Part shown: one piece after another, positions 1-64,000 of the stretch
Layout: each line of letters opens with the position of its first letter
Numbering within the stretch: the first letter of the stretch is position 1
From: a bacterium
GTDB taxonomy: Bacteria > Chloroflexota > Dormibacteria > Dormibacterales > Dormibacteraceae
Length of the DNA: 64,000 nucleotides
Direction of reading: 5' to 3'
Assembly: GCA_004299235.1 (NCBI GenBank)
Contig: SCQL01000033.1
Coordinates: forward strand, 62,001 to 126,000
Translations under genes and position numbers: made by a program
The notes under the pieces: model-generated
What the model saw: only the letters and a program-made list of their open reading frames with translations
Databases searched by the model: none
Told to the model about the DNA's origin: nothing

Positions 1-693
1 CTGATGCGCAGCCGTCGCTTCATCGGCGCGAGTGTCGCCAACCTCCTGATCGGCGCCGCGCTGATGGTGGCGCTGGTTGACGTACCCGTTCTGGGCCGCC
101 TGGTTTTCAGCCTGGACCAGCTCGGCTCCGGGCTGCTGCTCACTCAGTTCCTGGTCGGAATCCCGCTGGGAGCGGTGATCGGCGGTCTGCTCGCGGTACG
201 GGGCGGCGCCCGCATCACGGCGGTGTCCGGCATGCTCCTTTCGGCTGCCGCCTTCCTCCAGATGTCCGGCTGGCACGCGAACGAGCTGACGCTGCACCTG
301 GGAGGGGTGCGCCAGGTCGACATCGCCCTGGGAGCCTGCGGGCTGGGCTTCGGAATGGTCATCGCGCCCCTGACCGCCGCCGTGCTGGAGGTCACCAGGG
401 TGCGGAGTCACGGGGTGGCGACGAGCCTGGTGGTGCTGGCGCGCACGATGGGAATGCTCGTCGGGCTCTCGGCCCTGACGGCGTTCGGTCTCTACCGCTT
501 CCATCAGATCTTCGGCACGCCGGTCCTCACCGACCCCGACCTGCGCGCCCGGGTCGACCACCTCTCCAGGCTGGTCGCGGCCGCTTTTCTCCAGGAATAC
601 CGCGAGATCTTCAGCATCGCGGCCGGGTTGTGCGCGCTGGCCGCCCTGACGGCCGTCGCCTCCATGGGGCGCCGCCGCACCGCTTCCGGCTGA
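1..693 (+). CDS. MFS transporter, C-terminal part (5' end outside window)
   Basis: The reading frame is open from base 1, so the gene begins upstream and only its last 230 or so residues are seen. They form about six hydrophobic segments, with a cytoplasmic-loop-like stretch rich in Arg and Gly (around LAVRGGARIT) between the second and third, as in the C-terminal half of drug-exporter MFS proteins of the EmrB/QacA (DHA2) type. The gene ends with a short basic tail. It converges on the methyltransferase gene, with only three bases between the two stop codons. Substrate cannot be told. The assignment rests on hydrophobicity and the loop pattern, not on a diagnostic N-terminal motif. Confidence 0.72.
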   Translation: MMRSRRFIGASVANLLIGAALMVALVDVPVLGRLVFSLDQLGSGLLLTQFLVGIPLGAVIGGLLAVRGGARITAVSGMLLSAAAFLQMSGWHANELTLHLGGVRQVDIALGACGLGFGMVIAPLTAAVLEVTRVRSHGVATSLVVLARTMGMLVGLSALTAFGLYRFHQIFGTPVLTDPDLRARVDHLSRLVAAAFLQEYREIFSIAAGLCALAALTAVASMGRRRTASG

Positions 694-696
694 CGC

Positions 697-1536
697 TCAG
701 CGCTTGCGCGCCACGGCCAGCAGATATGAGTGGTGATAGCGGAAGGCGTCGTCCGGGTCACCCAGGCTCGCCATCGCGGATTCCACCTCCGCCTCCAGCT
801 CGCTCCGGTAGCGCGGGCCGAGGGCATGGATCAGGGTGTACGGCAGCGGTCCCGCACCGGCCATCAGATCGGTCCACTCGCGTGCGTCGCGCGTCCGGCC
901 GCCGGTGACCATCTCCGTGACTCTGGTCACCTCGAACCCGGCGGCTTCCAGGAGCTGCGGCAGCGTGTCCGGCTCGCCCAGGCGCGCGCGCTCGGAGCTG
1001 TATCGCGGCAGTCTCAGGTAGTGACGCCTGGCCAGGGGCGCCAGGCCCTGGAAGAAGAGGTCCTGCGCCCGGGTGCTCAGGCTGCGACGCTGATTCGAGA
1101 CCGCGAGCCGGCCGCCCGGCCGCAGGACCCGGTGCGCCTCGGCCAGCGCGTCGGTGGGATCGGCCAGGTAGGCGAGGGCCTCCCCCATGGTCACGAGGTC
1201 GAATGTCTGGGGCTTGAACACGAGGCGCTCGGCAGCCATGCCCAGGAACTGCAGGTTCTGGCCCGCCTTCGAGCGAGCGATCGACAGCATCCGGTCGGAG
1301 AGGTCGATGCCGATCACCGTCCCGGGACTGACCTGGGGCGCCACCAGGTGGGCGACGAGCCCCGTCCCTGAGCCGACGTCGAGGACGTGCTCTCCGCGCG
1401 CCGGCGCGGCAAGTTCTGTCAACCTGGCCGCGACTCGAGCGTGCTGGCCCCCGGCCCAGCGGTCATAGACCGGAGCGATCCGATCAAAGAAATCGACCAG
1501 GTGGTCGATCATCTCGTCCGATGCATCCGGGTCCAT
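697..1536 (-). CDS. Class I SAM-dependent methyltransferase, UbiE/MenG type
   Basis: A 279-residue soluble enzyme predicted to transfer a methyl group from S-adenosylmethionine. It opens with FDRIAPVYDRW (residues 17-27), the N-terminal signature of UbiE/MenG quinone methyltransferases, then motif I VLDVGSGTGLVA (51-62), an acidic residue after the second strand (GIDLSDRM) and the post-motif segment LAEAHRVLRPGGRLAVSN. Length is slightly above the usual 230-260. No menaquinone or ubiquinone genes are nearby, so the acceptor is unknown; many paralogues in high-GC soil bacteria share this fold. The ATG lacks a close ribosome binding site; a TAGGTT box lies about 26 bases upstream. Confidence 0.8.
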   Translation of the reverse strand: MDPDASDEMIDHLVDFFDRIAPVYDRWAGGQHARVAARLTELAAPARGEHVLDVGSGTGLVAHLVAPQVSPGTVIGIDLSDRMLSIARSKAGQNLQFLGMAAERLVFKPQTFDLVTMGEALAYLADPTDALAEAHRVLRPGGRLAVSNQRRSLSTRAQDLFFQGLAPLARRHYLRLPRYSSERARLGEPDTLPQLLEAAGFEVTRVTEMVTGGRTRDAREWTDLMAGAGPLPYTLIHALGPRYRSELEAEVESAMASLGDPDDAFRYHHSYLLAVARKR

Positions 1537-1745
1537 CAGGGCCGTGGTCGCTCTCCAAAAACCTAGATTCCGGGGGCCCTCCGACCCCGATCCTCAACCG
1601 ACTGCCATGTCCGAGGACACCCTGTTACGATGCTAGCTCGCTCGATTCAAGGCTCTGGTGCCGCACCTGGAGCGCAAGTCCGCTCCGCCGTCAGAGTTGA
1701 GTACAGAGTATGGAAGGCTCGATCACCGCAGTGGAGGATTCCCAC

Positions 1746-2126
1746 ATGGCCCAAGCTGAAAAGTCCGCGACCCATTCGTCCGGGGCGGCTCAGGACGGCG
1801 GCACCAACGTCGTCAACCTCGGTCCCCGCGACAGCCTGCACGGACGTCTGGAGATCCAGGGCGACCTCAAGATCCAGGGCAATGTCGAGGGCGAGCTCAA
1901 AGCCAGCGGCGATGTGACCGTGGACTCGACGGCGGCCATCCAGGCGTCGATCGAGGGCTCAAACGTCAGCGTGAGGGGCCAGGTCACCGGCAACGTCACG
2001 GCCAAACGCCGCCTGACCCTGGGCGGTTCCGGCCACCTGAACGGTGACGTCAAGGTGAGCCGCCTCACGGTCGAGGACGGGGCCACCCTCAACGGCAACG
2101 TCACGATGACGCAGGAGAAGGCCTGA
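1746..2126 (+). CDS. Bactofilin family protein
   Basis: A 126-residue polymer-forming cytoskeletal protein. The core runs from about residue 25 to 120 and is made of short repeats of roughly 17 residues with alternating small and hydrophobic positions (LEIQGDLKIQGNVEGELKAS, then further turns ending LNGNVTM), the right-handed beta-helix pattern of bactofilins (DUF583). The N-terminal 25 residues are a polar, disordered-looking tail. The start is set at 1746 because GGAGG lies nine bases upstream; an ATG at 1710 in the same frame lacks a site. Bactofilins scaffold envelope or cell-shape proteins; no partner such as an M23 peptidase is adjacent, so the local role is open. Confidence 0.88.
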   Translation: MAQAEKSATHSSGAAQDGGTNVVNLGPRDSLHGRLEIQGDLKIQGNVEGELKASGDVTVDSTAAIQASIEGSNVSVRGQVTGNVTAKRRLTLGGSGHLNGDVKVSRLTVEDGATLNGNVTMTQEKA

Positions 2127-2139
2127 GCGGGAAGGGCGG

Positions 2140-2553
2140 CTACCCTCCGCCACGTTCGGCTCGCTCGACCGAGGGCAGCACGACGGTTTCCAGGTAGCGC
2201 CGCGCCGCGTCCATGGCGCTATGGACGATGCCCCATTCGAGCTGCTCGAAATCGACCTGGTCGCGGTTGAGCTGACCCAATCGAATCCGCCAGAAGGCGC
2301 GGTCGAGGTTCAGTCCGGGCAGCGGCGAACGAGCCGGCGGGCGGTGAGTCGAAAGGCCGGGCGCCGGCGTCGACCCGCCTTCCGCCGAGGCGCCGGCGAC
2401 GGAGTCGCGGGAGGGGTTCTGAGCTGCGAGGGCCGCGGCCACCGGCTGGGTCGCCGCCGCGATCACATTCCAGGCCGCCAGGATCAGCGCCGCCACCACG
2501 GCGCACTCGCCGAGGACCATCCACGTCAAAGGTTTTCGCCACAGGTTGCGCAT
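2140..2553 (-). CDS. Small hypothetical protein with one N-terminal membrane segment
   Basis: 137 residues that I do not recognise. Residues about 12-35 (MVLGECAVVAALILAAWNVI) form one membrane anchor after a positively charged start, implying an extracytoplasmic remainder. A Pro/Ser-rich linker (about 48-75) leads to a charged helical C-terminal part ending in a Gly run. There are no catalytic signatures or cysteine pairs. Support for reality comes from the sensible topology and a TAGGTT -10-like box ending six bases before the ATG, the leaderless arrangement seen at many other genes here. It is convergent with the bactofilin gene, and the aminotransferase gene ends 44 bases upstream on the same strand. 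Confidence 0.55.
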   Translation of the reverse strand: MRNLWRKPLTWMVLGECAVVAALILAAWNVIAAATQPVAAALAAQNPSRDSVAGASAEGGSTPAPGLSTHRPPARSPLPGLNLDRAFWRIRLGQLNRDQVDFEQLEWGIVHSAMDAARRYLETVVLPSVERAERGGG

Positions 2554-2559
2554 GCCGCC

Positions 2560-2565
2560 AACCTA
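2560..2565 (-). promoter_or_regulatory. Probable leaderless -10 box for the small membrane protein
   Basis: TAGGTT on the minus strand, six bases before the ATG at 2553, so transcription would start at or within a base or two of the start codon. No ribosome binding site is present. Confidence 0.45.
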
Positions 2566-2597
2566 GGCGGGACCGGGAGGGAATGGAACCCTGCCGG

Positions 2598-3776
2598 TTA
2601 ATCCGCCTGCATCGCGCGCAGAGCCCGGAGGCCGCGCTCGATGGTCTCGATCCGCTTGGGAAAGCTGAAGCGCAGGTGGCCGCGACCGAGGTTCGGGTCG
2701 TGGTAGAAGCTGGAGGCGGGCACGGTCGCCACCGCGGCTTTCTCGATGAGATGCCTGGCCATCGCCGTGTCATCCAGGGAAGAGCCCCCCGCCCGCGCCC
2801 GGCCGCCGGCGGACCGGATGCCCGCCATCACGTAATACGCGCCGTCAGGCGCCGGCGCGTCGAAACCGCAATCCTGGAGCCCGGACGCGATCACGTCCCG
2901 GCGTTCGCGGTAATCGCCGAGCAGCTCTGTATAAAAGGACGGGGGCAGCTCGAGGGCGGCGGCGATCGCGATCTGCAGCGGATGCGCGGCGCCGACGGTG
3001 AGGAAGTCGTGGACCTTGCGGATGCCGGCGGTCAGCGGCGGCGGCGCGACCAGCCAGCCGATGCGCCAGCCCGTCACCGAGAAGGTCTTGCTGGCGCCGC
3101 TGATCGTGATCGTGCGCTCGGCCATGCCGGGCAGCGTCGCCAGGCTGATGTGCCGGCCGCGGTAGACGAGGTGCTCGTAGATCTCGTCGGTGATCGCGAT
3201 CGCGTCGTGTTCGACGCAGAGCCCCGCGATCAGCTCGAGCTCCTGTCGCGAGTAGACCTTCCCGGTCGGGTTCTGCGGGGTGTTGACGACGATGGCGCGG
3301 GTCTTGCGGTTGAAGGCCCTTCGTAGCTCGTCGGGATCGAATGACCAGTCGGGCGCGCACAGGCTCACGAAGCGGGGAACCGCGCCGCTGATGATGCAAT
3401 CCGGCCCGTAGTTCTCGTAAAAGGGCTCGAAAATGATGACCTCGTCGCCCGGGTCGACCGCCGCCAGCATGGCCGCGATCATCGCCTCGGTCGCGCCACA
3501 GGAGATGGTGACCTCGGTCTCGGCGTCAACGCCACGACCCCATGCCGCTGATTGCTTGCGCGCCACCGCCGCTCGCAGCTGCGGCGCTCCCCACGTGGTC
3601 GCGTACTGGTTGTAGCCGTCTCGCAGCGCCCTGGCGGCGGCTTCGAGGATGCGGGAGTCGGTTGGGAAATCGGGGAATCCCTGGGCGAAGTTGACGGCCC
3701 GCTCCGGTCCGTTCAGCTCGAGGTTGAGGCGTGTCATCTCGCGGATGACCGACTCGGTGAAGCTCTGGGCCTTCAA
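2598..3776 (-). CDS. Class I/II pyridoxal-phosphate aminotransferase
   Basis: A fold-type I PLP enzyme of about 392 residues. Visible landmarks are AVNFAQGFPDFP near the N-terminus, the NTPQNPTGKVYS substrate/PLP loop, TDEIYEHLVY with the PLP-ring Asp, and the Schiff-base lysine in SGASKTFSVTGWRIGW (about K230). These resemble the aspartate or methionine/kynurenine aminotransferase branch rather than histidinol-phosphate enzymes. The start is uncertain: a TTG at 3776 fits the family's N-terminus (LKAQSFTESVIREMTRL) and follows the CBS gene's stop; an ATG at 3737 is the alternative. It is the last gene of the long fab-led block and may act with the threonine dehydratase-like gene in amino-acid catabolism, which is inference. 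Confidence 0.88.
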   Translation of the reverse strand: MKAQSFTESVIREMTRLNLELNGPERAVNFAQGFPDFPTDSRILEAAARALRDGYNQYATTWGAPQLRAAVARKQSAAWGRGVDAETEVTISCGATEAMIAAMLAAVDPGDEVIIFEPFYENYGPDCIISGAVPRFVSLCAPDWSFDPDELRRAFNRKTRAIVVNTPQNPTGKVYSRQELELIAGLCVEHDAIAITDEIYEHLVYRGRHISLATLPGMAERTITISGASKTFSVTGWRIGWLVAPPPLTAGIRKVHDFLTVGAAHPLQIAIAAALELPPSFYTELLGDYRERRDVIASGLQDCGFDAPAPDGAYYVMAGIRSAGGRARAGGSSLDDTAMARHLIEKAAVATVPASSFYHDPNLGRGHLRFSFPKRIETIERGLRALRAMQAD

Positions 3777-3795
3777 CGACAGACGGCGAGCGGCG

Positions 3796-4263
3796 TCAGT
3801 GCCCAGGATCGGCGCGCTCCAGCTGGATCGCGGTGCTCGAGCACGAGTAGCAGCGGGCCGGCCGCTCCAGGCTTCGCTCCCACCAGCCGCACACACTGCA
3901 CGTCCACCGTGTCTTGGCGAAGAAGTCGAGCACGTCGGAGCGGCTCAGCAGTCCGACCATCTTGCCGCCCCTGATCACGGGCACGCGGCGGATGCGCTCC
4001 CCGATCAACAGCCGGGCCGCCTCATCGATCCCGGTCTCTTCGGTGACCGAGATGACGCGCTGGCTCATGATGTCGCGCGCGACCTTGCCCTTCTTGGAGA
4101 AGACGTCGGTTTCCGAGACGATGCCCACGACGTGCCCCTCAGCACCGATCACCGGCGCGCCCGTGATGCGCTTGGAGGAAAGCGTCATCGCGATCTCCTC
4201 CAGCGGCGTGTCCTCGCGAAAGGTGATCACGTCACGGGTCATCACCTCTTTGACCGGGATCAT
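3796..4263 (-). CDS. Tandem CBS-domain protein with C-terminal zinc ribbon
   Basis: 155 residues: two CBS motifs (about 1-58 and 62-115), with the typical VKEVMTRDVITFREDTPL and ARDIMSQRVISVTEETGI openings and GIVSETDVF / GLLSRSDVL closings, make one Bateman module that normally binds an adenine nucleotide. A short zinc ribbon follows, C122-x2-C125-x12-C138-x2-C141. CBS pairs usually regulate a partner; the ribbon suggests contact with nucleic acid or protein. The ATG overlaps the stop of the threonine dehydratase-like gene (ATGA), so the two are translationally coupled, making that enzyme a possible target. Ligand and partner are not shown by the sequence. Confidence 0.9.
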   Translation of the reverse strand: MIPVKEVMTRDVITFREDTPLEEIAMTLSSKRITGAPVIGAEGHVVGIVSETDVFSKKGKVARDIMSQRVISVTEETGIDEAARLLIGERIRRVPVIRGGKMVGLLSRSDVLDFFAKTRWTCSVCGWWERSLERPARCYSCSSTAIQLERADPGH

Positions 4264-5222
4264 GGGGTGGCGAGCAGTTTAGCCACCGTGTCGAAATCGG
4301 CGTTGCCGCCGCTGAGGATCAGGCCGGTTTTGGCTTTCGGCAGCCGGCCGGCCAGCCAGGCGGCCAGCGGCAGCGCCCCAGTGGGCTCGAGCGCCAGGTG
4401 GAGCCGCGACCAGGCGGCCCGGACCGCGGTTGCGATCTCGGCTTCGGACACCGTGACGATCTCGTCCACCAGCCGGTTGGCGAACATGACCTCGAAGGGG
4501 TGTGAGCCGATGGCGATCGTCCGGACCCCGTCCGCGAGCGTGCTCGGAGCGTTGGGGAGGCTCTGGATGCTGCCCGTCCGCCAGCTCTGGTAGGCATCGT
4601 CGGCTTCGGCCGGCTCGACTCCGATCACCCGGATCGAGGGCTGGTGAGCCTTGGCGGAGATCGCGGTGCCCGAAAGCAGGCCCCCGCCGCCCACCGGCGC
4701 GACGATGACCTCGAGGCCGGGCTCGTCTTCGAGCAGCTCCAGCGCCGCCGTGCCCTGGCCGTGGATGACGTCCCAGTCGTTGAACGGATGCACCAGCGTG
4801 AAGCCCCGATCACGCATCTCCTCGCGCAGCCTCTGCTCACGGTTGGCGAACGTAACGCCCTTCTGGATCACCTCGGCGCCGAGCGCCCGGGTGGCGGCGA
4901 CCTTGGCCGGGTTGGCGTCCTCGGGGATCAGGATCAGAGCCGGCAGGCCGGCCGTCGCGGCCGCCAGCGCCACCGCCTGCGCGTGGTTGCCGGAGCTGAC
5001 CGTGATCACACCGACCGGCTTGGAGTCGCGCCCCAGCAATGAGAGAACGGCGTTGAAAGCGCCGCGCGCCTTGAACGAGCCGGTGACCTGGAAGCACTCG
5101 GGCTTCAGGCGAAGGTCGAAGTCGAGGTCGGTGGACAAGGTCGGGGTCCGCCGAACGTGGCCGCGGATGCGTCCCGCCGCCTGGCGGACCGCCGCGACGT
5201 GCGGTTCGAGGAACGGGCTCAA
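4260..5222 (-). CDS. Threonine/serine dehydratase-like PLP enzyme (fold type II)
   Basis: About 320 residues of the tryptophan-synthase-beta fold. Key elements are the PLP lysine in CFQVTGSFKARGAFN (K51), the SSGNHAQAVA loop that grips the substrate carboxylate, the glycine-rich phosphate loop VGGGGLLSG, and LILSGGNADF near the end. There is no C-terminal ACT regulatory domain, so it resembles catabolic threonine dehydratases and serine racemase rather than IlvA. The start chosen is a TTG at 5222 whose last bases overlap the upstream permease's stop (TTGA). Longer in-frame starts would run well into that permease and give a low-complexity Arg-rich leader. The CBS gene downstream overlaps by four bases. 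Confidence 0.85.
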   Translation of the reverse strand: MSPFLEPHVAAVRQAAGRIRGHVRRTPTLSTDLDFDLRLKPECFQVTGSFKARGAFNAVLSLLGRDSKPVGVITVSSGNHAQAVALAAATAGLPALILIPEDANPAKVAATRALGAEVIQKGVTFANREQRLREEMRDRGFTLVHPFNDWDVIHGQGTAALELLEDEPGLEVIVAPVGGGGLLSGTAISAKAHQPSIRVIGVEPAEADDAYQSWRTGSIQSLPNAPSTLADGVRTIAIGSHPFEVMFANRLVDEIVTVSEAEIATAVRAAWSRLHLALEPTGALPLAAWLAGRLPKAKTGLILSGGNADFDTVAKLLATP

Positions 5223-6151
5223 GCGGCGGCCGAGTCGGGTTCGATCGCGGGCTGCCGGCGTCGCGCCGGCCGCAGGTTGGCGAGCACGATGCCGGCCAGG
5301 ATGACGACCATTCCCGCCACGATCGGCAGGGTCACCGCCTCGTTCAGCAGGAGCGCTCCCCACAGCACCGCCGTCACCGGTACGAGCAGCGTCACACCGG
5401 TGGCCCGCACCGGACCGAGCGAGTTGAGGATGTAGTAGTAGAGGACGTAGGCGACCGCCGAGCCGGCGACACCCAGCGCGATCACCGCGGCCATCGAGAG
5501 CACCGCCAGGTGGATGCTCGGAAGCGCCGGCGCGGCAAACGGGATCGTGAACACGACGGTCAACGCCAGCTGTCCAAGGCTCGCCTCGTAAGGGTCCATG
5601 CCGCGCATGGCCACCCGTTGGTACAGCGCGGCGACGGCATAGCAGAAGGAGGCCAGGACCACCGCGGTCGCGGCGAGCGCATCACCCGTCAGCCCGGCCG
5701 CCGCCAGCTTCGGCCAGACCAGGACGGCCACGCCCCCGAATCCCAAGAGGACCCCCGCGTAGTTGAGCGGGCTGGGGCGCTCGGTGGGGATGACCCAGTA
5801 GACGAGGACCGCCGCCCACAGCGGGGTGGTCGCGTTCAGGATGCTGGCCAGGCCGCTGGAGATGTGCTCTTCGCCCCACGCGATCGCCGCCCACGGCAGC
5901 AGCGTGCCGACAATCGCCACCACTGCGTACGGGACGAGGCGTCGCCTCCACTGGGGGGGCACGAGGCGGCGGCCCATGGCGCGCATGATCACAGCCAGCG
6001 CGACGGTGCCCGCGGCCGAGCGGATGAGCACCAGCATCGTCGGCCCCATGTCGTGGATCGCGACCTTGATGAAGAGGAACGAGACTCCCCAGATCAGCGC
6101 CAGCGCCGCCAGGGCCAGGTACGGCAGCCAGGCGAGCCGGCGTTCAGACAC
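5219..6151 (-). CDS. EamA/DMT family permease
   Basis: A 310-residue inner-membrane protein with about ten hydrophobic segments in two repeated EamA halves (first around residues 10-140, second around 150-300). Recognisable features are ALIWGVSFLFIKVAI in helix 1 and the second-repeat segment AAVIALGVAGSAVAYVLYY. EamA proteins commonly export amino acids or metabolites, and its place directly before an amino-acid dehydratase gene is consistent with that, though the substrate is inferred. A GTG start overlaps the dtd stop by eight bases. The C-terminal tail is Arg/Ala-rich (LRPARRRQPAIEPDSAAA) and ends inside the next gene's start codon. Confidence 0.88.
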   Translation of the reverse strand: MSERRLAWLPYLALAALALIWGVSFLFIKVAIHDMGPTMLVLIRSAAGTVALAVIMRAMGRRLVPPQWRRRLVPYAVVAIVGTLLPWAAIAWGEEHISSGLASILNATTPLWAAVLVYWVIPTERPSPLNYAGVLLGFGGVAVLVWPKLAAAGLTGDALAATAVVLASFCYAVAALYQRVAMRGMDPYEASLGQLALTVVFTIPFAAPALPSIHLAVLSMAAVIALGVAGSAVAYVLYYYILNSLGPVRATGVTLLVPVTAVLWGALLLNEAVTLPIVAGMVVILAGIVLANLRPARRRQPAIEPDSAAA

Positions 6152-6611
6152 GAGTCACCCACTCGTCTGAAGAGAGCACGAGCGTGACGGGGCCGTCGTT
6201 GTCGATGGCGACCCTCATGACAGCTCCAAAGCTGCCGGTCCGCGTCTCTATTCCCCGCTCGCGAAATTGCCGGACGAAGACCTCGTAGAGCTCCTCGGCC
6301 CGTTGGGGATCGCCGGCCTTGAGCAGGCTCGGCCGCCGGCCGCGGCTCATGTCGGCGAACAGGGTGAATTGCGACACGATCAACGCCGCGCCGTGCACGT
6401 CGACCAGGCTGAGATTCATCCTCCCGGCCTCGTCCGCGAACACGCGCAGGTCCACGACTTTGTCCGCGAGCCGCCGAACATTCGTCTCGTCGTCATCGGA
6501 TGCCGCACCGACCAACAACACGTAACCGGGTCCGATGGTTGCACGGCGCTCCGTCCCCGCCTCCTCCCAGCTCACCGCGCCGGAGCTCACCCGCTGCGCG
6601 ACGACCCTCAC
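6144..6611 (-). CDS. dtd: D-aminoacyl-tRNA deacylase
   Basis: 155 residues matching Dtd in length and order. The enzyme removes D-amino acids (and glycine mischarged on tRNA-Ala) from tRNA in the cytoplasm. Both active-site signatures are present: SQFTLFADMSRGRRPS in the middle (the SQxTLxx motif) and DNDGPVTLVL at the C-terminus (NxGPVT), with the N-terminal MRVVAQRVSSGAV typical of the family. The start is GTG. It sits 24 bases after accA and overlaps the EamA permease gene, so it looks like a passenger of the fatty-acid operon. Identification is firm. Confidence 0.95.
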   Translation of the reverse strand: MRVVAQRVSSGAVSWEEAGTERRATIGPGYVLLVGAASDDDETNVRRLADKVVDLRVFADEAGRMNLSLVDVHGAALIVSQFTLFADMSRGRRPSLLKAGDPQRAEELYEVFVRQFRERGIETRTGSFGAVMRVAIDNDGPVTLVLSSDEWVTRV

Positions 6612-6635
6612 GAATTCGGGCCCCTCAACCGCGCC

Positions 6636-7496
6636 TCAGTCGATCTTCGGGCCGAAGTCCGGCTCGGCGTGCAACAGCGAATCGATGTAGCGGAAGCGCT
6701 CGTAGCGGTGCTGAAGGAGCTGCGCGCTCGGTTGGGACAGCAGTGGTTGGAGGTGGCGGTACAGCGCCTCGTCCAGGGCCCGCGCCGCGGCGTCGTAATC
6801 GACGCTGGCGCTGCCCTCAGGCTCGGCCACGACCTCCTCGACCACGCCCATCGCCAGAAGATCGCGCGAGGTGAGCTGAAGCTGCTCCGCCGCCTCCACC
6901 TTGCGTGAGTTGTCCCGCCACACGATCGACGCCGCGGCCTCGGGAGAGGCGACCGAGTAGATCGAGTTCTCGAGCATGATCACGCGGTCGGCGACGCCCA
7001 TGCCGAGCGCGCCGCCGCTGCCGCCCTCGCCGATCACCGCGGCGATGATGGGCACCGGGATCCGGAACCATTCCATGATCGCCCGGCCGATCGCGGCGGC
7101 GATGCCCCGCTCCTCGGCGCCGGCGCCGGGGTACGCGCCGGGGGTGTCGATGAGAGAGACGATCGGAAAACCGAACTTGGCGGCGTGGTGCGCGAGGCGG
7201 ATCGCCTTGCGATAGCCCTCGGGGTGCATCATCCCCCAGTTCCGGGCCACCCGCTCCTTCAGGCTGCGGCCTTTCTGGTGGCCGAGGAACATGGTCGTGC
7301 GGTCGCGCCAAGTGCCGACACCGCCGACCAGGGCGGGGTCATCGGCCTCCTGGCGGTCGCCCTGGAGCTCGATGAAGTCGGGCGCCAGGCGGCGGATGTA
7401 GTCGAGCGAGTACGGCCGGTCGGCGTGCCGGGCGAGCTCGACCACCTGCCACACGGTCAAATTGCTGTCCTCGGGCTTGCGACCCCGGCGCGTCAT
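6636..7496 (-). CDS. accA: Acetyl-CoA carboxylase carboxyltransferase subunit alpha
   Basis: 286 residues. With AccD this subunit moves the carboxyl group from carboxybiotin to acetyl-CoA, giving malonyl-CoA for fatty-acid synthesis. The characteristic blocks are RPYSLDYIRRLAPDFIELQGDR, FLGHQKGRSLKERVARNWGMMHPEGYRKAIRL, SLIDTPGAYPGAGAEERG and the oxyanion-hole glycines in IGEGGSGGALGMGVADRV. It is a little shorter than the E. coli protein because the N-terminal helical region is reduced. The ATG overlaps the accD stop by four bases. The biotin carrier and biotin carboxylase genes (accB, accC) are not in the window and must lie elsewhere. Confidence 0.96.
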   Translation of the reverse strand: MTRRGRKPEDSNLTVWQVVELARHADRPYSLDYIRRLAPDFIELQGDRQEADDPALVGGVGTWRDRTTMFLGHQKGRSLKERVARNWGMMHPEGYRKAIRLAHHAAKFGFPIVSLIDTPGAYPGAGAEERGIAAAIGRAIMEWFRIPVPIIAAVIGEGGSGGALGMGVADRVIMLENSIYSVASPEAAASIVWRDNSRKVEAAEQLQLTSRDLLAMGVVEEVVAEPEGSASVDYDAAARALDEALYRHLQPLLSQPSAQLLQHRYERFRYIDSLLHAEPDFGPKID

Positions 7497-8320
7497 GCAT
7501 ACATCTCGAGCAGGTGAGCCAGCAGGGGCCGGAGCTCGGTTCGCGCCAGGACCATGTCCACCTGTCCGCGCGCCAGCTGAAATTCCGCGCTCTGGAAGCC
7601 GGGCGGCAGGTCGGCATACGTGGCCTGCTTGATGACGCGAGGACCGGTGAAGCCGATGGCCGCACCCGGTTCGGCGATGTTGATGTCGGCGAGCAGCGCG
7701 AGCGAAGCGGCCGTGCCCCCGAACGTGGGGTCGGTCAGGACGGAGAAATAGGGCACCCCCGCGGAATGGAGGCGCCCGACCGCCGCGTTGATCTTGGCCA
7801 TCTGCATGAGGGCGAGCACGCCCTCCTGCATGCGGGCGCCGCCTGAGGCGGCGATCAGCAGATATGGAACTCCGGCCGCCGCGGACTGCTCCATGCCGCG
7901 CGCCAGCCGCTCACCGGCGACGATCGAGAGGGTGCCGCCGATGAACCGGAAGTCGAAGGCGGCCAGCCAGACGGGGCGGCCGTTCAACGTGCAGGTGCCG
8001 GTGCGCAGAGCCTCGTTCAAGCCCTGGTCGCGCAGCTGGTCGACGGTTTCCTGGTACGCCTTCGGCACCTTCCAGTTGAGAAGGTCGTGCGAGCGAACGT
8101 CGCCCCATCGCTCCTGCCACGATCCGCGATCCGCGATGAGCGCGATCCAGGCATCGGCGCCGAGACGGAAATGGTGCCCGCAATCGCAAACGTAGTTGAG
8201 CTTGCGCAGCTGTTCTTGATCGAGCCCGACGCCGCACCCGGGGCAGTTGGTGGGCAGCGGGATCGGCGGCAGCTCGTCGCCCGCGATCCGGACGTCGCCG
8301 CGCGCATTCACCAGCTCCAT
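7493..8320 (-). CDS. accD: Acetyl-CoA carboxylase carboxyltransferase subunit beta
   Basis: 275 residues, the zinc-ribbon partner of AccA. The ribbon is C26-x2-C29-x15-C45-x1-C47; the last pair is one residue closer than the usual C-x2-C, and the bases (TGC GAT TGC) read unambiguously. After it come the crotonase-fold blocks GLNEALRTGTCTLNGRPVWLAAFDF, GGTLSIVAGERLARGMEQ, IAASGGARMQEGVLALMQMAK and LTDPTFGGTAASLALLADI. The ATG shares one base with the fabG stop (TGATG); an upstream in-frame start at 8386 would overlap fabG by 67 bases and add an unlikely leader. Coupled to accA by ATGA, as expected for a stoichiometric pair. Confidence 0.95.
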   Translation of the reverse strand: MELVNARGDVRIAGDELPPIPLPTNCPGCGVGLDQEQLRKLNYVCDCGHHFRLGADAWIALIADRGSWQERWGDVRSHDLLNWKVPKAYQETVDQLRDQGLNEALRTGTCTLNGRPVWLAAFDFRFIGGTLSIVAGERLARGMEQSAAAGVPYLLIAASGGARMQEGVLALMQMAKINAAVGRLHSAGVPYFSVLTDPTFGGTAASLALLADINIAEPGAAIGFTGPRVIKQATYADLPPGFQSAEFQLARGQVDMVLARTELRPLLAHLLEMYA

Positions 8321-9054
8321 CACAGCGATAGACCACCGTCCACCGCGATCACCTGTCCGGTGATGAAACCCGCCCGCTCGGAGCACAGAAAGGCCACGGT
8401 GGCGGCGATGTCCTCAGCCGTGCCCTCACGCTTGACGGGCGTGAGCTTGACCAGCTCACCCACCATCTCGTCCGTCAGGGAGCCCGACGTGAGCTCGGTG
8501 CGCACGTAGCCCGGCGCCACGGCGTTGCAGGTGATGTTGCGCGACCCGTATTCGCGCGCCACCGACTTGGTGAACCCGATCAGGCCGGCCTTGGCCGCGG
8601 CGTAGTTGGACTGTCCAGCGTTGCCGGTCAACCCGACGATCGACGAGATGTTGACGATGCGGCCCCAGCGCGCGCGCATCATGCCGGACATGATGGCGGC
8701 CCTGGTGGTCGCGAAGGCCGACATCAGGTCGGTCCGGATCAGCTCTTCCCAATCCGCCGGGGACATCTGGATGAGCAGCTTGTCGCGCACCGCGCCGGCG
8801 TTGTTGACGAGCACGTCCACCCGGCCGATCGCCTTGACCATCGCCTCGACCTGCGCCGGATCGCCGACGTCCGCCCGGTGCGCGGTCGCGCCTGGCAGCG
8901 AGGCGGCCGTCTCTTCGGCGGCGGCCCTGTCCGACCGGTAGTTCACGACCACCTTCGCGCCCATGCCCGCGAGCGCCTGGCTGATCGCCCGCCCGATGCC
9001 CTTGCCGCCGCCCGTGACGAGTGCGGTCTTGCCTTTGAGCTCCTCCGAGCTCAT
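8320..9054 (-). CDS. fabG: 3-oxoacyl-ACP reductase
   Basis: 244 residues, a classical short-chain dehydrogenase that reduces 3-oxoacyl-ACP with NADPH in fatty-acid elongation. It has the cofactor motif TGGGKGIG (14-21), NNAG (84-87), the catalytic serine in VNISSIVG, the YxxxK pair in SNYAAAKAG (Y151/K155), and the C-terminal FITGQVIAVDGGLSL typical of FabG. The start is fixed at 9054 because that ATG overlaps the fabD stop (ATGA); the same frame is open upstream inside fabD but that reading is an Arg/Gly-rich shadow. Placement among fabD, accD and accA makes a role in primary fatty-acid synthesis near certain. Confidence 0.96.
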   Translation of the reverse strand: MSSEELKGKTALVTGGGKGIGRAISQALAGMGAKVVVNYRSDRAAAEETAASLPGATAHRADVGDPAQVEAMVKAIGRVDVLVNNAGAVRDKLLIQMSPADWEELIRTDLMSAFATTRAAIMSGMMRARWGRIVNISSIVGLTGNAGQSNYAAAKAGLIGFTKSVAREYGSRNITCNAVAPGYVRTELTSGSLTDEMVGELVKLTPVKREGTAEDIAATVAFLCSERAGFITGQVIAVDGGLSL

Positions 9055-10001
9055 GCGGGGGCGATGTCCGAGAAGTCGATGAAGAGCTCCTCGGCGTTCC
9101 AGGTGACGACGCCAGGGATGTGCTTGGCCGCGAGGCTCGCGAGCACCCGGCCCGGGCCCAGCTCGACCACCGTCCTCACTTCCATGGCGCGCATCGAGAC
9201 CATCGTCCGCGCCCAATCGACCTGGCGCAGCATCTGCAGCCGCAGCTCCTCCTGCAGGCTCGCGACCGTCCGCAGCGCCTCGCCCGACGCGTTCGCCAGG
9301 ATCGGGATCGAGGGCGCATTGAGGGGCAACAAGTCCACGGCCTTGCGGAAGGCGGCGGCCGCCGCTTCCATCAGCGGCGTGTGCGCCGCGAGCGGGATGG
9401 TGAGGATCAGCGCCCGCCGCGCGCCCGCCGCGAGCGCCAGCCGCTCCGCCTCCTGCACCGCCGCCGCCTCGCCGGAGAGGACGAACTGCACGTCGGCGTT
9501 GCGATTGGCGATCCACAGCTTGCCGTGAGCGGAAGCCTGGTGGCGGATGCGCTCCACCTCGGCCTCTTCGAGGCCGACGATCGCGATCATGCCGCCCGCC
9601 TGCTCGCCCGCCGCCTGCGCCATAATGCGGCCGCGCTCCTTGACCAGCAGCAGCGCCGTCTCCCACGGGATCGAGCCGGCCGCCGCGAGCGATGCGATCT
9701 CACCGAGGCTGTGACCGGCGGTGACGCTCACGTTCTCGAAACCGTAGCTCTCGCGCCACACTTCATAGGCCGCCCAGCACACCGTCATCACGCAGGGCTG
9801 GATGACGTCGGTGCGGTTCAGCTCCTCGACCGGGCCCTCGAAGCAAAGCCGGCGAACCGGCATCTGCAGGACCTCCTCGGCGCGCTCGAAAGCTCGGCGC
9901 GCGGCCGGGTAGCGGTCGTGCAGATTGCGCCCCATGCCCGGCTTCTGGACGCCCTGGCCGGGGAAGAGAAGCGCGATCGGGCCGGTGAGCTTTACGCCCA
10001 C
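9051..10001 (-). CDS. fabD: Malonyl-CoA:ACP transacylase
   Basis: 316 residues. The enzyme loads malonate from CoA onto the acyl carrier protein. FPGQGVQKPGMG near the N-terminus, the nucleophile elbow GHSLGE (Ser98), the family arginine-containing segment VKERGRIMAQA, and the catalytic histidine in LAAHTPLM are all in place. The GTG start overlaps the fabH stop by ten bases, and the 3' end overlaps fabG by four, so all three are translated from one message. Confidence 0.95.
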   Translation of the reverse strand: MGVKLTGPIALLFPGQGVQKPGMGRNLHDRYPAARRAFERAEEVLQMPVRRLCFEGPVEELNRTDVIQPCVMTVCWAAYEVWRESYGFENVSVTAGHSLGEIASLAAAGSIPWETALLLVKERGRIMAQAAGEQAGGMIAIVGLEEAEVERIRHQASAHGKLWIANRNADVQFVLSGEAAAVQEAERLALAAGARRALILTIPLAAHTPLMEAAAAAFRKAVDLLPLNAPSIPILANASGEALRTVASLQEELRLQMLRQVDWARTMVSMRAMEVRTVVELGPGRVLASLAAKHIPGVVTWNAEELFIDFSDIAPA

Positions 10002-11029
10002 GTCATCAATGTCGCCCCCCAGGTCAGGCCGGAGCCGAAGCCGGCCAGGAGCACGTGGTCGCCGCTCTTGACGCGACCTTTGCGGACCGCCTCCTCCAAC
10101 GCCAGCGGGATCGACGCGCTCGACGTGTTGCCGTACTCGTCGATGTTGATGGCGACGCGGTCGAGCGGGAGCCCGATGCGACGGGCGGCGGCGTCGATGA
10201 TGCGGAAGTTGGCCTGGTGGGGCACCCAGAGGTCGATGTCGTCAAGAGCGATCCCAGCCTGGGCGCAGACCTCGGTGGCCTGCCGGATGAAGATGTCGAC
10301 GGCGAACTTGAACACGTCAGGACCCACCATGTCGATGTACGGGTCGGCGTCCTTGGCCGCGTAAGCGCCCTTCTCGATGTTGCCGCAGGTCACCTGCGCG
10401 TAGCCGCGGCCGTCCGAGCCGAGGCACCAGGCAAGGAAACCCGCGCCTTGGGGAGCGGCGGTCACGACCGCTGCGCCGGCGCCGTCGCCGAAGATGACGG
10501 CCGTGCCGCGGTTGGAATAGTTCAGCATCCGCGACAGCACCTCGGCGCCGACGACCAGCACCGTGTCGGCTCGCTCCGTGGCGATGAAGGAGTCCGCGGT
10601 AGCCAGCCCGTACATGAAGCTGGTGCAGGCCGCGAGCTGGTCCCAGGCGACCGCGCCCGGCGCGTCGAGCTCGTTCTGGATGCGGCACGCGATGGACGGA
10701 AACGGTCCGTCGGGCGATGAGGTGCCGACCAGGATCATGTCGAGGTCTTTGGCCGAGATGCCTGCGGCGGCGAGGGCTCCGCGCGAGGCTTTGGTGGCGA
10801 GCTCGAAGGTCGTGGTCCCGGGCTCGGCGACGTGACGCTTGTGGATCCCGGTCCGCTCGGTGATCCATTTGTCCGAGGTGTCCATCACCTTCTCGAGGTC
10901 GAAGTTCGTGATCACCTTCTCGGGCGCGTACACGCCCACCCCGGCGATGGCGCTGGGCCGGCCCTTGGCCTTGAACGACCGAAGCGGAATGGCGTCCGAA
11001 CGGGTGCGGTAGGCGGTGGTTATAGCCAT
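9992..11029 (-). CDS. fabH: Beta-ketoacyl-ACP synthase III
   Basis: 345 residues, the initiating condensing enzyme that joins an acyl-CoA primer to malonyl-ACP. The catalytic triad is visible as Cys135 in LAACTSFMYGL, His in VPHQANFRI and Asn in GNTSSASIPLAL. The N-terminus carries about twenty residues before the usual IAGVGVYAPEKVITN opening, giving a slightly long protein. The ATG follows the acpP stop by six bases. Whether it prefers acetyl-CoA or branched primers (the latter common in high-GC Gram-positives) cannot be judged by eye. Confidence 0.95.
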   Translation of the reverse strand: MAITTAYRTRSDAIPLRSFKAKGRPSAIAGVGVYAPEKVITNFDLEKVMDTSDKWITERTGIHKRHVAEPGTTTFELATKASRGALAAAGISAKDLDMILVGTSSPDGPFPSIACRIQNELDAPGAVAWDQLAACTSFMYGLATADSFIATERADTVLVVGAEVLSRMLNYSNRGTAVIFGDGAGAAVVTAAPQGAGFLAWCLGSDGRGYAQVTCGNIEKGAYAAKDADPYIDMVGPDVFKFAVDIFIRQATEVCAQAGIALDDIDLWVPHQANFRIIDAAARRIGLPLDRVAINIDEYGNTSSASIPLALEEAVRKGRVKSGDHVLLAGFGSGLTWGATLMTWA

Positions 11030-11035
11030 GTCACA

Positions 11036-11293
11036 TCAGGCCTCCAGCCGCTCGGCGGTCTTCTGCTCCAGGAACTTCCAGAGGTCGCCGATCAACTTCA
11101 TCTTCTCGAGCTCCTCGTCCGGCAGCTCCACGTCGTACTTGTCCTCGACGGCGGCGATCAGCTCGACGAGGTCGAGCGAGTCGGCCGCGAGGTCGCGCGC
11201 GAAGCTCTTCTCCAGCTGCACCTGGTCCGGCTCAATGCCGAGGATCTCGGCGGCGAGCTCCTGAAGTTCCTTGAAATCGAGCGGGGTTGCCAT
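11036..11293 (-). CDS. acpP: Acyl carrier protein
   Basis: 85 residues, acidic, carrying the growing acyl chain on a 4'-phosphopantetheine arm. The attachment serine is Ser39 in DLAADSLDLVEL, the standard DSL motif, followed by the conserved helix LIAAVEDKYDVELPDEE. A strong ribosome binding site (AGGAGG, followed by AAGG, upstream of the ATG) fits the high output needed for a carrier protein, and it is one of the few clear Shine-Dalgarno sites in this region. It lies 15 bases after fabF and 6 before fabH. Confidence 0.96.
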   Translation of the reverse strand: MATPLDFKELQELAAEILGIEPDQVQLEKSFARDLAADSLDLVELIAAVEDKYDVELPDEELEKMKLIGDLWKFLEQKTAERLEA

Positions 11294-11308
11294 GCGCGAT
11301 CCTTCCTC

Positions 11309-12568
11309 CTAATTGGCCGGTGAGCCTTTGATGACGAGACTGGCGTTATGGCCGCCGAACCCGAAGGAGTTCGACAGAGCCACCTTGACGTCGGCCTTGC
11401 GGGCCTTGTTCGGGACGTAATCGAGATCGCACTCCGGGTCGGGGTCGTCCAGGTTGATGGTCGGCGGCAGCAGGCCGCGGTCGAGGGCCAGGACGCAAGC
11501 GGCCGCCTCGATGGCGCCGGCGGCACCCAGGAGATGACCGTGCACCGACTTGGTGGAGCTGACCGCGAGCTTTTGCGCGTGGTCGCCGAAGACGGCTTTG
11601 ATGGCCTTCGTCTCGGCGACGTCGCCCAGCTTGGTCGAGGTGCCGTGGGCGTTGACGTAGCCCACGTCGGCCAGGTCGACCCCGCTTTTCGCCAGCGCGC
11701 GGCGCATGGCGCGAATCGCTCCCTGGCCTTCCGGCTGCGGGGCGGTGAAGTGATACATGTCCGCGCTGGCGCCGTAGCCGGCGATCTCGGCCAGGACCTT
11801 GGCGCCGCGCTTGCGGGCGTGCTCCATGTCCTCCAGCACCAGCATCACCGAGCCCTCGCCCATGACGAAGCCGTCGCGCCCGAGATCGAACGGGCGGCAG
11901 GCCCTTTCCGGCTCGTCGTTGCGTTCGCTGGTGGCCTTGATCTGGCAGAAGGCGCCCATCGTCAGCGGCGTGATCGTCGCCTCCGAGCCGCCCGCGAGCA
12001 TGGCGACGGCGTCTCCGCGCTTGATGATCTCCGAGGCTTCGCCGATGCCATGCGAGCCCGACGCGCAGGCGCTGACGATGGCGTAGTTCGGCCCGCCGGC
12101 GTGCGTGTGGATGGCGACGATGCCGGCCGCCATGTCGGCGATCATCATCGGGACGGTGAACGGGCTGATGCGCTTGGGGCCCCGCTCTATGAGCGCGGTG
12201 TGGCTCTTCTCGATCTCCTCCATGCCGCCGATGCCCGAGCTGACGATGACCCCCACGGCGTCGGGATCCATCTCCCCGGGTTCCAGACCCGCCTGGGCCA
12301 GTGCCTGTTTGGAGGCGGCCAGCGCGAACTGGCAGTACCGTCCGATGTGCCGGGCGGTCTTGCGATCCATGTACTCCTCGGGGTTGAAGCCCTTGACCTC
12401 GGCCGCGATCTTGGTGTCGAAGTTGGTGGTGTCGAAGTAGGTGATCCGGCCGACGCCGGAGGAGCCCTCGACCATGTTCGACCACACGGTCTCGACGTCA
12501 TTGCCGATCGGGGTGATGAAGCCCATGCCGGTCACAGCCACGCGACGACCGTTTGAGTTAGATGTCAT
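11309..12568 (-). CDS. fabF: Beta-ketoacyl-ACP synthase II
   Basis: 419 residues, the elongating condensing enzyme. The active site is Cys168 in SACASGSHGIGEA, with the two histidines in NAHGTSTKLGD and SVHGHLLGAAG and the C-terminal SFGFGGHNASLV loop. It is the first structural gene of the fab operon, 92 bases after the PucR-type regulator on the same strand. That gap holds two perfect inverted repeats and a TATCCT -10 box six bases before the ATG; there is no ribosome binding site. Confidence 0.96.
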   Translation of the reverse strand: MTSNSNGRRVAVTGMGFITPIGNDVETVWSNMVEGSSGVGRITYFDTTNFDTKIAAEVKGFNPEEYMDRKTARHIGRYCQFALAASKQALAQAGLEPGEMDPDAVGVIVSSGIGGMEEIEKSHTALIERGPKRISPFTVPMMIADMAAGIVAIHTHAGGPNYAIVSACASGSHGIGEASEIIKRGDAVAMLAGGSEATITPLTMGAFCQIKATSERNDEPERACRPFDLGRDGFVMGEGSVMLVLEDMEHARKRGAKVLAEIAGYGASADMYHFTAPQPEGQGAIRAMRRALAKSGVDLADVGYVNAHGTSTKLGDVAETKAIKAVFGDHAQKLAVSSTKSVHGHLLGAAGAIEAAACVLALDRGLLPPTINLDDPDPECDLDYVPNKARKADVKVALSNSFGFGGHNASLVIKGSPAN

Positions 12569-12574
12569 GTCTCA

Positions 12575-12580
12575 AGGATA
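12575..12580 (-). promoter_or_regulatory. Probable -10 box of the fab operon
   Basis: TATCCT on the minus strand ends six bases before the fabF ATG, giving an essentially leaderless fab message. The matching -35 zone falls on the 12599-12615 inverted repeat, a geometry that suits an activator. Confidence 0.5.
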
Positions 12581-12598
12581 CGGACGTCAAGGCCTATT

Positions 12599-12615
12599 CA
12601 CACCCGCACGGTGTG
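12599..12615. promoter_or_regulatory. Inverted repeat over the fab -35 zone (operator candidate)
   Basis: CACACC and GGTGTG arms, perfect over six bases, separated by five. It lies 30 bases before fabF, about where the -35 element would be, downstream of the PucR/FasR-like regulator gene. Confidence 0.45.
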
Positions 12616-12634
12616 GGAAAAGGACGGGCCGATT

Positions 12635-12651
12635 TTGGACATGACGTCCAA
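12635..12651. promoter_or_regulatory. Inverted repeat TTGGAC-n5-GTCCAA (operator candidate)
   Basis: A perfect six-base inverted repeat with a five-base spacer, ten bases after the regulator's stop codon and 67 before fabF. Its arm and spacer lengths equal those of the repeat at 12599-12615 (centres 36 bases apart) although the arm sequences differ. It could equally act as a weak hairpin at the regulator's 3' end. Confidence 0.45.
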
Positions 12652-12660
12652 GCTGCCCGC

Positions 12661-13932
12661 TCAGAGCAGCTTGCGCAGGTCCAGCGCCAGCTGCAGCTGA
12701 AGGCGGGTCCCTGGCGAGTCCAGGTCACCGCCGAGCAGCTCACGCAGCTTGTCCAGGCGGTAGAGCACCGTGTGCCGGTGCAGGTTCAGGGCTGCCGCGG
12801 CGTCCTTGACCGACCCTCGTGCCAGGTATGTCTCCAGCGTCTCGAGCAGCTGCTCGCGGTTGCGAACCTTGGGCTCCATGAGCCGGCCGAGGCTGTGGAC
12901 GACGAAGCGTTCGGCCAGCCTCGGGTTCTGGGTCAGGACCAGGTGCGGGATGACCTCGTCATGCTGGTGGACGACGGTCTCCGGTCGCAGCTTGCGTCCG
13001 ACCTCGATCGCCTGCTGGGCTTCCAGGTAGGAGCGGGAGATGCCGCGCAGCCCCGGGTGGTAGCCGCCGATGCCGGCACGAACGCGGGCTCGTGCCGTGC
13101 CGGAGCGCCTGACCGCCTCCTGCTGCATCTGCAGCACGAACTGGCGCGCGAGCTCGACATCCGCCGCCGACTCGGCCGGCCACAGGACGACCAGCGTGCT
13201 CGGGTCGGTCGCGTGGTGGATCGCTCCGCGGGGGGCTTCGAGCGACGCGGCCACCTCGGCCAGAGCCTGGCCGCCACGCTCACCCTCACGGTTGCCGACG
13301 ATGAGCTTGCACACCGCCGCGACGTAGCCGGATGCGGCGATCGGCATGTTGAGCGCCAGGGCCTGCTTCTGCAGCTCGAGCTCGGAGTCGAAGTTGTCGC
13401 TGATCAGGGCGTGGAAGAGGCGCGCCTGCGCTCGCGTGCCGCGCTGCATGTGCTGCTCGCGCGCGTGCAGGTAGGTCTTGGTCACCTCCGCCGCCACCTG
13501 GTCGAGGGCGGCGAAGACGTAGTTGGCGGTGAGCATGATCGCCTCGGGCGTCGATTCAGGGTGCCCGCGCCACGCTCGCAGGATCTCGTCCCAGGCGACG
13601 CGCGCCGCGATGCGATAGGCGGCGAGGATCGGCTCGACCGACTGGCTGCTGCGCGCCTGGAGGATGCCGAGCTGGGCCACGCGACGGAGCTCTTCGTTGG
13701 TGGCGGGGCGAGCGTCGCGCGCGGTGGCCAGGAAGAGGTCCAGGCCGGCCTCACACGCCCGCGCGATGGCCGAGCGCTGTGGCGGGACGCCGGTCGAGTC
13801 GTCCCAGCGCACCAGGCTGACCACCGCCCGCGCCATATGGCGGGCCATGCCCGCCCGGCGGTGCTCCAGCTCGGCCATCAACGATGCCGGCAGGGTCGGG
13901 GCGGGCTTGGACCTGGCGGCCACCTTCACCAT
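12661..13932 (-). CDS. PucR/CdaR-type helix-turn-helix regulator, FasR-like
   Basis: 423 residues. The C-terminal HTH_30 domain is clear: LETYLARGSVKDAAAALNLHRHTVLYRLDKLRELLG (about 357-392), the PucR/CdaR signature in which HRHTVLYRL is the recognition helix. The middle (about 170-330) resembles the GGDEF-like CdaR sensor region and the N-terminal part a RsbR/DUF-type helical sensor. It directly precedes fabF on the same strand. In Streptomyces the PucR-type protein FasR is encoded next to fabD and activates the fab operon; this gene sits in the equivalent position, so the same role is inferred. A TATAGT box seven bases before the ATG gives a leaderless start. Confidence 0.85.
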   Translation of the reverse strand: MVKVAARSKPAPTLPASLMAELEHRRAGMARHMARAVVSLVRWDDSTGVPPQRSAIARACEAGLDLFLATARDARPATNEELRRVAQLGILQARSSQSVEPILAAYRIAARVAWDEILRAWRGHPESTPEAIMLTANYVFAALDQVAAEVTKTYLHAREQHMQRGTRAQARLFHALISDNFDSELELQKQALALNMPIAASGYVAAVCKLIVGNREGERGGQALAEVAASLEAPRGAIHHATDPSTLVVLWPAESAADVELARQFVLQMQQEAVRRSGTARARVRAGIGGYHPGLRGISRSYLEAQQAIEVGRKLRPETVVHQHDEVIPHLVLTQNPRLAERFVVHSLGRLMEPKVRNREQLLETLETYLARGSVKDAAAALNLHRHTVLYRLDKLRELLGGDLDSPGTRLQLQLALDLRKLL

Positions 13933-13939
13933 GCCGCTG

Positions 13940-13945
13940 ACTATA
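13940..13945 (-). promoter_or_regulatory. Leaderless -10 box of the PucR-type regulator
   Basis: TATAGT (five of six bases of the consensus) ends seven bases before the ATG at 13932, with no ribosome binding site between. Confidence 0.6.
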
Positions 13946-14030
13946 CCCAGCCGCCCCCGTTTAGGACTCCGGGTCTAAAGTCCGCCGTCCAGGCCTCCGG
14001 GCGGGTGGTTAGAGGGAACGGCCTGCGGGT

Positions 14031-14768
14031 TCAGCCATACCGCTTGATGAAGGCGAGCATGCGGCGCCAGGCGTCGTTGCACGCGTCCGTCCACTGCGCG
14101 AAGCTGCGATCGAAGAAGCTGTGCGGCGCGCCCGGGTAGATGCGCATCTCGTGTGGCACCTTGGCTTCTGTGAGCCGCCGGTCGAAGACGTGGAAGGCCT
14201 CCTGGGGCGTGGAGTCCGCGCCCGCGACCAACAGCAGCAAAGGGCTTTGCAGCTTGGAGATGAACGCCTCGGTCCGTTCCGGCCGGCCGTAGAAGCCGAT
14301 GCAGCCGTTGAGTCCGTGGCCGCCCGCCGACTGGTTCCACGAATTGGAGCCTCCCCAGCAGAAGCCGACGGTGAACACCGACCTCACGGCGCCGCCGTCC
14401 TTCGACCTGAGGTGGGCGACCGCCGCCGCGACATCGGCGCGAACGTCCTCCTGGGTCGTCTTCTCGACATGGGGCATGTACTCGAACCCCGCGCCGCGAT
14501 CACCGATGCCGGCGGTGCGGCCGAAGTAATCGATCGCGACTGCGTCGCTGCCGGCCTCGGCAAACCGCTGTGCCAGCTCCTTGTAAAAGGGGTGAAGGCC
14601 ACGGACGTCGGGCAGCACGACGATGCCGGCTCCCGCCGGCTTGGCGGCGCGGGCGAAGTGCGCGGCGAAGCGGTTGTTGTCGGCGGCGGTGAGGACGAAA
14701 TCACCCTGGTCGGCGGCCGCGCCGCCGATCGGAGGCAGGGGCGGACGAGCGCCGTCTGAGTAGCACAT
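14031..14768 (-). CDS. Dienelactone hydrolase family protein
   Basis: About 245 residues of the alpha/beta-hydrolase fold. The nucleophile is the cysteine of GFCWGGSNSW, the DLH form of the G-x-C-x-G elbow; the acid is probably in LLVAGADSTP and the base the histidine of YPGAPHSFFDRSFA. These match carboxymethylenebutenolidase-like enzymes, which open lactone rings in aromatic breakdown, but no other catabolic genes are adjacent, so the substrate is unknown. The start at 14768 is preferred (TGGAG nine bases upstream); an ATG at 14825 would run into the divergent DinB-like gene. Confidence 0.88.
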   Translation of the reverse strand: MCYSDGARPPLPPIGGAAADQGDFVLTAADNNRFAAHFARAAKPAGAGIVVLPDVRGLHPFYKELAQRFAEAGSDAVAIDYFGRTAGIGDRGAGFEYMPHVEKTTQEDVRADVAAAVAHLRSKDGGAVRSVFTVGFCWGGSNSWNQSAGGHGLNGCIGFYGRPERTEAFISKLQSPLLLLVAGADSTPQEAFHVFDRRLTEAKVPHEMRIYPGAPHSFFDRSFAQWTDACNDAWRRMLAFIKRYG

Positions 14769-14799
14769 GAGCTGATTCTCCACTAGATTTGATGCGCCG

Positions 14800-15336
14800 A
14801 TGAAGATCGAAAGCACCGCGTTCACCCAGGCCGACCTTCAGGGCTTCCTGAACGGGCTGCTCGATCACGAGCGCATGGTCCTCGCCGGCCGGCTGGAGCG
14901 GGCCTCGGCCCGCCTGGCGCGGCTCGGGCCGCGGATCAGGACCGGTCCTGGTGAGGGCGGCGGGGACGCTTCCGGCGACGGCTGGAGCGATCACGAGGTC
15001 CTGGCCCACATCGCCGTGCTTTCCAAGTTCTACGGCGTTCTCGTCCATAGGATCGCCAGCGGCCAGCTGACGGAGATCAACCTGCTCGCCAACACCAACC
15101 TGCGTGACGTGGCAGGCGAGCAGATGGCGCGGATCGAAACACATGAGCTCCTCCGCATGGCGCTCGCGGACCACGCCCGCACGGTGAAGCTCCTGCGCAC
15201 TGTCGAGGCGACCGCCCTGAAGCGCGAAGTGAGAACCGAAACCGGCGGCGCCGTCAGCGCGGACTATCTCGCGCGCTTCCCTTTGATCAACCACCTCGAG
15301 GAGCACGTCGAGCAGCTGGAGCGGTCACTGGGTTAA
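14800..15336 (+). CDS. DinB-like four-helix protein
   Basis: 178 residues, predicted mostly helical. GWSDHEVLAHIAVLSKFYGVLVHRI resembles the second helix of the DinB/YfiT superfamily with a histidine that would bind the metal, and a further conserved histidine is in INHLEEHVEQLE near the C-terminus, the usual DinB ending. Such proteins are often thiol transferases or of unknown function. A Gly-rich insert (about 50-60) is unusual. It is divergent from the dienelactone hydrolase, and a TAGATT box lies ten bases before the ATG. Family membership is a judgement from pattern, not from a strict signature. Confidence 0.62.
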   Translation: MKIESTAFTQADLQGFLNGLLDHERMVLAGRLERASARLARLGPRIRTGPGEGGGDASGDGWSDHEVLAHIAVLSKFYGVLVHRIASGQLTEINLLANTNLRDVAGEQMARIETHELLRMALADHARTVKLLRTVEATALKREVRTETGGAVSADYLARFPLINHLEEHVEQLERSLG

Positions 15337-15344
15337 CGCATACC

Positions 15345-15770
15345 TCAGGCGCTGACGGCCTGATCGAAGCCGAGGCGCCGAAGCTCCGCCCTGATGGTCG
15401 CCGCCGCCTCGTCCATCATCGCCGCCTCGGGATTGGGGTCCTGGTTGCCGAAATCGAGGTCGTGTAGGCCGCGGATGGGCACGACGTGGAAGTGGCAGTG
15501 AGCCACCTCGAGACCGGCCAGCATCAGCCCGATTCGTACGGGCTTGAACCCCGCCATCTGCGCCTTGCCAATCGCCTGCGCGGTCTGGGTCAGATGCGCC
15601 AGCAGGCTCGGATCCAGGTCCAGCCAGTGGTCGACCTCGAGGCGCGGGACGACAAGTGCGTGACCTGGCCGAAGGGGCCGGTTGGACAGGAATCCGACGC
15701 AGACGTCGTCTTGCCACACGAATCGAGCCGGCAGCTGGCCGTCGATGATCCGGCTGAAGATGCTCGCCAC
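15345..15770 (-). CDS. HIT family nucleotide-binding hydrolase
   Basis: 141 residues. The histidine-triad motif is HCHFHVVPI (H-x-H-x-H), preceded by the family block RPLRPGHALVVPRLEVDHWLDLD. HIT proteins hydrolyse or transfer nucleotide monophosphates from adenosine phosphoramidates or dinucleotides. The N-terminus FSRIIDGQLPARFVWQDD is standard. The start is GTG with a TAGGCT box seven bases upstream; it is divergent from the ABC exporter, and the 32-base gap holds back-to-back promoters. A second HIT gene lies at 33656-34081. Confidence 0.9.
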   Translation of the reverse strand: MASIFSRIIDGQLPARFVWQDDVCVGFLSNRPLRPGHALVVPRLEVDHWLDLDPSLLAHLTQTAQAIGKAQMAGFKPVRIGLMLAGLEVAHCHFHVVPIRGLHDLDFGNQDPNPEAAMMDEAAATIRAELRRLGFDQAVSA

Positions 15771-15777
15771 CGCGCCA

Positions 15778-15783
15778 AGCCTA
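15778..15783 (-). promoter_or_regulatory. Leaderless -10 box of the HIT gene
   Basis: TAGGCT on the minus strand, seven bases before the GTG at 15770. It lies in the same 32-base gap as the plus-strand box for the ABC transporter. Confidence 0.55.
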
Positions 15784-15789
15784 AGCCGC

Positions 15790-15795
15790 TAGCCT
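15790..15795 (+). promoter_or_regulatory. Leaderless -10 box of the ABC exporter
   Basis: TAGCCT, seven bases before the GTG at 15803. No ribosome binding site. Confidence 0.55.
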
Positions 15796-15802
15796 TGGAC
15801 CC

Positions 15803-16699
15803 GTGACGCCCCCTGCCGTCGAGCTCGCCGCCGTCTCCAAGCGATACGGCCAGGTGCAAGCACTCCAGGACGTCAGCCTGACCATCGAGCCGGGTGAGGT
15901 GATCGCCATGCTCGGCCCCAACGGGGCGGGCAAGACCACCTCGATCGGCCTCATGCTCGGCATGCGCAAGCCGACTGCGGGCAGGGCGCGGCTGTTCGGA
16001 TTGGATCCCAGAGACCTCAAGGCGCGGAGCCGGATCGGGGTCATGCTCCAGGAATCAGGCGTCCCCGGCATGCTGCGGGTCCACGAGATCGTCGACCTGT
16101 TCGGCTCGTACTACCCGTCGCCCCTGCCCGCGTCGCAGGCGATCGCCATGGCCGGCCTCGAGGAGAAGTCCAAGAGCCTGGTCAAGGACCTGTCAGGTGG
16201 ACAGCGTCAGCGCCTGTACCTCGCGCTGGCGGTCTGCGGCAACCCGGACGTGCTGTTCCTGGACGAACCCACGGTCGGCATGGACGTCGAGGGCCGGCGG
16301 CGCTTCCTCGAAGAGATCGGCCAGTTCTCCGGCCAAGGGCGCACGGTCGTGCTGACCACCCACTATCTCGAGGAGGCCGACCAGCTGGCGCGCAGGGTCG
16401 TCGTCATCGACCGCGGCCGGGTCATCGCCGACTCGACGCCGGCCGAGATCAAAGCCAGGGTCGCCGGCAAGCGCGTGAGCTTCACCACCACGCGCACGCT
16501 CACCGACGGCGACCTCGAAGGCCTGCCGCTGAACGCCAAACAGGTCGACAGCATGAGCGCCCGCCTCCTGACCAACGAGCCGGAGAGGGTGCTGCGCAGC
16601 CTGTTCGAAAGGGGGATCGAGCCTCACAACCTCGAGGTCACGGGGGCGGACCTCGAGGAGGCGTTCGTGGCGATGACCAGCCACCAGGCTTCGAGATGA
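15803..16699 (+). CDS. ABC-2 type transporter ATP-binding protein
   Basis: 298 residues, the motor subunit of an exporter. The Walker A loop is GPNGAGKTTS, the signature LSGGQRQRLYLALAV, Walker B LFLDEPTVGMD and the H-loop LTTHYLEEADQL. About 80 residues after the ATPase core form the C-terminal domain seen in drug/antibiotic (DrrA-like) exporters. It overlaps the permease gene by four bases (ATGA). The cargo is not revealed by the sequence or neighbours. Confidence 0.93.
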   Translation: MTPPAVELAAVSKRYGQVQALQDVSLTIEPGEVIAMLGPNGAGKTTSIGLMLGMRKPTAGRARLFGLDPRDLKARSRIGVMLQESGVPGMLRVHEIVDLFGSYYPSPLPASQAIAMAGLEEKSKSLVKDLSGGQRQRLYLALAVCGNPDVLFLDEPTVGMDVEGRRRFLEEIGQFSGQGRTVVLTTHYLEEADQLARRVVVIDRGRVIADSTPAEIKARVAGKRVSFTTTRTLTDGDLEGLPLNAKQVDSMSARLLTNEPERVLRSLFERGIEPHNLEVTGADLEEAFVAMTSHQASR

Positions 16700-17499
16700 G
16701 CGAGGCGACGGTGCCCGCGTCCACCGCGCCGATCATGCCGATGCTGCTGAAGCAGTCCTGGGCTGAGTTCATGAAGCTGATCCGAGTCCCAGCCTTCAGC
16801 GCCACCAGCATCGTCCTGCCGACGATGTTTTACGCGTTCATCGGACTCGGGCAGGCCAAGGAGCCGCTGACGGCTGGATCGCACGTCACCTTCGGCGAGT
16901 ACTTCGTCGCCTCGATGGCGCTCTACGGCGTCGCCAACGTCATGGTGCTCGGGTTCGGCATCTCGGTCGCCAACGAGCGCGGCCAGAAGCAGGACCTGCT
17001 CATGCAGGCGACGCCGCTGCCCGCGATGGTGTTCTTCACCGCCAAGACGCTCGCCGCGCTGGTGGTGGCCTTCATGTCGCTGACCGTGCTCTGCCTCTTC
17101 GCGTATCTCACCGGAGGCGCCAACCTCGACGCCTCCCAGTGGCTCACGTTGGCCTGGCGAGCCATGCTCTGTTCGATTCCGTTCGTCGGCCTCGGGTTCG
17201 CCCTCGGCTACTTCGCCGGTCCCAACTCAGCGCCCGCGGTGACCAACCTTATCTACCTGCCCACGGCCTTCGCCTCCGGCCTGTTCTTTCCGCTCCGCCT
17301 GCTGCCGGGATTCCTCCAGCACCTCGCGCCTTACCTGCCGCTTTATCGCGGGGCGCAGCTGGTGTGGGACGCGGTGGGGGCGCCGGCGGAGGGCGGGTCG
17401 CTGACTTCGGACTGGATCTACATGGCGGCTTATACGGCGGCCTTCTTCCTTCTCGCGCTCCGCGCTTACCGGCGGGACCAGGGCAGGAAATTCAACTGA
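16696..17499 (+). CDS. ABC-2 type transporter permease
   Basis: 267 residues with about six membrane segments, partner of the preceding ATPase. The layout is that of the ABC-2 (DrrB-like) family: a cytoplasmic N-terminus, a first helix around PAFSATSIVLPTMFYAFIG, and the conserved LPTAFASGLFFPLRLLPGFLQHLAPYLPLYRGAQLVWD near the C-terminus. It ends in a short basic tail and overlaps the convergent PfkB kinase gene by eight bases. Confidence 0.9.
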   Translation: MSEATVPASTAPIMPMLLKQSWAEFMKLIRVPAFSATSIVLPTMFYAFIGLGQAKEPLTAGSHVTFGEYFVASMALYGVANVMVLGFGISVANERGQKQDLLMQATPLPAMVFFTAKTLAALVVAFMSLTVLCLFAYLTGGANLDASQWLTLAWRAMLCSIPFVGLGFALGYFAGPNSAPAVTNLIYLPTAFASGLFFPLRLLPGFLQHLAPYLPLYRGAQLVWDAVGAPAEGGSLTSDWIYMAAYTAAFFLLALRAYRRDQGRKFN

Positions 17500-18454
17500 C
17501 CGCAGGCCAGAACCCCGCCGGCATCTCGGCGCCAAAAGCCTCCTGGTAGCGACGCGAGAACTCGGCGGGCGTGTAGACGTGCTCGATCGTGCCCACGTGC
17601 TCGACCACATATGTCGATGCCAGCGAGGCGACGCGACCCGCCGCCTCCAGGTCGAGGCCGCGCAGTAGGCCCGCGACCAGTCCGGCCCGGTAGGCGTCAC
17701 CGGCGCCGGTCGGGTCGGCCTCCAGCACCGCCGGCGCGGGCGGGATGTCGACCGTTTGATCACGGGTGGCGATGCGCGAACCGTGGCGTCCGAGCGTGGT
17801 GACCACGATCTCGGCCAGCTCGAGCAGCCCGGCCACGTCCCGGTTCGTGCGCTGCTGGATGAGCTCCAGCTCGTAGTCGTTGCCGATCACGATCCATGCC
17901 CCCCGCGTGCTGTCCGTGACGTCGTCGGGGGACATCATCGGCAGCTGATGCGCGGGGTCGAAGACGAAGCGCAGCTTCCTCTCGCGACATTCGTTGACGA
18001 GCCGCTTCATGGCGCTGGGGTCGTTGGGCCCGATGATCACCGCCTCCGCGCCCGCGGGCGCGTCGTCGAGGCCGAGCGTGGCCGCGCGCCACATCGCGCC
18101 TCCGTAGTAGCCGGTGAGCTGGTTGCCGTCCATGTCCGTGGTCGTGAAACCGGTCGCGCTCATCTCGCCCTCGAGCAGGCGCAGCCCGCTGCAATCGACG
18201 CCGCGGGCCACGAGCCAATCGCGGTATTCGGTCGCGTCGGTCCCCGCGGTCGCGAGCACCGCCGCCGGGCAGCCGAGCAGCGCCAGGTTGTGCGCATAGT
18301 TGCCGGCCACCCCACCGCGCCGCTTTTGCAGGTCATCGACCAGGAAGCTCAGGTTGAGGATGTGGGCCTTGTCCGGGAGGATGTGGTCTTTGAACCGGCC
18401 TTTGAAGCTGAGGATGTAGTCGTAGGCGATCGATCCGGTGCAGACGACAGTCAT
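17492..18454 (-). CDS. PfkB family carbohydrate/nucleoside kinase
   Basis: 320 residues of the ribokinase fold. The anion-hole and catalytic-base motif is in EADPTGAGDAYRAGLVAGLL (PfkB signature 2, Asp of GAGD). The opening TVVCTGSIAYDYILSFKGRFKDHILPDK and the RRGGVAGNYAHNLALLG block resemble bacterial adenosine kinase-like members rather than fructokinases. The product would be a phosphorylated sugar or nucleoside in the cytoplasm. A TAGCCT box lies nine bases before the ATG. It converges on the ABC-2 permease. Confidence 0.86.
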   Translation of the reverse strand: MTVVCTGSIAYDYILSFKGRFKDHILPDKAHILNLSFLVDDLQKRRGGVAGNYAHNLALLGCPAAVLATAGTDATEYRDWLVARGVDCSGLRLLEGEMSATGFTTTDMDGNQLTGYYGGAMWRAATLGLDDAPAGAEAVIIGPNDPSAMKRLVNECRERKLRFVFDPAHQLPMMSPDDVTDSTRGAWIVIGNDYELELIQQRTNRDVAGLLELAEIVVTTLGRHGSRIATRDQTVDIPPAPAVLEADPTGAGDAYRAGLVAGLLRGLDLEAAGRVASLASTYVVEHVGTIEHVYTPAEFSRRYQEAFGAEMPAGFWPAVS

Positions 18455-18511
18455 CCGCCGGCAAGGCTACCCGAAGGCGGGGCCTCGAGGCTCGGCGGGC
18501 GCGTTCCCGCC

Positions 18512-18557
18512 CTCCCGACCACCCACCCCGTGGGGCCGGTGCGGGCCGGGTCGGGAG
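18512..18557. terminator. Long hairpin between the PfkB and basic-protein genes
   Basis: CTCCCGACC (18512-18520) and GGTCGGGAG (18549-18557) are perfect nine-base inverted arms, with an inner CCCCGTGGGG. It follows the stop of the basic-protein gene on the minus strand by 13 bases and may end that transcript, but no T-run follows. Confidence 0.35.
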
Positions 18558-18569
18558 TGCGCCGCCGGC

Positions 18570-19016
18570 TCAGGCGGAGCGGCGCTTGACGGCGCGGCGA
18601 CGCGGGCGCCGGGCCGCGGCCTCGCGGCGCGGAGCGAGCTCGCTCGCCTGCTCGAGGCGGGTCGCGGTCCGGGCGATCGTCTTCAACGAGCCGTTGAAGA
18701 TTCGCAGGGTGCGCTTGGCGACGTCGCCCACGACATCCTGCCGGCGCGCCTGGAGCTTGACCAGGTGCAGACCCCGAATGGCCACCTTCTCGGGCAGCTT
18801 GCCGTTCAGCTCGACGCCCCACAGAGTCTGTCTCTCGGGGAGGATCGCGTTCAGCCGCGCATTGACGCGGCGGTTGACCGGGCCCGCGGTGGGCGCACCC
18901 TTACGCCCCAACCCCTTCCCCCGTTGGCGCGCCGATCCGATCGGGACCGAGGCCTCGGCGACCGTGGGGGCGGCGTCCTGTGCCGTGTCCGCGATTTGCT
19001 TGTTGTCCGTGCTCAT
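18570..19016 (-). CDS. Small, strongly basic helical protein of unknown function
   Basis: 148 residues, not a family I can name. Residues 1-30 are polar (STDNKQIADTAQD...), 30-60 contain Gly/Arg/Lys turns, about 70-125 look like long amphipathic helices (KVAIRGLHLVKLQARRQDVV and what follows), and the last 25 are almost all Ala, Arg and Lys (EAAARRPRRRAVKRRSA). A helical core with a basic tail recalls histone-like or HBHA/phasin-type proteins; DNA or polyanion binding is inference. The start at 19016 is chosen for a good AGGAGG site ten bases upstream. The promoter has a consensus TTGACA and lies under a 32-base palindrome, unlike the leaderless genes around. Confidence 0.7.
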   Translation of the reverse strand: MSTDNKQIADTAQDAAPTVAEASVPIGSARQRGKGLGRKGAPTAGPVNRRVNARLNAILPERQTLWGVELNGKLPEKVAIRGLHLVKLQARRQDVVGDVAKRTLRIFNGSLKTIARTATRLEQASELAPRREAAARRPRRRAVKRRSA

Positions 19017-19044
19017 CTGTATCGAGCCTCCTGGTGCTCCTTGG

Positions 19045-19076
19045 TTGACGCGTTGCAGCATAACGCAATGCGTCAA
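19045..19076. promoter_or_regulatory. 32-base inverted repeat over the basic-protein promoter
   Basis: Arms TTGACGCGTTGC (19045-19056) and GCAATGCGTCAA (19065-19076) are complementary at 11 of 12 positions around an 8-base centre. The repeat spans the -10 box and the start region, the classical place for a repressor. Confidence 0.6.
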
Positions 19077-19086
19077 GCGGTGTCAA
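19057..19086 (-). promoter_or_regulatory. Promoter of the basic-protein gene
   Basis: On the minus strand TTGACA (19086-19081) is a perfect -35; 17 bases on is TTATGC (19063-19058), or with an 18-base spacer TATGCT (19062-19057). The predicted leader of about 35 bases carries the AGGAGG site. It lies over the 3' end of the 107-residue gene. Confidence 0.6.
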
Positions 19087-19396
19087 CCGGTTGCAGGCGC
19101 TCGATCAGGGCCTGGGCGGGGGGGCCGAACACGTCATAGTGGGCGACCTTTCGCCGCTTCTCGGGCTGGATCCACTCCGGCCGCAAGCCCTGCCGCCGCC
19201 CCCACTCCTCGAGCAGAGGGCGCAGGCCGATGACGTGGAGGAACGGCCGCTCGCGCCTCAGGCCCCGGATCGTCGAGCCGTGGTAGTGGTCGAAGTTGCG
19301 ATGGACGGCGATGCCCCCGGCCTCGGCGAACGCGATCGCGGCTCGGATCTGACGGCGCTCGAAATAGCGCTCGCGCAGCGGCGGGTCGCCGCTCAC
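19073..19396 (-). CDS. 107-residue protein of unknown function after the helicase-nuclease genes
   Basis: I do not recognise this family. The protein is compact and charged, with a helical YFERRQIRAAIAFAEAGG near the start, the distinctive VHRNFDHYHGSTIRGLR in the middle (two histidines and Asp in a row, metal-site-like) and a C-terminal WIQPEKRRKVAHYDVFG. The reading is clearly protein-like, unlike a shadow. The GTG start at 19396 overlaps the stop of the helicase-nuclease gene (GTGA), so it is the third gene of that operon and may assist or regulate the complex, which is inference. An ATG at 19456 is the alternative start. Confidence 0.66.
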   Translation of the reverse strand: MSGDPPLRERYFERRQIRAAIAFAEAGGIAVHRNFDHYHGSTIRGLRRERPFLHVIGLRPLLEEWGRRQGLRPEWIQPEKRRKVAHYDVFGPPAQALIERLQPVDTA

Positions 19397-22300
19397 CCCT
19401 TGGAGGCCGCGGGTCGCGCGTCGGCGCAGATCGGCCGGTAGGCGCATAGCGAACACGGTCGCTGTGCGTGCTCGGGTCCGAGCCTGAAATCACCGGCGGC
19501 GATCCGATCCGCCGCCGCCGCGACTCGTGCCTGCACGCCGGCGTCGTCCGGCGTCACATCGATCGATCGCCCCCGGCGCATGTCGAACAGGAGCAGCCTG
19601 GGCTCGTCCGCGCCCTGGGCGCGCACCCCGGAGTCGGCGTGCGCGCCCGACGCGCGCCCGGCCAGCAAGCCTCGACCTGCCGCCAGGCCGTAGAGCCGCA
19701 GCTGAAGTGAGTAGGCCTCCAGCAGCGGGGCATCGAGAGTGGCGTTGGTCTTGTAGTCCACGAGCACGATTCGCCCGTCGAGCTCACAGATCCGGTCGAC
19801 CAGGCCTCGGACGCGCGTCCCTCCCAGCTGCATGTTGAACCCGACCTCGACGCCGAGCGTCCTGGCCGTCGCCAGCGGATGAGTCAGGTAGCGGATGAGC
19901 ATCTCGCGCCCGGTCTCCGGTCCTGAGTAGAGCTCGAGCAGGTCGCCGCCCCATGCGTGCCAGGCCGCGAGCGCCTGATGCACCGCGGCGCCAAGCTCGG
20001 TGGAACCGGCAGCCTGCGCGAATCGCGGCAGCAGATCGTCTGGCGGCGCCGGCACCCGCCAGACCTGGCTGAAGCGATACCGCACCGGGCAGACCTCGAA
20101 ATCGTGCAGCTGCGAGAAGCTGAGCTCGACGCTCGGCCGCGGCGCGGCCGCGACCTCCGCCTCTTGTGGACGTATCCGTTCGAGTCGATCCAGGACCTCC
20201 TCCACCACCGCCGAACCGCCGGCCGCCTGGCCGTTAGGGAGGCGGCCCACCGGCAGCTCCAGCTGCTCCGCTTCGACCACGGCCGCGGATTCGGGGTGCG
20301 CCAGCGCCCAGCTGAGGATCTCGGCGAAGTGATCGTGATCGACGCCGTTGGCGCCGTTGCGCCCGGCGGCGCCGACCTCGTGCGCCGACGGCTCATCCCG
20401 CGTGGCGGTGACGTAGAGCGCGTCCCTGGAGCGGGTCAATCCGACATACACGATGCGCCGCCGCTCGCCCAGCGCGAGTGCCACGGCGGGCGCGCCCGGG
20501 GAGGTTTCGACGTACCGGGGATGCTTCTCTCCACGCCAGGTTTTCATCACGAACCCGAGGCCGTCCGGATCGAAGAACAGGCGCTCGGTGTCCCGCGGCC
20601 GCGGCGGTCGCAGGTTGACCAGGAAGACGGCTGGGAACTCCAGGCCCTTGGCCGCATGGATGGTGAGCAGCGACACGGCGTCGGTGGTGGCCGATTCCTC
20701 CGCCGCCTCTCCCACCGGGAGCTCGGCGTCGATCACCTGGTCGAGATGCCGCACGAAATCGCCGATGCCCGCGAGAGCGAGGTCGCGCTCGAATCGCCCC
20801 GCGAGCTGGAAGACCTTCCGCAGGTTGAGCAGAGCCCGCGGGCTGCCGTCCCGATGCGCCCGCAGCTCCGCCCAGCGCAGATACCCGCTCTCCTCCAACA
20901 GCCGGTTGAGGATGTCCGCCACTGTGAGGGCGTCGCGCAGCCGGCCGAGGCGATCGGTGAGCTCGACCAGGCGCACGGCCTCGGTGGAGACCTTCACGTC
21001 CATCTCGGGAAAGCCCTCGCCGCCCGACTCGTCGAAGCAGTCGCGCAGCCGCATGCCGTTACGGCCGAACCGCCGGGCGGCGAGCCGGTACATGCCGCGG
21101 TCGGGCAGGCGGACGATCGGACCCTGGAGGATGCGGACGAGGGCCCCGTCATCCATCGGGTTCTCGGTGAGACGGAGCAGCGCCAGCACGTCCTTTATCT
21201 CCTGGCGGTCGAAGAAGCCTGAGCCACCGCTGGTGATGTAGGGGATGCCCTGGCGCCGAAGCTCGTCTTCGAACTCGCGCGGGAGCATGCGAATCGAATG
21301 CGCCAGGATCGCGATGTCTGAGAAAGGGCGGCCGCCCACGTGCAGCCGCCGGATCGTCTCGGCCACGGTGCGGGCTTCGGTTCTCGAGTCCGGCGCCATC
21401 ACCACGGTGACCGGCTGCGCCGCGGACCCGCGGGTCGCGACCAGGTCCGGCTCGGCGGCGAAGTCACGGTCGCGCCGGATGAAATCCGTGGCGCAGTCGA
21501 GGATGCCCTGGTACGAACGGCGGTTGTGGGTGAGGGGTAGAGGGCGGCCGGGGAACCGGCTGCGGATGTTCTCGATCTCGGCGTCGCGCCAGCCGTAGAT
21601 GGATTGCTTCGCATCCCCGACGACGGCGACGTTGGCGAAGTGGTCGGCGGCCATCAGGCGGATGAAATCGAGCTGGATGCGGTTGGTGTCCTGGAACTCA
21701 TCCACGAGCAGGTAACGGAACCGCTCGCGGCAGCGGCGCCGGAACTCTGGCACGCGCTCGAGCGCGTCGATCACCTCGAGGATCAGGTCGTCGAAGTCGC
21801 GCAGGCCGCCGGCACGCAACGCATCCTCGTAGGTGCGGTAGACCAGGTGGAGGACCTCGATAGCCTCGAGCTCGGCGCGCGCGGGGTCAGGGCCCGCGCG
21901 CCCGTTGGCGGCCTGGCTGCCGGCGGGGCGAGCCCCCCAGTGCCGGCCGTGCAGCGCCAGCGCGCGGGAGTGGAAGTGGTCGGGGTTGATGCCGCGGCCC
22001 TTGAGCTTGAGCAGGAAGCGAAGGCCCGACCGCAGCAGGTCGTCCAGGTCCTCCACGGCCAGAGCGCTGAACGAGTCCGGGTCCAGCGGAGCGGCAGCGC
22101 CGCTGCGCAACCTGGAGACCAGGTCCTGCTCGAACAATCGCTGTCCGGTTTCGTCCAGCACCTGCAGCTCACGCGGCGCGCCGACGAGGTAGGCGAACTC
22201 ATCGAGCAGCCGCGCGCAGATGCCATGGAAGGTCCCGATCCACGCGCCGTCGAGAACCTCTGGAGCCGCCGCGCGCGAGTCCGGGCGGCGGTTCGCAAGC

Positions 22301-22536
22301 TCTTTGGTGATCCGCTGCCTGAGCTCGTCCGCCGCGCGGTCGTTGAAGGTGACCGTGAGGATGCGATCCGGCGGCACGCCCTGGTCGACGAGCCAGCAGA
22401 AGCGCTCGGTCGCGGTGAACGTCTTGCCAGTGCCCGGTCCGGCCGCGATGAGAAACGCGCCTTCGGGCCCCGCGTGCGCGGCTGCGGCCTGCTCCGGGCT
22501 CAACGAGGGACGGCCCGCCGCCCGCGAGGCGCTCAT
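19393..22536 (-). CDS. UvrD-like helicase with C-terminal Fe-S nuclease, AdnB position
   Basis: 1047 residues. An SF1A motor comes first: Q-motif SLSPEQAAAA (11-20), Walker A GPGTGKTF (33-40), Walker B LLVDEFQDTNR, motif III GDAKQSIYGWRD, LLTIHAAKGLEFPAVF and RRRIVYVGLTRSRDALYV. The C-terminal third is a RecB/AddB-type PD-(D/E)xK nuclease: VLVDYKTNATLD holds the metal Asp and Lys, and four cysteines (one in FEVCPVRYRF, then C1028-x2-C1031-x5-C1037) form the iron-sulfur staple. A motor-nuclease of this size paired with a second one is the AdnAB plan of mycobacterial double-strand-break resection. It overlaps the upstream partner by four bases. Confidence 0.88.
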   Translation of the reverse strand: MSASRAAGRPSLSPEQAAAAHAGPEGAFLIAAGPGTGKTFTATERFCWLVDQGVPPDRILTVTFNDRAADELRQRITKELANRRPDSRAAAPEVLDGAWIGTFHGICARLLDEFAYLVGAPRELQVLDETGQRLFEQDLVSRLRSGAAAPLDPDSFSALAVEDLDDLLRSGLRFLLKLKGRGINPDHFHSRALALHGRHWGARPAGSQAANGRAGPDPARAELEAIEVLHLVYRTYEDALRAGGLRDFDDLILEVIDALERVPEFRRRCRERFRYLLVDEFQDTNRIQLDFIRLMAADHFANVAVVGDAKQSIYGWRDAEIENIRSRFPGRPLPLTHNRRSYQGILDCATDFIRRDRDFAAEPDLVATRGSAAQPVTVVMAPDSRTEARTVAETIRRLHVGGRPFSDIAILAHSIRMLPREFEDELRRQGIPYITSGGSGFFDRQEIKDVLALLRLTENPMDDGALVRILQGPIVRLPDRGMYRLAARRFGRNGMRLRDCFDESGGEGFPEMDVKVSTEAVRLVELTDRLGRLRDALTVADILNRLLEESGYLRWAELRAHRDGSPRALLNLRKVFQLAGRFERDLALAGIGDFVRHLDQVIDAELPVGEAAEESATTDAVSLLTIHAAKGLEFPAVFLVNLRPPRPRDTERLFFDPDGLGFVMKTWRGEKHPRYVETSPGAPAVALALGERRRIVYVGLTRSRDALYVTATRDEPSAHEVGAAGRNGANGVDHDHFAEILSWALAHPESAAVVEAEQLELPVGRLPNGQAAGGSAVVEEVLDRLERIRPQEAEVAAAPRPSVELSFSQLHDFEVCPVRYRFSQVWRVPAPPDDLLPRFAQAAGSTELGAAVHQALAAWHAWGGDLLELYSGPETGREMLIRYLTHPLATARTLGVEVGFNMQLGGTRVRGLVDRICELDGRIVLVDYKTNATLDAPLLEAYSLQLRLYGLAAGRGLLAGRASGAHADSGVRAQGADEPRLLLFDMRRGRSIDVTPDDAGVQARVAAAADRIAAGDFRLGPEHAQRPCSLCAYRPICADARPAASKG

Positions 22537-25500
22537 TCCGGCGGTGCCCCTCCGTAGGGGCAGACCGCGGCGTGAGGACAGCCGCCGAAACGCGTCACGC
22601 AGGTACCGGGCAGATCGCGCGGCGCGGGTTCGAAATGTCCCTGTTGGATACGAGCGATCGCCTGGACGACGACCGACCGGCTGCGTTCGAGGTCTTCGGT
22701 GGTGAGCGGTCTCTCGCGGTACTCCTTGAGGCCCGCCGGGCGGCCGACGCTGAAGATGTCCTGGCGCATGCCGCCCCAGACCCAGTCCTTCGGGTACCAG
22801 AGCGAAAGGAACCGCGGCTGGAATCCGAGCGGTTTGCCTTCGTCATCGAACCCGTGGCGGCAGGCGATGTAGTAGAGCGCCAGCTGCACGTCGTAGAGCT
22901 CGGGGCCGAAGTACGCCTCGTACGCGTACCTCATCGGCTTGCCGGAGCCGGTCTTGTAGTCGACCACCTCGACCTCGCCGTCGCCGACGTCGTTGACCCG
23001 GTCGATCTTGCCCACGATCTCGACGCCGTCGAGCTCGAGGTGAAACCGGCGCTCGATCGCGAGCGTGCCGAGCCTGCGGATGACCTGCCTGCCGGTGACG
23101 AACCTGATGTAGTTGCCGAGCAGCGATCGCACCTGCCGCTCTTCGCGCCTGCGGTCGAGGACGCCTTCCATGCGAGAGAGGTAGCCGTCGAGATGTCCCT
23201 GCAGCGCGGTCTCGAGCCACGCCTTCTGCTGCTCGGACTCGAGCGGCCGCCACTCCGGCTCGTGGGCGTGGAAATCCTCGAGCACCTCGTGCAGGAAGCC
23301 GCCCCGTTCCATCGCCACCGAGCGCGGCTCGTCGATGAGCCCGGGATGGTGGTTGTACCAGTAGAGCCGCGGGCACTTCAGGTAGTCGTTGAGCGTCGTC
23401 GGGCTGAAATGGTCGATGTGGACGGACGCCGGATTGCGGTCTGCTCCGTAGGGCTCGAACGGCTCGCCCGACTCGGGATCCGCCAGGAAGGCCACCTCGA
23501 GGCCGAGCCGTGCCGCGCGTGCTACGGCGCCGTCGCTGAGCGTGCCCGGCTGGGAGGCGATCAGCACCTCCGCCTCGCGCGCCAGCAGCACGTCGGCCGG
23601 CTGCAAACGTGCGGACGCGCGCGTGAGCTGGCGCGATTCGGCTGCCGGCGACGCCATGCCCAGAAAGACGGACGGGCCCGCCTGGCGGAGGTACGCGTCG
23701 GCGAAGGTCATGTACAGGCGGCGCTTGGCCCGCGTCATGGCGACGAAGGCCAGTCGCGCCTCCTCCGCCAGGTGGCCGTCGGGATCGGACGGCCACGAGG
23801 GCATGAAGCCCACCTTGAATCGCTCGAGCCACGCCCGGTCCTCGGTCTCCAGCAGCGGATGCGGCCGCGCATCGAGGGGAAACAGCCCGTGCGCGAAACC
23901 GGCGCAGAAAACGACCTCGAACTCGAGGCCCTTCGCCTGGTGGACGGTCATCACCTGGACCGCATCGCGGCGGCCCGGGGCCGCCTCGCTGTCGTCGGCC
24001 GCGCCCGCCAGCAGCGCTTCGAGAGAACCGGTGATGTCGGCCAGCTTCGGCCGCGAGCCGTGCAGCCGCTCGTGCACCACCTCGATCGCCTCCAGGCCTT
24101 CGATCGCGGCCCGCAGGTCGGCGATCGCCTCTTCGCGCTGCTCCGCCGGGAGCTCGAGGTCGAGCAGGCGGCGCATGGCGCCATCCTCGATGAGAACCGA
24201 GTAGGCGAGGGCGGCCAAGGAGCTCGTCGACGCCCGACCGACCAGCCGGTGGCGGGCGACCATGGCGGCGTGCAGGCTGCCCAGCTCCTCTGCGGTGAGG
24301 AACTCCATGTAATCGGGCGCGGGGCTCTCCTCGGCCGGCGCTTCGCCACCCCACGGGAGTGGATAACGCTGGGGGTCGCGACCGGCGAGCACGTACATGA
24401 GGCGCCGCATCACGCGGGGGAGAGGCCTGCCCCTTTCGTGGGCGTGCGCGCGCAGACGGCTCAGCGTCCTGGCCCCGACGCCGCCCAGGCTCGAGGCCAT
24501 GGCGCCTTCGAACGCGTCGGGATCATCGGGCCGGCGCAGCGATTCGAGGTAGCCGACGAGGAAGCGGACGACCTCATTGCGGGCGGTGGCGCCGGACCCC
24601 CGCACCTCATAGGGAAGGCCGAGGGCGCGCAGCGCCTCCTCGAAAGGCCCACCCAGCGTCGTCGTGCTGCGCAGCAGGATGGCGAAGTCGCGGGGCCGGA
24701 GCCCGGGCGATTCGGCGAGGAGGCGCTTGATCTCGCGAGCGCAGAAGAACGCCTCGTCGACGGGGTCGCTCTCGCGTGTGACGACCACCGTGGGCGGCCG
24801 CGATTCGACCGTGGTCCGCAGCGCGCGCAGAGGACGGCCCGGTTGCGTGGCGGCAAGCAGATGCTCGCCGGCGTCGAGCGCCTCCTGGGAGCAGCGGCGG
24901 CACTCCTCGAGCCGCTCCGTGGCGCCGCCGTACACCGCGGTGAAGTCATGGCTGAGCAGGCGCGGCACGGTGCCACGGAACCCATAGATCGACTGGTCGG
25001 GGTCGCCCACCACGACCAGGCGGGGATGAGCCTGCGGTGGCGCGATCAGCTGCAGCAGCTCGAACTGCGCCGGGTCGACGTCCTGGAACTCGTCGACCAG
25101 CACGAGCCGGAACCGGTCACGCATCCGCTGGCGCAGCTCAAGGTTGGACTGCAGGAGCTCGATGGCGCGGATGATCAGGTCGCGGAAGTCGAGCATCCCC
25201 GCTCGCCGCATGCGGTCCTGGTGCGCCTGATACGCGGCCGCCAGCACGCGCAGGCGCTCGGTTGCGCTCGCTTCGGCGGCGAGCAGAAGCGGTGAGGGCA
25301 GGACCAGGTTCTGTTTCATCAGAGCGACGAAGGTCAGGACGTCCCGCGCGAAGGCGTCGGATCGGCGGACCCCCTCCAGCGACCCCAGCACGGCAGGGTC
25401 CAGCTCGGCGAGCACCCGCCGCATGACCATCCACTCCTGGAACCCGTTGAGCAGCAGCCGCTCGCGATCGGGCGAGTGTTCGCGCAGCAGGCGCGCGCAA

Positions 25501-25739
25501 AAACTGTGGAAGGTCGATATCCACGCCTCGCCGTAGTCGTCCTCGAGCCTCTGATCGATCCGGCGCGCGATCTCGGCGGCGGCCCCGGTCGAGAACGTGA
25601 GGACCAGGATCTCGCCGCGCCCGGCCGTGCCTCCACGCACCGCCTGCTCGTAAAGGTCGACGAGGGTATGGGTCTTGCCGGTGCCCGGCCCGGCGAGCAC
25701 GCGCAGTGGTCCGTCGATTGCATGGATGTCGAGTGGCAA
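22533..25739 (-). CDS. UvrD-like helicase with C-terminal Fe-S nuclease, AdnA position
   Basis: 1068 residues, same plan as its downstream partner: Walker A GPGTGKTHT (18-26), LVLVDEFQDVDPAQ, GDPDQSIYGFRG, MTVHQAKGLEFEVVFCAGF, LAFVAMTRAKRRLYMTF, then a nuclease with VVDYKTGSGKP and cysteines in YLKCPRLYW and C1047-x6-C1054-x5-C1060. The first spacing is wider than the C-x2-C of the partner. The TTG start is secure: GGAGG lies five to six bases before it and a stop codon is 14 codons upstream; it leaves no canonical Q-motif. Both ATPase motor motif sets look intact, whereas in mycobacterial AdnAB the AdnA motor is reported to be dispensable. Together the pair should resect DNA ends in recombination. 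Confidence 0.88.
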   Translation of the reverse strand: MPLDIHAIDGPLRVLAGPGTGKTHTLVDLYEQAVRGGTAGRGEILVLTFSTGAAAEIARRIDQRLEDDYGEAWISTFHSFCARLLREHSPDRERLLLNGFQEWMVMRRVLAELDPAVLGSLEGVRRSDAFARDVLTFVALMKQNLVLPSPLLLAAEASATERLRVLAAAYQAHQDRMRRAGMLDFRDLIIRAIELLQSNLELRQRMRDRFRLVLVDEFQDVDPAQFELLQLIAPPQAHPRLVVVGDPDQSIYGFRGTVPRLLSHDFTAVYGGATERLEECRRCSQEALDAGEHLLAATQPGRPLRALRTTVESRPPTVVVTRESDPVDEAFFCAREIKRLLAESPGLRPRDFAILLRSTTTLGGPFEEALRALGLPYEVRGSGATARNEVVRFLVGYLESLRRPDDPDAFEGAMASSLGGVGARTLSRLRAHAHERGRPLPRVMRRLMYVLAGRDPQRYPLPWGGEAPAEESPAPDYMEFLTAEELGSLHAAMVARHRLVGRASTSSLAALAYSVLIEDGAMRRLLDLELPAEQREEAIADLRAAIEGLEAIEVVHERLHGSRPKLADITGSLEALLAGAADDSEAAPGRRDAVQVMTVHQAKGLEFEVVFCAGFAHGLFPLDARPHPLLETEDRAWLERFKVGFMPSWPSDPDGHLAEEARLAFVAMTRAKRRLYMTFADAYLRQAGPSVFLGMASPAAESRQLTRASARLQPADVLLAREAEVLIASQPGTLSDGAVARAARLGLEVAFLADPESGEPFEPYGADRNPASVHIDHFSPTTLNDYLKCPRLYWYNHHPGLIDEPRSVAMERGGFLHEVLEDFHAHEPEWRPLESEQQKAWLETALQGHLDGYLSRMEGVLDRRREERQVRSLLGNYIRFVTGRQVIRRLGTLAIERRFHLELDGVEIVGKIDRVNDVGDGEVEVVDYKTGSGKPMRYAYEAYFGPELYDVQLALYYIACRHGFDDEGKPLGFQPRFLSLWYPKDWVWGGMRQDIFSVGRPAGLKEYRERPLTTEDLERSRSVVVQAIARIQQGHFEPAPRDLPGTCVTRFGGCPHAAVCPYGGAPPE

Positions 25740-25769
25740 AGACTCCTCCGATTGGCGCGGGCGACCTGA

Positions 25770-26894
25770 TTATGCAGGCGCCCGTGTTCGCAAGTCAGCC
25801 GCGCCTGTCAAGGGCCGCCACGCCGCCACCACCAGCGCCGCGAGCAGGACCAGCTCCAGCAGCGGCCAGCGGTTCAGGCTGGGACCCACCCCGCTCAAGA
25901 ACACGAATGGGCTGGCGATGATCCATCCCACCGCCAGCGCCGCACGCCACGCAGCCGCCGGCCGGTCCTCCCAAACCATCCACCCGGCGGCGGCCAGCAG
26001 GCAGAGATCGGAGGCGTGGAGGTACGGCGCGACCAGCAGCGACGCGACCGCGGCCACGGCGATGACCAGACCGGGCGATTCTCGAAGCCTGAAGGCCGCC
26101 GCCAGAGCGGCGCCGACGATGGCCAGGCGGACCGCCGCCGCGGCGACTCCGCCGATGCCGAGAGCGCCTTCGAGCGTGAGCGACTGCGCGCCCCTCGGAA
26201 GCGGTCCGGCCAGCTGGCTCAGGTACGCCGAGGCACCATGCGGCCCGAGCATCAACAGGCTGACGCCGACCAGCGCAGCGGCCGCGACGGCCCAGGTCAT
26301 GAAGCTCCGATGCCGGCCGGCCACAAGCAGGGCGATGGGGACCAGGATCGCCGTGTTGGGCTTCAGCAGCAGCGACGAGAGGACCAGCCCGGCGGCCACG
26401 TTGCGATCCTCGCGCAGGAGCCGCCATGCCACCACCACGCAGGCGGCGACCAGGGGCACGACCTGCCCCAGGACGACCGCGTGCAGCACCCACCAGGGCG
26501 CGATCGCCGCCGCGACCGCGATCCACCTGATCACGCCATGGCTCGCGCCCGACCAGGCCAGCGCGGCGGCAAACGCCAACAAGGCGAGGACCGCCCAGAC
26601 GGCGTAGGCCGGCACGTAGGGCAGCGGCGCCAGCGCCGCGGCCAGCCAGGCGACAGGTGGAGTGCTGAGGAACGGTTGCGACCTCTGGCTCGGCACCAGG
26701 AGCTTTTGCTCGGCCGCGACCAGCGGCTGGTCGTAGATGTGCGACCAGCCCTGCTGCAGGCCGACTCGGGCGGCCGCCTCGTAGGTGTGGAAGTCGATGC
26801 CGGTGGCCTCGGCGCGGTGCGAGAGATCGACCGCGAGGGCGATCAGCACCACGCCGAAACCGAGCACCAGCCAGAGGCGGCGGGTGGTGGTCAC
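25770..26894 (-). CDS. GT87-like (DUF2029) polyprenol-dependent mannosyltransferase
   Basis: 374 residues with about ten membrane helices. Near the N-terminus, after the first helix, comes the acidic loop TGIDFHTYEAAAR, typical of GT-C glycosyltransferases of family GT87/PimE-like, in which an Asp in the first periplasmic loop is catalytic. Such enzymes move a sugar from a polyprenyl phosphate donor to a lipid or polysaccharide outside the membrane. GTG start, with a TAACGT box six bases upstream. It is divergent from a second GT-C enzyme, which suggests a shared envelope-glycan role (inference). Confidence 0.75.
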   Translation of the reverse strand: MTTTRRLWLVLGFGVVLIALAVDLSHRAEATGIDFHTYEAAARVGLQQGWSHIYDQPLVAAEQKLLVPSQRSQPFLSTPPVAWLAAALAPLPYVPAYAVWAVLALLAFAAALAWSGASHGVIRWIAVAAAIAPWWVLHAVVLGQVVPLVAACVVVAWRLLREDRNVAAGLVLSSLLLKPNTAILVPIALLVAGRHRSFMTWAVAAAALVGVSLLMLGPHGASAYLSQLAGPLPRGAQSLTLEGALGIGGVAAAAVRLAIVGAALAAAFRLRESPGLVIAVAAVASLLVAPYLHASDLCLLAAAGWMVWEDRPAAAWRAALAVGWIIASPFVFLSGVGPSLNRWPLLELVLLAALVVAAWRPLTGAADLRTRAPA

Positions 26895-26900
26895 CGTTCG

Positions 26901-26906
26901 ACGTTA
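26901..26906 (-). promoter_or_regulatory. Leaderless -10 box of the GT87-like gene
   Basis: TAACGT on the minus strand, six bases before the GTG at 26894. Confidence 0.4.
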
Positions 26907-26942
26907 CCGCAGTCCGGGCGCGGGCCTCTCATGTGCCGGTTT

Positions 26943-26964
26943 CGCCTCCTGGGGCAGGGAGGCG
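26943..26964. promoter_or_regulatory. Inverted repeat between two divergent glycosyltransferase genes
   Basis: CGCCTCC (26943-26949) and GGAGGCG (26958-26964), perfect seven-base arms with an eight-base centre, roughly midway between the divergent starts. It could be a shared operator. Confidence 0.4.
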
Positions 26965-26989
26965 ACCGAGGAGGGGCCGCGTTCAACCT

Positions 26990-26995
26990 TATAGT
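26990..26995 (+). promoter_or_regulatory. Leaderless -10 box of the GT39-like gene
   Basis: TATAGT, eight bases before the ATG at 27004; no convincing -35 and no ribosome binding site. Confidence 0.55.
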
Positions 26996-27003
26996 CGAAA
27001 CGC

Positions 27004-28491
27004 ATGGCAGGGCTCGCGACGGCACGCCGCGCTCAGCCCCTGTTCTGGGGGGCGGTGGTCGCGGTCACGGTCATCGTCGCGCACCTGCCGTCCTTCTTGC
27101 ACCGGCTGCTCGACGGCGATGAGGCGATCTACGGCTCGATCGCGGCCCTGATGAACACCGGCGCCCAGCTCTATGCGCAAGGCGGAGTGGACAACAAGCC
27201 GCCCGGGATCTTCTGGGTCTACGCGGCGACCTTTCACCTGGCCGGCGCCTATCAGATGACGGCGATTCACGCCGTCGGGCTCGCCGTCGTCGCCGCCACG
27301 TGCGTGCTGCTCTTCATCGCCGGCCGCGACCTCGCGAGCGTCCGCGCCGGTCTGCTGGCGGCTCTCCTCTACGGCGTCATCACGGCCGCCGGCAACCCGC
27401 GCCTGCTCGCCTCGAACACTGAGCTGTTCATGATGCTGCCGCTCACGGCCTCCGTCCTCCTGATGCTGCGCCGCCAGTGGCTCTGGTCGGGCGTGCTGCT
27501 CGTGGCGGCGGGGGCGTTCCGGCAGGTGGCGGCGGTCAACCTGCCGCTGGTCCTCGTCGCCATCGTGTGGCTCGAGCCGCCTGGGCGGCGGTGGCGTGCA
27601 TCAGGGAGGTTTGCCGGCGGCATCCTTGCCGGCATGGTGGCGGGCGCGCTGCTGGTGGGGCTGACGGGTTCGCTTCCCGGCTTCTGGCGCTGGACGGTCG
27701 GCAGCCTCTACGGATACGCGTCGACGAACTGGACGCCCGGCGTGGTCTGGCCGCGGGCCCAGGACAGCATCGTGCCCTTTTTCGTCGACCTGGCCGTGCC
27801 CTGGGTGGCGGCGATCGGGTTCGCGTGGCGCTGGCCCCGCCTGCAGCCGGGTGAGCGGCTGGTCCTGCTCTGGCTCTCCGCCGGCATGCTGGGATCGCTC
27901 GCCGGCGGCCACCTCTCATGGCATTACTTCATCCAGGCGATGGGGCCGCTCGCACTGGTCGCGGCGATGGCCCTCGACCAGGTGTCCGCGCGCAGGTGGG
28001 TGGCGATCGCAGCCGCCGCCGGCATCGCGATCCCCGCGATCGCATGGTGGGCGTTCGACCTCAGCGCCGATCCTTTGACCTATGACTTCGGCCCGCCCGT
28101 CCCGCGGCACCAGCTGGTCGCCGCGTACATCCACGACCACACGCGGCCGGATGACCGCGTCTTCGTCTGGGGCGACTGGCCGGCTCTTTACATCGAATCA
28201 GACCGCTTGATGTCCGGCCGCTTTCCCGGCTTCCTGCGTGGATTCGCGCGCGGTTCCGGGCTGCCGCCCAGCAACTGGGACACGACGCCGGATGTCTGGC
28301 CGCTGCTCGAGTCCGATCTCCGTGCCCATCCGCCATCCCTCATCGTCGACACCGCCGCCGCCGGCTGGAGCGATTTCGCGACCTATCCGATGCGCGATTA
28401 CCCGGTGCTGGCGGGCCTCGTGGCGAGCCGGTATCACGCGGTGGCGACCATCGACGGCGTCGTCGTCTACGCGCCCATCGGCACCACTTGA
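27004..28491 (+). CDS. GT39/ArnT-like (PMT_2) glycosyltransferase
   Basis: 495 residues with about eleven membrane helices. The first external loop, LLDGDEAIYGSIAALMNTG followed by VDNKPPGIFWVYAA, is the PMT/ArnT signature: the Asp-Glu pair is the catalytic and metal-binding site and NKPPG the conserved second-loop motif. The C-terminal 130 residues (from about DHTRPDDRVFVWGDWPALY) form a soluble periplasmic domain typical of the family. It should transfer a sugar from polyprenyl phosphate to a protein or lipid outside the cell; the acceptor is unknown. Confidence 0.85.
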   Translation: MAGLATARRAQPLFWGAVVAVTVIVAHLPSFLHRLLDGDEAIYGSIAALMNTGAQLYAQGGVDNKPPGIFWVYAATFHLAGAYQMTAIHAVGLAVVAATCVLLFIAGRDLASVRAGLLAALLYGVITAAGNPRLLASNTELFMMLPLTASVLLMLRRQWLWSGVLLVAAGAFRQVAAVNLPLVLVAIVWLEPPGRRWRASGRFAGGILAGMVAGALLVGLTGSLPGFWRWTVGSLYGYASTNWTPGVVWPRAQDSIVPFFVDLAVPWVAAIGFAWRWPRLQPGERLVLLWLSAGMLGSLAGGHLSWHYFIQAMGPLALVAAMALDQVSARRWVAIAAAAGIAIPAIAWWAFDLSADPLTYDFGPPVPRHQLVAAYIHDHTRPDDRVFVWGDWPALYIESDRLMSGRFPGFLRGFARGSGLPPSNWDTTPDVWPLLESDLRAHPPSLIVDTAAAGWSDFATYPMRDYPVLAGLVASRYHAVATIDGVVVYAPIGTT

Positions 28492-28502
28492 GGGGACGCG
28501 GC

Positions 28503-29105
28503 TCAGTCCGGCGAGGGCTTCACCGGCCGCTTGATCTCGAGGATCCGAGGCTCGCCCATCGCCACGGCGACGAGCCCGTCGAAGATCCGCAGCGCATCGG
28601 CGCCCTCCGGCGCGTCCGCCAGACGCACGTAGGCCGCGGCGCCGCCGGCAAAGACGAATGTCGGCGTCCCGAAAACGCCATGCTCCGCCACGGCGTGCCG
28701 GTGGTCGCGCGCCAGGGGGCGGAGGATATCGGGGTCGGCGATGTCCTGGCGGAAGCGATCGAGGTCCAAGCCGGATTCGACGGCGACGCGCTCGACCACG
28801 TCGACCCGGTTGATGTCCAGGCGATCGCGGTGGCGCGCGTGGAGGAGCGGCATATGCAAGTCATCGAAGCGTCCCTGACGGCGAGCCGCCGCCGCCGCTT
28901 TGAACGCCAGCCGGCCCCTGACCCTGTCGGCGGCCGGCGCATCCCAAACGGTCCACCCGTCATCCTTGGAGGCCACCTGGGTCAGCGAGAAGTAACGCCA
29001 CCCGACCTTGAGCTCGCGCTGCTTTGAATCACGAACGTTCTGGAGCAGGACTGATGCCCGATACACGAATGGGCACAGGTAGTCGTAGAAGACCTCGAAC
29101 TCCAT
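28503..29105 (-). CDS. DsbA-family thioredoxin-fold protein with CPFV in place of CxxC
   Basis: About 200 residues of the DsbA/FrnE and 2-hydroxychromene-2-carboxylate isomerase group. MEFEVFYDYLCPFVYRA begins the fold; the active-site position reads C-P-F-V, so the resolving cysteine of the CxxC motif is missing and dithiol exchange is unlikely. The cis-proline region is VFGTPTFVFAGG and a large helical insert separates the two halves, as usual. There is no signal peptide, so it acts in the cytoplasm, perhaps as a glutathione- or thiol-dependent isomerase. The start at 29105 gives the standard N-terminus; a GTG six codons upstream is possible. Confidence 0.82.
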   Translation of the reverse strand: MEFEVFYDYLCPFVYRASVLLQNVRDSKQRELKVGWRYFSLTQVASKDDGWTVWDAPAADRVRGRLAFKAAAAARRQGRFDDLHMPLLHARHRDRLDINRVDVVERVAVESGLDLDRFRQDIADPDILRPLARDHRHAVAEHGVFGTPTFVFAGGAAAYVRLADAPEGADALRIFDGLVAVAMGEPRILEIKRPVKPSPD

Positions 29106-29178
29106 GACCTTCCGATCCCCCACGCCAAAGACTGCAACCCGCCTGGTGTCGACTCGTATTCCCGACAGCTGGGCCTGG

Positions 29179-29736
29179 ATGCGCCCCGACCTCCTGGTCC
29201 GTCTCCTGCCCCTTGCCGCCGCATGCGCCCTCGCCGATCAGCTGTTCCACGGGCCCGCATGGCTTGGGTTGGGGCTGGGCCGGCCTGATGTTCAAGCGCT
29301 GTTTGCCGCCGTCGCGGCGCCGCTGATGTTCGCGATCGCGGTCGCGGTGCAGTTGTATTTGACCCGCCGAAGGGGGGCGCTGAGCGTTCCGGCCGACGCC
29401 GGTGACGCCTGGTTCCAGGCCGGCTTCTATCTCTTCAACGGGCCCATCGAGGAAGCCTTCTTCCGCGGACTGCTGCAGGGCGGCCTCGGCAGCCTGTGGG
29501 GGCCGCCGCTGGGATTCGTGATCGCCACCACCGTTTACGTCCTCTATCACCGTCTCGGCCGGTGGGCGTGGGCCGACACGTTCGCGACCGCCCTCGTGGG
29601 CGTGCCGCTGGGCATCGCCTTTTGGATTCTGCCCGGGCCGCCGTCGGTCCTCGGCGTCTCTATCGCGCACATCGCCGCCACATGCGGCTTCCTCGGCCCT
29701 GGCCCGTACCTGCTGAAGAAGCTGCGGCTCCTCTAG
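29179..29736 (+). CDS. CPBP family intramembrane metalloprotease
   Basis: About 185 residues with five or six membrane helices. The CPBP (Abi/CAAX-type) signature is EEAFFRGLLQGG, giving the EExxxR metal site, followed by a histidine in TTVYVLYHRLG and another in GVSIAHIAATCG. Relatives process prenylated or bacteriocin-related peptides, or act as immunity proteins. The start is uncertain: ATG at 29179 leaves room for promoters with the divergent DsbA-like gene, while ATG at 29104 would overlap that gene's own start. No peptide substrate gene is evident nearby. Confidence 0.8.
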   Translation: MRPDLLVRLLPLAAACALADQLFHGPAWLGLGLGRPDVQALFAAVAAPLMFAIAVAVQLYLTRRRGALSVPADAGDAWFQAGFYLFNGPIEEAFFRGLLQGGLGSLWGPPLGFVIATTVYVLYHRLGRWAWADTFATALVGVPLGIAFWILPGPPSVLGVSIAHIAATCGFLGPGPYLLKKLRLL

Positions 29737-29771
29737 GCCTGGCGCCGCCGGATCGCGCCCGCCGAATATAC

Positions 29772-30953
29772 ATGCGCGTGATCGATCTCGACCCACGGCA
29801 GCAGCGGACCCTTGTCTGGGCCGGGCTCGCCGTCGTCCTCGCCGCGTTTGACGGCTCGGTGCTCGTGCTCGCGCTGCCCGCTGTCGCCTCCGACTTCAAC
29901 GCGCAGACCCCGGCGCTTTCGAACCTGGGCTCGGTGCTGGCCCTGGGGGCGCTCGGGGCGCTCCCGCTGGCGACGCTGGCGGACCATTTCGGGCGGCGCC
30001 GCCTGATCGCCATCGGGGTGGCCGGCTTCTCGCTGGCGAATTTCGCCAGCGCGTTCGCGCCCTCGCTGACGGCGCTCGCCCTGCTCCGCCTGGTGGCGGT
30101 GTGCTTCGAGGCGCTGGTCGGCGGCGTGGCGACGGCGCTCATCGTCGAAGAGGCGCCGCCGGCGCGACGCGGCCAGGCGGTGAGCGTGCTGGCTCTGCTC
30201 GCCGGCGCCGGCACCGCGATCACGGTGGCCGGCTACCCCATGGTGGCGCCGCACTGGCGGTGGCTTTTCCTGGCGGGCGGGATCGGGCTGCCGGCGGCGC
30301 CGGCGATCTGGTTCCGCCTGCCCGAGGGACGGACCTGGCAGGGGGTGCGCCTGAGCGGATCCGCGCTGCGCCTGCTCATGACGGCGCCATGGCTCCGGCG
30401 GGTGGCGGTCATCGCCGCGACGACCGCCCTGCTGGCCGTGCTGCTGGAGCCGGCGGGGCTCCTCTTCACCGTGTACGCGAGCCGGGCGCTGAGGCTGTCG
30501 CCGCTCGCCGTCAGCGTGCTGATCGCCGTCTCCGGCGGGGTGGGCGCGACCGCATTCCTGGCCGGCGGATTCCTGAGCGACCGCTACGGCCGGCGCGCTC
30601 CGGCGATCGCGCTGACCGCCGCCACCGCGATCTCCGCCAGCTTGAGCTTCGCCACCTCGGCAGCCGGCTTTTTCGCCGGCAACGTGCTGTGGAGCGCGTT
30701 CGCCAGCGCGGCCGCGCCGGTGTTCGGCGCCTGGTCGGCGGAGCTGTTCCCAACCCGGGCGCGAGCCACCGCCGAGGCCGTGGGGGCGGTGGCGGCGGCG
30801 GTGGGAAGCATCGCCGGCCTCCAGGCGGTCGGTCTCATCTCGCAGTCCGCCGGTCTTGGACGGGCGATCGAGATCGTCGGCGTGCCGGCGCTCGCCGGCG
30901 CCTTTCTGCTCTTCTGGCTGCCGGAGACGAAGCAGGCCCCGCTTCCCGACTGA
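29772..30953 (+). CDS. MFS transporter, 12-helix type
   Basis: 393 residues with about twelve hydrophobic segments. The A-like motif between helices 2 and 3 is LATLADHFGRRRLIAIG, repeated in the second half as GGFLSDRYGRRAPAIAL, and FPTRARATAEAVG before helix 10 resembles the PETK/RG region of sugar-porter-like and metabolite MFS proteins; the end WLPETKQAPLPD carries the PET motif of that group. The substrate is unknown. The ATG at 29772 is the first that gives a complete N-terminus; the frame is open further upstream inside the CPBP gene as a shadow. Confidence 0.85.
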   Translation: MRVIDLDPRQQRTLVWAGLAVVLAAFDGSVLVLALPAVASDFNAQTPALSNLGSVLALGALGALPLATLADHFGRRRLIAIGVAGFSLANFASAFAPSLTALALLRLVAVCFEALVGGVATALIVEEAPPARRGQAVSVLALLAGAGTAITVAGYPMVAPHWRWLFLAGGIGLPAAPAIWFRLPEGRTWQGVRLSGSALRLLMTAPWLRRVAVIAATTALLAVLLEPAGLLFTVYASRALRLSPLAVSVLIAVSGGVGATAFLAGGFLSDRYGRRAPAIALTAATAISASLSFATSAAGFFAGNVLWSAFASAAAPVFGAWSAELFPTRARATAEAVGAVAAAVGSIAGLQAVGLISQSAGLGRAIEIVGVPALAGAFLLFWLPETKQAPLPD

Positions 30954-31062
30954 GAGGAACGTTTGGCCTTGCCGCCCCCGATCGAGATCGGTGATGAACG
31001 GCCTATGCAATCTTGCAACCCCGCCGCCTGTGTTAACGTAAGCCCTGCCCATTGGGGTGCTC

Positions 31063-31078
31063 GGTCCCGCCTGGGACC
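31063..31078. terminator. GC-rich hairpin downstream of the MFS gene
   Basis: GGTCCC-GCCT-GGGACC, a perfect six-base stem and four-base loop, 110 bases after the MFS stop and 70 before the helicase gene. Flanking GGGGT and ATCCCC runs could extend the fold. It could end the MFS transcript or be a structured leader of the helicase message; no T-run follows. Confidence 0.3.
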
Positions 31079-31147
31079 CCTTCTTAAGTGACTTGATCCC
31101 CATTTCACGGTTCGCCCGTACCCGGCCATTCTCGAGGCTCGCCTGAG

Positions 31148-33640
31148 ATGAGCACGCCCAACCCTGGAGACGTCCTCCCGCTCTGGAATCCCGACATCCC
31201 GGGCGAGGAGATCCAGACCGGCCGCCTCGGCATCCGCGTTCGCCCCGGCACGCCGGCGGCGGCCAAGGTCTCCGCGCTGGAGGCTGCCGGCGGCGCCGAG
31301 CTGCTGCGCCAGGTGCTGGAGGAGCAGCGGATCATCGACGGCACCTACACCCTCGTCAAGCCTGACAAGCCCCTGGAGTTCGTCGGCCAGGTCCGGCAGA
31401 CCCTGCTCACCGGCAGGCTGGGAAGGACCCCCATGGGGTTGGCGCTCGAGATCACCGACTGGCAGGACCTGGACGGGGACTTCGAGATGGAGAGGAACCG
31501 CCTGCGGCTCCGATACCAGGAGCTGCACGTGGTCCAGGAGTGGGACGGCGACCTCGAAGGCTTCACCGCCATCATCCTTCGCGACCAGGCGAAGACGCTT
31601 CCGATCCTGGACTCGACGATGCGGTTCATCGAGCACCTGCGCGACTACCGCGAAAAGCTCGCCGAGGCCGCGGTCCGGCGCTATGAGGCCACCGAGCAGT
31701 GGATGGAGTGCCCCAAGTGCGAGACCGAGGTCCCCACCTCCAACGGCATCCACTGCCCCGAGTGCGGTGAGGACATGCGCGGCGGCGAGTACGTGCGCGC
31801 GATGCTCCACCTCGTCGATGACGCCGACGGCCGCATATACCGCGGCATCGACTCGCTGACAGTGCGCTCGGCCGGCTTCCCCGAATACCGCGGGATGTCC
31901 CTCGACCGCATCCAGGGCTCCAACCTCTGGGTCAGCTTCCGCCGCTACGACCCGCTGCCCGACGAGGGCATCGTGCTGCCGACGGCGAGCGTCGAGATGT
32001 TCGAGGCCCAGCGCTCCGTCATCCGCCAGCTGCAGATCGGAAGCCCGCGCTCCGGAGCCCTCGCCGCCGAGCTCGCCGACACCGGCTGGCTGGGCAGCCC
32101 GCCGCAGGTGCCGCTCGACGGCAAGAAAGCGCATCACCTGCCCGACCCGAACGAGGAGCAGGCGGAGGCCGTGGCCCGCGTCATGGGCATGCGCCCCGGC
32201 CAGCTCTACCTCATCCAGGGACCGCCCGGCACCGGGAAGACCACCGCCATCGTCGAGTCGATCCGGCGCATCCTCGGGAAGAACCCGGGGTCGTCGATCC
32301 TCCTGTCATCGCATTCCAACGACGCGGTCGACACCGGGCAGGAGCGATTGCTCGGCTTCTCCCACGTCCGCCAGGCCCGCATCGCCGAGCCGGGCAAGGT
32401 GCCGCGCCGCCTGCGCCCGACTCTCGTCGAAGGCGACGACCTCGAGCCCTACAACCTGGTCGCGGGCACGTGCAACCGCCTCGCCATCGACTCGCGGCTT
32501 CGGTTCAAGGTGTTCGACTGGCTCATCCTCGACGAGGCCAACAAGGTGCGCGCCAACGAGGCCCTAGCTCTGATGCCGCTCGCCAAGCGGTGGGTGATGA
32601 TCGGCGACCTCAACCAGCTGCCGCCCGTGATGGAGGAGGCGGCCTCCACGTTCAAGATCGAGCAGCCGCTCGACGAGGTCGTGCGCGACGCCAGCTTCTA
32701 CGGCTGGATCTGGGACAAGGTCCCGGCGGGATCGAGGATCATGCTGCCGCGCCAGTACCGGATGCGCGAGCCGATCGGCCGGGCCGTCTCGGACCTGTTC
32801 TACGGCGGCAAGCTCATCCACGAAGCGCCGCATCCGCGCATGCCGCTGCCGTGGCCGTTCGATCGCGAGCTCGTCTGGGTCGACACCGGCGCCCAGGACG
32901 AATACCGCGACGCGCAGCGATCCGTCGCCAATGAGTTCGAGGTCGCGCTCTGCAAGGACATCACCTCGATCATCCGGCGCCGGGTTCGCAAGGCCAAGCT
33001 CGCGGTCATCGCCATGTACAACTCGCAGGTCAACCGCCTCCAATCGGCGCTCAAGGGCATCGTGCCGCCGGACGACATCGAGTCGGTGGACGCGTTCGAG
33101 GGCCGCGAGTCGGACGGCGTGATCCTTTCGCTGGTCCGCTCGAACGACCGCGCCGCGATCGGCTTCCTCAACGACCCCAACCGCGTCAACGTGGCCATCT
33201 CCCGAGCCAAGAAGCTGCTCGTCATCGTCGGCGACTCCAAGACCGTGATCGGGGGCGCGCCCGAGTTGTTCGGTCCGCTCTTCGAGCACGCCAAGAAGGA
33301 GGGGCTGGTGGCCGGCGTGGGCGCGGTCGTCACCGCCTGCCAGCGCGTCGGCATCCGCTCGCAGGTCCAGCGACTCTCGCGACCCCACCGCGGAGACAGG
33401 CGCACCCGGCGCCGCCGCCGCGGGCAGCGGACCCCGGCCGACGGACCGGTGAACGGCGAGGCGGTCACCGCACCCGATGGTTCGGAGCCGGTGGATTCGG
33501 TCACCGCCGCCGGCGTCAACGGCAGTGAGGAGCGCTCAGCGGCTCTCGAGCCGGTCGAGCACCACCTCACCACCTCCGCGACCGCGGCCCCCCTGGAGCC
33601 GCCGGCGGAGCCGGAGTCGGGCAGCGGCTCTTCCCTTTAA
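31148..33640 (+). CDS. SF1B (UPF1/DNA2-like) helicase with internal zinc ribbon
   Basis: 830 residues. The N-terminal 180 residues resemble an OB-like domain of UPF1-type helicases. A zinc ribbon follows at C188-x2-C191-x11-C203-x2-C206. The motor starts at the Q-motif LPDPNEEQAEAV and Walker A GPPGTGKTT (358-366); Walker B reads LILDEANKVRANE (DEAN rather than DEAQ/DEAS), motif III GDLNQLPPVMEEA, and motifs V-VI DAFEGRESDGVILS and NVAISRAKKLLVIVGD are intact. The last 140 residues are Arg-rich (GDRRTRRRRRGQR-like) then acidic and disordered. It should unwind DNA or RNA; the target is unknown. It precedes a HIT gene by 15 bases. Confidence 0.85.
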   Translation: MSTPNPGDVLPLWNPDIPGEEIQTGRLGIRVRPGTPAAAKVSALEAAGGAELLRQVLEEQRIIDGTYTLVKPDKPLEFVGQVRQTLLTGRLGRTPMGLALEITDWQDLDGDFEMERNRLRLRYQELHVVQEWDGDLEGFTAIILRDQAKTLPILDSTMRFIEHLRDYREKLAEAAVRRYEATEQWMECPKCETEVPTSNGIHCPECGEDMRGGEYVRAMLHLVDDADGRIYRGIDSLTVRSAGFPEYRGMSLDRIQGSNLWVSFRRYDPLPDEGIVLPTASVEMFEAQRSVIRQLQIGSPRSGALAAELADTGWLGSPPQVPLDGKKAHHLPDPNEEQAEAVARVMGMRPGQLYLIQGPPGTGKTTAIVESIRRILGKNPGSSILLSSHSNDAVDTGQERLLGFSHVRQARIAEPGKVPRRLRPTLVEGDDLEPYNLVAGTCNRLAIDSRLRFKVFDWLILDEANKVRANEALALMPLAKRWVMIGDLNQLPPVMEEAASTFKIEQPLDEVVRDASFYGWIWDKVPAGSRIMLPRQYRMREPIGRAVSDLFYGGKLIHEAPHPRMPLPWPFDRELVWVDTGAQDEYRDAQRSVANEFEVALCKDITSIIRRRVRKAKLAVIAMYNSQVNRLQSALKGIVPPDDIESVDAFEGRESDGVILSLVRSNDRAAIGFLNDPNRVNVAISRAKKLLVIVGDSKTVIGGAPELFGPLFEHAKKEGLVAGVGAVVTACQRVGIRSQVQRLSRPHRGDRRTRRRRRGQRTPADGPVNGEAVTAPDGSEPVDSVTAAGVNGSEERSAALEPVEHHLTTSATAAPLEPPAEPESGSGSSL

Positions 33641-33655
33641 GCTTCGCGCTGCCAA

Positions 33656-34081
33656 TTGACCGACGAGTGCGTCTTCTGCGAGATCCTGAGGCGGGGGTTG
33701 CCGGCCAGCTTCACCCATGAGGACGACACCGTCGTCGCGTTCATGGACATCCAGCCGATCACGCAGGGCCACATGCTGGTCGTGCCGCGTGAACACGCGG
33801 TGCTGATGTCCGACCTCGACGAGACGGTGGCGATGCGGGCCTTTTGGGTCGCTCGTCATCTGGCGTCGGTGGTGCGAAACACGCTCGGCGCCAGCGGCGT
33901 CAACCTCTTCGTCGCCGATGGGGAGGTCGCCTTCCAGGACGTGCCTCATTTTCACGTCCACGTCATCCCACGCTATCCGAACGACGGCTTCGGCCTCACC
34001 TTCCCCGACTCCTACAGCAGCCCGCCCGGCCGCCCCGCGCTGGAGACGATCGCCGCCGCGATTCGCGGCGCGCATTCTTAG
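33656..34081 (+). CDS. HIT family protein (second copy)
   Basis: 141 residues. The opening CVFCEILRRGLPASFTHEDD is the classical HinT/HIT N-terminus, including the CxxC zinc pair, and PHFHVHVIPRYPNDGFG is the histidine triad. It probably hydrolyses nucleoside phosphoramidates or dinucleoside polyphosphates. TTG start at 33656, 15 bases after the helicase stop, so it is likely in the same transcript. It differs from the copy at 15345-15770, which lacks the zinc cysteines. Convergent with a lipoprotein gene, overlapping its stop by four bases. Confidence 0.9.
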   Translation: MTDECVFCEILRRGLPASFTHEDDTVVAFMDIQPITQGHMLVVPREHAVLMSDLDETVAMRAFWVARHLASVVRNTLGASGVNLFVADGEVAFQDVPHFHVHVIPRYPNDGFGLTFPDSYSSPPGRPALETIAAAIRGAHS

Positions 34082-34503
34082 GCCGTGACCGTGACCTTGA
34101 TCGCGACCTGCAGCACGTACATCGGACAGGCCTGAGCGGGAGAGCAGCGCGGACCCGCGCCGGCGGTGATCTCGGCCTGGCCCGGCGCCACGGCTTTGAA
34201 GCCGGCGAGGGTGACGCCGCGGACGGCGGTGGCGGCGGGGTTCACCGTGGGTTCCAGGATCGACGTGTCGCTGGAGGCGACATGGCTCCAGTCCGTCATC
34301 CCGCTGTACGCATGCAACACGACCTCGATCTTCTGGCCGACCCGCATGGTCGCCGATGGATCTCTTTCGGTGACCGCCAGGTCGAACCCAGGCCCCGGAG
34401 CCACGCTCGGGGTGGGGCTCGGACCGGCGCCCGAACCGGTGGCCGCGCCGCCACAGGCGGCCAGGACGAGCGCGGCGAGCGGCGCCGCCAGCAGGCTTCT
34501 CAT
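34078..34503 (-). CDS. Small lipoprotein of unknown function
   Basis: 141 residues. The N-terminus is a lipoprotein signal (MRSLLAAPLAALVLAACGG) whose lipobox cysteine would be lipidated at about residue 17. After a Gly/Pro/Ser linker the rest looks like a single all-beta domain: MRVGQKIEVVLHAYSGMTDW, ILEPTVNP, GFKAVAPGQAEITA, VLQVAIKVTVTA. This pattern resembles Ig-like adhesion or chagasin/proteinase-inhibitor-like domains (the order of strands and the loop recall proteinase inhibitor I42), but I cannot confirm that. It is divergent from the next lipoprotein, 42 bases apart. Confidence 0.7.
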   Translation of the reverse strand: MRSLLAAPLAALVLAACGGAATGSGAGPSPTPSVAPGPGFDLAVTERDPSATMRVGQKIEVVLHAYSGMTDWSHVASSDTSILEPTVNPAATAVRGVTLAGFKAVAPGQAEITAGAGPRCSPAQACPMYVLQVAIKVTVTA

Positions 34504-34545
34504 CTCCGAATACGCAACGGGCCCGGCCGGGTCCGGGTAACACCG

Positions 34546-36027
34546 GTGGCGATAACATCGGCAGGGTACTTGCCCAAGTCTGAGACTCCAAAGCGTGCGG
34601 CCAGAAGCCTGGGCGGGCTGGCCGCGGCTGTGCTCCTGGCGGCTGCCTGCGGCGGTGGAACGCAGACCGCCGTCCACTCACCGACCCCCATATCCGGCGG
34701 CCTGTCGAAGGGTCTGATCGCGTACGTGGCCGGCCAGGGGATCGGCGTCCTGGACCCGGCCACCGGTAAGGCCGCCATCGTCGCTCCCCTGCCCGCCGGC
34801 GGCGCTTTCCGGGTGGCGGGACCGGTGTGGGCTCCCGCGCCCGGCGTGCCCTACCCCGTCCTGTACTTCACCATTCACGACGACCGGCCGGCGGAGCGCC
34901 GCACCACCGCGGGCGTGGTCCCGTACGACTGGCTGTTCCGGGTCGACCCGTTCACCGGCGTCGTCGAGCCCCTGGCCGCCTCGCCGGACGCCCAGAGCGA
35001 GGGTCCGCTCGGGCTGGTCGCCAACGCGCACTACCTGGCGCTGACCCTCGGCTGCTGTGCCAGCTATGAGGTCGACGCGCTCGACCTCACGCAGCCGGTC
35101 GGGGCGCTGAAGGTGCTGTCCAGACCGCCGGCCCAGGCGGCGTTCTTCACCCAGGGGGCGGCTCCCGGCGATTCCGGTCTAATCGCCGTCCGCGCATTCG
35201 GCACCGGCGCGTGGTACTGGCTCAACGCGGATGCCGGAGTCCTGAATCCATTCCCTCTGCCCCTGGGACCGGACGACGGCCCGATCGCCATCTCGGCCGA
35301 CGGCACGATGGCGGCGGTGTCGCTGCCCGATCACGGCGCCGTGATCGAGCCGATCAACTCGGGGCTGCCGCCGGCGCCGCCCAGCTCGGCCGCAGGCACG
35401 GGGGCGCCGAGCGGCTCGCCCTCGTCGCCGCCGCCGCATCCGGCTACCGCGCCACGGCACATCAACTCCAAGCTGCCGCACGTGGATGGGCTCGCGTGGA
35501 GCCCCGACGCCAAGCTCCTGGCGGTGGCGGTCAATGGCGAGCTCGAGGTGTACAGCGCTTCGGCATCGGACGGCACGCCGCCCGCCAACCGCTATCTGAC
35601 CGGAGGCGCCGTGATGGGAGTCGACTGGTCGGGCCCGATGCCCACCAGGACGTTTGCGCTGGTCAAGGCCGGCCCCGGCCCGCAGGCGTTGGTCGACGCG
35701 CTGCTCGAGGCGACCAAGCTCCCGGCCGCGGCCGATACACCGGAGGCTCGACCGCTGACCAAGGTGTACCTGTGGCAGTGGGATTCGACCCAGCCGTCGC
35801 CGATCTCATCCATCGCCGATGCCACCCCGGCGGTGCTGCAGCAGTACCCGCCGCTGGCGGCGGGGGTGGTCTTTCATCACTGGGCGCCGTCGACCAGCTG
35901 GGAGCTGCTCGGCGCGTGCTTCCGGTACCGGGTGGTGATCACGGGCAGCGTGCCCCCGATGCCCTCGACCTTCGGGTTGGCAGCCGGCACGCCATGTTCG
36001 GAGGCGAAGCCGACGCCTTCGCCCTGA
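34546..36027 (+). CDS. Lipoprotein with WD40/PD40-like beta-propeller repeats
   Basis: About 493 residues. The start is probably the GTG at 34546, giving a signal of the lipoprotein kind with lipobox LAAACGGG. The body has repeats in which a display phrase such as GPIAISADGTMAAVS, VDGLAWSPDAKLLAVAVNGELEVYS or MGVDWSG recurs, the pattern of PD40/WD40 propeller blades. A Pro/Ser/Gly-rich spacer (about 280-310) breaks the propeller. It should sit outside the membrane as a binding scaffold; the ligand is unknown. The shorter TTG start at 34570 would remove the basic region of the signal. Confidence 0.72.
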   Translation: MAITSAGYLPKSETPKRAARSLGGLAAAVLLAAACGGGTQTAVHSPTPISGGLSKGLIAYVAGQGIGVLDPATGKAAIVAPLPAGGAFRVAGPVWAPAPGVPYPVLYFTIHDDRPAERRTTAGVVPYDWLFRVDPFTGVVEPLAASPDAQSEGPLGLVANAHYLALTLGCCASYEVDALDLTQPVGALKVLSRPPAQAAFFTQGAAPGDSGLIAVRAFGTGAWYWLNADAGVLNPFPLPLGPDDGPIAISADGTMAAVSLPDHGAVIEPINSGLPPAPPSSAAGTGAPSGSPSSPPPHPATAPRHINSKLPHVDGLAWSPDAKLLAVAVNGELEVYSASASDGTPPANRYLTGGAVMGVDWSGPMPTRTFALVKAGPGPQALVDALLEATKLPAAADTPEARPLTKVYLWQWDSTQPSPISSIADATPAVLQQYPPLAAGVVFHHWAPSTSWELLGACFRYRVVITGSVPPMPSTFGLAAGTPCSEAKPTPSP

Positions 36028-36053
36028 GGGCGTACGGCGGCGAGGGCGGCGCT

Positions 36054-36059
36054 TAGGAT
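36054..36059 (+). promoter_or_regulatory. Leaderless -10 box of the acyl-CoA ligase gene
   Basis: TAGGAT, seven bases before the GTG at 36067, with no ribosome binding site. Confidence 0.5.
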
Positions 36060-36066
36060 TGGCGGC

Positions 36067-37593
36067 GTGGCCGACTTCGACTTCCTCGGGAGCCACGCCC
36101 AGACCATACCGACCAAGGCCGCGATCATCTGCGGCGGAAGGTCCATCGACTTCGCGACCCTGGACAGGCGCGCCAACCAGGCGGCCCACGCATTCCGGGG
36201 CCTGGGGTGCAGGGCCCAGGACCGGGTCGCCGTCATGACCTTCAACTCGATCGAGAACTTCGAGATCGGCCACGGCCTGCGTCGCGTGGACCTGATCTTC
36301 GTGCCCGTGAACTACCGGCTGCGCGGCTCTGAGGTCGCCTACCTGATCAACGACTCGGGGGCCAGGGTGGTGGCCGCCGGGCCCGACCACGTGGAAGTGG
36401 TCGATTCAGCCCGAGCCGAGATCGATGGTGATCTCCGCTTCGTCGCCGCCGGGGAGCAGGCGCCCGCGGGCTGGCTCTCGTATCGCGCCCTGACGGAAGG
36501 CGCCTCGGACCAGGCGCCCGAGGCTGCGGTGGCCGGCGGGCTCGGCGCCTCGATGATCTACACGTCCGGCACCACCGGTCACCCCAAGGGAGCGTGGCGT
36601 CCAAATGGGGTGAACGTCGAGAACGTGCTGCAGGTCATCTCGATCTTCGCGCTGAGCCAATCGGACGTCCACCTGATGTGCGGCCCTGGCTATCACAGCG
36701 CCGTCTCTCTCTTCTCGGCCCTCCATCAGGTGCTCGGCGCGACGGTCGTGGTGCAGCCGAGATTCGACGCGGAGGAGGCTCTCGACCTGATCGAACGCCA
36801 TCGCGTGACGACCACGTTCATGGCGCCCACGCTCCTGCAACGCCTCATCGAGGCGCAGGAGAGACGGCCGCGAAACGTCTCCTCGCTGCGCGCCCTGCTC
36901 CTGGGCGCGGCCCCGTGCCCGCATGCGCTCAAAGCCCACGCCGAAGCCACGTTCGGCCAAGTGTTGTGGGAGTTCTACGGCGCCACCGAGACGGGCATCA
37001 ACACCGTGCTGCGGCCCGAGGACCAGCTGCGCAAGCCCGGTTCGTGCGGCACCGCCGTGCCCGGCCAGGAGATCCGCCTGGTGGGCGACGACGGCAGGGA
37101 GGTCCCTGACGGCGAGCCCGGCGAGTTCATGGTTCGCAACACGTGGCTGGCGGAGTACTACCACCGGCCCGAGGCGACGGAGCAGAGCCTACACGACGGG
37201 TTTTTCTCCGTCGGCGACGTCGCCTACAGGGACGGCGAGGGCTACTACTTCATCTGCGACCGGCGCGTGGACATGGTCATCTCGGGTGGCGTCAACATCT
37301 ACCCGGCGGAGGTGGAGGCGGTCTTGCACGCGCATCCCGCGGTGATGGACGCCGCTGTCATCGGCGTCCCGGACAAGCGGTGGGGCGAGTCCGTGAAGGC
37401 GGTGGTGCAGCTCCGGGCCGGTGCATCGGCCTCCGAAGCCGACCTGATCGTTTTCTGCGGCCAGCGGCTGGCGGGCTACAAAAAGCCGCGATCGATTGAT
37501 TTCGTCGACGCGCTGCCGCGCGATGCGGCGGGCAAGCTGCTCAAGCGGAGGCTGCGTGAGCCCTACTGGGCGGGGACGGGGCGCCGGATCTGA
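36067..37593 (+). CDS. AMP-forming acyl-CoA ligase (ANL superfamily)
   Basis: 508 residues. The P-loop is MIYTSGTTGHPKGAW, then FYGATETG (A5-like motif), the hinge-containing FICDRRVDMVISGGVNIYPAEVE (A8) and the adenylating lysine near the end in PRDAAGKLLKRRL. It makes an acyl-adenylate and then an acyl-CoA. The nearest kin are fatty-acid or aryl-acid CoA ligases rather than peptide synthetase domains. It would act in the cytoplasm, consuming ATP and CoA. GTG start. The substrate cannot be read from the sequence; it is convergent with a sugar isomerase. Confidence 0.9.
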   Translation: MADFDFLGSHAQTIPTKAAIICGGRSIDFATLDRRANQAAHAFRGLGCRAQDRVAVMTFNSIENFEIGHGLRRVDLIFVPVNYRLRGSEVAYLINDSGARVVAAGPDHVEVVDSARAEIDGDLRFVAAGEQAPAGWLSYRALTEGASDQAPEAAVAGGLGASMIYTSGTTGHPKGAWRPNGVNVENVLQVISIFALSQSDVHLMCGPGYHSAVSLFSALHQVLGATVVVQPRFDAEEALDLIERHRVTTTFMAPTLLQRLIEAQERRPRNVSSLRALLLGAAPCPHALKAHAEATFGQVLWEFYGATETGINTVLRPEDQLRKPGSCGTAVPGQEIRLVGDDGREVPDGEPGEFMVRNTWLAEYYHRPEATEQSLHDGFFSVGDVAYRDGEGYYFICDRRVDMVISGGVNIYPAEVEAVLHAHPAVMDAAVIGVPDKRWGESVKAVVQLRAGASASEADLIVFCGQRLAGYKKPRSIDFVDALPRDAAGKLLKRRLREPYWAGTGRRI

Positions 37594-37597
37594 CGCG

Positions 37598-38521
37598 CTA
37601 GGACAGGAGCGGCAGCAGGTACTCCAGCGAGCGGCTGATGCGGCCGAGGGGGCGGTCGTCGGCGGAGTCCAGCCTGGTTTCCTGCTCCAGGGTGTACCAG
37701 CCCTTGTACCCGTGACCGCGCAGCGCTTCGACGATGCGGCCCACGCCGGCATCGCCCTCGCCGAGCGGCCTGTAAAGGTACTGGCCGACCGCCTCGCCGT
37801 AGTCGTGGCCGTGGTCGCGAACCTGCGCCGCCAGGTCACGGTCGATGTCGTTGAGGTGGACGTGCCGGATGCGGCCGCCCGCCAGCTCCAGCACCTCCAG
37901 CGGATCGGCGCCGGCCATGATCAGATGACCGACGTCGAGGCAAAGCCCGGCCTCGGATCCGACCAGCAGGCGCTCGATGTCAGACGGCCCCTGGATGATG
38001 CTTCCGAACCTCGGCTGGACGGCAAGCTGCAGCCGGTGGCGGGCGCACACGTGCTGCACCGACCCGATCAGATGCAGCAGATGGGCCCATTCGGCGTTCG
38101 ACAGCACGACCCCACGCTCGATTTCCACACTCCGGTGCGGGATCGCCGACAGGATCAGCGTGTCGGCTCCCAGCGCGGCGAGCCAGCGGGCGTGGCCGTC
38201 GATGTGCGCCAGCTCCGGGCCGCGGATGTCGTGGTGATGCAGGATCGCGTGCACCTGCCCGGCGACCATGCGGAGGCGGTGGCGCTTCAGCAGCGGCCTC
38301 GCCTGATCACTCCTGTCGGGGAGGAACCCCGGCGGGCCGGCCGTCACCGCACCGTCGCCGACCGCCGCCACCTCGGACAGCACGCGCTCGGCATCGAGCT
38401 GGTGACCCCAGCCGGCCACTTCGCTCACGCCCCAGCACGCGGGCGACAGGGCGAGCCGATGACCGGGGCGTCCGCCGGACCTCTTCAGGCCGGAAAGGGG
38501 ACGAATTCGTTGAGCGATCAA
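37598..38521 (-). CDS. Sugar phosphate isomerase/epimerase (TIM barrel)
   Basis: 307 residues, AP-endonuclease-2 fold. The beta strands carry metal ligands typical of the family: CLDVGHLIMAGADPL, IRHVHLNDIDR (His-Asn-Asp) and GWYTLEQET (Glu near the C-terminus). The opening LSPACWGVSEVAGWGHQLD resembles inosose dehydratase IolE, but other inositol genes are absent. The TTG start at 38521 is backed by a TAATCT box seven bases upstream; the first twenty residues are extra compared with relatives, so a downstream start is possible. Confidence 0.78.
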   Translation of the reverse strand: MIAQRIRPLSGLKRSGGRPGHRLALSPACWGVSEVAGWGHQLDAERVLSEVAAVGDGAVTAGPPGFLPDRSDQARPLLKRHRLRMVAGQVHAILHHHDIRGPELAHIDGHARWLAALGADTLILSAIPHRSVEIERGVVLSNAEWAHLLHLIGSVQHVCARHRLQLAVQPRFGSIIQGPSDIERLLVGSEAGLCLDVGHLIMAGADPLEVLELAGGRIRHVHLNDIDRDLAAQVRDHGHDYGEAVGQYLYRPLGEGDAGVGRIVEALRGHGYKGWYTLEQETRLDSADDRPLGRISRSLEYLLPLLS

Positions 38522-38528
38522 CGCTCAG

Positions 38529-38534
38529 AGATTA
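38529..38534 (-). promoter_or_regulatory. Leaderless -10 box of the sugar isomerase gene
   Basis: TAATCT (five of six consensus bases) on the minus strand, seven bases before the TTG at 38521. Confidence 0.5.
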
Positions 38535-38587
38535 ACCTTCTGCTCCGCCGGTGCCTGAATCCAGACGTGAGCCCGACCGTGTCCGAG

Positions 38588-38618
38588 CCCTCCCCGGGCT
38601 CCACAGGGAGCGGGAGGG
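38588..38618. other. Strong hairpin in the gap between divergent genes
   Basis: Outer arms CCCTCCC / GGGAGGG and inner GCTCC-ACAG-GGAGC. It sits in the 233-base gap upstream of both the isomerase and the GNAT gene, too far from either stop to be an obvious terminator. The rest of the gap shows only the two start-proximal -10 boxes. Confidence 0.35.
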
Positions 38619-38754
38619 GGGTCAGGTGGTCGCGGAGGCTCGAGCGGTGATCGCCTACGTCAAGGCCTGAGAAGGCTTCCGATTCCAGCGGTGCCATCGG
38701 TGCCGATCGGGACGCCGCGGTTTTCAGGCTGCCAGGAATAGATTGTGGAGTCAG

Positions 38755-39267
38755 ATGACTCGACCGGCCACGCTCGCCGACGCGGCCGCGATCGCGCGGG
38801 TTCACGTCGCCACCTGGCGCACGACGTATGACGGCCAGCTGCCCGACGACTTCCTCGCCTCGCTCAGCGAGTCGGGCTACGCCGACAGGTGGAGGCGCGT
38901 CATCGGCGAAGGCTCGAACCGCGTGTACGTGGTGGAAGAAGACGGCGGAGTGGTCGGGTTCGCGTCCGGCGGCCGCGAGCGGGCGGGCGAGAGCGGCTTT
39001 GGCGGTGAACTGTATGCGATCTACGTCCTCGACATGGCGCAGCGGCGCGGCCACGGCCGGGAGCTCGTGCGTGCGGTCGTCGGAGGCCTGCGCGAGATGG
39101 GGTTCGAGGACATGATCGTCTGGGTGCTGCGCGACAACCGGCCGGCCAGGCTCTTCTACGAACGATTGGGCGGCGAATACGTGCGCTCGCAGCCGATCAC
39201 GATCGGCCCGGCGACCGTGGAGGAGGTGTCGTACGGCTGGCGGCGCCTGGAGTACGTCCGCTACTAG
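38755..39267 (+). CDS. GNAT family N-acetyltransferase
   Basis: 170 residues. The N-terminus (RPATLADAAAIARVHVATWRTTYDG) and the acetyl-CoA loop MAQRRGHGRELVRAV (the R/Q-x-x-G-x-G/A pattern) are clear, followed by IVWVLRDNRPARLFYERLGGE, the C-terminal GNAT block. It acetylates an unknown amine. The ATG at 38755 has GGAG four bases upstream and a TAGATT box ten bases upstream. Confidence 0.88.
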   Translation: MTRPATLADAAAIARVHVATWRTTYDGQLPDDFLASLSESGYADRWRRVIGEGSNRVYVVEEDGGVVGFASGGRERAGESGFGGELYAIYVLDMAQRRGHGRELVRAVVGGLREMGFEDMIVWVLRDNRPARLFYERLGGEYVRSQPITIGPATVEEVSYGWRRLEYVRY

Positions 39268-39315
39268 ACAACGCACGATCCGCACCGGCTTGGCGGCCGC
39301 TTCGACCGCCTGCGG

Positions 39316-40482
39316 CTAGGGTCGGGCCGCCTCGGTCGCGGGATGAGTGGGCGCCGCTCGAGGCATCAGCGTGATGCCCACCGCCACCAGGCAGACGGCG
39401 GAGACGGCGATGAACGCCAAGGTGGGGTGGGCCGCGAACAACGCTCCGCCGGCGAGCGCGCCGGCGATCTGGACGGCCGTCTGCACAGTCTGGTAGACGC
39501 CCTGGGTGCGGCCCTGGTGGCCCGGTTCGGCGGACCGGCTGACTTCGGCGATGAGGCTGGGCCCGCCCGAGATGGTGAACATGCCCTCGATCACACCCAG
39601 GCCGATCAGCCACGGCACGGACGTCACGAACGGGTAGAGGGCCGCGAAGAAGGCCGTCCCGATCAGGGCGACGACGACCAGCCGGCGGGCTCCGAACCGA
39701 TCGCCGAGCGCTCCGGCCTGCGCGCTGACGAGCGTGGCGGGCAGCGCGAAAGCCGCGAACGATATGCCCACGGCGAGCGTCGTGCCGCCGCGGTGGGTCA
39801 TGTAAAGCGGCCAGATCGTGTCGAACGTCCCGATCATGTACGACGTCCCGGCGCCCAGAAGCAGCAGAGGGAGCAACGACCGGACGATGCGCCTGGCCGG
39901 TAGCGGCGCTTCCGGCCTGGACGCCACGTGGGCGTTGGGCAGGGTCGCGATGGCGGCTGCCGCCAGAGCGCATGCGAGCGCGGCCACCACGAACACGACT
40001 CCGAGGTCGAACAGGGCGATGAACCCTCCGATTGCCGGCCCGACGAGCATGCCCGCGGTGTTGGTCGACTGCATGACGCCATAGGCGCGGCCCCGCTCGC
40101 CGGGCTGAGTGACCTCGGCCAGCAGACCGTTGGCGGCGGGCCAGAACGCGCCGCCCGCCCCACCGTGGAGAAAGCGGAGGACGACGAAGGCCGGCACGGG
40201 CAGCGGCAGCAGGTAGGCGAGGAAGAGGAGCGCGTACGCGGCCAGCGACACCACCATCACCGGACGCGTGCCGAAGCGGTCGGCCGCCCAGCCCGCCGGG
40301 TAGCGCATCGCCGCGTTGGCAAGAAGACCGGCGGCGAACACCGCGCCGACGAGCGCGGCCGAACCCCCCCTGCGGCCGAGAAAAATCGGTAGCAGGGGCA
40401 AGAAGAACCACACGCCGACCGCGGTCAGCAGGTTGCAGGTGTAAAGCGTCCACAGGGTTCGTCGATGCACGTCAGCCGACAT
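39316..40482 (-). CDS. MFS transporter (drug-exporter-like)
   Basis: 388 residues, about twelve membrane helices. Between helices 2 and 3 is YPAGWAADRFGTRPVMVVS, and after helix 4-5 GMLVGPAIGGFIA matches motif C (GPxxGG) of antiporters; the second half has AGALGDRFGARRLVVV. Motif C marks it as a likely proton-coupled exporter. The ATG at 40482 begins MSADVHRRTLWTLYTCNLL; the frame runs upstream only as a shadow of the lipoate ligase gene. The substrate is unknown. Confidence 0.86.
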   Translation of the reverse strand: MSADVHRRTLWTLYTCNLLTAVGVWFFLPLLPIFLGRRGGSAALVGAVFAAGLLANAAMRYPAGWAADRFGTRPVMVVSLAAYALLFLAYLLPLPVPAFVVLRFLHGGAGGAFWPAANGLLAEVTQPGERGRAYGVMQSTNTAGMLVGPAIGGFIALFDLGVVFVVAALACALAAAAIATLPNAHVASRPEAPLPARRIVRSLLPLLLLGAGTSYMIGTFDTIWPLYMTHRGGTTLAVGISFAAFALPATLVSAQAGALGDRFGARRLVVVALIGTAFFAALYPFVTSVPWLIGLGVIEGMFTISGGPSLIAEVSRSAEPGHQGRTQGVYQTVQTAVQIAGALAGGALFAAHPTLAFIAVSAVCLVAVGITLMPRAAPTHPATEAARP

Positions 40483-40494
40483 ACTGGCAGAGGC

Positions 40495-41271
40495 GTGGCT
40501 GTGGACTGCATGCACGAGCTGGAGTGGGATCTGATCCCTTCGTCGCCCCATCCCGCGCACATGCACATGGCCCTCGACGAGGTGCTGCTCGAGCGCGTGA
40601 TCGCCGGTGAGCGGCGCCCGGCGCTGCGCCTTTGGGAGTGGATCGAACCTGCGCTGGTCATCGGCTCGCATCAGTCGGTGATCAACGAGGTGGATGCGGT
40701 CGCCGCCCGCGCCCTGGGATTCGTGGTCACGCGGCGCATGAGCGGCGGCGGCACGATGCTCTGCGAGCCGGGCCGGACCATCACCTACTCGCTCTACCTG
40801 CCGGAATCGGTGGCGGCCGGCATCTCGTTTCGCCAGTCCTACGCGCTGCTCGACGACTGGGCCGTGCGCTGCTTCGTCGAGCTCGGCGTGCCCGCGAGCT
40901 ATCGCGAGATCAACGACATCATCTCGCCGCGCGGGAAGATCGCGGGCGCGGCGCAGGCGCGCCGGCGTGGCTTCATCCTCCACCACACGACCATCGCCCA
41001 CTCGATGGAGGTCGAGCTCGTGCCGCGGCTGATCAGGATCGGTCGCGAACGCATGGCGGAGCGCGGCATTCGAAGCGCCGAAAAGCCGGTGTCACCGCTG
41101 TCCTGGTTCACGTCGCTGTCATGCTCCCAGGTGGGGGCAAGGCTCCAGCGGCGATTCGCCGGCGAGTTCCATACGCACGAGGCCGAGGCATCGGCCGAGG
41201 AGCTGGCGGCGGCCGACCGGCTGGTGGCGTCGAAGTACTCGACGCCGGACTGGGTGAACCGCCTGCCCTAG
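40495..41271 (+). CDS. Lipoate-protein ligase A family protein
   Basis: About 258 residues. It attaches lipoate (or octanoate) to the lipoyl domains of 2-oxoacid dehydrogenases. The BPL/LplA/LipB fold is shown by MALDEVLLERV, the RRMSGGGTMLCEPG loop (RRxSGGG) and GKIAGAAQARRRGFILHHTTI, where the lysine of K-I-A-G is the catalytic residue. Starts possible at GTG 40495, GTG 40501 and ATG 40510; 40495 is taken because a CATACT box ends nine bases upstream. Being close to OpuC genes is probably accidental. The C-terminal 60 residues form the small accessory part. Confidence 0.88.
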   Translation: MAVDCMHELEWDLIPSSPHPAHMHMALDEVLLERVIAGERRPALRLWEWIEPALVIGSHQSVINEVDAVAARALGFVVTRRMSGGGTMLCEPGRTITYSLYLPESVAAGISFRQSYALLDDWAVRCFVELGVPASYREINDIISPRGKIAGAAQARRRGFILHHTTIAHSMEVELVPRLIRIGRERMAERGIRSAEKPVSPLSWFTSLSCSQVGARLQRRFAGEFHTHEAEASAEELAAADRLVASKYSTPDWVNRLP

Positions 41272-41287
41272 CGAGCCTCAACTAGGG

Positions 41288-41309
41288 CGCCTCCCCCCGA
41301 GGAGAGGCG
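41288..41309. terminator. Bidirectional hairpin between convergent genes
   Basis: CGCCTC (41288-41293) and GAGGCG (41304-41309), a perfect six-base stem, in the 63-base gap between the lipoate ligase and the OpuC substrate-binding gene. It could end both transcripts. Confidence 0.35.
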
Positions 41310-41334
41310 GCCTCTCGCTCCCTCCGCTCCGAGC

Positions 41335-42252
41335 TCAGCTGAAGTAGTTGTGCTGCTGGAGGTAGGCCTTGGCGACGGCGTCCGCGTCCTGGTGCTCGAG
41401 CTCGACCTTCGCGTTCATGGCCACCAGGTCCGTGGTCGTCAGCTTGGCGCTGATGTTGTTGAGCACCTTCTTCACCTCGTCGGTGGCCACGCTCTGGCGA
41501 ACGATGGGGATGACGTTGTCGGCGGCCTCGAGATGCTTGTCGTCCGCGAGCACGACAAGGCCGAGGGACGTCAGGTCCGCGTCGCTGCTGAAGACCAGGC
41601 CGACCTGGATGCTGCCGTTCTTGAACGCCGCACGCGTCGCCGGGCCGTCGGTGTCCAGAGCCTTGAAGTCCTTGAAGTGGATGCCATAGGTGCTCTGCAG
41701 GCCGAGCAGGCAGTAGGGCCGGGTCGGGCACTCAGGCCCGGCGCCGAGGACCAGCTGGCTCCCGACGGGGGCGAGGTCGGACAGCTTGGTCAGCTGGTAC
41801 TTGGTGGCGGTGTCCTTGGTCACCGCAAACGCGTCCTGGTCGACGGCGCCCGACGGTTGGAGGGCGACCAGGCCGAGAGACTGGAGGTGCGAGTTGAGCT
41901 TGGCCGTAGACGCCGTCGCATCGCCGGTGGCCTCACCGGCCTTGTTGTCGTAGAACTCGAGGTCGCTGGCGACATAGCCCGCGTACAGGTCCACCTGGCC
42001 GTTCTTGAGCGCCGGGGCGAGGACCTCACGCGTGCCCAACAGGAGCTTGTAGTTGACCGTATAGCCGTCATGCGCCAGCGCCTGACCGTAGAGCTCGGCC
42101 AGGACGCTGCTCTCCGGGAAGTTGAAGCCGGCGACGTTGACCGTCCCTTTGGCAATGTTGCTCGGGGCGCTGCTGCCGCCACAGGCGGCGGCCGCGGTCA
42201 CGATCAGAGCGGCGGCGGCGAGCAACCGCCCAAGACCTGGTTTCCGGTTCAT
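41335..42252 (-). CDS. Quaternary-amine ABC transporter substrate-binding lipoprotein (OpuCC/ProX type)
   Basis: About 305 residues. A lipoprotein signal (GRLLAAAALIVTAAAACGGS) is followed by an OpuAC domain: VNVAGFNFPESSVLAELYGQAL at its start, DLYAGYVASDLEFYDN, and QVGLVFSSDADLTSLGLVVLADDK, the ligand-closing part. It should capture glycine betaine, choline or a similar osmolyte outside the membrane. The start at 42252 is fixed by AAGGAG nine bases upstream; a second ATG lies directly after that site and is too close. It is 66 bases after the second permease on the same strand, so the last gene of that operon. Confidence 0.9.
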   Translation of the reverse strand: MNRKPGLGRLLAAAALIVTAAAACGGSSAPSNIAKGTVNVAGFNFPESSVLAELYGQALAHDGYTVNYKLLLGTREVLAPALKNGQVDLYAGYVASDLEFYDNKAGEATGDATASTAKLNSHLQSLGLVALQPSGAVDQDAFAVTKDTATKYQLTKLSDLAPVGSQLVLGAGPECPTRPYCLLGLQSTYGIHFKDFKALDTDGPATRAAFKNGSIQVGLVFSSDADLTSLGLVVLADDKHLEAADNVIPIVRQSVATDEVKKVLNNISAKLTTTDLVAMNAKVELEHQDADAVAKAYLQQHNYFS

Positions 42253-42318
42253 CAAATTCATCTCCTTGCACACAGCGGCTCGTCGATCCAACCGCCGCCG
42301 CGGCCCGATGCTTCCAAG

Positions 42319-43020
42319 TTAGGCCGTTTTGAACGTGGTGGCACGCTCGGGTGCCTTGAGGAGTCGAATGCCCCTTGGCACCAAGAGGCGCTCCAACGCC
42401 GACAGCGAGCCCTCGGTGCCGAGAGCCAGCAGGCCCACCAAGACCGCACCGGCGAACAGCTTGGTGTAGTCCTGCTGGGCGAGCCCGTCGATGATGTAGC
42501 GCCCGAAGCCGCCGCCGGCGATGATCGCCGCCAGCGTGGCCGTGGCCACCACCTGGACGGCTGAAGTTCGAATCCCGGCCATGATCAGAGGGATCGCCAG
42601 CGGTAACTCCACCCGCATGACCTGGGCGAGCTCGCGGTAACCCATCGCACGCGCCGCCTCCTTGATGTCGGGATCCACCTCGCGCAGGGCGACGTAGCTG
42701 TTGGTGAGCATCGGCGGAACAGCGAGCGCGGTGAGCGCCAGGACGATCGGCAGATCGCCCAACCCGAAAGCCTGGAAGGCGATCACAAGCACGCCGAAGG
42801 AGGGCACCGCCCGGCCGACGTTGGAGACGTTCATCGCCAGGTTGCCGAACCGGCCGTAATGGCCGAGGGCGACGCCGATCGGCAGGGCGATCAAGGCGCC
42901 GATGACCACCGACTCGGCCGATAGCTGCACGTGCTCGCTCAGCCGGCGCGGGATGCCGTCGGAGCCGGCCCAGTGGGCGGGATCGGCGAGCCACCGGGCG
43001 ACCGCCTCCAGCACTGTCAT
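42319..43020 (-). CDS. Quaternary-amine ABC transporter permease (OpuC type)
   Basis: 233 residues, about six membrane helices. The EAA cytoplasmic loop is EAARAMGYRELAQVMRVELPLAIPLIMAGIR, the contact for the ATPase, with IAGGGFGRYIIDGLAQ after it. The start ATG overlaps the stop of the other permease by four bases. N-terminal segment RRLSEHVQLSAESVVIGALIALPIGV is standard for the family. It forms a heterodimer with the product of the next gene. Confidence 0.9.
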   Translation of the reverse strand: MTVLEAVARWLADPAHWAGSDGIPRRLSEHVQLSAESVVIGALIALPIGVALGHYGRFGNLAMNVSNVGRAVPSFGVLVIAFQAFGLGDLPIVLALTALAVPPMLTNSYVALREVDPDIKEAARAMGYRELAQVMRVELPLAIPLIMAGIRTSAVQVVATATLAAIIAGGGFGRYIIDGLAQQDYTKLFAGAVLVGLLALGTEGSLSALERLLVPRGIRLLKAPERATTFKTA

Positions 43021-43694
43021 CGCTCGACTCCGCGCGACCAAGGCACGACCAGCCGCTGGGCGCCGGCCAGCGTGAGGTCGGCCACCAGCGCCAGGACGAT
43101 CGAGAGCACCGTGGCCACCACGAGCGGGGTGTGGAAGTTTTCGATCAGGCCTCGGAGGATGAGCTGTCCGAGGCCGCCAAGCCCGATCACGGCGGTGATC
43201 GTCACCAGCCCGATCGTGGTCACGGTGGCGATCCGGATTCCGGCCATGACCGCGGGCAGCGCGAGAGGCAGCTCGATCCGGATCAGCCGCGCCAGCGGGC
43301 GGTAGCCCATACCGTCGGCCGCGTCGAGGACCTCCGGCGGGACGGCCTCCAGGCCGACGACCACGTTGCGCACCAGGATCAGCACGGTGTAGCCGACCAG
43401 GCCGATCTCGGCGGTGACCGCGGTGAGCCCGGTGTAGGGGACGAGCAGGGCGAACAGCGCGATCGAGGGAATCGTGTAAAAGATGCCGAACACGGTCAGC
43501 ACCGGGTTTCTCAGCGCACGCCATCGGTGGGCGGCGATACCGAGCGGAAGCGAGATCGCAAGCCCGCCGGCGACCGCGACCAGCGTGAGAGCGATGTGCT
43601 GCTGGAGCGCATCCAGGAACAGCGGGACGTGCGTCCCGAGCCAGTCCCAGTTGATCCAGGGGTCGACGACCTCCAGGAATGGCCCCATCGGCAT
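43017..43694 (-). CDS. Quaternary-amine ABC transporter permease (OpuC type), second subunit
   Basis: 225 residues, about six membrane helices. The EAA loop is LDAADGMGYRPLARLIRIELPLALPAVMAGIR, followed by GLGGLGQLILRGL. LDALQQHIALTLVAVAGGLAISLPLGIAAHRW is the usual opening. The start may be ATG 43694 (TACCGT box six bases upstream) or ATG 43688. Only 20 bases separate it from the divergent ATPase GTG at 43715, so the two transcripts share one tiny promoter region. Confidence 0.9.
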   Translation of the reverse strand: MPMGPFLEVVDPWINWDWLGTHVPLFLDALQQHIALTLVAVAGGLAISLPLGIAAHRWRALRNPVLTVFGIFYTIPSIALFALLVPYTGLTAVTAEIGLVGYTVLILVRNVVVGLEAVPPEVLDAADGMGYRPLARLIRIELPLALPAVMAGIRIATVTTIGLVTITAVIGLGGLGQLILRGLIENFHTPLVVATVLSIVLALVADLTLAGAQRLVVPWSRGVER

Positions 43695-43700
43695 TCGATT

Positions 43701-43706
43701 ACGGTA
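43701..43706 (-). promoter_or_regulatory. Divergent OpuC promoter region
   Basis: TACCGT (minus) lies six bases before ATG 43694, and the same bases read TACGGT on the plus strand nine bases before the ATPase GTG 43715. The core TTACGGTAA (43699-43707) is a near palindrome and might bind a regulator of both sides. Confidence 0.4.
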
Positions 43707-43714
43707 AACGAGCC

Positions 43715-44701
43715 GTGATCCGCCTGGAGAACGTGAGCAAGGGGTTCGCCGGGGGCTCCAACGCGGTACGTGACCTGACCCTGGACATCCCCGGCGGCCA
43801 GACGTGCGTCCTGATCGGCCCCTCGGGCTGCGGCAAGACGACGACGCTGCGGATGATCAACCGGCTCATCGATCCCGACCGAGGCCGGATCCTGATCGAC
43901 GGGGAGGACGTCCAGGGGGTGGACCCGGCCCAGCTGCGCCTCAAGATGGGCTACGTCATCCAGCACACCGGGCTCTTCCCGCATATGACGGTGGGCGACA
44001 ACGTCGGCACCGTGCCGCGTCTGTGGGAGTGGGACAAGCCGCGGATCAAGGCCCGCATCGAGGAGCTCCTCCAGCTGGTCGGGCTCGACCCGGCCGTGTA
44101 CCGTGACCGATATCCGCATCAGCTGTCAGGAGGCCAACGGCAGCGCGTGGGTTTCGCCCGGGCATTGGGCGCGGACCCGCCGATCCTGCTCATGGACGAG
44201 CCCTTCGGCGCCGTGGACCGCATCACGCGCGAGCGCCTGCAGCACGAGTTCATCAGCATCCAGCGCTCGATGCGCAAGACGGTGGTGTTCGTCACGCACG
44301 ACATCGACGAGGCGATGCTGCTGGGAGATCGCATCTGCCTGCTCAGGATGCAGGCTCAGATCGCCCAGTACGACACGCCTGAAGCGGTGCTGACCCGGCC
44401 GGCGAGCGAGTACGTCGCCGAGTTCCTCGGTCGTGAACTGCTGGTACGCCGGATGTCGGTGGTGCTGATCGACCCGCAGACGCTGGGCCACCCGGCGGCC
44501 GGCCCGGTGGACGGCGAGCCGCGCGTGCCGCTGACCAGCACCCTCACCGAGGCGTTCGCCGCAGCCCTGACGAGCCCGACCGAGCACGCGGCCGTTTTCG
44601 ACGGCGAACGCTACGTGGGGACCTTCACGGCCACATCGCTGTTGGCCTCGTTGCGGCGCGCGAGCGCAGAGGAAGGTGAATCGGTTGCCACAGGAGTTTG
44701 A
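43715..44701 (+). CDS. Quaternary-amine ABC transporter ATP-binding protein (OpuCA/ProV type)
   Basis: 328 residues. Walker A is GPSGCGKTTT, the Q-loop is in YVIQHTGLFPHMTV (typical of OpuCA/ProV), signature LSGGQRQRVGFARAL, Walker B ILLMDEPFGAVD and H-loop FVTHDIDEAMLLGD. The last 70 residues are CBS-like but incomplete, giving a shorter protein than the 380-400 usual when two CBS domains are present. The GTG at 43715 is taken so that the protein starts MIRLENVSKGF. It points away from its permease and binding-protein genes, although the product must join their complex. Confidence 0.9.
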   Translation: MIRLENVSKGFAGGSNAVRDLTLDIPGGQTCVLIGPSGCGKTTTLRMINRLIDPDRGRILIDGEDVQGVDPAQLRLKMGYVIQHTGLFPHMTVGDNVGTVPRLWEWDKPRIKARIEELLQLVGLDPAVYRDRYPHQLSGGQRQRVGFARALGADPPILLMDEPFGAVDRITRERLQHEFISIQRSMRKTVVFVTHDIDEAMLLGDRICLLRMQAQIAQYDTPEAVLTRPASEYVAEFLGRELLVRRMSVVLIDPQTLGHPAAGPVDGEPRVPLTSTLTEAFAAALTSPTEHAAVFDGERYVGTFTATSLLASLRRASAEEGESVATGV

Positions 44702-46052
44702 CGTCGTGTGCCTGGGCGGTGGGGTCGCCGGCGAGGCGATCGCGGGCGGGCTTCAGGGCAGCGGCCTCACGCTCGCGGTCATCGAGCGCGAACTGGTCGG
44801 AGGCGAGTGCCCCTACTGGGGCTGCGTGCCTTCCAAGACGCTGCTGCGCTCTGGCGAAACGCTCACCGAGGCGGGTCGCGCTCGCAACCTCGCCGCTTCG
44901 CGCGTGGAATGGGACCTCGACTTCCCCAAGATCGCCAAGCGCGTGTCCTGGATGGCTCGCGACCTCGACGACACCCGTCCTGCCGCCGCCCTGGAAGCAA
45001 CAGGAGCCAGGCTTTTTCGTGGCGAAGGCAAGCTCGTGGACCTGCGCACGGTCGAGGTCGGCGGCGATCAGATCGTCGCGCGCCGCGCGATCGTGATCGC
45101 CAACGGCGGCACCGCATCGATCCCCCCGATTCACGGCCTGGACACGGTCGATTACTGGACCAGCCGCCAGGCAGCTGTCCCACGCGAGCTGCCGAGCTCG
45201 CTCGCGGTCCTCGGCGGTGGCGCCGTCGGCATCGAGCTCGGCCAGGCGTTCGCGCGCTTCGGTTCCAAGGTCACCGTCATCGAGGCCGCGCCGGCGTTCC
45301 TGGGCCTCGAAGAGCCGGAAGCCGGAGCGGCTCTGCGTCCTCACCTGGAGGCGGACGGCATGGCGCTGACCGTCGGCGATGCCTGCGTGGGGGTCGAAAA
45401 GAGCGATTCGGGGGTGGTGGTCCACCTGAATTCAGGCGCGATCGTCTCCGCCCAACGGCTGCTGGTGGCCACCGGTCGCCGTGCCAACTTCGAGGCGTGG
45501 CATGGCGCCGGCCTCCCGCGCACCGATCGCGGCTGGCTGAAGGTGGACCCGGCCACGCTGGAGGCTCACGCGGGTGTGTTCGGCGCCGGCGACATCACCG
45601 GCCTCGGCGGCTTCACCCACCTCGCGTACTACCACGGCCAGATCGTGGCGCGCCGGTTGCGCGGCGAGAACGCGAAGGCCGACCACAAAGCCGTGCCGCG
45701 CGTGACCTACACCGATCCCGAGGTGGCGTCGGTCGGCCTGTCGGAGACGGCGGCTCGCGAGCGGGGCATCGACGTCCTGACGGCCACGACCGATCCGGCC
45801 GAGACGGCGCGAGGCTACATCCACGACTTCCACGGGGGCAGCCTGAAGCTGGTGGCCGACCGCAAGCGCGGGGTGCTCGTCGGCGCCACCCTGGTCACGC
45901 CGCGGGCGGGAGAGATCGTGGGCGAGCTGGTGCTCGCGATCAAGCAGGGCACGCCGCTGGCGGCGCTGGCCGACGTCATCCACCCGTTTCCCGCCTTCAA
46001 CCGGGTCCTCGGAGCGAGCCTCGCCGAACTCGCCGCATCCGCGACACGCTGA
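44685..46052 (+). CDS. FAD-dependent pyridine nucleotide-disulfide oxidoreductase
   Basis: About 455 residues. FAD binding: DVVCLGGGVAGEAIAGG; redox-active disulfide GGECPYWGCVPSK (C-x4-C); NAD(P)H site LAVLGGGAVGIELGQAFARFG; second FAD site GVFGAGDITGLGG. The C-terminal dimer motif reads IHPFPAFNRVLGASL; the usual glutamate of HPTxxE (or of HPFPTFSE forms) is replaced, so the general base pair is incomplete. Substrate might be lipoamide, mercuric or other; the altered base argues against a standard dihydrolipoyl dehydrogenase. Start: TTG 44685 has GGAAGG eight bases upstream; GTG 44676 is possible. It overlaps the ATPase stop region. Confidence 0.86.
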   Translation: MPQEFDVVCLGGGVAGEAIAGGLQGSGLTLAVIERELVGGECPYWGCVPSKTLLRSGETLTEAGRARNLAASRVEWDLDFPKIAKRVSWMARDLDDTRPAAALEATGARLFRGEGKLVDLRTVEVGGDQIVARRAIVIANGGTASIPPIHGLDTVDYWTSRQAAVPRELPSSLAVLGGGAVGIELGQAFARFGSKVTVIEAAPAFLGLEEPEAGAALRPHLEADGMALTVGDACVGVEKSDSGVVVHLNSGAIVSAQRLLVATGRRANFEAWHGAGLPRTDRGWLKVDPATLEAHAGVFGAGDITGLGGFTHLAYYHGQIVARRLRGENAKADHKAVPRVTYTDPEVASVGLSETAARERGIDVLTATTDPAETARGYIHDFHGGSLKLVADRKRGVLVGATLVTPRAGEIVGELVLAIKQGTPLAALADVIHPFPAFNRVLGASLAELAASATR

Positions 46053-46104
46053 TCGGCGGCCTTCCGGCCGGCCTTTCAAACCCCGCCGCGCAACCCTCTG
46101 AGCT

Positions 46105-46866
46105 TCAGGAGGGCACGACCTCGAAGGTCAGGCGGGCCCGCAGGCGCATCAGGGCGGCCAGCACCGGCGCTCCCAGCGCCAGCACCATGGCCACGTTGCC
46201 GGCGGCGCGAAACGTGTCGTACGCGAGGGACGTGAGCACGTAGAAGCGGCCGAAGTGAAGCCACGCCGTCGCCGGCGCCATCCCCGGCAGCCAGCCCAGG
46301 CTTGGATTGCCGCGGTAGACCGGGATCCAGTCGGTGATGTCGAGCAGAGCCCCGACGACCCAGCCCATGATCGCGCCGACCGCCGCCAGGACGACGACCT
46401 CACGCCAGCCCGGCGTGCGGTGGTGAGGGCGCGCCCAGCGTCCGCCCAGCCCGGCCGCAACCCCGACCCAGCCGACCGCGAACACCTGGTACGGCACCCA
46501 CGGCCCCATGCCGCCGCCCGCGAGCGCCGAGACCAGGATCGACAGCGCTCCGGCCAGGAAGCCGAACGAGGTGCCGAAGACGAAGCCGGCGCACAGCACC
46601 AGGAAATAGATCGGGCTGAAGCCGCCGATGCCCTCGATCACCGCCAGCCGCAGCGCCGTGTCGATGGCCGCGATCGCGGCCAGCAGGGCCACGGCGCGCG
46701 AATCCAGCTGACGCGTCCCGGCCTCCACCAGGAACAGGCCCGCGACGCAGGCCAGGCTCAGAGTCCAGGCCGGCGTGCCGGCCGGCAGCCCGCTGCCGAA
46801 AAACGGCCAGCAGAAGAGGGCCAGGCCCACGAGCGACACCAGGCCCACCGGGAGCTCGCGCCTCAC
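46105..46866 (-). CDS. ECF transporter S component, probably corrinoid-specific
   Basis: 253 residues with about seven membrane helices. IGGFSPIYFLVLCAGFVFGTSFGFLAGALSILVSALAGGGMGPWVPYQVFAVGWVGVAAGLGG is the S-component pattern, with the substrate-facing Gly/Ala helices. The GTG start overlaps the ATPase stop (GTGA). It is the last gene of an operon headed by a cobalamin riboswitch, so vitamin B12 or a precursor is the likely substrate; the protein fold alone would not show that. Family relatives are often annotated only as ECF S component. Confidence 0.85.
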   Translation of the reverse strand: MRRELPVGLVSLVGLALFCWPFFGSGLPAGTPAWTLSLACVAGLFLVEAGTRQLDSRAVALLAAIAAIDTALRLAVIEGIGGFSPIYFLVLCAGFVFGTSFGFLAGALSILVSALAGGGMGPWVPYQVFAVGWVGVAAGLGGRWARPHHRTPGWREVVVLAAVGAIMGWVVGALLDITDWIPVYRGNPSLGWLPGMAPATAWLHFGRFYVLTSLAYDTFRAAGNVAMVLALGAPVLAALMRLRARLTFEVVPS

Positions 46867-48218
46867 GCCCTCACCGCCCCCGGCGTCATCTCCGTGATCC
46901 CGCCGCCGGCGACGGTGACCACGCGATCGGCCAGCGCGGTCCGCAGATGGGCGTCGTGAGTCGCCAGCACGACAGCTGACCCCGCGTCGCGCAGCCGGGC
47001 CACGAGCCGGACCAGCGCGGCGCGGGCGGCGGCATCCATCCCGCGCGTTGGCTCGTCCAGCAGGACCAGGTCGGGCCGCCCCGGCAGCACGGCGGCGAGT
47101 GCCGCCCGCTGGCGCTCCCCGCACGAGAGGTCGCGAGGGTAGCGGTCGGCGACCGCCAGCAGGCCGAGCTCCTGAAGAACCGCCTCGGGGACCTCGGACT
47201 CTTCAGCCCGTCGGAGCGTGAGCCTGACCTCGGCGCGCACCGTCGGGCGGTGGAGCAGCGCGGTCGGGTTCTGCGGCAGGTAGGCGATGCGGCCAGGCCG
47301 CCGTTCGACCCGTCCGGCCAGCGGCGGCAAAGCGCCGGCGATCAACCGCAGCAGGGTCGTCTTGCCGCCGCCGTTCGGCCCGCTGAGCGCCACCACCTCG
47401 CCCGCGGCTCCGGCCAGGTTGACGCCGTCCAGGACCACATGCCCGGCGAACCCGGCGCTGACACCGGCGAGCGACCAGGCCTCGGCTCGGCGGCCGGTGC
47501 GCCGTCCAGGCGCGACCGGCGCGGCAGGCAGGGTCCACGACGCGGGATCCGCCGGCTCGGCCCGGCCCTCTTCGACCCGGATGAGCGCGGACGCAACCCT
47601 CAGCAGCGGCTCGAGCCGGTGCTCCGAGATGACGACCGCGCAGCCGCGCCCGGCCAGGCTGGTGGCGGCCTCGAGCACCATCGCCGCGCCGTCGGGGTCC
47701 AGCTGAGAAGTGGGCTCGTCGAGCACCACCAGCTGAGGCCTCATGGCCAGGGCCGAGGCCAGGGCCACGCGCTGGCGTTCACCGCCGCTGAGGGTCCTGA
47801 CGCTGCGCCCCGCCAGGTGCGACACACCCGCCGCATGCAGAGCTTCGTCGACGCGCCCGGCCATCTCGCGGGGCGGCATCCCGATGTTTTCGAGCCCGAA
47901 CGCGACCTCACGGTCGACGGCGTCGTACACGGTCTGCAGCTCCGGATCCTGGAACACGAAGCCCACGGTGCGCGCCAGCCGGCGGGTGGGGGTTTCGATG
48001 ATGTTCATGCCCGCGACCTCGGCTGTGCCCGCGATGCGACCGCCGTGGAAGTGTGGGACGAGGCCGTTGAGAACGCGGAGCAATGTCGACTTGCCGCCGC
48101 CGGATGACCCGGCCACCACCGTCAACCCGCCTTCGAGCGCCAGGCTCACCTCGCGCAGCGCCGCACCTGCCGCGGCCGGGTACCAGTACGACAGGCGGCT
48201 TAAGCGCGCGACCGCCAC
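46863..48218 (-). CDS. ECF transporter ATPase, two ABC domains fused (EcfA1-EcfA2)
   Basis: 451 residues with two complete ABC cassettes in one chain. First half: Walker A GSSGGGKST, Q-loop FVFQDPELQ, signature LSGGERQRVALA, Walker B LVVLDEPTSQLD, EHRLEPLL. Second half: Walker A GPNGGGKTT, signature LSCGERQRAALA (Cys in place of the second Gly), Walker B LVLLDEPTRGMD, ATHDAHL. Fused EcfA pairs occur in several ECF systems. The GTG start at 48218 overlaps the EcfT stop by 19 bases. It energises uptake together with EcfT and the S component. Confidence 0.92.
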   Translation of the reverse strand: MAVARLSRLSYWYPAAAGAALREVSLALEGGLTVVAGSSGGGKSTLLRVLNGLVPHFHGGRIAGTAEVAGMNIIETPTRRLARTVGFVFQDPELQTVYDAVDREVAFGLENIGMPPREMAGRVDEALHAAGVSHLAGRSVRTLSGGERQRVALASALAMRPQLVVLDEPTSQLDPDGAAMVLEAATSLAGRGCAVVISEHRLEPLLRVASALIRVEEGRAEPADPASWTLPAAPVAPGRRTGRRAEAWSLAGVSAGFAGHVVLDGVNLAGAAGEVVALSGPNGGGKTTLLRLIAGALPPLAGRVERRPGRIAYLPQNPTALLHRPTVRAEVRLTLRRAEESEVPEAVLQELGLLAVADRYPRDLSCGERQRAALAAVLPGRPDLVLLDEPTRGMDAAARAALVRLVARLRDAGSAVVLATHDAHLRTALADRVVTVAGGGITEMTPGAVRA

Positions 48219-49027
48219 ACCAGCACCGGAGTGAAGAGAAGCAGGCAGGCCGCCAGCGGCCGGATGTCGATCGCCGGGAATGCGAGCGTCGGGTATGCAA
48301 ACCAGTCGGCGGCCCAGCCGGCGGCGCGGGCGAGCACGAAGATGGCGAGCGCAAAAGCCGAGGCGGCGACCAGGACCCAGTCGGATCTCCGCAGGCGCGT
48401 CGATTTGACCGCGGTCCGCGGCCCGGAGCCAAAACCTCGAGCCTCCATCGACTCGGCCAGCTGGATCGATCCCTCGACGCTGGTGAGCACCACAGGGACG
48501 ACGACCTCGGCCCACGAACGAGGGCCGCGCGGCCGCCATCCGCGCAAGCGTTGCGCCTCGCTGACCTGCACGAAAGACGCCGCCACCGCAGGGACGAGGT
48601 TGAGGGAGGCGGCGATGGCGGCACCGGTGCGCGACAGCGCGGCCGGTAACGCGTCCATGACCTCGTAGGAGGCGAGCATCAGCGAGAACGGGGCGGCGGC
48701 CGCGATGGCGGCGGCGATGGTGATGCCCCCCGACATCCCATATGCCAGCGCCTCGAGCGTGTAAGGCCCGCCGACGCCTGGGATCTGGGTAGGAAGCGTG
48801 AACAGGACCGTGGCGCCGAGATGCGCCGAGACGAAATTCAGCAGCGTGGCGAACGCCGCGATCAGGGTCACGCCCACGAGCAAACCGCGCATCCGCGGCA
48901 GTCCGGCGCCGGCGGCCAGCGCTGCGAGCGCCGCCGCCAGCACCATCACTTTGTAGGCCGGGTTCGTGGTCACCAGGACGATGAAGAGGCTTGCGGCCGA
49001 CCAGGCCGCCACCGCCCTTGCGTTCAC
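48200..49027 (-). CDS. ECF transporter T component (EcfT)
   Basis: 275 residues, about six membrane helices. EAQRLRGWRPRGPRSWAEVVVPVVLTSVEGSIQLAESMEARGFGSG holds the two cytoplasmic Arg-containing coupling helices (the A-R-G motif in ESMEARGFG is diagnostic). The start is GTG at 49027, eight bases after the lipoprotein's stop; no strong ribosome binding site, so coupling to the upstream gene is likely. Ends ten codons inside the start region of the ATPase gene. Confidence 0.9.
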   Translation of the reverse strand: MNARAVAAWSAASLFIVLVTTNPAYKVMVLAAALAALAAGAGLPRMRGLLVGVTLIAAFATLLNFVSAHLGATVLFTLPTQIPGVGGPYTLEALAYGMSGGITIAAAIAAAAPFSLMLASYEVMDALPAALSRTGAAIAASLNLVPAVAASFVQVSEAQRLRGWRPRGPRSWAEVVVPVVLTSVEGSIQLAESMEARGFGSGPRTAVKSTRLRRSDWVLVAASAFALAIFVLARAAGWAADWFAYPTLAFPAIDIRPLAACLLLFTPVLVWRSRA

Positions 49028-49035
49028 GGTGCGGC

Positions 49036-49527
49036 TCAGCTCTCCTTGGCCAGCGGCGGGGGCGCCGGCGACTGAGCGGACTGCTGGACGTAATGCCAGC
49101 CGAGCGCTTCCTTGTCGTGCAGGTTGACCTGCGTGTATCCGGTTTGGGCGCCGGCCCAAGCACCCGCCGTCTCGATGAACAGCGCCCAGTAGGGCTGGTT
49201 CTGCGGGAAGCACTGGCTGTACTGCGCCGGCTCGCTGTCGATCTGGCAGACGGCCTTGCCGAAGCTGAAGACCTGGGCCTGGTAGGCGACCCCCGACTGG
49301 TCCATCAGGGCCTGGCCGTCGATGGTGTCGCCGCTGAAGCCCACGCACTTTTGCAGCGTCGTGCCGGAAAGGTGCTCGACCACGACGTACGCGTGGTGGG
49401 GCGCGCTCGCGTTGATGCACGAGCTCGTCGGGGTCGCCGAAGCCGTCGATGACGAGCTGCCGCAGGCGGTGACGGCGCCCAGGGCAAGGACCAGTGTCGC
49501 GCTGGCCCCAATCAGATGGTTGCGCAC
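49036..49527 (-). CDS. DUF4430/transcobalamin-C-like lipoprotein, candidate B12-capture protein
   Basis: 163 residues. The signal ends in the lipobox AVTAC (Cys22), so it is anchored outside the membrane. The mature part resembles the DUF4430 domain, which is related to the C-terminal domain of intrinsic factor/transcobalamin: CQIDSEPAQYSQCFPQNQPYWALFIETAGAWAG, ending in LHDKEALGWHYVQ where family members have the G-D...W-Y motif. Paired cysteines (four in the mature part besides the lipid one) could form disulfides. The start is GTG with GGAGG eight bases upstream, next to the hairpin under riboswitch control. Cobalamin binding is inferred from the riboswitch and the domain resemblance. Confidence 0.78.
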   Translation of the reverse strand: MRNHLIGASATLVLALGAVTACGSSSSTASATPTSSCINASAPHHAYVVVEHLSGTTLQKCVGFSGDTIDGQALMDQSGVAYQAQVFSFGKAVCQIDSEPAQYSQCFPQNQPYWALFIETAGAWAGAQTGYTQVNLHDKEALGWHYVQQSAQSPAPPPLAKES

Positions 49528-49540
49528 GGTGTTTCCTCCA

Positions 49541-49583
49541 GGCGGTCAGCCTTTTCCGTACGCGCCGCTGAAAGCCGACCGCC
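49541..49583 (-). promoter_or_regulatory. Hairpin next to the lipoprotein ribosome binding site (riboswitch output candidate)
   Basis: GGCGGTC (49583-49577) and GACCGCC (49547-49541) on the minus strand form a seven-base stem directly upstream of the GGAGG at 49539-49535. Switching between this and another fold could open or close the site. Confidence 0.4.
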
Positions 49584-49627
49584 AGGAGCTTCCGTGCCGT
49601 TGCGCGCGGACGGGTCGCGAGATGGGC

Positions 49628-49767
49628 GTTCAGGTCTCCTGGCTCACGGATCACCGCCCCCGTCCGCCTTCCCGAGTACCTCTCCACTCAGTGGCGTTGT
49701 CGGACGTAGGCTCCCCGCTCACAGTTGCGCGACAGCTCCGGTTTCGCACCGGATTCCCTTGATGCCG
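49628..49767 (-). ncRNA. Cobalamin (AdoCbl-type) riboswitch
   Basis: On the minus strand the conserved blocks of the class occur in order: AAGGGAATCCGGTG, the GGAGCTGTCGCGCAACTGT segment with its GCAACTGT, GCCACTG, GGGAAGG, and the B12 box GAGCCAGGAGACC near 49645-49632, ending in CTGAAC. The ribosome binding site of the lipoprotein gene lies about 90 bases further on. It should lower expression of the lipoprotein and ECF genes when cobalamin is plentiful. Confidence 0.95.
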
Positions 49768-49773
49768 TACCGA

Positions 49774-49779
49774 ATCTTA
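49774..49779 (-). promoter_or_regulatory. Probable -10 box of the riboswitch transcript
   Basis: TAAGAT overlaps the stop codon of the preceding ComB-like gene; a start about seven bases on gives an RNA beginning at the first riboswitch stem. Confidence 0.45.
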
Positions 49780-50463
49780 GCCGTTCAGGCCGGATGCGCC
49801 TTTGGTCAGCCGCAGGCAGCCGCCGTCATGGACGACGGGCATGGCAAAGTCGAAGCGGTCCGGAACGAGGGCGAGGTCCAGGTCGGTGGGAGGAAAGCCC
49901 GGCCACGCGCCGCTGATCGCCCGTGCATAGCGGGCGCTTTCGCGCAGGGGTTGGAGAAGTCGATCGATGTCGGGCTGTTGCCGGCGGATGATCGCCTCCA
50001 TGTAGCGGGCGCATGCATGGTCCTCCGGGTGATCGGCGGAGGCGACCAGCGTCAACACCGATGGGCTCAGCGCGATGCAGGCGGCAACCGTCGCGCGAGC
50101 CACCACCAGGCTGGCCGCGAACATGTCGAGCCCGGGCGGAACTGAGGCGATGACCGGCACGCCGGCGCTGGAGCGCTGAATCAGCACGCGGCCCTCGAGG
50201 GCGGCGGCGTGGATCTGGGTCGGTGAGTTGCTGATGGCGATCCCCTTCACCGGCAAGGCCTCCTCCTCAGCTGAGAGCACGGCTCCCGGCGTGCGCGCCG
50301 CCAGGGTACGGGCCTCCGCCACGGTGGGCACGAGCAAGCACTCTTTGGCGCCGCCGGCAAGTGCGTATGCGCTGACCGTGAAGGACCGCAGGACGTCGAT
50401 GACGACCACGACCCCACGTCCCTGCCGAGCCCCTTCGACGCCGGTCGCGTGGATGATGTCCAC
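49777..50463 (-). CDS. ComB-like 2-phosphosulfolactate phosphatase family protein
   Basis: About 228 residues. VVVVIDVLRSFTVSAYALAGGAKECLLVPTVAEA matches the ComB opening with its metal-binding Asp, and AISNSPTQIHAAALEGRVLIQRSSAGVPVI aligns with the family's NSP...TTNGT block, although TTNGT is replaced by QRSSAG here. ComB dephosphorylates 2-phosphosulfolactate in coenzyme M biosynthesis; bacterial members mostly have unknown roles. The GTG at 50463 gives the best N-terminus. The gene ends where the riboswitch begins. Confidence in the family is good, in the reaction low. Confidence 0.75.
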   Translation of the reverse strand: MDIIHATGVEGARQGRGVVVVIDVLRSFTVSAYALAGGAKECLLVPTVAEARTLAARTPGAVLSAEEEALPVKGIAISNSPTQIHAAALEGRVLIQRSSAGVPVIASVPPGLDMFAASLVVARATVAACIALSPSVLTLVASADHPEDHACARYMEAIIRRQQPDIDRLLQPLRESARYARAISGAWPGFPPTDLDLALVPDRFDFAMPVVHDGGCLRLTKGASGLNG

Positions 50464-50492
50464 ATGAAGATGGTGGGGCCTGCGGCCAGGGC

Positions 50493-50843
50493 ATGATATC
50501 GGCGAGAGTGCCAGCACCAGCCCCGGGCCCGCCGCACCGTCCATTCGGCTTCGAGCAGATCGCCGACTGCGGCTCGATGCGCGTCGTCGGCTTGCGGCTG
50601 GAGCCGGGACAGAACGTACCTGAGCACCGGAACGCCATCCCCGTCGCGCTGATCGTCACCGAGGGACGGCTCAATTTCGACGATGGCATGAATTCGGGCC
50701 AGGTCGGCGCCGGGGAGATGCTTCTGATCAACCCGGGCGAGCGCCACACGTACCGCGCCGACGTCGATACGTCGGCCTACCTCGTATTCGCGGGCCTTCC
50801 CGGCGTGCGAAGCCGCACGTGGACCTTGCGGCGCAAGCACTGA
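50493..50843 (+). CDS. Cupin domain protein
   Basis: 116 residues forming a single small beta-barrel. The cupin motif 1 region is RLEPGQNVPEHRNAIPVALIVTEGRL (only one of the two usual histidines) and motif 2 is LLINPGERHTYRADVD with a histidine. Metal binding may therefore be partial. Start either ATG 50493 or, with a GATATC box seven bases before it, GTG 50508 in the same frame. It is divergent from the ComB-like gene, 30 bases away. Function unknown. Confidence 0.75.
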   Translation: MISARVPAPAPGPPHRPFGFEQIADCGSMRVVGLRLEPGQNVPEHRNAIPVALIVTEGRLNFDDGMNSGQVGAGEMLLINPGERHTYRADVDTSAYLVFAGLPGVRSRTWTLRRKH

Positions 50844-50865
50844 CAGGGTCGAGGCATCGCGCCGC

Positions 50866-51429
50866 CTATGGGGCGTTCCAGAGCGCCAGGACGCGGTTGC
50901 GGCCATCGTCGCGAAGCACGCTCAACGTCGCGACATCGAGCTGCAGCTTGGCGGCGGCCGAGATGTCGATGCGCAACCACGCGACCGCGACCGCACGAAG
51001 GATGTGGCCGTGGGCGAACGCGAGCACCCGGCCGGTGGTGCCCGCCGCCAGGGCGATGAACTGCTGCGCTCGGGCGTAGATCTGCGCCGGCGTCTCACCG
51101 CCCGGACAGCCGTCCTTGTACAGCTCCCAGTCAGGGCGCGACTCATGGATCGTCTTGGAGGTCAGGCCTTCGTAGTCGCCGTAGTCGACCTCGCGCAGAA
51201 AGGAGCTCAGGCGTGGATTGGGGAAACCCGCCAGGTCGGCCGTGCGCGCGGCGCGCCGCAGGGGGCTCGAGTACACGACGTCGAAATGGATGCCGGCGAG
51301 TCGAGGGCGCAGCGCCGCGGCCTTTTCCTCACCGCGAGGCGTCAGCGGTAGGTCGGTGCTCCCGGTGTGGCGGCCGTTGAGACTCCACTCGGTCTCCCCG
51401 TGGCGCGCGAGGTAGAGCTCGAGCGTCAG
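50866..51429 (-). CDS. Histidine phosphatase (phosphoglycerate mutase-like) family protein
   Basis: About 187 residues. The catalytic block is LYLARHGETEWSLNGRHTGSTDLPLTPRGEEKA with the RHG histidine; the second histidine is in LAFAHGHILRAV, and DYGDYEGLTSKTI holds the glutamate proton donor. Enzymes of this type act on sugar phosphates, alpha-ribazole phosphate or other small phosphates; given the B12 uptake genes 1.3 kb away, a CobC-like role is conceivable but not shown. The start is unusual: no ATG, GTG or TTG fits just before the motif, and a CTG overlapping the upstream stop (CTGA, 51429) is taken. An ATG at 51528 lies inside the upstream gene. Confidence 0.82.
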   Translation of the reverse strand: MTLELYLARHGETEWSLNGRHTGSTDLPLTPRGEEKAAALRPRLAGIHFDVVYSSPLRRAARTADLAGFPNPRLSSFLREVDYGDYEGLTSKTIHESRPDWELYKDGCPGGETPAQIYARAQQFIALAAGTTGRVLAFAHGHILRAVAVAWLRIDISAAAKLQLDVATLSVLRDDGRNRVLALWNAP

Positions 51430-52010
51430 GCGGGCTTGCCCATCATCTCGGGCCGGCCCGAACGCAGAGAGCGGCCGGCGCTCTCGATCACGGCGCCCGC
51501 GCGCACACGCTGCCCGGGACGCACGCACACCAGGCCCACCGCGGCCTGGCCGCCCTGCTGCTTGAGCGCCTCGTTGACGGCCGAGAGGACGCGGTTGGCG
51601 GCATGGGCGGTGCCCGCCACATCGGTGTCCGGAAGAATCGCCAGAAGCTGCGGCGGGGTGCGGCCGACGACACCGGGGGTGTCGACGTCACGCACCGTGC
51701 CCGCCAGGGCGGCGGCCATGGTCTTGAGCGTCTCGTCCGCTGTGCCCGCGCCGTTGGCCTCGATCAGCAGCACGCCCAGGTTGCGCTGGTAGCGGTGCGC
51801 GCGCGCCAGCTCGTCCTCGAGCACCGGGCGGACGAACCGCTCGTTGAACAGGCCGGTGGCTCGGTCGACGATGTGGAGAGGCTCGGCTTGCGGGTCATCG
51901 GCCTTCACGCCACATGACGGGCAGAAGACGGCGCCATGGGGCAGCAGCGATCCGCAAGCCTGGCATGTCTGGGCCTCCGGCCGGCGGCGGAGGAAGTCGC
52001 CAATCGGCAT
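51426..52010 (-). CDS. Zinc-ribbon protein with degenerate GGDEF-like domain
   Basis: 194 residues. A zinc ribbon, C16-x2-C19-x10-C30-x2-C33, is followed by a segment starting VDRATGLFNERFVRPVLEDELARAHRYQRNLGVLLIEANG, which looks like the start of a GGDEF domain (D-x-x-TGL-x-N-xx-F). The GGDEF active-site turn is absent: the equivalent region reads GRTPPQLLAILPDTD. It therefore should not make cyclic di-GMP; it may bind a nucleotide or act as a sensor scaffold. A TAGGCT box seven bases upstream gives a leaderless start. Overlaps the phosphatase gene by four bases. Confidence 0.75.
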   Translation of the reverse strand: MPIGDFLRRRPEAQTCQACGSLLPHGAVFCPSCGVKADDPQAEPLHIVDRATGLFNERFVRPVLEDELARAHRYQRNLGVLLIEANGAGTADETLKTMAAALAGTVRDVDTPGVVGRTPPQLLAILPDTDVAGTAHAANRVLSAVNEALKQQGGQAAVGLVCVRPGQRVRAGAVIESAGRSLRSGRPEMMGKPA

Positions 52011-52017
52011 TCGGTTA

Positions 52018-52023
52018 AGCCTA
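52018..52023 (-). promoter_or_regulatory. Leaderless -10 box of the zinc-ribbon/GGDEF-like gene
   Basis: TAGGCT on the minus strand, seven bases before the ATG at 52010; identical in sequence and spacing to the HIT gene box at 15778-15783. Confidence 0.55.
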
Positions 52024-52074
52024 TCAGCCGAGTGCTTGAGGCCTGAAATCAGCCGCCCCCGGGTGATCGCGCCG

Positions 52075-52413
52075 TCAGCCCACCGCGGCGGCGGGAGATG
52101 TCAACCAGCTGTCCGCCCATGCCGCGACCGCGGACAGCACGGGCTCGAGGGCGCGGCCGCGCGACGTCAGTCGATAGCTCACGCGCACCGGTGGTCCTGG
52201 ATCGACGAGGCGCTCGACGATGCCTTCAGTCTCGAGCTCACGCAAGCGCTCGGTGAGGACGCGGTCGCTGATGCCGGGAATGCCGGCCAGCAGCTGGTTG
52301 AAGCGAGCGGGTGCGGGGATGAGCCCCTTCACGACCGCCCCCGTCCAACGCTTCCCGATCAGCTCGATGGCGCGCTGAAAGGGCGCGCTGTAGTCGAGGC
52401 CCCCACCGACCAT
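52075..52413 (-). CDS. HxlR-type winged-helix transcriptional regulator
   Basis: 112 residues. The single winged helix is typical: ELIGKRWTGAVVKGLI, then ARFNQLLAGIPGISDRVLTERLRELETEGIVERLV, and VSYRLTSRGRALEPVL for the wing. There is a short N-terminal extension without the cysteine used by redox-sensing members, so a ligand or other signal is more likely. A TAGAAT box ends eight bases before the ATG. Its target is not adjacent; the next gene over is a membrane protein on the other strand. Confidence 0.9.
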   Translation of the reverse strand: MVGGGLDYSAPFQRAIELIGKRWTGAVVKGLIPAPARFNQLLAGIPGISDRVLTERLRELETEGIVERLVDPGPPVRVSYRLTSRGRALEPVLSAVAAWADSWLTSPAAAVG

Positions 52414-52421
52414 GGGGAGAG

Positions 52422-52427
52422 ATTCTA
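52422..52427 (-). promoter_or_regulatory. Leaderless -10 box of the HxlR-type gene
   Basis: TAGAAT (five of six consensus bases), eight bases before the ATG at 52413. Confidence 0.55.
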
Positions 52428-52551
52428 TGCGCTATCGGAGGTCTCCGAAAGCACCGCGCCGTGGATTCGCTGAAATTTTCCGGCGGCGAAACTTCCTCAT
52501 GTCGTCGCCCGCCTGGAGTGGTCAGCGTGAGCGCGCAGGCGGAGGTGCGCG

Positions 52552-53055
52552 TTGGAATCGCGGCCTGGGCGTAGACTCCGGCTGTGGGCCTCTTCGCGTA
52601 GCGTGCGCTGGCTGTCACTGATCGTCGGCATCGCGTTGGTGGCCGTCGCGTTCGTCGCCGCGACACGCGTCGCCGACACACGCGAAGGCCTCGTCGCCGA
52701 GGTGATCACGCTCCTGGGCGGCCTGGCCGGGATATGCCTGGTCTTCTACGGCCTGTTCGCCAACATGCGCCCGGTGCCGCCGGTGGATCGGCCGGCGACG
52801 CGGATCGACGCACGGCCGGCAACCCGGATCGCATCCGCGAAGGACCTGCTCTTCGGCGCCGGCGGCCTGGCTCTTGCCGCGGTCCTGCTGAGCGGCCTGG
52901 CGGTCAGTGGGGGCATCCAGTGGGCCGGGCTCGGCTTGATCGCTCTCTTGCCGATGATCGCGGGCAGCGCGTATCTGTGTGCGCGATTCCTGCGTTCGCC
53001 GGCGCGGGACTGGACGCTCGACCTCAGGAGGTCGAAGAGCCGCAGGGAGCCTTAG
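52552..53055 (+). CDS. Hypothetical membrane protein with four hydrophobic segments
   Basis: 167 residues, family not recognised. Hydrophobic stretches are at about 20-40, 47-68, 97-118 and 122-145, with a Pro/Arg-rich loop (about 72-95, with RPATRIDARPATRIA as a direct repeat) between the second and third and a basic tail. The TTG start has GGAGG six bases upstream, which is a better reason than any nearby ATG. Convergent with the PspC gene, overlapping its stop by four bases. Confidence 0.6.
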   Translation: MESRPGRRLRLWASSRSVRWLSLIVGIALVAVAFVAATRVADTREGLVAEVITLLGGLAGICLVFYGLFANMRPVPPVDRPATRIDARPATRIASAKDLLFGAGGLALAAVLLSGLAVSGGIQWAGLGLIALLPMIAGSAYLCARFLRSPARDWTLDLRRSKSRREP

Positions 53056-53579
53056 GGCTTCCGCGCGAGAGCGCGCACCAGGAGAAGGATGCCGAGGGCG
53101 ATCAGGCCTGCGGGCCACAGGACTGACCAGTTGACCAGCCCGATGTTGTTGGCCAGGAACACCAGGCCGAAGCCGACGAGGATGAGGCCCAGCAGCACGG
53201 AAGCCGAGGCCGTCACCACCGTGGTCGCCGCCGGCGGCGTCTCCGGGACCGCCTGGGTCGCAGGGGCCTCAGGCGACGCCGGCGGTGGAGGCGGGGCGGG
53301 CCTCGGCCGCGCGAAAAGGCCTCTCACATCCGCCCAGGCGCGCCTCAGATCGGCGGACATGGAGTCGAGGCTGGACCCGCCTGTCACCTGGCGCTCGGGC
53401 ATCACCAGCCACAGGGCGAGATAGACGACGACACCGATGCCCTGCAGGAAGGCGAGCAGGACGAAAGCCAGGCGCACCCACAGCGGATCGACGTGGAAAC
53501 CCTCGGCCAGGCCCGAGCAAACGCCCCCGAGCATGCGGTCCGAGCCGCGGTAGAACCTTTGGCCGGTCGCTGGTTGCAT
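53052..53579 (-). CDS. PspC domain protein
   Basis: 175 residues. RFYRGSDRMLGGVCSGLAEGFHVDPLWVRLAFVLLAFLQGIGVVVYLALWLVMPE is a complete PspC domain with one or two membrane segments. A Pro/Ala-rich linker leads to a second hydrophobic part (VLLGLILVGFGLVFLANNIGLVNWSVLWPAGLIALGILLL), which resembles the LiaI/LiaF-type membrane region of envelope-stress proteins. It probably senses or buffers envelope stress. ATG at 53579 preferred; TTG at 53591 is possible. Confidence 0.87.
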   Translation of the reverse strand: MQPATGQRFYRGSDRMLGGVCSGLAEGFHVDPLWVRLAFVLLAFLQGIGVVVYLALWLVMPERQVTGGSSLDSMSADLRRAWADVRGLFARPRPAPPPPPASPEAPATQAVPETPPAATTVVTASASVLLGLILVGFGLVFLANNIGLVNWSVLWPAGLIALGILLLVRALARKP

Positions 53580-53610
53580 CGTCCACCGCAATTACTACCA
53601 GACCCGCTCG

Positions 53611-54876
53611 CTACACGCGCGTGGCGAGGATCTCGCCGACCAGATACAGCGAGCCGCACACGAGCACGTTGCCATCGGGTCCCGCCAGCTCCCTGGCGTG
53701 TTCGAGCGCCGCGCCCGCGGGCCGGACCGCCTCAGCTCCCGACCCGTAGGCCGACGCGAGCTGCTCGGCAGGCACCGCATGCCCACCGGCGCTCACGGGC
53801 TCGGTGAAGACGGTGGCCTCCGGGCTCAGAGTTCGCAGGGCGGCCAGGAGCTGGAACGGATCGCGCTCGCTCAGCATGGCGAAGACGGTGATCAGCCGCT
53901 CCGTGCCGATGAGGTGCCGGAGGGCCGTTCCCGCCTTGGCCATCGCCGCCGGGTTGTGGCCGCCGTCCAGGATGACCCGCGGCCGCCGGCCGATCACCTG
54001 GAGCCGGCCCGGCCAGCGCGTCGAAGCCAGTCCGTCGCGGACGGCGTCATCGGCGGCCCCGTCCAGGAGCTGCGCGGCGGCGACGGCGAGCGCGGCATTC
54101 GCCGGCTGGTAGTCACCCACGAGCGGCAGCTCCAGGCCGGCGTGCTCGAAGCCGGGGCCGGTGACGGTCAGGGTGTGGCCGTCCCAGCCACGCGAGGTCG
54201 ATTCGACCTGGATCTCGCGGCCGAGACGCCAGATCGGCGCCGCCGCGAGCCGCGCATGCTCCTCGACGATCTCGAGCGCCGCGCCCTCGCAACCGGTGAT
54301 GACGTGGTCACCGGGCTTGACGATGGCGGCCTTCTCGTGTGCGATCTGCTCGATCGTGTCGCCCAGGTACTTCTGGTGGTCCAGGTCGACGTTGGTGATC
54401 ATCGCCACGCCAAGGTCCAGGGCATTGGTGGCGTCGAGGCGCCCGCCCAGACCGACCTCGCAGACCAGCCGATCGGTGCGGGGCGCGAGGTAGGCCAGCG
54501 CCATCGCCGTCAGCATCTCGAACTCGGTCGCCTGCCCCATGCCGGCGGCGATCGCCTCCAGCGCGGGCATGATGGCCTGCAGCGTTTCGACGAACTCGTC
54601 TTCGCCGATCGGACGGCCGTTGACCTCGATCCGTTCGGTGTACGAGATCAGGTGGGGCTTGGGCATGAACCCCACGTCGTGACCGGCCGCGCGCAGGATC
54701 GAAGCGAGGCAGGCCCCGGTCGAGCCCTTGCCGTTGGTGCCCGCGATGAGCGCGCCCTTGAGACCTCGGTCCGGGCGGCCGAGACGGTCGAGGAGCGCTC
54801 TCGTCCGTTCCGTGCCCAGCTTCATCCCGAACCGGCCCTGCTTGGAGATGTAGGCCAGCGCTTCCGCGTACGTCAC
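53611..54876 (-). CDS. folC: Folylpolyglutamate/dihydrofolate synthase
   Basis: 421 residues of the Mur-ligase-like family. GTNGKGSTGACLASI (46-60) is the P-loop, followed by HLISYTERIEVNGRPIGEDEF, the family's second block, and LEVGLGGRLDATN-like CEVGLGGRLDATNALD, the omega-loop/magnesium region, with TNVDLDHQKYLGDT. The C-terminal domain carries DGGHNPAAM. It adds glutamate to folates and perhaps to dihydropteroate. GTG start. It follows folD by 14 bases on the same strand. Confidence 0.94.
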   Translation of the reverse strand: MTYAEALAYISKQGRFGMKLGTERTRALLDRLGRPDRGLKGALIAGTNGKGSTGACLASILRAAGHDVGFMPKPHLISYTERIEVNGRPIGEDEFVETLQAIMPALEAIAAGMGQATEFEMLTAMALAYLAPRTDRLVCEVGLGGRLDATNALDLGVAMITNVDLDHQKYLGDTIEQIAHEKAAIVKPGDHVITGCEGAALEIVEEHARLAAAPIWRLGREIQVESTSRGWDGHTLTVTGPGFEHAGLELPLVGDYQPANAALAVAAAQLLDGAADDAVRDGLASTRWPGRLQVIGRRPRVILDGGHNPAAMAKAGTALRHLIGTERLITVFAMLSERDPFQLLAALRTLSPEATVFTEPVSAGGHAVPAEQLASAYGSGAEAVRPAGAALEHARELAGPDGNVLVCGSLYLVGEILATRV

Positions 54877-54890
54877 GCCGTCATTGTCGA

Positions 54891-55742
54891 TTAGGGGCGG
54901 CGGCGCACCTCGGCTTGGTACGTGTTCTTGATCAGCATCGCGCGTGTCATCGGGCCGACACCGCCCGGGTTCGGGGTCAACCAGCCGGCCACCTCCTCGA
55001 CCCGCGGGCCGAGGTCGCCCACCTGCCTCCCGTCTGCCCAGTTGGTGCTGACGTCAACGACCGTCGCGCCTGCCTTGACCATGTCCCTGGTGATCAGGTT
55101 GGCCCTGCCGGCGGCCGCGACCAGGATGTCGGCGGCGCTCGTGTAACCGGCGAGGTCCTGAGTCCTCGTGTGGCACAGCGTCACGGTCGCGTTGCGCTTG
55201 AGCAGCAGCAGAGCGGTGGGTTTGCCGACCAGGTTGCTCCGGCCGACCACAACCGCATGCGCGCCTTCCATTTGCACCCCCGCCCGATCGAGCAGCTCGA
55301 CGATGCCCGCGGGCGTGCACGGTTCGACCCCTCCCGGCAGTCCGAGCGCGACGCGACCCGCATTGATGGGATGAAACCCGTCGACATCCTTGACGGGATC
55401 TAAAGCCAGCACCACTTGGGTCATGTCGATGTGTCGAGGCGCGGGCTGCTGCACCAGGATGCCGCTCACGCTCTGGTCCCTATTCAAGCGGTCGACGAGC
55501 GCCAGCAGCTCTTCGGTGGTGGTCTGAGCCGGCAGGCGATGATCCTCGGAATCGATGCCCACCTGGCCTGCGTTTTTTTGCTTGAGCTCCACGTACCGCG
55601 CCGAAGCGGGGTCGTCACCGACCAGCACGGTCGCGAGCTTGGGGCGCGAACCGCCGCGGGCGATGTGTGAGGCGACCGCGCGGGCGGTCTCTTCGAAGAT
55701 CTGTTGGGCGACGGACTTGCCGTCCAGGACGCGAGCGGTCAC
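54891..55742 (-). CDS. folD: Methylenetetrahydrofolate dehydrogenase/cyclohydrolase
   Basis: 283 residues. The catalytic motif is Y50-V-x-x-K54-x-K56 in ARYVELKQKNAGQ, then SGILVQQPAPRHID (the usual GILVQLPLP variant), DVDGFHPINAG, HAVVVGRSNLVGKPTALLLL for NADP binding and TPNPGGVGPMTRAM near the end. It interconverts methylene-, methenyl- and formyl-tetrahydrofolate. GTG start with an ACAAT-type -10 about six bases upstream. Operon with folC. Confidence 0.95.
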   Translation of the reverse strand: MTARVLDGKSVAQQIFEETARAVASHIARGGSRPKLATVLVGDDPASARYVELKQKNAGQVGIDSEDHRLPAQTTTEELLALVDRLNRDQSVSGILVQQPAPRHIDMTQVVLALDPVKDVDGFHPINAGRVALGLPGGVEPCTPAGIVELLDRAGVQMEGAHAVVVGRSNLVGKPTALLLLKRNATVTLCHTRTQDLAGYTSAADILVAAAGRANLITRDMVKAGATVVDVSTNWADGRQVGDLGPRVEEVAGWLTPNPGGVGPMTRAMLIKNTYQAEVRRRP

Positions 55743-55841
55743 CGGCTAATTGTCGCCGGGGTGTCGCTCGCGGCGTCGACGGTGCGCCGCGACATCCAGG
55801 GAACGCACCGCCGAGCCCGAAGGCACCGGGGCCCCGCCGGC

Positions 55842-56996
55842 TTAGATCAGGCCCAATTCCCTGCGGGCGGCCTCTGCCACCAGGCGCATGACCTCGCGCA
55901 GGTCGCGCCCCGTCTCACGTGAGATCCGCCGGCAGTCCTCGTACTCAGGCGCCGCATCGACCGGCCTGCCGCCCAGCTCTTTGACTTTGACGCGCGCCCT
56001 TCCGAGCTCTGTCTGGACCTCGATGATGGTTCGCTGCGCGATCACCCGCTGCGCCACCGTCATGCGCACCCCCATGGTGGTGCTGTGCCGGAGCAGGTGA
56101 TCGCTCAGGCGAGCGGCCAGCTCGGGGGGGGACATGACGGAAATCAGATGACCCGGCCGGCCCTTTTTCATCAGGGTAGGGGTGGTGCTCACATCGAGCG
56201 CGCCCGCGGCCATGAGGTCTTCACAGAGCGCCGCGATGAGGTTGGGCGCCATGTCGTCCAGGTTGGTCTCGATGAGGGTGACTCCGGTCTCGCGTTCGAC
56301 TTCCTCACCGATCCACACCGCCAGCGCATTGCCTGGAGACTGGCGGGCGCCGATGCCGTAGCCGATCGCTTTGAGGGACATCGCCGGCCGCAGGAATATC
56401 GCCGAGGCGGCCAGGATGGCCGCGCCGGTCGGCGTCACCAGCTCCCGGCCGTCCTCGGCCGGCTCGAACACCGCACCCGTGCCCTCGAGCACACGCAGGC
56501 TCGCCGGCGCCGGCAGCGGCATCGCATCCTTGCGACCCCGAGGCGCCGGGAGCGGTGAGGCGAACACGCGGTTGACGCCGAGGCCGTGGAGGAGCCAGAA
56601 GGCGCCGACCACATCGACCAGCGTGTCGGCCCCGCCGAGCTCGTGAAGGTGAAGCTTCTCTTCGGCAAGGCCGTGGATGCGGGCTTCAGCGCGAGCCAGC
56701 CTGTCGACGGCGGCGAGCGCCGGCGTCTTGACCTGGTCGGGTAAATCCGCGTCTTCGACCGCGGCGCGCAGCGCCGGCACCGTCCGCTCGACTCGATCCG
56801 AGGTTTCGATCACGACCCGCGTGCCGCCGACGTGGCCGCGTTCCTCCCGCCGCACGTCGACGCTGACCTCGTCCCCGAGCCTGAGCGCCGCGACCGCGGC
56901 GTCGAGCAGGGCGCGATCCGCGCCCGAGTCGATGAGCGCGCCGAGCGTCATGTCGCCGGAGATGCCCGCAAAGCAGTCGAAGTACGCGATGGTCAT
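55842..56996 (-). CDS. larC: Nickel-pincer cofactor biosynthesis protein LarC
   Basis: 384 residues (family DUF111). MTIAYFDCFAGISGDMTLGALIDSGAD is the LarC opening, followed by HLHELGGADTLVDVVGAFWLLHGLGV and IETNLDDMAPNLIAALCEDLMAAGALDV, all landmarks of the family. LarC inserts nickel, in a CTP-dependent manner, into the pincer cofactor of lactate racemase and relatives. Some bacteria make it by frameshift from two frames; here it is one continuous frame. No larB, larE or larA is near. ATG overlaps the folB stop (ATGA). Confidence 0.92.
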   Translation of the reverse strand: MTIAYFDCFAGISGDMTLGALIDSGADRALLDAAVAALRLGDEVSVDVRREERGHVGGTRVVIETSDRVERTVPALRAAVEDADLPDQVKTPALAAVDRLARAEARIHGLAEEKLHLHELGGADTLVDVVGAFWLLHGLGVNRVFASPLPAPRGRKDAMPLPAPASLRVLEGTGAVFEPAEDGRELVTPTGAAILAASAIFLRPAMSLKAIGYGIGARQSPGNALAVWIGEEVERETGVTLIETNLDDMAPNLIAALCEDLMAAGALDVSTTPTLMKKGRPGHLISVMSPPELAARLSDHLLRHSTTMGVRMTVAQRVIAQRTIIEVQTELGRARVKVKELGGRPVDAAPEYEDCRRISRETGRDLREVMRLVAEAARRELGLI

Positions 56997-57349
56997 CCGC
57001 GTGTCCTGCTGATGTGCACAGCGGCCGCATCGATCGGTTGCATGCTCGCCGGACGCTTGGCGATCCGCACCGAGACGGCGCCCACCCGCGGCAGGTCGAG
57101 CACACGATCCGCGATGCGGCCGGCCAGCGTTTCGAGGAGTTTGACGGATTCGCCCTCGACGACCTCTTTGGCGATGGCACGAACCCGGGTGTAGTCGACG
57201 GTGTCCTCGAGCCGGTCCGTGAGCCCTGGCTCGCTCAGGTCGCAGTCGACTTCGACATCGACCCTGAATTCCTGCGCCTGCTCGCGCTCAGCCGGACGCA
57301 CGCCGTGCCGGCCCTGAAACGACATGCCCGCCAGGAGGATGCGGTCCAC
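56993..57349 (-). CDS. folB: Dihydroneopterin aldolase
   Basis: 118 residues. MDRILLAGMSFQGRHGVRPAEREQAQEF is the FolB opening, with the conserved Glu in the pterin loop, and VDYTRVRAIAKEVVEGESVKLLETLAGRIADRVL the central helices. It makes 6-hydroxymethyl-7,8-dihydropterin. GTG start, with a CACAAT box six bases upstream in a 34-base gap shared with the divergent GNAT gene. Its downstream partner by overlap is larC. Confidence 0.94.
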   Translation of the reverse strand: MDRILLAGMSFQGRHGVRPAEREQAQEFRVDVEVDCDLSEPGLTDRLEDTVDYTRVRAIAKEVVEGESVKLLETLAGRIADRVLDLPRVGAVSVRIAKRPASMQPIDAAAVHISRTRG

Positions 57350-57355
57350 GGGTCA

Positions 57356-57361
57356 ATTGTG
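57356..57361 (-). promoter_or_regulatory. Leaderless -10 box of the folB-larC operon
   Basis: CACAAT on the minus strand, six bases before the GTG at 57349. Confidence 0.4.
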
Positions 57362-57370
57362 CCCGCGGCC

Positions 57371-57376
57371 TAGACT
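57371..57376 (+). promoter_or_regulatory. Leaderless -10 box of the GNAT gene
   Basis: TAGACT, seven bases before the GTG at 57384, back to back with the folB box. Confidence 0.5.
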
Positions 57377-57383
57377 GGGCGGC

Positions 57384-57908
57384 GTGACCAGCCCCAAGGT
57401 TGACGTCCGGCCTGCGGCCGAGCATGACCTCGGAGCGTTGAACGCCATCTACAACCACTACGCCGCCGAGACCCATTACACGTTCGACGTCGAGCCGATC
57501 CCCATGGACGCCCGCCGCGAGTGGTTCAGCCACTACGCCGGCACGGGCCGGTACCGCCTCCTGGTCGCCGATCTGGGGGGTCAGGTCGTCGGCTACGCAT
57601 GCAGCGGCCGGTTCCGGCCCCGGCCCGGTTACGCGACGTCGGTGGAGACCAGCGTGTACCTGTCGCCCGAAGCCGTCGGCCGGGGCGCCGGGTCGCGGCT
57701 TTACGAGGAGCTGTTCAAGTCACTCGAAAATGAGGACGTGCACCGCGCGTACGCGGGAATCGCCCTGCCCAACCCCGCGTCGGTGGCGCTGCACGAGCGG
57801 TTCGGGTTCAAGCGCGTGGCGCACTTCACCGAGCAGGGGCGCAAGTTCGGACGGTTCTGGGACGTCGGCTGGTTCGAAAAACCCCTCGGCGCCGCGGTGG
57901 CAACCTAA
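57384..57908 (+). CDS. GNAT acetyltransferase, phosphinothricin-acetyltransferase-like
   Basis: 174 residues. VRPAAEHDLGALNAIYNHYAAETHYTFDVEPI is the PAT/MnaT-type opening with its conserved YN-Y and T-F, the acetyl-CoA loop is LSPEAVGRGAGSRLYEELF, and IALPNPASVALHERFGFKRVAHF closes the domain. Relatives acetylate L-methionine sulfone/sulfoximine and phosphinothricin; the actual amine is unknown. GTG start with a leaderless -10. Confidence 0.88.
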   Translation: MTSPKVDVRPAAEHDLGALNAIYNHYAAETHYTFDVEPIPMDARREWFSHYAGTGRYRLLVADLGGQVVGYACSGRFRPRPGYATSVETSVYLSPEAVGRGAGSRLYEELFKSLENEDVHRAYAGIALPNPASVALHERFGFKRVAHFTEQGRKFGRFWDVGWFEKPLGAAVAT

Positions 57909-58023
57909 CCTCCACGAATACCTGCGCCCGCCGGCCCGATCAGGATCGGTCTGGTCCAGGGTGCTGCCCCGGGCCTGCCAGGTGCCCCTGCCCGAGTTAC
58001 CTTGATGCGCCCTACCCAGATAC

Positions 58024-58052
58024 TTGACCCTGAATATCCGAGCTGTTATATT
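58024..58052 (+). promoter_or_regulatory. Promoter of the PadR-exporter operon
   Basis: TTGACC (58024-58029) and TATATT (58047-58052) separated by 17 bases, near consensus. Transcription should start near 58059, leaving a leader of only about seven bases before the ATG at 58066. Confidence 0.65.
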
Positions 58053-58065
58053 CTAATTGGAATAT
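58048..58065. promoter_or_regulatory. Operator-like palindrome ATATTCTAATTGGAATAT
   Basis: Sixteen of eighteen bases are symmetric. It overlaps the -10 box and start site and abuts the ATG of the PadR gene. Its AT-rich sequence stands out in this GC-rich genome. Confidence 0.65.
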
Positions 58066-58692
58066 ATGCCCGAACCCCTCCCGGAGATATCGCCGCTGGC
58101 GCTTTCCATCCTCGAGCTGCTCGACGAACGGCCCATGCACCCCTATGAGCTGGCTTCCAAGATGCGCGAGCGCCATCACGACATGTTCATCCGCCTCAAC
58201 TTCGGCACCCTGTATCACACAGTCGACGTGCTCGAGCGAAACAGCTGGATCGTGCCGGTGGAACATGAGAAGGAAGGACGCCGGCCCGAGCGCACCATCT
58301 ACGAACTCACCGAATCAGGCCGGGCACAGCTGGTGCGGGTCCTGAGCGAGCTCCTGGCCCAGCCCAAGCGCGAATACCCGCACTTTGTCGCCGGGCTGAT
58401 GTTCATGCATCACCTCGACGCGGGCCGGGCCGCGCACCTGCTCAGGGAGCGCACCGCCGCCGTCGAGGCGCACATCGAAAAGCTCGGCCGCGTCCTGAAC
58501 GAGCTTCGAGCGCGCGGCCTGACGCGGCTCTCACTGATCGAGGTGGAACACAAGATCGCGATGCTCGAAGCAGAGCGCGATTGGGTGCGCAAGGTCGAGA
58601 ACGAGATCACCGAAGGCACGCTGCCGTGGACGGTCGGAATCGATGCCGGCGATGAGGGGTTGAGGAGGGCACATGGCGCAGGCACGCACTAA
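58066..58692 (+). CDS. PadR family transcriptional regulator
   Basis: 208 residues. The winged helix spans about 10-85: LSILELLDERPMHPYELASKMRERHHDMF, then LNFGTLYHTVDVLERNSWIV and RTIYELTESGRAQL. The C-terminal half (about 110-195) is the Vir_act_alpha_C type helical dimer domain. PadR proteins usually repress an adjacent exporter or detoxifying enzyme and let go when a phenolic or drug binds. The ATG at 58066 follows a palindrome directly, so autoregulation is expected. The gene overlaps the exporter gene by 20 bases. Confidence 0.93.
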   Translation: MPEPLPEISPLALSILELLDERPMHPYELASKMRERHHDMFIRLNFGTLYHTVDVLERNSWIVPVEHEKEGRRPERTIYELTESGRAQLVRVLSELLAQPKREYPHFVAGLMFMHHLDAGRAAHLLRERTAAVEAHIEKLGRVLNELRARGLTRLSLIEVEHKIAMLEAERDWVRKVENEITEGTLPWTVGIDAGDEGLRRAHGAGTH

Positions 58693-60301
58693 TCCGTGGC
58701 TGGTGCTGATGGTGCTCTGCATCGGGTTCTTCATGATCCTGCTGGACACCACCATCGTGAACGTGGCCATTCCGGCCATGAGCACAGGGCTCAACACGAC
58801 CCTGGACCAGATCCTGTGGGTCCTGAACGCGTACATCCTGGTCTACGCCGTGTTGCTGATCACGGCCGGACGCCTCGGTGACCTCTTCGGGCAGCGCAAC
58901 CTGTTTGCCGTCGGGCTCGCCATCTTCACCCTGGCTTCCGCCCTCTGCGGCCTGTCCCAGAACCCCCAAGAGCTCATCGCCGCGCGCGTCGTCCAGGGCG
59001 TCGGCGGAGCCCTACTGACGCCGCAAACGCTGGCCATCCTCACCACCCTCTTTCCGCCGGAGCGGCGCGGCGCCGCGTTCGGCATCTGGGGTGGCGTCGC
59101 CGGCCTCGCCACCGTCGCCGGGCCGACTCTCGGCGGGGCGATCGTGACCTACATCGATTGGCGCTGGATCTTCTTCGTCAACGTCCCGATCGGGATCCTC
59201 GCCCTGATCGCGACTTTCGCCATCATCCCGGACCTGCGCCCGGGCCGCCACCATGGATGGGACGTCGTCGGCGTGATCCTCGCGACGGCGGGACTGTTCG
59301 GGATCGTCTTCGGCCTGATCGAAGGCGAGAAGTACAACTGGGGCCAGATCGCACCCTACGGGGTGACCATCCCCGAAGTGATCATCGGCGGCATCCTGGT
59401 CATCGTCGCCTTCGTCATCTGGGAGCGGTTCCAGAAAGAACCGTTACTTCCCCTCTCGCTCTTCGAGGAGCGCAACTTCGCGGTGACCAACTGGATCGCG
59501 GCCGCGATCAGCTTCGGGATGATGAGCCTGTTCCTGCCCATCGTCATCTACCTGCAGTCCGTGCGCGACTTCTCGGCCTTCACGGCGGGGCTCACGCTGG
59601 CGCCGATGTCCTTGACCTCCATGCTGACCGCTCCAATCGCCGGTCGGATGTCAGACCGCATCGGCGGCAAATACATCCTGATGGCCGGCATCTCAGTGTT
59701 CGCTGTCGGGTTTGGAGCGCTGACCTACGTGGCCGGCCCAGACTCGACCTGGGCGACCTTTCTGGTGCCGGCGATCATCGCCGGCGCCGGCATGGGCATG
59801 ACCTTTGCACCCATGACGACGGTCGCGATGCGGAGCATATCGCCCAGAATGGCGGGCGCGGCGTCGGGCGTGCTCAACACGACGCGCCAGCTTGGGGCTG
59901 CCATCGGCAGCGCCGTCGTCGGCGCCGAGCTGCAAAGCCAGCTGGCGACTAGCCTCCACAACGAGGCGGTCGCGCACGCCTCAGCTCTGCCCCCGAGCTT
60001 CCGGGATCAGTTCGTGGCCGCATTCAGCTCGGTCGCCGCCAACGGCTTCGAGATCGGCACCGGCCAGAATGGCGCCAAGCTACCGGCGGGGCTGCCCCCT
60101 TCGGTCGCGCATCAGGTCACCGCGCTCGCTCACGACGTTTTCGTGAGCGCTTTCATCGACGCGATGAAGCCCACCCTCGCGCTGCCGATCGCGTTCCTCG
60201 CTTTCACCGCGCTGACCACTTTGCTGATCAGGAGCAAGCAGCGGTCGACGCCACAGTCAGTTGAAGCCGTCGTGGACGAGGTTGCCGCCGCCGCGGGCTA
60301 G
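58673..60301 (+). CDS. MFS multidrug exporter, DHA2 (EmrB/QacA) type, 14 helices
   Basis: 542 residues. LLDTTIVNVAIPAM in the first helix (motif D1 of DHA2), GRLGDLFGQRNLFAVG (motif A), ARVVQGVGGALLTPQTLAIL (motif B) and GVAGLATVAGPTLGGAI (motif C) are all evident. About fourteen membrane segments follow, with an extracellular loop around HNEAVAHASALPPSFRDQ. It is expected to export drugs or phenolics by proton antiport. It is under the PadR-type regulator, whose gene it overlaps by 20 bases. Confidence 0.93.
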   Translation: MAQARTNPWLVLMVLCIGFFMILLDTTIVNVAIPAMSTGLNTTLDQILWVLNAYILVYAVLLITAGRLGDLFGQRNLFAVGLAIFTLASALCGLSQNPQELIAARVVQGVGGALLTPQTLAILTTLFPPERRGAAFGIWGGVAGLATVAGPTLGGAIVTYIDWRWIFFVNVPIGILALIATFAIIPDLRPGRHHGWDVVGVILATAGLFGIVFGLIEGEKYNWGQIAPYGVTIPEVIIGGILVIVAFVIWERFQKEPLLPLSLFEERNFAVTNWIAAAISFGMMSLFLPIVIYLQSVRDFSAFTAGLTLAPMSLTSMLTAPIAGRMSDRIGGKYILMAGISVFAVGFGALTYVAGPDSTWATFLVPAIIAGAGMGMTFAPMTTVAMRSISPRMAGAASGVLNTTRQLGAAIGSAVVGAELQSQLATSLHNEAVAHASALPPSFRDQFVAAFSSVAANGFEIGTGQNGAKLPAGLPPSVAHQVTALAHDVFVSAFIDAMKPTLALPIAFLAFTALTTLLIRSKQRSTPQSVEAVVDEVAAAAG

Positions 60302-60304
60302 GCT
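60299..60304 (+). promoter_or_regulatory. Leaderless -10 box of the hydrolase gene after the exporter
   Basis: TAGGCT, eight bases before the GTG at 60313; it overlaps the exporter's stop codon, so the hydrolase can be expressed alone as well as by read-through. Confidence 0.4.
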
Positions 60305-60312
60305 TAGCGGTC

Positions 60313-61212
60313 GTGGGCGGACCCGCTTCCGGGAGGCTCGATCGAGACGGCGTCAGACTCCACTACCTCGAGTGGAGGCCTGAGGCCGACAGCGCACGCC
60401 GGCCGCCGGTGCTGCTGCTCCACGGTCTGAGCTCGAACGCCCATTACTGGGAGCGGATGGCGCAGCATCTGGACGGCCGCCACGTGGTCGCGCTGGACCA
60501 GCGAGGCCATGGCCTGACCGGCCGTGAGCCCCACTCTCCACGCTTCCCCGACGGCTACGCCATGGACGCGTTGCTGGAGGACGCGGCCCACGTCATCTCC
60601 GAGCTGGGCTTGCGCAAACCGGTGGTGGTCGGCCACTCGTGGGGCGCCACGGTCGCCCTGGAGCTGGTGGGCACACGGCCCGGCCTCGCCTCAGGGTTGG
60701 TGTTCATCGACGGTCCGGTGCAGAGTGCCGCCAACCTGTTCAGCTGGGAGGAGGCGCAACGCATCATGCAGCCACCGCTCCCGCGCTTTGCCTCGTTCGC
60801 CGACGCCGTCGCCGCATCGAGACAAGATTTTGCGGAGGCGTGGGGCGACGACCTCGAGTCGTTCGTGGCCGCCCGGATCGTGCCCGACGACGAGGCGCTG
60901 GTCCTGACGCTGACCGGGCCGGTGCGATTTGAGCTGCTGCGGGGTCTCTACAACTCGCAGCCCGACGTGCTGTGGCCGCGTGTCGAGGTGCCGGCCGCGG
61001 CGTTGCTCGCGTTGCGGAGCTTCGCGCGGGTCTCGAGGTCAAAGGAGGCTGGCGTGGCACGCCTGGCCGCCGTCGCTCCGGAGGTGGAGGTGCGATGGTT
61101 CGACACACCGCACGACATCCCGGTCTATCTGCCGGCCGAAGTCGCCGCCGAAGTCGAGCGAATCGCCGGCCTGGCGGCTACCGGCTCGGCGTCAGAGGCG
61201 GCCGCCGGATAA
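60313..61212 (+). CDS. Alpha/beta hydrolase
   Basis: 299 residues. The nucleophile elbow is GHSWGATVALEL (Ser of G-H-S-W-G), oxyanion loop LLLHGLSSNAHYWERMA, and the histidine is probably in WFDTPHDIPVYLP near the C-terminus. WALDQRGHGLTGREP-like DQRGHGLTG is the canonical second strand loop. Esterase, lactonase or haloperoxidase-like activity; substrate unknown. GTG start, eleven bases after the exporter stop. Its 3' end overlaps the convergent GlsB-type gene by 21 bases. Confidence 0.87.
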   Translation: MGGPASGRLDRDGVRLHYLEWRPEADSARRPPVLLLHGLSSNAHYWERMAQHLDGRHVVALDQRGHGLTGREPHSPRFPDGYAMDALLEDAAHVISELGLRKPVVVGHSWGATVALELVGTRPGLASGLVFIDGPVQSAANLFSWEEAQRIMQPPLPRFASFADAVAASRQDFAEAWGDDLESFVAARIVPDDEALVLTLTGPVRFELLRGLYNSQPDVLWPRVEVPAAALLALRSFARVSRSKEAGVARLAAVAPEVEVRWFDTPHDIPVYLPAEVAAEVERIAGLAATGSASEAAAG

Positions 61213-61497
61213 CAGCTTCAAAACCGACAGCAGCACCGCCGCGCCGATGAACGCCACGACGATGCTCCCCCAAAAGCCCACCGTCCCGCTGACGTTGAAG
61301 ATCGCCCCCAGCAGATAGCCACCGATGATGGCACCCGCCACCCCGACCACGACGTCGGCGATGCAGCCAAACCCGCGTCCGGCCACCACCCGAGCCGCAA
61401 TCGCGCCCGAGATCAGGCCGACGACGATCCACGACAGCCACGAGCCCGGCTGGAGATCAAGGCTCGAAACCAGCCAGGCGCCGCTCGACGCGATCAT
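61192..61497 (-). CDS. GlsB/YeaQ/YmgE family membrane protein
   Basis: 101 residues with three membrane helices. SWIVVGLISGAIAARVVAGRG, then DVVVGVAGAIIGGYLLGAI and GSIVVAFIGAAVLLSVLKLL, are the family pattern of these small, stress-associated inner-membrane proteins (transglycosylase-associated). Function is not established; some are induced by general stress. ATG overlaps the hydrolase stop (ATGA). Confidence 0.9.
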   Translation of the reverse strand: MIASSGAWLVSSLDLQPGSWLSWIVVGLISGAIAARVVAGRGFGCIADVVVGVAGAIIGGYLLGAIFNVSGTVGFWGSIVVAFIGAAVLLSVLKLLSGGRL

Positions 61498-62333
61498 GAT
61501 CCCGCCAGCCAGGCGGCGATCAGGTCGAAGACCTGCTCGTGGCCGAGATCGTTGAACGGCTCATGGTAGCGACCCTCGAGGAGGTGCAGCCGGCTCATCG
61601 CCGCGGCTCTTTCGTGCAGTTCGCGGCTCCCCCGGGGATCGATCAGCGCGTCGGCGGTGCCGGCCAGGATCAGGAAGGGGACCTGGATCTCGCCGGCGCG
61701 GGTGAGGATGTCGCGGGCCGCGGCCTGCCACTCGTTGAAGGTCCGGCTTGAGATCCTGCTGTGGACCAGCGGATCGCGGCGGTACGCCTCGACCACCTCG
61801 GGAATCCGGGAGATCGTCCTCGGGTCGACTTCGTTGTCGAACGCCAGCTTCGGCGCCACCTTCGAGGCCACCCTACCGAGGCTGACCTTCCACCTCGGAG
61901 CCACGACATTCAGCTTGAGGGCCGGGCTCGAGACGATAAAACGCCGGGCCTTCGGCAGCTTGCCCGCGAGGGCGGCGCTCAGGATCACAGCGCCGCCGAA
62001 CGAATGACCGACAGGCACGACCTCGCCGGCGGCAACCGTTTCCACCAGCCGGACGAACGCCGCCGCATCGTCGGTCCATTGCGACCATCCATCCACGTGG
62101 CCGCGCGGGCCGGGGCTGTTGCCGTGGCCGCGAAGATCGACGGCAAACGTGCCCATGCCGCGCCCGGCCATGGCCTGGGCGAAACGCTCGTACCGCCCCG
62201 CATGCTCACCGAGCCCGTGGACGACCGCGAACGTGACGGCGGCGCCTGGCTTGGGCCACGCTCGATACGCCAGCCTGGTGCCGTCGGCGGATTCGACGAA
62301 GCCGCCGGTGGCCGCCTTGGTCTCAGCCGCCAA
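61494..62333 (-). CDS. Alpha/beta hydrolase, monoacylglycerol-lipase-like
   Basis: 279 residues. VHGLGEHAGRYERFAQAMAGRGMGTFAVDLRGHGNSPGPRGHVDGWSQW is the hallmark of the monoacylglycerol-lipase/lysophospholipase group; the nucleophile is GHSFGGAVIL, the acid is in AGTADALIDPRGS and the histidine in YHEPFNDLG. It may recycle lipid monoesters. TTG start overlapping the VirB4-like gene by eleven bases. The GlsB-type gene follows with a four-base overlap. Confidence 0.9.
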   Translation of the reverse strand: MAAETKAATGGFVESADGTRLAYRAWPKPGAAVTFAVVHGLGEHAGRYERFAQAMAGRGMGTFAVDLRGHGNSPGPRGHVDGWSQWTDDAAAFVRLVETVAAGEVVPVGHSFGGAVILSAALAGKLPKARRFIVSSPALKLNVVAPRWKVSLGRVASKVAPKLAFDNEVDPRTISRIPEVVEAYRRDPLVHSRISSRTFNEWQAAARDILTRAGEIQVPFLILAGTADALIDPRGSRELHERAAAMSRLHLLEGRYHEPFNDLGHEQVFDLIAAWLAGS

Positions 62334-64000
62334 GGTGGCCGAAGCCTCTCAGGATCTTGAGCGCCTCCTGTTCGGCCTCCATCAACGTCGGCGCGTAAGC
62401 GCGGAGGCCGTACAGGGCGTATGCCCACTCGGGGCTGGGCGGACCCTGGGAGTGGAGGCGGAACGTCGGCGGATAGAAAAGGATGCGCTCGCCCTCCACC
62501 TTCTTGATCACCGGCCGCTTCGCCAGCACGTCCTCGAGCGACTGCCCGCTGGGCAACCGGCCGGATTCGAACTCCAGCCGGCGCAGCTTGGCCAGAGGAT
62601 GGTTCTCGTCTTCGATCGCGGCGCGGATGCCGTACTCGGCACTCAGGTCCCGCAGGAAGATCGTGATGATCAACGCGTCCGTCTCGTCAGCGGCCATCTT
62701 GACAAAGCCGGCGGCGCTCACATCGCCGTGGTCCTCGTCGCGCAGGTGCCTGAAGTACTCCATCTCGAACAGACCGCGCGAGCGCGAGCTTGCGATCCAG
62801 GGCGGGTCGCAGCGCCAGGTGCGGGCCCCGGCCAGCGCCTCGAACTGGGCGTGGACGCGCTCCAGCCGATGCTCTGGAAGGCTCCTTAAGCGGTAGTGGA
62901 GAACCCGCTGCAAGTTCGCAAATAAGCCTACGCGCCAGGGTGGGGGCCGCGCCGGTGCCCGCGCGAGCCGCATCGCCTCCTCCTGCCATGACGGCGCCTG
63001 GACCTGAACGGCCAGCCTTTCAGCACCCGCCGCGAGGAGGAATTCCCCACGACGAGCGGTTTCGAGAAACGCCCGTTGGTGGGAGCTAAGGTGAAATGTC
63101 TCCTGCAGCTTGGCGGCCTCGCCGGGACGCTGGGCGCCGAAGAACGCCAATGCCGGATTGGTCGCCACCACCGCGCCCTGATCCGAGCTGAGCAGGTCGC
63201 CCGGATTCTGGGTGGCGAAGACCAACGATCCGTCGTACTTCCGGATCCGCCGGGCGAGGCTGACCACGAACCGCCGGATGGTCGCATCCTCGAACAGGAG
63301 CCCGAGCTCGTCGACCACCAGCATCCGGCGATGGTCCTTGCGCTTGATGAGCGCCCACAGCGCTTCCGCGAGCAGGAAGTGGACGGGGGCGACCATCTCG
63401 TCGCGCAGCTCGCGCATGCCGAACACGACGATCGGGGCCTCGAGGTCGACATTGGTGGGTGCGCTGAACATCTGACCGAGGCTGCCGTGCACCCAGCGAC
63501 CCAGGATCGTCGCCACTCGCGAACCCTGGGAAAGGACTTCGGCGACGTCCCGCAAAAGCGGCTGATCCACATTGCGGTAGGCCTCGCGCACCGCGCTTTC
63601 GACATGCGCGCGCTCCGGTTCGTCCAGGCCGCCACAGATGGTCGCGCAAAGATCGACGGCGTCAGCGGCGGCCGGCCCGAGCCACGACTCATCCCGTCGA
63701 TCGGAATGCCGCAGCTCGAGCACGTTCAGCGCGTGACCTGAACCCAGCGCGAGCTCCACGTCGATGCCGCCGAGCTGCTCGGCCAGGCCGCCGTATTCAT
63801 GTTCCGGGTCGATGACGTAGACCTGTGTCCCCCTGCCCAGCGCGCCCATCGCGATGGCCGACAGGAGATAGGTCTTGCCGGCGCCGGAATGTCCGAACAC
63901 GCCGATGTTCGCGTTGGCGTAACGCCGCTGGTCGAAGGGATCGACGAGCACCGGCGCACCCGTGGCTCGGTTCCGGCCGATGACAAGGCCACCGGGCTGT
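62323..64000 (-). CDS. VirB4/TraC-like ATPase, N-terminus outside window
   Basis: The frame is open to the last base, so the gene starts further on; about 558 residues are visible. The P-loop is FGHSGAGKTYLLS, Walker B MLVVDELGLLFED, with FATQNPGDLL (arginine-finger/sensor region) and a C-terminal region of about 200 residues (from FANLQRVLHYRL) that I do not recognise and that holds EMEYFRHLRDEDHGDV and IRAAIEDENHPLAKLRRLEF. Relatives energise type IV secretion or conjugation; no other tra genes are in view. The C-terminal part could be a domain gained by fusion. Its stop overlaps the hydrolase start. Confidence 0.78.
   Translation of the reverse strand, partial: QPGGLVIGRNRATGAPVLVDPFDQRRYANANIGVFGHSGAGKTYLLSAIAMGALGRGTQVYVIDPEHEYGGLAEQLGGIDVELALGSGHALNVLELRHSDRRDESWLGPAAADAVDLCATICGGLDEPERAHVESAVREAYRNVDQPLLRDVAEVLSQGSRVATILGRWVHGSLGQMFSAPTNVDLEAPIVVFGMRELRDEMVAPVHFLLAEALWALIKRKDHRRMLVVDELGLLFEDATIRRFVVSLARRIRKYDGSLVFATQNPGDLLSSDQGAVVATNPALAFFGAQRPGEAAKLQETFHLSSHQRAFLETARRGEFLLAAGAERLAVQVQAPSWQEEAMRLARAPARPPPWRVGLFANLQRVLHYRLRSLPEHRLERVHAQFEALAGARTWRCDPPWIASSRSRGLFEMEYFRHLRDEDHGDVSAAGFVKMAADETDALIITIFLRDLSAEYGIRAAIEDENHPLAKLRRLEFESGRLPSGQSLEDVLAKRPVIKKVEGERILFYPPTFRLHSQGPPSPEWAYALYGLRAYAPTLMEAEQEALKILRGFGHLGG

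Follow-up and report, generated by a model that had tools for sequence, protein, structure and literature searches.

A predicted riboswitch-controlled corrinoid uptake operon with a transcobalamin-like lipoprotein and an ECF transporter in Candidatus Dormiibacterota

A cobalamin riboswitch followed by four tightly packed genes, all on the (-) strand, was found in a soil bacterium of Candidatus Dormiibacterota, within an analysed stretch of 64,000 nucleotides (the window). The unit is probably a corrinoid uptake operon, in which a surface lipoprotein would bind the corrinoid and pass it to a CbrT-like ECF importer. The operon as observed is confirmed and, given its recurrence in relatives, is more than a chance arrangement. 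Its first interpretation as a riboswitch-controlled corrinoid uptake unit was supported.

Organization of the operon and its leader

The aptamer core of the riboswitch corresponded to positions 49632..49759 of the (-) strand. The RF00174 match from 49759 to 49632 scored 97.5 bits (gathering score of 31.5), and a homologue was present at the same position in relatives. The conserved core included the GCCACTG B12 box and GAGCCAGGAGACCT. The match covered positions 45-169 of the 189 of the model, the outer flanks 1-44 and 170-189 being unaligned, so that the description of a riboswitch with all conserved blocks in the initial annotation held for the core and was slightly too strong as a whole. 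The leader hairpin (49528..49598, (-) strand) followed the pattern CTCC..GGCGGTC..GACCGCC..GGAGG, with the Shine-Dalgarno inside. It was strongly kept across 13 relatives and three of its pairs showed compensatory changes, a weak covariation. The hairpin is a probable translational expression platform.

The lipoprotein gene (49036..49527, GTG start, 163 aa) was separated by 8 bp from the gene for EcfT (48200..49027, 275 aa), whose GTG start was chosen by comparison with relatives. EcfT overlapped by 19 nt with the fused EcfA1-EcfA2 ATPase (46863..48218, about 451 aa), which in turn overlapped by 4 nt with the S component (46105..46866, 253 aa). The four genes after the riboswitch were therefore overlapping or abutting, as originally described.

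The ECF transporter and the lipoprotein

EcfT, a transmembrane coupling protein of the CbiQ family, matched PF02361 with 33.1 bits for a cut-off of 25. The fused EcfA contained two complete ABC domains (two ABC_tran stretches, each with Walker A, signature and Walker B motifs) and matched cbiO models. The S component matched PF12822 (31.7 bits, cut-off of 30.7) and possessed two extra N-terminal helices ahead of the S-component core. The transporter was complete, in agreement with the initial annotation. Compared with solved structures, the S-component profile matched CbrT (6fnp_A) with an E-value of 3e-8, the next being FolT at 0.0086, and a profile built from Dormibacterota only gave 3.4e-7 for 6fnp_A against 0.093 for the next. 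The S-component model aligned with solved S components with Z up to 12.9, the score being 9.1 for CbrT and 8.8-12.9 for the others. Since the fold comparison does not single out CbrT, or separate S components from one another, the substrate was assigned from the sequence profile and the context. A grouping with the family of another vitamin, which had been envisaged at the outset, was not observed; the profiles support a kinship with CbrT, the B12-specific S component, rather than with S components for other vitamins.

The lipoprotein carried a lipobox (..AVTAC followed by G, with Cys22), and Cys61, Cys94 and Cys106 were invariant among its aligned relatives. It had been described as bearing a transcobalamin-C-like (DUF4430) domain. 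At the sequence level the DUF4430 label failed: PF14478 did not match the lipoprotein at E <= 1, any of 35 relatives at E <= 0.1, or anything in the whole genome. The Pfam candidates DUF3558 and Metallophos_C were rejected, their matches being below threshold, and PDB sequence searches returned only non-significant, unrelated matches. The model NF040672 of the SCO2322 family scored 16.7 bits, below its curated cut-off of 85 bits, and was weakly matched by 26 of the 35 aligned members (best E-value of 1.8e-7). As sequence-only identification failed, the identity of the lipoprotein was settled by fold prediction, which upheld the transcobalamin-like part of the description. The AlphaFold2 model (pLDDT of 84, about 95 in the core) showed a beta-grasp fold, with a transcobalamin-type (SLBB) domain at residues ~41-150. 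The top PDB fold matches were the bacterial 3u7z and the beta domains of transcobalamin, haptocorrin and intrinsic factor, with Z of 10.6-11.9 (10.6-11.7 over 97-102 residues for the three carriers), far above the next fold at 6.3; only transcobalamin-type chains and 3u7z exceeded 10. The concern that the protein might fold as something unrelated was thus dispelled. In the model, the helix 71-78 is followed by the strands 82-87 and 90-96, which form an inserted beta-hairpin and are among the better conserved elements of the protein. A beta-hairpin at this place is given as the defining trait of the transcobalamin clade in the relevant passage of PMC1796856. The identity to transcobalamin was about 11%.

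The lipoprotein was detected in 43 of 61 related genomes, and a profile built from a closer set of relatives was used for the contig scan. The beta gene was located directly upstream of ecfT in 31 Dormibacterota loci. A cobalamin riboswitch preceded 30 of these, the last one being cut by a contig end; the anticipated co-occurrence with B12 riboswitches was therefore seen in 30 of 30 testable loci. The order riboswitch-beta-T-A-S recurred in Dormibacterota and in Actinomycetota. Two Dormibacterota families, and Actinomycetota as well, had a distinct gene before the beta gene, beyond what the initial annotation could see; it encoded a putative alpha/alpha toroid, the other half of transcobalamin, assigned by profile only (E-value of 2e-24 with squalene-hopene cyclases and only 0.012 with intrinsic factor). 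The toroid gene was absent from the family of the window, and the search for an alpha-domain homologue in the genome of the window found none, the lipoprotein consisting of the beta domain only.

We propose a model based on computed elements, namely the genes, the riboswitch, the predicted folds, the gene order, the kinship of the S component with CbrT and the B12-using enzymes, to which we add by inference the ligand binding, the hand-over and the direction of regulation. At low cellular cobalamin, the riboswitch would permit expression of the operon. The stand-alone beta domain, anchored at the surface, would bind a corrinoid outside the membrane and hand it to the CbrT-like S component, which would be driven by EcfT and the fused two-domain EcfA ATPase. 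The human TC-beta alone binds cobalamin and cobinamide, and TC alpha and beta, when separately expressed, assemble with cobalamin (PMC5599065). The affinity of the lipoprotein may be modest, because no alpha domain was found in the genome. The relatives, in which a two-gene carrier appears to stand ahead of the same transporter, suggest a wider proposal, for and against which we see the balance as even: a split bacterial transcobalamin, widespread in Actinomycetota and Dormibacterota, whose two separately encoded and surface-anchored halves would enclose the corrinoid and bring it to an ECF transporter of the CbrT type. In the family of the window it would be reduced to the beta half, a lipoprotein still feeding the S component, so that the ECF importer would have an extracellular binding protein of its own.

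Corrinoid metabolism and alternative explanations

The genome, searched family by family, encodes the B12-dependent MetH and methylmalonyl-CoA mutase as well as CobQ and CobA (salvage), and the corrin-ring enzyme CbiC was absent from it. The gene content suggests that the bacterium is probably unable to make the corrin ring. With B12-dependent enzymes present and CbiC absent, it probably scavenges corrinoids. The genome also possesses a riboswitch-linked BtuFCD, separate from the ECF operon, which consequently is not the sole corrinoid importer. The two systems differ, as had been stated: neither the FecCD permease nor the Peripla_BP_2 binding protein, both encoded elsewhere in the genome, was among the Pfam matches of the four operon proteins. 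Among 25 genomes of the family, with kinship ignored, BtuC was present in 2 of the 15 with the ECF-lipoprotein operon and in 7 of the 10 others (p 0.009); the two tend to be mutually exclusive in this set, which counts in favour of the proposed model. The idea that the ECF operon replaces BtuFCD was weakened by the genome of the window itself, which has both.

The ECF transporter could import corrinoids while the lipoprotein takes no part in a hand-over and instead stores corrinoid at the surface, receives corrinoid that other proteins release or works with another importer, for instance BtuFCD. ECF-CbrT of Lactobacillus delbrueckii indeed works without any carrier protein (PMC5997447). The BtuFCD of the genome and the existence of lipoprotein paralogues beside btuCD-cobA-cobU genes, with no ECF genes there, also speak for such a role, although the neighbourhood of these paralogues is evidence for the proposed model as well. 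Conserved gene order usually designates functional partners, however, and the position of the beta gene in the 31 Dormibacterota loci, the same in Actinomycetota, makes this explanation unlikely compared with the proposed delivery to the S component.

A cobalt importer serving B12 synthesis would account for CbiQ/CbiO-like genes under a cobalamin riboswitch, as EcfT matches CbiQ, the ATPase matches cbiO models and cobalt transporters are also under such riboswitches (PMC3766115). The operon is devoid of CbiM and CbiN, CbiC is absent and the S-component sequence matches that of CbrT, and cobalt transport was rejected on these grounds as highly improbable. We know of no role in cobalt uptake for a transcobalamin-like fold. 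The chance that the S component carries another vitamin, for example folate or riboflavin, is equally slight: a weak PF07155 riboflavin S match (28.8 bits) and the weak match to FolT structures (E-value of 0.009) point in this direction, but the E-value of CbrT is lower by five orders of magnitude, and the operon also contains a cobalamin riboswitch and a partner of transcobalamin type.

Comparison with known systems and significance

Transcobalamin-like domains associated with CbiO/CbiQ were already predicted as B12 scavengers by Burroughs et al. in 2007 (PMC1796856). As in the present operon, a secreted or anchored transcobalamin-type beta-grasp domain was encoded alongside genes for an ECF-type ATPase and EcfT. 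According to the relevant passages of that work, the hosts, mainly low-GC Gram-positives, planctomycetes and some archaea, usually had no B12 synthesis, and alpha/alpha toroids were often fused to the SLBB domain on one chain. Those passages name neither a riboswitch nor a CbrT-type S component, whereas the present operon has both. Here, in addition, the DUF4430 model fails to recognize the domain because of its divergence, the alpha and beta parts of relatives are separate genes, and the window encodes a beta-only lipoprotein. In the accessible part of the open-access literature, we found the split or half-carrier form, its riboswitch and its CbrT-type importer not described, and this unit was not the subject of any experimental study that we found.

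ECF-CbrT (PDB 6FNP), the characterised vitamin B12 ECF transporter of L. delbrueckii, similarly combines a related S component, EcfT and two EcfA domains, and corrinoid import is predicted here. In L. delbrueckii, one module is common to eight predicted S components, and the cluster nrdJ-cbrS-cbrT-pduO is without a carrier-like protein (PMC5997447). In the window, a single operon encodes instead a dedicated module, whose EcfA is fused and whose S component has the two extra helices, together with the riboswitch and the carrier-like extracellular lipoprotein. Human transcobalamin, intrinsic factor and haptocorrin share the beta-domain fold, including the post-helix hairpin, and the toroid partner seen in relatives; the bacterial proteins differ in being two separate genes or beta alone, in their membrane anchor, in their low identity and in their extra conserved cysteines. 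BtuFCD also imports corrinoids into the cytoplasm with a binding protein outside the membrane, with unrelated permease and binding-protein folds. In Actinomycetota, the alpha toroid and beta genes adjoining the ECF T, A and S genes belong to the Streptomyces families SCO2321 and SCO2322 (NCBIfam NF053823 and NF040672), whose annotations go no further than membrane protein and family protein; compared with the beta domain of the window, that of the Streptomyces type appears to be circularly permuted. A function is thereby suggested for these two uncharacterised families.

ECF transporters have been described as independent of any extracellular binding protein, since their S component binds the substrate directly. 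If the proposed model is true, a conserved surface protein with the fold of human B12 carriers beside a CbrT-type ECF module would break this rule, and would offer a tractable bacterial model for the origin of intrinsic factor and transcobalamin. The two-gene form would provide a natural system for a direct test of the idea that alpha and beta halves assemble around B12, and the form with beta alone raises the question of how little carrier is enough.

Organization of the operon and of related loci

The operon lies on the minus strand in a genome of about 2.87 Mb (100 contigs, 96.8% complete). The cobalamin riboswitch core (49759-49632, 97.5 bits) is followed by the lipoprotein gene (49527-49036), ecfT (49027-48200), the fused ecfA1A2 gene (48218-46863) and, last, the S-component gene (46866-46105). 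A gap of 8 bp separates the lipoprotein gene from ecfT, while ecfT and ecfA overlap by 19 bp and ecfA and the S-component gene by 4 bp. The operon has clear boundaries: upstream lies a same-strand 2-phosphosulpholactate phosphatase gene, and downstream a pyridine-nucleotide oxidoreductase gene that converges on it. Most of the operon's named relatives are listed as metagenome-assembled genomes of Chloroflexi or Candidatus Dormiibacterota.

In the stretch from the aptamer to the start codon, the Shine-Dalgarno sequence is sequestered in a hairpin. This hairpin was kept in 13 sequences with compensatory change at three pairs; the strong conservation of the leader leaves only weak covariation. 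No U-run was present in this segment, which makes control at the level of translation a likelier prediction than termination. The leader (49528-49632) was highly conserved, with the CCGTCCGCGCGCAACGG block in 13 of 13 sequences. Such conservation exceeds the needs of a simple Shine-Dalgarno hairpin, and the leader possibly contains an alternative structure or a second element.

Of 61 genomes, comprising that of the window and those of relatives, 43 encoded the lipoprotein, and the gene for this transcobalamin-type beta protein adjoined ECF genes in 31 of the 40 loci read from this set. A cobalamin riboswitch was located upstream on the same strand in 30 of these 31 loci, the remaining one (L054) ending at a contig edge, and in all eight further loci from named contigs. 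At locus L038 (genome G009), a riboswitch and a beta lipoprotein accompany a divergent S component, with a CobU-like gene nearby; ecfT and ecfA are not adjacent, and the genes for the energising module possibly lie at another site.

In a sample of 198 genomes from the phylum to which an actinobacterial relative belongs, 29 had SCO2322-type beta proteins. EcfT, EcfA and S genes stood alongside in all 20 loci read, with a detectable alpha gene in 16 and a riboswitch over threshold in seven. In the Streptomyces-type proteins of loci L124-L130 (Actinomycetota) the beta domain looks circularly permuted, the C-terminal part of the window-type domain (model 107-156) coming before its N-terminal part (~27-99). 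Four of four proteins tested with a profile of unpermuted relatives showed the reversed order, the second half being weak alone. The order was also reversed for genome G196.

Fold of the lipoprotein and substrate of the S component

The lipobox of the lipoprotein (..AVTAC|G) is kept in families f1 and f4. The protein had no significant Pfam family match, DUF4430 being among the families not matched. The AlphaFold2 model, computed from an alignment of 35 sequences (mean pLDDT 84, about 95 in the domain core), showed two strands, a helix (71-78), a hairpin (82-87/90-96) and three strands. Foldseek and VIA-align grouped it with the beta domains of transcobalamin, haptocorrin and intrinsic factor and with 3u7z, a bacterial DUF4430 protein. 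These matches had Z 10.6-11.9 and rmsd 2.4-2.8 across 96-102 residues, after which Z dropped to 6.3. The hairpin was among the better conserved elements of the family, with a consensus near QxFSFGxAVCQID. According to Burroughs et al. (PMC1796856), a hairpin after the helix defines the transcobalamin clade and is prominent in the B12 contacts of transcobalamin.

EcfT matched CbiQ with 33.1 bits (cut-off 25), and both ABC domains of the ATPase were complete. The S protein passed the PF12822 cut-off by a narrow margin (31.7 vs 30.7). When all PDB chains were searched with an S-family profile of Dormibacterota and Actinomycetota sequences, the best hit was 6fnp, the CbrT S component of the vitamin B12 transporter ECF-CbrT that has been characterised in L. 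delbrueckii (PMC5997447), with an E-value of 3e-8; FolT came second (0.0086). The corresponding values from Dormibacterota alone were 3.4e-7 and 0.093. The predicted fold is that of an S component with two extra N-terminal helices, and solved S components gave Z values of 8.8-12.9 in structural comparison. CbrT was not top-ranked in this comparison, and the substrate assignment is therefore based on sequence and context.

A possible transcobalamin encoded as two genes

Families f2 and f3 of Dormibacterota, and most actinobacterial loci, have a gene for an alpha/alpha toroid protein with a signal peptide between the riboswitch (where present) and the beta gene. The toroid protein has squalene-cyclase-like repeats (profile E-value 2e-24 to squalene-hopene cyclase and just 0.012 to intrinsic factor). 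The alpha and beta proteins correspond to the two domains of transcobalamin, here specified by adjacent genes. In f2 and f3 both proteins have a hydrophobic anchor at the C-terminus, with LAxTG-like motifs in some of them, and many actinobacterial alpha and beta proteins look likewise anchored. A doubled toroid, both domains lying in a single chain of ~750 amino acids, was observed at L053 (262-2508) and also at L049.

No alpha gene was detectable in the window's genome. In the S-component tree the alpha-less Dormibacterota formed two separate groups, and the actinobacterial loci one clade on the other side. The simplest explanation is that alpha was lost twice, each time in a group whose beta protein is a lipoprotein; one loss and one regain is a conceivable alternative. 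Human transcobalamin offers an experimental precedent for both the split and the beta-only forms (PMC5599065): its alpha and beta domains, when expressed separately, come together if cobalamin is present, and beta by itself can bind either cobalamin or cobinamide.

Transcobalamin-like beta-grasp proteins in CbiO/CbiQ operons, predicted to be B12 scavengers (PMC1796856), were already known, as were ECF-CbrT (PMC5997447) and, in acI Actinobacteria, ECF modules that follow a riboswitch (PMC5301498). In the literature searched we found no description of separate alpha and beta genes accompanied by a CbrT-like S component, of the divergent beta-only lipoprotein, or of the extent of both forms in Dormibacterota and Actinomycetota.

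Corrinoid import and salvage

The computational results establish the gene content and order, the predicted folds and the kinship. We propose that at low cobalamin the leader would open, and that the lipoprotein would capture a corrinoid at the cell surface and present it to the CbrT-like S component, import being powered by EcfT and EcfA. Corrinoid binding by the lipoprotein and hand-over to the S component are predicted steps that probably take place.

Lipoprotein paralogues outside ECF operons adjoin btuCD and cobA, cobU and cobS-like genes, which ties the family to corrinoids independently of the window riboswitch. Such paralogues occur at L031, L032, L033, L037, L040 and L044; where neighbours were read, the btuC, btuD, cobA, cobU and cobS-like salvage genes were on the other strand, and several loci were flanked by the same 2-phosphosulpholactate phosphatase gene as in the window.

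Among 25 genomes of the family, a strong BtuC was found in 2 of 15 with the ECF-lipoprotein operon vs 7 of 10 without it (Fisher p 0.009, kinship ignored), and the two tend to replace each other. At locus L152 (contig C2, 95000-104000), the window's genome has a second, weaker cobalamin riboswitch (38 bits) upstream of btuF-btuC-btuD-cobQ-cobA, where the BtuC-like protein is extended N-terminally by ~100 residues. CbiC, required by both corrin-ring pathways, was found in just 2 of the 41 genomes of the sample and not in the window's genome, whose second riboswitch-linked cluster contains cobyric acid synthase and corrinoid adenosyltransferase together with btuF, btuC and btuD. The organism therefore probably lives on salvaged corrinoids, with two import systems.
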